From the NCBI GenBank assembly GCA_021796135.1, contig JAJYOQ010000197.1, positions 1 to 7,406 on the forward strand: 7,406 nt of DNA, given 5' to 3'. Positions 1 through 7,406 of the stretch are shown here, piece by piece (positions within the stretch are counted from its first letter, which is position 1; each line of letters begins with the position of its first letter). Origin of the DNA: Bacteroidota bacterium (GTDB lineage Bacteria > Bacteroidota > Ignavibacteria > Ignavibacteriales > Ignavibacteriaceae). The notes below the pieces were generated by a model. That model worked only from the letters and a program-made list of their open reading frames with translations, made no database searches and was not told the origin of the DNA. Position numbers and translations under genes: made by a program.

Positions 1-460
1 CGTCTAGATTATAAAGTATTGCATCTTTAGGTTCAATTCTAATTTTATATTGAAAGGCATATTCATTCAGTTCTTGTTTACTTGAAAAGTGTAATATCTT
101 TCCTTTCCCGTTTGTTAAAATTCTATCGTTAGAGCTTGAATCCCAGATAAGGTAAGAATCTTTATTGTTTAATCTATACCAAAGCATATAATTTTTTCGT
201 TCGATTTGATTGGTGCTAAAAAAATCATTTTTAGGTTGATCGGATGTCTCTTCTTCCAATTTTTTATTCGCTTTCAATTCAACAATTTCTTTTACTGCTC
301 CTCTCCTATCTTTGTCTAAGAATTCATAGGTAGCGGCAAACATTGTAGTTGTAAGACTTCCTCCATATTTTCTAACATGTAGCGCAATGCGAATAAATAC
401 TATTATTACGACTATTAATACAATTGCCCCAACTAATAAACTTAATAATTCGTTATCCAT
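1..460 (-). CDS. Membrane-anchored hypothetical protein, partial (3' end beyond window)
   Basis: The minus strand is open from an ATG at 460-458 to the left edge, about 153 residues, with no stop. The protein begins MDNELLSLLVGAIVLIVVII and has one strongly hydrophobic segment at about residues 5-28, followed by HVRK. This fits a single N-terminal membrane anchor with a cytoplasmic body. Residues 44-72 are charged and helical (YEFLDKDRRGAVKEIVELK). Residues 90-153 alternate hydrophobic and polar residues and contain LWYRL, YLIWD and HFSSKQELNEYA. That pattern loosely recalls small immunity-like or barstar-like folds, but this is an impression only. The upstream minus-strand sequence has AAAGG about 15 bases before the ATG, too far to be a convincing ribosome site. 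The product is not recognised; the reading frame itself is well supported by its composition and membrane segment. Confidence 0.75.
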   Translation of the reverse strand, partial: MDNELLSLLVGAIVLIVVIIVFIRIALHVRKYGGSLTTTMFAATYEFLDKDRRGAVKEIVELKANKKLEEETSDQPKNDFFSTNQIERKNYMLWYRLNNKDSYLIWDSSSNDRILTNGKGKILHFSSKQELNEYAFQYKIRIEPKDAILYNLD

Positions 461-1238
461 ATAATTATGACACTACCTTTTAAGCATATTACGTCTTTGT
501 TTTTATCCCGTCGTCTGGAATAAATAAATTTAATTTCAAGATTGTATTCCCCAAAATCACTTGTTCATAAAATTGATTTCATACTCCAATTTTTATCGCG
601 TCCATAAATTATTTATCCTTATTTCCTTTCCTATAATATTCGTTATAAGAAATCATTCAACTTATTTCGGAAAGATCATTATTTTAGCGCCGGTAAATCC
701 ATTTTCCCGAATTGCATATAGGTATATACTACTCGGCTACTTACCTCTTAATTACATTCAGTTTTTAAGTAAGAGCATTACAGGTACTACACAGTTATTT
801 AATTATTTATGTGGTTAAAAAAGTTTAGAATTGAATTATATAGATTGGTACCCCGAATAGACTCGTCTGCCGGCAGGTGCAGGGTTCCCTCTATTATCAG
901 TATTTTAAAAATTCAAGCTTTAGAACCCCACAGATAATTACTAAAAATGGTAACTCAAATAAATTAAGGAATGAATTAATAAAAAACAATTATTATTTAT
1001 AACAAGAACTTTAATTTTCATTTTCGTCAAGCAACAAATCCCTAAATAATTATTTCCTTTTCTCTTTGCTCACTGATAATTGAACGACCTTAAAATTATT
1101 TCTCAGACCCACTCAGTAAATTCAAGTCATAATATAGTTATCGAACAAATTACACAGTGTAAAATCTATGGAAAGAAATTTGAAGAGACAAATCCGAACG
1201 GAATAAAGTAAAATCAAACCAAAAGGGAAGAGAATAAA
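461..1238. other. Non-coding stretch with no convincing gene
   Basis: This is very AT-rich DNA with stops in all frames at short intervals. The left part must hold the promoter of the minus-strand gene that starts at 460. The only sizeable open frame, 561-818 on the plus strand, needs a TTG start, has no ribosome site and reads as low-complexity hydrophobic and aromatic residues, so it is not accepted as a gene. A GC-rich 10-base palindrome at 867-876 is listed separately. The right end (about 1160-1238) probably contains the leader of the gene starting near 1239, with GGGAAG at 1225-1230 as a likely ribosome site. No tRNA, riboswitch or clear promoter was recognised. Confidence 0.6.
867..876. 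repeat. Perfect 10-base palindrome CTGCCGGCAG
   Basis: CTGCCGGCAG is its own reverse complement and lies in a GC-rich patch (about 865-890) inside very AT-rich DNA. It has no T-run after it, so it is not a classical terminator. GC-rich islands of this kind in AT-rich intergenic DNA often belong to dispersed palindromic repeats. Whether this one is repeated in the genome cannot be seen here. Confidence 0.4.
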
Positions 1239-1241
1239 ATG
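1225..1241 (+). promoter_or_regulatory. Ribosome binding site and probable original ATG of the HExxH gene
   Basis: GGGAAG at 1225-1230 sits eight bases before an ATG at 1239-1241, a good initiation site. The ATG opens only 11 codons (MNNIRMVCVVI, then TAG at 1272-1274) and overlaps, in another frame, the open frame of the HExxH protein, which starts without a ribosome site at GTG 1261. Removing one A just after the ATG would give MTTLEWYV running straight into that frame. A one-base insertion at the start of the gene is therefore likely, although a short leader peptide is the alternative. Confidence 0.45.
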
Positions 1242-1260
1242 AACAACATTAGAATGGTAT

Positions 1261-1560
1261 GTGTCGTTATATAGATCAAAAATTCATCCGCCGCGAATTG
1301 TCTCTTTGTTTTTCCCCATTGTCACCTTTGCTCTGGAAAGCAAAGACAAAATAATGGTTAATGTTATTTGGCTTCAAAAATATAATCACTCCCTTTCCGA
1401 TCAAGGTGTTCTAGTTCACGAATTACTTCATTACACCATTGGAGAATTAAAGCGTAGAGGATTTAGCCTTAATAGCGGAAGCGAAGAAGCCTATACCTAT
1501 TTTTTGGAGAGTGTCTATAAAAATGCTTTAGAAAGATTAAATAAAAGAACTAGAAAATAA
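1261..1560 (+). CDS. Small HExxH putative zinc metalloprotease, possibly frameshifted at its start
   Basis: This is a 99-residue frame from a GTG. Its hallmark is HELLH at residues 53-57 inside VLVHELLHYTIGEL, a helix with the HExxH zinc-binding and catalytic motif, preceded by a strand-like stretch (IMVNVIWLQKY, residues 31-41). A downstream acidic helix, GSEEAYTYFLESVY (about 73-86), could supply the third, glutamate ligand as in minimal gluzincin-type folds. The N-terminus (HPPRIVSLFFPIVTFALE) looks like the interior of a strand-rich domain. The GTG has no Shine-Dalgarno, while a good one precedes ATG 1239 in another frame, so the gene may be broken at its 5' end. The next gene begins four bases after its stop, suggesting a two-gene unit. 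Phage and plasmid modules often carry small HExxH proteins; the substrate is unknown. Confidence 0.6.
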   Translation: MSLYRSKIHPPRIVSLFFPIVTFALESKDKIMVNVIWLQKYNHSLSDQGVLVHELLHYTIGELKRRGFSLNSGSEEAYTYFLESVYKNALERLNKRTRK

Positions 1561-1564
1561 TAAT

Positions 1565-1732
1565 ATGGAAGCCATATCGGGTTGTTTTATACAATTCATA
1601 ATAACGGTATTCTTTATCTGGTTTGTAGTGGTTCACCCAAATGTAGTAAACGGCCTAGCTTCCGCTATGGCTAGCGTTTTCAATTTGATTGTCCTGCTTA
1701 TTACGCAGATTATCAACGCTATTGGCAAATGA
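1565..1732 (+). CDS. 55-residue two-helix membrane protein, holin-like
   Basis: ATG 1565 to TGA 1730-1732 encodes 55 residues starting MEAISGCFIQFIITVFFIWF. There are two hydrophobic segments, about residues 5-23 and 34-52, joined by a short polar turn (VHPNVVNG), and the tail ends NAIGK. It starts four bases after the stop of the HExxH gene, so translation is probably coupled; no separate ribosome site is visible. Size and topology are those of small holin-like or channel-like proteins, which would fit the lysis-type pieces on either side. The sequence alone does not prove such a role. The evidence that it is real is the sharp membrane pattern and the tight spacing. Confidence 0.55.
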   Translation: MEAISGCFIQFIITVFFIWFVVVHPNVVNGLASAMASVFNLIVLLITQIINAIGK

Positions 1733-1936
1733 TATATCGGGAATAACAGGATTTACAAATTAACGCCCTAGAAATTAATCAGCACAATATGACTAAAAAA
1801 TTAAACAACCTTGGAATATGTCAAAGATGGTTTTAGAGAGGTGATGAGCGAGTTGAAGAATTTTCAATCTGAGCATAATAATAAGTATGCTAATAATTTG
1901 GTAGAGAAAAACTTAGCCACTCAAAATGAAAAATAA
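1729..1936 (+). pseudogene. Broken coiled-coil protein gene (in-frame stop plus frameshift)
   Basis: An ATG at 1729 overlaps the stop of the preceding gene (ATGA) and reads MIYRE before a TAA at 1744-1746. The same frame then continues QDLQINALEINQHNMTKKLN. Near 1813 the coherent reading moves to the next frame, LEYVKDGFREVMSELKNF, and ends at TAA 1934-1936. Joined together, the pieces make a typical heptad-rich coiled-coil protein of about 65-70 residues. A gene with one nonsense and one frameshift mutation is the simplest explanation. The intact part from ATG 1844, behind GAGAGG, would still encode 30 residues. Short coiled-coil proteins next to a small membrane protein occur in phage lysis cassettes, which fits the neighbours. 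Confidence 0.45.
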
Positions 1937-2139
1937 GGCGCACTCCGAGAAGATTGTTAATCAATAGGTCATTTTCTTGAGAAAATCCCAAACGATTAAA
2001 GCGAACAGAATCGATAAAAATATAGACATTTAATTTAATTAGGTAAAAAGCCAGTAGGTTTTTCATCTTCTGAAATAAGCCACTTAGCAAGTGAGATAAT
2101 GAACAGAAAATTTGTTTCACTTTGTTTTTTAATTACTCA

Positions 2140-2274
2140 ATGATCACCGTTACGCCCAATTTAATGGGAGTTGGTACATACCATAATTTCATTCATATCG
2201 ACACAACAGGACTATTGCAGCGTCATTCTCCGGCAATATGGTATGGATTCTTCCTATTTCCTTCTAACTCTTAA
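2140..2274 (+). pseudogene. Fragment resembling the C-terminus of an M15-type peptidase
   Basis: ATG 2140 to TAA 2272-2274 encodes 44 residues. The stretch GVGTYHNFIHIDTTG (residues 10-24) followed by SPAIWYG matches the end of M15 D-Ala-D-Ala carboxypeptidase/endolysin domains. There the last zinc-binding histidine lies in a strand of the form F-[IV]-H-[IV]-D, and an aromatic, often Trp, follows near the end of the domain. The earlier zinc ligands (the SxHxxGxAxD-type motif) are not found upstream in any frame, so this is a fragment, not a working enzyme. It lies just downstream of the HExxH, membrane-protein and coiled-coil pieces and supports reading that stretch as a decayed cell-wall lysis module. 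The match is from memory of the motif and is moderately secure. Confidence 0.4.
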
Positions 2275-2282
2275 TGCGTTTA

Positions 2283-2296
2283 GCCTCGTTAGAGGC
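2283..2296. repeat. Inverted repeat GCCTC-GTTA-GAGGC
   Basis: Five-base perfect arms, GCCTC and GAGGC, flank a four-base GTTA loop. No T-run follows, so it is probably not a terminator. It has the look of a short dispersed palindromic repeat unit in AT-rich intergenic DNA. Copy number cannot be judged from this window. Confidence 0.4.
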
Positions 2297-2515
2297 AATA
2301 TGTCAGTAGAAAATTAAAACCACAGCATGACGATATATTGTTGTTATTATTTTTTTTGCCAAAAATCTCTCTTTGAACATCCCTTTAATTTTTTGAATTA
2401 AAACCTTACAGAAATGGCAGAATATTTTGCACGATAAATTTTCTAAATTTCCCTGTGTTTAATTGAATATTCAAAATTTCCTTTTGCGTTTCATTCAAAT
2501 TCAGCATTCAAAATT

Positions 2516-2527
2516 GCGGCTTGCCGC
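2516..2527. repeat. Inverted repeat GCGGC-TT-GCCGC in a GC-rich patch
   Basis: GCGGC and GCCGC pair across a TT, inside a GC-rich patch that continues to about 2534 (CGCAGGCT). It is preceded by the AT-rich words ATTCAAATTCAGCATTCAAAATT. The abrupt change of composition suggests the edge of a dispersed intergenic repeat rather than a terminator, because no T-run follows. Confidence 0.4.
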
Positions 2528-2607
2528 CGCAGGCTATGTTTTTAGAACTTCCCTATTGTTATCCTTGATATAATTATTTAATTTGTTTAAAGATTTATTT
2601 GAAGAGA

Positions 2608-2745
2608 ATGAAAGATATTTCTATCAAAAAGTCGTATTATTCAATTAGTAATGAGAGTAAAATAATTGATCTTGAACAGCATACAGCAACAGTGATGCCT
2701 TCGGCAGTGCATGTACAGCAAATAGAACAGGTTTTTCTTAAATGA
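2608..2745 (+). CDS. Doubtful 45-residue ORF upstream of the fusion gene
   Basis: ATG 2608 to TGA 2743-2745 reads MKDISIKKSYYSISNESKII and ends in a more even stretch, VMPSAVHVQQIEQVFLK. Only a weak GAAGAG lies directly before the ATG. It has no recognisable motif or membrane segment. It ends 23 bases before the TTG of the fusion gene, so it could be a small leader gene or a remnant of an older coding region. The GC content rises through this ORF (about 20% in the row around its start, about 37% near its end), approaching that of the downstream island. The call rests only on the open frame and position. Confidence 0.2.
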   Translation: MKDISIKKSYYSISNESKIIDLEQHTATVMPSAVHVQQIEQVFLK

Positions 2746-2768
2746 AGTCAAGTTGCTAATATAATTTA

Positions 2769-3800
2769 TTGATAAAAAAACAGACTGTCGGCAAGATCAT
2801 TCTTGCCAGAGTGCTCGAGATGACACTCGGCAAGTACCTTATCTACATCGAGAGGGTAACACATGAAGCACCGAAGGCGTTACACGCACAAGATATTCAT
2901 ACAAGGAGACCTGTATACGGAAATATCACGATACAACATGGCAAACTCTGTTTCCGGGTTTCAGATAAACGCTTGCTTAATATATACTCAATACATTATA
3001 TTACAACGGATAAGATTGTGTGCTCACTAAAATGGATCAATACCAGGAATACATTTGGGCTTCACATTATGAAAAGTCTTCTTCATTACCAGCGCCGCTT
3101 TTGGTTGACCGGCAAGAAGGTGCATATGCAGCCTTTGACGATTAAACAATTTTTGTCACTGTATCCATTGCAGTATCTTGATCAGAGCCGTCTTTCCCGC
3201 TTAGCGCCAAAACTGTTTGTGCTTACCCCCGCAAATGAGGTTATCAATCTTAAGAACCTCTTTCTTTCGCCAAAGCGAGCTTACGCGTACCGCATCAAAG
3301 AATTAATTCACAGCAATGAACACTCCTTGAAAGATAATGACCTCCAAATCCTTTTAGCTCAGGAAGGAATCCACGTATCACTCAGAACGATCTGTAACTG
3401 CCGAAAGCTTCTGAACATTCCTAACTACAAGGAGCGGGCTGCGCACTATTACGGTAAGGACATCACCTTCAGTAATTATATGAAATTGTCCGAAAAGAAA
3501 TTTAGCATGATTCCCGCAGAGCCTGGTGTTTATGAACTCAGCATTTCTGAAAAACTCGACTATGCAAGAAACAAAAGCAATGTCATTTACATTGGAAGCT
3601 CCCGGGAACTTCGAAAGCGCATCGCCAGTTATTCGGGAAACGGAGTGAAAAACAAACAACTCAGTCAGTTTCTGAAGAAGCAGGATATTTTTGTGCGCTT
3701 CTGCCGGGCAGAACAATACAGAACACTTGAAAAAGAGCTAATGAGAAACTTTAAAAATAATTACGGTGAACTACCAAAATGCAACAGCGTAGGAGGATAA
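2769..3800 (+). CDS. Fusion of a sigma-54 (RpoN) C-terminal-like region with a GIY-YIG nuclease
   Basis: The protein has 343 residues. Residues about 85-225 follow the layout of the RpoN C-terminal half: LKWINTRNTFGLHIMKSLL then QRRFWLTG (matching the core-binding helices before the DNA-binding domain), PLTIKQFLSLYP (HTH region), and SLKDNDLQILLAQEGIHVS leading to a degenerate RpoN box, SLRTICNCRK (204-213, against ARRTVAKYRE), then LLNIPNYKER. Residues 248-343 form a GIY-YIG domain: GVY 253-255, YIG 274-276, an arginine in RKRIASY (R284), a glutamate in LEKEL (E321) and N339 in CNS. All the expected catalytic positions are kept, so nuclease activity is likely. The sigma-54 part would bind DNA, possibly -24-like sites. 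No AAA+ contact region I of true RpoN is visible. The start is uncertain: TTG 2769 has no ribosome site, and the first ATG is 2820. GC is higher than in the neighbours, which suggests transfer. Confidence 0.8.
   Translation: MIKKQTVGKIILARVLEMTLGKYLIYIERVTHEAPKALHAQDIHTRRPVYGNITIQHGKLCFRVSDKRLLNIYSIHYITTDKIVCSLKWINTRNTFGLHIMKSLLHYQRRFWLTGKKVHMQPLTIKQFLSLYPLQYLDQSRLSRLAPKLFVLTPANEVINLKNLFLSPKRAYAYRIKELIHSNEHSLKDNDLQILLAQEGIHVSLRTICNCRKLLNIPNYKERAAHYYGKDITFSNYMKLSEKKFSMIPAEPGVYELSISEKLDYARNKSNVIYIGSSRELRKRIASYSGNGVKNKQLSQFLKKQDIFVRFCRAEQYRTLEKELMRNFKNNYGELPKCNSVGG
2788..2834 (+). repeat. Nested inverted and direct repeats at the start of the fusion gene
   Basis: GGCAAGA (2790-2796) and TCTTGCC (2801-2807) form a perfect seven-base hairpin with loop TCAT. 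GAGTG (2809-2813) pairs with CACTC (2824-2828). The word TCGGCAAG occurs at 2788-2795 and again at 2827-2834, bracketing both. The block lies within the first 22 codons if TTG 2769 is the start, or upstream of and across ATG 2820 if that is the start. It could be an operator, an mRNA fold that limits translation, or chance within coding sequence. Confidence 0.4.
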
Positions 3801-3806
3801 ATAATG
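3791..3806 (+). promoter_or_regulatory. Strong Shine-Dalgarno AGGAGG for the small ORF
   Basis: AGGAGG at 3791-3796 overlaps the last codons of the fusion gene and stands seven bases before ATG 3804. It is a perfect ribosome site and indicates that the small downstream ORF is, or was, translationally coupled to the nuclease gene. Confidence 0.6.
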
Positions 3807-3944
3807 GAAACTCACAGCACAATCGTTGAAGAACTTATGCCGGAATTCAATCCGGCAAGAATATTTTTTGCAGAAGAGAGAGAGAGAGAGAGTGTATTGT
3901 CTGGTGAAGCAGCGCGAGTTATTAACGATGAGGGGAGAAGATAA
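3804..3944 (+). CDS. 46-residue hypothetical protein with an (AG)9 tract
   Basis: ATG 3804 to TAA 3942-3944 encodes 46 residues starting METHSTIVEELMPEFNPARI. It then has a glutamate/arginine run (EERERE) written by an (AG)9 tract and ends VINDEGRR. It has an ideal ribosome site (AGGAGG) and its stop overlaps the next ATG as TAATG, both signs of real translation. It is compositionally like the fusion gene. Against this, a hairpin with a T-run lies inside it at 3838-3869, where a terminator for the fusion gene would be expected. No family is recognised. It may be an accessory of the nuclease or the first gene of a unit whose second gene is broken. Confidence 0.4.
   Translation: METHSTIVEELMPEFNPARIFFAEERERESVLSGEAARVINDEGRR
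3838..3869 (+). terminator. Hairpin followed by a T-run, terminator-like
   Basis: TGCCGGA (3838-3844) pairs perfectly with TCCGGCA (3851-3857) across the loop ATTCAA, followed by AGAATA and six T (3864-3869). The stem is GC-rich. The six-base gap before the T-run is longer than ideal for an intrinsic terminator. Its position 38 bases after the fusion-gene stop suits a terminator for that gene, but it lies inside the small ORF 3804-3944, so it could instead attenuate it. Confidence 0.45.
3875..3892 (+). repeat. (AG)9 dinucleotide tract
   Basis: Nine consecutive AG units lie inside the 46-residue ORF. Slippage of one unit would change the reading frame. A gain of one AG moves translation into the frame that stays open to 4602 and includes the response regulator, while a loss of one AG gives a stop soon after (TGA at 3905). 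Confidence 0.7.
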
Positions 3945-4093
3945 TGAGCCATATAGCGAAACTTATGCTTTCCTGAGTCTTTGCTCTGGTGATTGTCCCG
4001 CTGGGGTTAGTGAGTTTTATTATCTATCACGGGGGAAAACAGATTCTTACCACCTTCGATACAACTGCCTTCCGTCTCCCATCTCCTTTGTAA
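3944..4093 (+). pseudogene. Truncated membrane-protein N-terminus with an in-frame TGA
   Basis: ATG 3944 overlaps the preceding stop (TAATG). The frame reads MSHIAKLMLS, a TGA at 3974-3976, then VFALVIVPLGLVSFIIYHGG and KQILTTFDTTAFRLPSPL to TAA 4091-4093. Together it looks like the beginning of a membrane sensor such as a histidine kinase or MCP: a short positive cytoplasmic start, one transmembrane helix and the beginning of an outer domain. The TGA and the absence of any continuation make it a remnant. TGA serves as a normal stop for other genes here (for example at 1730 and 6662), so recoding is not needed to explain it. GC is 45-48% here and falls to 30% in the row after 4080, so the truncation coincides with a composition edge. 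Confidence 0.4.
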
Positions 4094-4194
4094 TCCATAG
4101 ACTACAAAAGTTTAAATGTTTTGCCAATTGTTTTCCACATTATGATTGTCTAAACTTTGTTCGAATTGCAAACAGTTTATGCTCAAATATTGAT

Positions 4195-4209
4195 AAGGAA
4201 AAGACATTG
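4195..4209 (+). promoter_or_regulatory. Ribosome binding site deciding the TTG start of the response regulator
   Basis: AAGGAA at 4195-4200 lies six bases before TTG 4207, exactly where the receiver domain should begin (next codons KAKQLLIVDDS). This supports a 131-residue protein over the much longer open frame that extends back to 3826. Confidence 0.6.
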
Positions 4210-4602
4210 AAGGCAAAACAACTTTTGATCGTGGACGACTCAGAAATTATTCAACAACGGTTGAGCGATCAGCTTTCGGATATTCAGGGTATAAAGATAT
4301 TGAATAATATAGGCAGTATCAGTGATGCTATAAGCGCATTTAATAAATATCATCCTGACATTGTTATACTCGATATTCAATTAGCGGACGGACAGGGTTT
4401 TGAAGTGCTGGATGTAATCAAAAAGAAAAGCCCTAAAACAATAGTTATTATGTTCACTAATTACGCACAATCTGCATTCAGGAAGCGGAGTCTTGAACAT
4501 AGAGCTGATTTTTTTATCGATAAATCCAACGGGTATATTACTATTTACGATTTTGTAAGGTGGTTCTCGCGTGATCGTTCAGCAGAAAGGGTTACTCTCT
4601 AA
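4207..4602 (+). CDS. Single-domain response regulator (CheY-like receiver)
   Basis: With the TTG start at 4207 the protein has 131 residues and is almost entirely a receiver domain. The acidic pair D10-D11 (LLIVDDS), the phospho-acceptor D56 (DIVILDIQL), T84 (IMFTNY) and K106 (FFIDKS) are all present, so phosphorylation by a histidine kinase is expected. No DNA-binding or enzymatic output domain follows; the tail WFSRDRSAERVTL is short. In context it is the first gene of the chemosensory operon, 30 bases before cheW, and could be the output or a phosphate sink for the CheA that presumably lies downstream of the window. The frame stays open upstream to 3826, but that part is cysteine-rich, lacks structure and overlaps other plausible frames, so it is judged non-coding. 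TTG at 4207 is preferred because of the ribosome site. Confidence 0.85.
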   Translation: MKAKQLLIVDDSEIIQQRLSDQLSDIQGIKILNNIGSISDAISAFNKYHPDIVILDIQLADGQGFEVLDVIKKKSPKTIVIMFTNYAQSAFRKRSLEHRADFFIDKSNGYITIYDFVRWFSRDRSAERVTL

Positions 4603-4632
4603 ATAAATATAGAATTGTCCTCAAAGGTTATA

Positions 4633-5100
4633 ATGAATAATAATACAATGAATGAAATTGAACAGATTGTAGTCTTTAAACTAGATGAGCTGCGGTACGC
4701 ACTTCGTTTAAGCGCTGTAGAACGTATTGTTCAAGCTGTTGAAATTACTCCGCTACCCAGGGCGCCTGCAATTGTTCTTGGTGTAATCAATATCGCAGGT
4801 AAGATAATTCCGGTTGTAAACATTAGGAAGCGGCTTAACTTTAAAGAAAGAGAAATTCAACTTAGCGATCAGTTTATTATAGCAAAAACATCTAAACGAA
4901 ATATCGTTTTGTCTGTTGATGAAGTTACCGGGCTTATTGAATTAACGGATCAGGGAATAATTCTCCCTGATAATGTGCTGCCAAATCTTAAATACGTTGA
5001 AGGAATAATAAAACTTTCAGACGGACTGGTGCTTATCCATGATCTGGATAAATTCCTATCGCTTGAAGAGGAAAAATTACTTACTAATTCTTTACACTAA
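4633..5100 (+). CDS. cheW: CheW-type chemotaxis coupling protein
   Basis: The protein has 155 residues from ATG 4633, chosen because AAAGG (4623-4627) lies five bases upstream; a TTG at 4615 is in frame but has no ribosome site. The CheW fold is plain: IEQIVVFKLDELRYALRLSA at the N-terminus, VERIVQAVEITPLPRAPAIV, then LGVINIAGKIIPVVNIRKRL at about residues 54-73, the signature strand-turn region (usually NxRG; here NIAG). FIIAKTSKRNIVLSVDEVTG follows in the second subdomain. CheW docks receptors to the CheA kinase under the membrane. Here it would serve the MCP that starts at 7322. The loss of the arginine in the N-x-R-G turn may alter its contacts. It corresponds by position to WspB in Wsp-type systems. 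Confidence 0.93.
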   Translation: MNNNTMNEIEQIVVFKLDELRYALRLSAVERIVQAVEITPLPRAPAIVLGVINIAGKIIPVVNIRKRLNFKEREIQLSDQFIIAKTSKRNIVLSVDEVTGLIELTDQGIILPDNVLPNLKYVEGIIKLSDGLVLIHDLDKFLSLEEEKLLTNSLH

Positions 5101-5125
5101 TTAAAGAGATAATTAAATAATCGTT

Positions 5126-6664
5126 ATGATATCAGAAGAATTAATATTTGAAACCAGCGGACTTATAGCCGGACGCTTAGGATTGAATTTTCCAAAAGAA
5201 CGTTGGTCCGACCTTGAGCGAGGTTTATCCTCTGCTGCAAAAGAACTTGGTTTTAAGGACGCTGCAGCTACCGCTCATTGGTTTTTGACAAACCATATAA
5301 ATAAAAATCAAATTGAAATTCTTGCGAGTCATCTTACAATTGGTGAGACTTATTTTTTCCGTGACATTAAGTACTTCGAAATATTGGAAGAAGAAATCTT
5401 ACCAAAACTTATTTCGTCCCGTCGTAAATCCGATAAAAGAATCAGAATATGGAGCGCCGGCTGTTCTTCCGGAGAAGAGCCTTACTCATTAGCCATCTTG
5501 TTAAATAAAATGATCCCTGATCTAAAAGAATGGAACATCACAATTTTAGCTACTGATATAAATTCAAAATTTTTAAATAAAGCTAATGAAGGTATTTATA
5601 CGGAATGGTCTTTCCGTAATACTCCTACTTGGGTTAAAGAGAAGTTTTTTGTTAACGAAAGCGAAAAGCGGTTTAAAATACTTCCCTCAATTAAAAAAAT
5701 GGTAAATATCTCCTACCTTAATCTGGCTGAAGACAATTACCCGTCCCTTATTAGCAATACAAATGCTATGGACATAGTATTTTGCCGGAATGTACTTATG
5801 TATTTTGTTCCGGAGCTGGCAAATAAAGTAGTACTTAATCTCCATAAATCTTTAATTGAGGGTGGATGGCTGATAGTTAATCCTGCTGAGACTTCTTTCA
5901 TACACAGGAACCAATTTAATCTAATTAATTTTGATAATGCAATTTTGTATCAAAGAGACAGCAGTAAGAATGAACCCTCTATTGAAATTAAATCCCATGA
6001 AATTCAATTTGAAACGAAGAAAGAATTATTTGATTCTAAATTTGGAATTGATACTTCGAAAAACGAAGAATTTATTTTAAGTGAAGAAATTCACCGCAGC
6101 TTACCGGAATCCCTCCCCTTGGTAAAGGAATATCTTAACGATGATGAAATAAATAATGATGGTCTGGATTTATTCTCAGTTGCGTCCGGTCTTTATAAAA
6201 CAGGACAATATGAAGAAGCCGAAAAAAAACTTTTAGAATTATTTTCTAAAGATCAACTTGATTCTAAAACAACAGCGCTTTTAGCCCGCATCTATGCTAA
6301 TAAAGGGAAATTGGAAGAAGCATTTAATTGGTGTAAAAGAGCTATTTCATCTGATAAACTAAATCCTGCTCACTATTATTTACAGGCTACAATTCTTCAA
6401 GAATTGGGAAATGAAAAAGAAGCAATAAGTTTTTTGAAACAGACACTTTACCTGGATCATAATTTTGTGATGGCATATTTGACATTAGGAAATCTTACTT
6501 CGAATAACCATCAACCGCATGGATCTAAAAAATATTACCGGAATGCAATATCAATTCTTAATACTTACGCTCCGGATGAAATATTGCCTCATTCGGAAGG
6601 AATAACAGCCGGGAGATTATTGGAAATTATTGGCTCGTCTAATTATCTGGAGAGTTTAAAATGA
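5126..6664 (+). CDS. cheR: CheR-type receptor methyltransferase with C-terminal TPR repeats
   Basis: The protein has 512 residues. Residues 1-70 form the helical CheR N-domain. GETYFFRD (73-80) is the conserved CheR substrate and cofactor region. IWSAGCSSGEEPYSLAI (108-124) is the S-adenosylmethionine motif, ATDIN (142-146) the acidic ribose contact, and FCRNVLMYF (219-227) the catalytic-domain motif. It transfers methyl groups to glutamates of the chemoreceptor. After a low-complexity acidic linker (about 280-345) come about four TPR-like helical pairs (348-480; for example GQYEEAEKKLLELF and GKLEEAFNWCKRAI). TPR-bearing CheR proteins such as WspC and FrzF occur in alternative-output pathways, where the repeats are thought to control access to the receptor. 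ATG 5126 lacks a close ribosome site (AAAGAGA lies 16 bases upstream). The stop overlaps the next start as ATGA, so translation is coupled. Confidence 0.95.
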   Translation: MISEELIFETSGLIAGRLGLNFPKERWSDLERGLSSAAKELGFKDAAATAHWFLTNHINKNQIEILASHLTIGETYFFRDIKYFEILEEEILPKLISSRRKSDKRIRIWSAGCSSGEEPYSLAILLNKMIPDLKEWNITILATDINSKFLNKANEGIYTEWSFRNTPTWVKEKFFVNESEKRFKILPSIKKMVNISYLNLAEDNYPSLISNTNAMDIVFCRNVLMYFVPELANKVVLNLHKSLIEGGWLIVNPAETSFIHRNQFNLINFDNAILYQRDSSKNEPSIEIKSHEIQFETKKELFDSKFGIDTSKNEEFILSEEIHRSLPESLPLVKEYLNDDEINNDGLDLFSVASGLYKTGQYEEAEKKLLELFSKDQLDSKTTALLARIYANKGKLEEAFNWCKRAISSDKLNPAHYYLQATILQELGNEKEAISFLKQTLYLDHNFVMAYLTLGNLTSNNHQPHGSKKYYRNAISILNTYAPDEILPHSEGITAGRLLEIIGSSNYLESLK

Positions 6665-7293
6665 ATGAAAATGTCAATTCATTAAAAAAAAGTAAATCAG
6701 GAATAATTAATTGGAATGAAATTAAAATGCATCTTGAATTGGGAAATCAATTGCTTGCAAATAATCGGGTTCCTTCTAACGAACAGAAAAAGAAAATTCT
6801 AAAGGATAGAGCAAAAGAAATTGCAAAAGAATCTAAGAATAAGGTAAGTGAAGAAAAAAATATTGAAGTTATTAAATTTTCTCTTGCATACGAAACTTAT
6901 GGAGTTGAGACTTTATATGTACGGGAAGTTTTCCCGCTGAAAGAACTTACTTCTTTGCCTTCAACGCCGGCATTTTTACTTGGCATTACAAATGTCCGCG
7001 GAAGGATTTTACCTGTCATTGATATTAAAAGATTTTTTAATCTGCCTGAAAAAGGTTTAACTGATTTAAACAAACTAATCATACTCCATTCGGAAGATTT
7101 TGAACTAGCTATTCTGGCGGATTTAATTATTGATGTTCTCAATATTAATCTTGTAACTCTTCAGCCATCATTGCCAACATTAACCGGCATTCGCGCTGAT
7201 TTTTTGAAAGGAGTTACCATGGATGGAGTGATAGTACTCGACGGTGAAAAAATTTTGAATGATAGAAGAATAATAATAAATAATGAACTTTAG
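6661..7293 (+). CDS. CheW-type coupling protein with helical N-terminal extension (WspD-like)
   Basis: The protein has 210 residues. Its first 65 residues are a charged helical extension containing INWNEIKMHLELGNQLLANN and ILKDRAKEIAKE; a similar W...L...ILxxRAxxLA pattern is known from CheW proteins encoded beside TPR-type CheR. The CheW domain follows (68-210): IEVIKFSLAYETYGVETLYV, VREVFPLKELTSLPSTPAFL and the signature LLGITNVRGRILPVIDI (106-122) with the standard N-V-R-G turn. It would couple the receptor to CheA. Its ATG overlaps the cheR stop by four bases and has GGAGAG (6649-6654) six bases upstream. Two different CheW proteins in one operon, one extended, is the WspB/WspD arrangement; whether the output is motility, c-di-GMP or development cannot be read from this window. 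Confidence 0.92.
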   Translation: MNENVNSLKKSKSGIINWNEIKMHLELGNQLLANNRVPSNEQKKKILKDRAKEIAKESKNKVSEEKNIEVIKFSLAYETYGVETLYVREVFPLKELTSLPSTPAFLLGITNVRGRILPVIDIKRFFNLPEKGLTDLNKLIILHSEDFELAILADLIIDVLNINLVTLQPSLPTLTGIRADFLKGVTMDGVIVLDGEKILNDRRIIINNEL

Positions 7294-7306
7294 ATAATTT
7301 TTTAAT

Positions 7307-7324
7307 AAGGAGATTCAAACAATG
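7307..7324 (+). promoter_or_regulatory. Ribosome binding site of the MCP gene
   Basis: AAGGAG at 7307-7312 lies nine bases before ATG 7322, a clear ribosome site that fixes the start of the partial chemoreceptor gene. Confidence 0.65.
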
Positions 7325-7406
7325 AAAATTTCTGTCGGAACAAAGATCGGCGCCGGATTCGGTTTATCATTAATAATTCTACTCTTAATTGGTATAACCT
7401 CGCTGC
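7322..7406 (+). CDS. Methyl-accepting chemotaxis protein, N-terminus only
   Basis: ATG 7322 opens a frame that runs off the right edge after 28 complete codons. It reads MKISVGTKIGAGFGLSLIIL and continues with LLIGITSL, the usual start of an MCP: a short basic cytoplasmic stretch, G-F-rich entry and a first transmembrane helix (about residues 12-28). The ligand-binding, HAMP and signalling domains lie beyond the window. It follows the second CheW by 28 bases in the same operon and would be the receptor served by the CheW and CheR proteins upstream. Many histidine kinases begin similarly, so the call depends on context. Confidence 0.75.
   Translation, partial: MKISVGTKIGAGFGLSLIILLLIGITSL

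Follow-up and report, generated by a model that had tools for sequence, protein, structure and literature searches.

Which DNA might be recognized by a protein that joins a sigma-54-like DNA-binding region to a GIY-YIG nuclease, and what might it do there? The question was raised by one open reading frame in a Bacteroidota contig, of which a stretch of 7,406 nucleotides (the window) was analysed. The most likely reading, to which we give a probability of roughly 0.6, is that the frame is a homing-type nuclease gene that uses -24/-12-like recognition.

A sigma-54-like part and a GIY-YIG part in one protein

The open reading frame is real, and the following features were placed in it.

2769–3800, + strand: sigma-54 DNA-binding domain/GIY-YIG nuclease gene; TTG start, alternative ATG at 2820
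3021–3437, + strand: sigma-54 DNA-binding part, residues 85–223, with helix-turn-helix (HTH) and RpoN box (from profile and fold)
3378–3407, + strand: degenerate RpoN box, residues 204–213
3480–3797, + strand: GIY-YIG catalytic domain, residues 238–343

A sequence-only reading of this DNA had proposed that an RpoN C-terminal region is fused here to a GIY-YIG domain, and this architecture was confirmed by profile, by fold and by a conserved family. The Pfam profile PF04552 (sigma-54 DNA-binding domain) matched residues 88–223 with 38.3 bits against a curated cut-off of 22.8 bits; a significant sigma-54 match and an RpoN-like fold, on which that proposal hung, were both obtained. PF01541 (GIY-YIG) matched residues 269–330 with 20.4 bits, just under its curated cut-off of 22.6, which was reached by three of ten relatives. 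The AlphaFold2 model had a pLDDT of 86.5 and a pTM of 0.61, the latter meaning that the relative placement of the two parts is unreliable. Residues 1–222 of the model matched the sigma-54 fold, including the HTH and the RpoN box; the likeness therefore extends further towards the N-terminus than the region 85–225 first claimed, which itself stood. The protein nevertheless differs from RpoN in being truncated, divergent and nuclease-bearing, and it lies far under the RpoN equivalog score (TIGR02395, 41.5 bits against the 277.35 required).

Residues 238–343 of the model matched the UvrC GIY-YIG domain, and Pfam detected no other UvrC domain. The GIY-YIG fold is thus common to this protein, the N-terminal nuclease of UvrC and T4 EndoII, but the DNA-binding part is different. 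The catalytic set of GIY-YIG enzymes consists of Y, Y, R, E and N. All five residues named by the sequence-only reading (Y255, Y274, R284, E321 and N339) were invariant in 31 and in 12 aligned rows, as were two arginines of the predicted degenerate RpoN box, R206, which had been pointed out, and R212.

A conserved family in bacterial genomes

It was found that 174 proteins match the window protein at E ≤ 0.001, with 40–75% identity among the 120 matches listed, the copy itself aside. After the profile had been extended with plasmid relatives, 281 matches were obtained at E ≤ 1e-10 among 7,995 candidates scored. Among the 120 of these 281 that were listed was a branch of ∼410 aa, with the names Burkholderia multivorans, Rhodoferax, Sulfuriferula and Methylomicrobium; in public records some of its members are called RNA polymerase sigma-54 factor and some GIY-YIG nuclease family protein, and the former name looks like misannotation. 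Homologues of this length from Beta- and Gammaproteobacteria included P0174, P0201 and P0250; P0250 and P0174, used as queries, found no additional plasmids.

A profile scan of genome contigs confirmed 32 loci among 70 stretches, and their insertion sites, in PAS modules, were compared; a single-sequence scan had given 16 pattern-matching stretches, of which none was confirmed. Nearly all loci lie on contigs of metagenome-assembled genomes (MAGs), and their host names may therefore be incorrect. None of 83 candidate stretches from viral contigs was confirmed as a relative and none was found among 50,697 phage records, which leaves a phage origin unsupported. The profile detected none at E ≤ 1e-20 in 196 genomes of the order of genome G088, a search run without a positive control. 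RpoN-like reading frames of 473–545 aa occurred alongside the nuclease in about 11 of 31 genomes. In Chloroflexota, five profile matches besides genome G010 (including G655 and G687) covered the sigma-54 part only; the three whose full length was read proved to be short, RpoN-like and free of a GIY-YIG domain. L118, L119 and L120, RpoN-like proteins of ∼370 aa, are shorter than usual sigma-54 and have no GIY-YIG domain; their hosts are small Chloroflexota genomes of 1.3–1.6 Mb, and the word TTGCAGAAGAAG was absent from the loci read. The sigma-54 match of an Arcobacter plasmid homologue, L035, was weak. A quick tree, with a long branch for L035 and seven weak forks, showed 12 changes of group among 21 labelled rows; only the pairing of L002 with L006 is drawn from it.

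The dN/dS of the nuclease gene was 0.16–0.42 in 11 pairs, and the protein is therefore maintained. Several copies were broken: L014, L015, L016, L018 and L024 were in pieces, L022 was a fragment, and in L003, L004 and L005 the first ∼50 residues lay in a different frame; assembly error, or decay of the sort seen in homing genes, may have caused this. Such frames, together with the decayed flanks of the window copy, are what a dead fusion or an artefact, made by the chance joining of an RpoN fragment to a GIY-YIG gene, would leave; the numbers of homologues, a dN/dS well under 1 and the confident model already refute that explanation, which we hold to be vanishingly improbable. The family is conserved, and its architecture and the DNA mark described below are firm.

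The nuclease gene lies inside split PAS sensor genes

At the 32 genome loci the nuclease gene sits inside a PAS module. The upstream sensor reading frame ended in a half-PAS (FKFVPEGLLVFTDKLNLFKKNKAF...EIRISKK) in all 28 assessable loci, 27 of them scored by patterns picked after viewing the sequences and L017 added separately; L013, L021, L025 and L030 start too close to a contig end to be assessed, and L024 has a divergent form. The downstream frame begins within ∼32 nt of the nuclease stop or overlaps the nuclease gene, opens with the other half-PAS (EELILQFDxARIFFAEEEEEEEARIVVSLKDITERK) and continues into PAS, GAF, histidine kinase or receiver domains. When ten flanking proteins were scanned, all five upstream proteins had PAS without HisKA or HATPase, and all five downstream proteins had both kinase domains. 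The upstream half-PAS showed a dN/dS of 0.08–0.29 (8 pairs). Comparison of the uninterrupted copy L068 with L029 placed the insertion point immediately 5′ of the Met codon that starts the downstream half; in our view, this point and the glutamate run of the downstream half probably lie in PAS loops. Genome G105 and plasmids L033 and L034 carry free-standing nuclease genes; the gene that follows bears the mark, at a distance of ∼1 kb.

The loci read sit among signalling genes, and the free-standing copies lie upstream of a sensor gene. With the retained sigma-54 fold, this would suit a regulator that binds DNA to control signalling genes; its sigma-54 part would sit on intragenic -24/-12-like sites, and its GIY-YIG part would be regulatory or inactive. 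The invariance of the five catalytic residues in both alignments argues against this, and split PAS genes and empty alleles would be unexpected, so we consider a regulator distinctly unlikely.

Unit borders and uninterrupted copies

In an all-against-all comparison, most locus pairs were homologous at the nucleotide level between about -245/-290 and about +130/+145 relative to the gene and not beyond, and the borders of this unit were the PAS linker DITERKxAEEALRKSEE. Upstream sensor DNA was common to about -650/-690 in L002, L015, L016 and L018; homology extended to -305 to -390 in L010, L012, L017 and L023, and it continued through the right flank in L019/L020 (99.6%) and L029/L030 (84.7%). 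L003 and L005 had a common left flank and diverged at +139, with later pieces shifted by ∼1.6 kb, and L026 and L027 had a common right flank and diverged at -283/-280. L002 and L006, sisters in the tree, were 90.9% identical from -262 into the gene and 85.6% at the gene end, with unrelated flanks. The same unit was thus found in unrelated surroundings, as co-conversion would give, in MAGs whose host names (Marinimicrobia for L002, Chloroflexus for L006) are unverified; MAG contamination may account for the likeness.

The linker DNA GACATCACCGAGCGCAAG was considered as the target and was dropped, because exact ACCGAGCGCAAG was not specific to the unit: it was present at 7 of 10 left borders and 4 of 11 right borders, and also at 11 of 32 other DITERK sites. 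Over L001–L035, exact ACCGAGCGCAAG was read in 22 of 53 DITERK sites. Identical G+C-rich codons (GAYATCACCGAGCGCAAG) often encoded DITERK, even where the locus had 34–43% G+C; shared recombination or codon inertia could make these codons so uniform.

Joined flanks of L005, used as a query, found 31 proteins, in three of which (P0123, P0125 and P0130) both halves were uninterrupted. Uninterrupted copies of this PAS were also found in 2 of the 31 nuclease-bearing genomes, namely G009 (L066, which is P0125, and L067) and G014 (L068); a second query covered 15 of the 31. Both genomes also carry an occupied copy. Occupied copies (28 assessable loci) and uninterrupted ones (L066, L067, L068, P0123 and P0130) therefore both exist, as copies of one PAS type rather than proven alleles of one locus. 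In L069 (G008) the nuclease gene is deleted, with its last codons and the PAS split retained, and this copy is a deletion derivative. Genome G088 has a split PAS with a decayed mark and without the nuclease; this sensor, L071 (G088:C1:3346483-3349710, on a 3.47 Mb contig), either bears the trace of an insertion since lost or was split independently.

A conserved -24/-12-like DNA mark

Downstream of the gene, within the half-PAS, a mark of the form A/T-R-G-A/C-A-N6-TTGCA-(GAA)n was found. Of the 29 assessable loci, 28 had it 53–94 nt beyond the point where the nuclease match ends, a count that includes L009 (one GAA) and L010 (TTGAA); the miss was L022, and L018, L031 and L032 are cut by contig ends. 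What is conserved is mainly the DNA. At the mark in 24 loci, arginine was written AGA in 17/17 cases (host expectation 0.19), alanine GCA in 23/23 (0.23) and GAA was used in 24/24 for each of the first two glutamates of the run (0.63). Nearby S, L and V columns used 4–6 codons in the same test, and DITERK columns were biased, not frozen (for example CGC 14/19 and GAG 15/18). The test omitted L020 (a near-copy of L019), L009, the window, the plasmids, and L012, L022 and L024, whose downstream frame was not picked up by the script; outside the test, L012 had AGA and GCA, and L024 had CGC for arginine and GCA for alanine. The occupied locus L010, within the test, had AGT and GAA where AGA and GCA were expected, and TTGAA for TTGCA. 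Over 25 loci of 33–63% G+C, 179 of 180 run codons were GAA. Slippage could give uniform GAA, but it leaves the freezing of AGA and GCA unexplained.

The exact word TTGCA(GAA)5 occurred 38 times in 27 of the 31 nuclease-bearing genomes, and its reverse did not occur. The 37 sites read (all but G022:C118) lay within sensor reading frames. Besides the 26 sites of the common half-PAS kind there were 13 distinct ones, 12 in other PAS positions (GQPVSxIFAEEE, TLSGIRxAEEE and ARRIIIAEEE) and one in the divergent half-PAS of L024. At these 13 sites the residue at the -24 codon was R, S or G, with G in the middle of the codon in 13/13; of 16 spacers tried, TGGCACG fitted best at the sigma-54 spacer 4 (3.77 of 7), the next-best fit being 2.92 at spacer 8, and GG was present in five. 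L085 reads TTGGCACGTTCTTTGCA, a perfect -24/-12 sequence by the consensus. The 26 half-PAS sites, the kind found in the window, fitted TGGCACG better at spacer 8 (4.62 of 7) than at spacer 4 (2.88); their -24 half was degenerate, with G at position 3 in 26/26 and GG in six. It had been suggested from the sequence that the nuclease is guided to -24/-12-like promoter elements. The part that holds is that such a mark accompanies the nuclease; the marks are intragenic and, in the half-PAS, degenerate at -24; they are -24/-12-like by sequence, and a promoter role is putative.

The run varied from 1–2 to 13 GAA between sites and differed in close relatives (8 in L019 and 9 in L020; 5 in L026 and 11 in L027). 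Four exact marks lie in PAS genes of the genome G014; three of these are clustered within 4 kb of one contig, each in a different PAS position.

Association of the mark with the nuclease across genomes

In 296 Bacteroidota genomes, from the phylum of G009, the exact mark was found in G009 and G105 only, and the nuclease at E ≤ 1e-25 was found in the same two. Because G009 was the centre of the sample, G105 is the single independent case; one row of the profile used, P0100, appears to come from G105. There the gene is free-standing, and the PAS kinase gene that follows it carries the mark, 1.0 kb downstream. In 395 Chloroflexi genomes the full nuclease was restricted to G010, around which the sample was built; besides G010, G619 had the exact word. 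The G619 match was rejected: it precedes a dehydrogenase gene rather than lying in a PAS gene, and it has no G at -24. Thus no exact TTGCA(GAA)5 in a PAS gene was detected in the 688 nuclease-free genomes of the 691 sampled, by a word that overlooks shorter or variant marks. On Diaphorobacter and Sulfuricystis plasmids, whose homologues are 28% identical to the window protein, a PAS gene with TGGCATCCGCCTTGCG(GAA)n comes next; near the Arcobacter plasmid homologue no mark was detected within the 30.8 kb read.

The mark could instead be an ordinary feature of PAS genes, an acidic loop subject to slippage and unrelated to a nuclease that merely favours signalling loci. GAA runs do arise through slippage, 26 of the 39 sites are homologous half-PAS and hence not independent, and G105 stands alone in the association test. 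Slippage does not freeze AGA and GCA, however, and the exact mark was not seen in PAS genes of the nuclease-free genomes sampled, the G619 match being outside PAS; we therefore think this explanation very unlikely.

The nuclease might also serve the host by cutting PAS genes at the mark, with repair that shuffles PAS modules or alters the glutamate run in frame and so tunes the sensor. Such a diversifying role would agree with the variable run length, with marks in several PAS positions per genome (four exact ones in G014), with unit borders at PAS linkers and with purifying selection on the upstream half-PAS. Trinucleotide tracts also slip without a nuclease, though, and the very sparse occurrence (2 of 296 and 1 of 395 genomes) is that of selfish genes; we regard this role as rather unlikely.

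The window copy

Downstream of the nuclease gene, the window contains the following features.

3804–3944, + strand: 46-codon short reading frame, remnant of the downstream half-PAS (METHSTIVEELMPEFNPARIFFAEERERE...), starting 3 nt after the nuclease stop
3857–3872, + strand: -24/-12-like DNA mark AAGAATATTTTTTGCA, 57 nt past the nuclease match end
3873–3891, + strand: purine tract after the mark, in which a single GAA followed by a GA repeat replaces (GAA)n
3944–4100, + strand: frameshifted remnant in translation (MSHIAKLMLS / FALVIVPLGLVSFIIYHGG...), to be compared with the gene after the L009 unit

The remnant in the short frame (3804–3890) matched the half of L003 at E 1.5e-4, and L009 carries the same GA variant of the tract. 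The DITERK end of the downstream half was missing, and no upstream half-PAS was detectable in the window. Since the upstream half-PAS, the clean GAA tract and the DITERK end are lost, and the mark and the frame are kept, the window copy is a unit in partial decay whose nuclease frame is still open. The 3944–4100 remnant could be a membrane-spanning N-terminus, and beyond the membrane-like remnants lies a chemosensory cluster (receiver, CheW, CheR-TPR, CheW). A 258-aa frame at 3826–4602 (+) is a receiver-domain gene (residues 134–235); its first ∼120 residues seem to be half-PAS and membrane remnants translated in the wrong frame, and its true start is probably near 4200. A 99-aa frame at 1261–1560 (+) matched phrog_1365, a phage family of unknown function (E 4.2e-7); its match to an IrrE-like peptidase family (E 0.17) was under any cut-off.

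Proposed homing mechanism

The sequence-only reading had also offered an RpoN remnant used as a DNA-binder in homing or transposition, and the pattern of insertion in PAS sensor genes lends indirect support to the homing side of that idea. In sigma-54, the HTH reads the -12 element and the C-terminal RpoN box reads the -24 element. In the mechanism we propose, the sigma-54-derived part would bind a -24/-12-like site, RG-N10-GC[AG] with a GAA tract after it, in PAS-coding DNA of sensor genes. The GIY-YIG part, beyond the RpoN box, would then be on the -24 side and cut upstream of the mark, the side on which the gene is inserted; the distance, measured on L068, is ∼50 bp. I-TevI binds and cuts at a distance, and this position and offset would fit a nuclease that, like I-TevI, binds at the mark and cuts upstream. 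Repair from a gene-bearing copy would insert the gene together with the flanking PAS halves, by co-conversion ending at the PAS linkers, where homology to the target stops. In occupied copies the mark survives downstream of the gene, and the insert interrupts the presumed upstream cut site. Stop and start codons that lie close together or overlap would keep the split sensor expressed. Co-conversion of flanks during homing is described in passages of PMC2988022.

Several observations count against simple homing. Marks persist in uninserted PAS genes of nuclease-bearing genomes, which a free cutter would attack, and nuclease-free copies retain a mark that should serve the nuclease alone. Such persistence goes beyond simple homing and would be explained by non-autonomous copies moved in trans or by host use of the tract. 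The preference of the 26 half-PAS sites for spacer 8 over 4, the mark exceptions L024 and L010, the free-standing genes (G105, L033 and L034), the markless L035 and the broken copies also speak against it. A broader, tentative possibility is a mobile PAS-cassette system of bacterial chromosomes, in which autonomous units (PAS half, nuclease, PAS half) and non-autonomous, nuclease-free units would share the -24/-12-(GAA)n mark and be moved by the nuclease, acting in trans, between sensor genes at PAS linkers. It would drive the domain shuffling and splitting of signalling proteins, and a transcription-factor fold, its original DNA specificity intact, would have become a homing guide.

Comparison with known systems

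The GIY-YIG homing endonucleases of phage T4 (I-TevI and SegA-G) likewise join a GIY-YIG domain to a separate DNA-binding part, and their genes lie in or beside the presumed target. In the family described here, by contrast, the DNA-binding part descends from sigma-54 and precedes the GIY-YIG domain in the chain, the hosts are bacterial chromosomes and plasmids, and the predicted target is PAS sensor DNA. Overlap of T4 endonuclease genes with the upstream reading frame, as here, is described in parts of PMC2988022, as are MobE in nrdA of phage Aeh1 and MobA in T4 gene 60, where an endonuclease gene splits its host gene into separate coding regions. The likeness to MobE and MobA is this position within a split gene; those are HNH enzymes in phages, whereas the present family interrupts one PAS module, and does so in a variety of sensors across several bacterial groups. 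With mobile introns and inteins the family has in common a nuclease inside a host gene and empty alleles, but no splicing part was seen in the layout of the reading frames, which are three close or overlapping frames with their own stops and starts. The literature covered, in which subscription papers and preprints were thinly represented, gave no description of the family, no account of GIY-YIG with sigma-54 and PAS, and none joining GIY-YIG, a PAS domain and homing.

We know of no earlier sigma-54-derived DNA reader that guides a nuclease. The homing reading is specifically testable, as it predicts the target and the empty copies in advance. If it is true, this would be the first known sigma-54-derived nuclease guide and a chromosomal counterpart of the phage genes in pieces, and it would provide a concrete mechanism for the reshuffling of bacterial sensor proteins.
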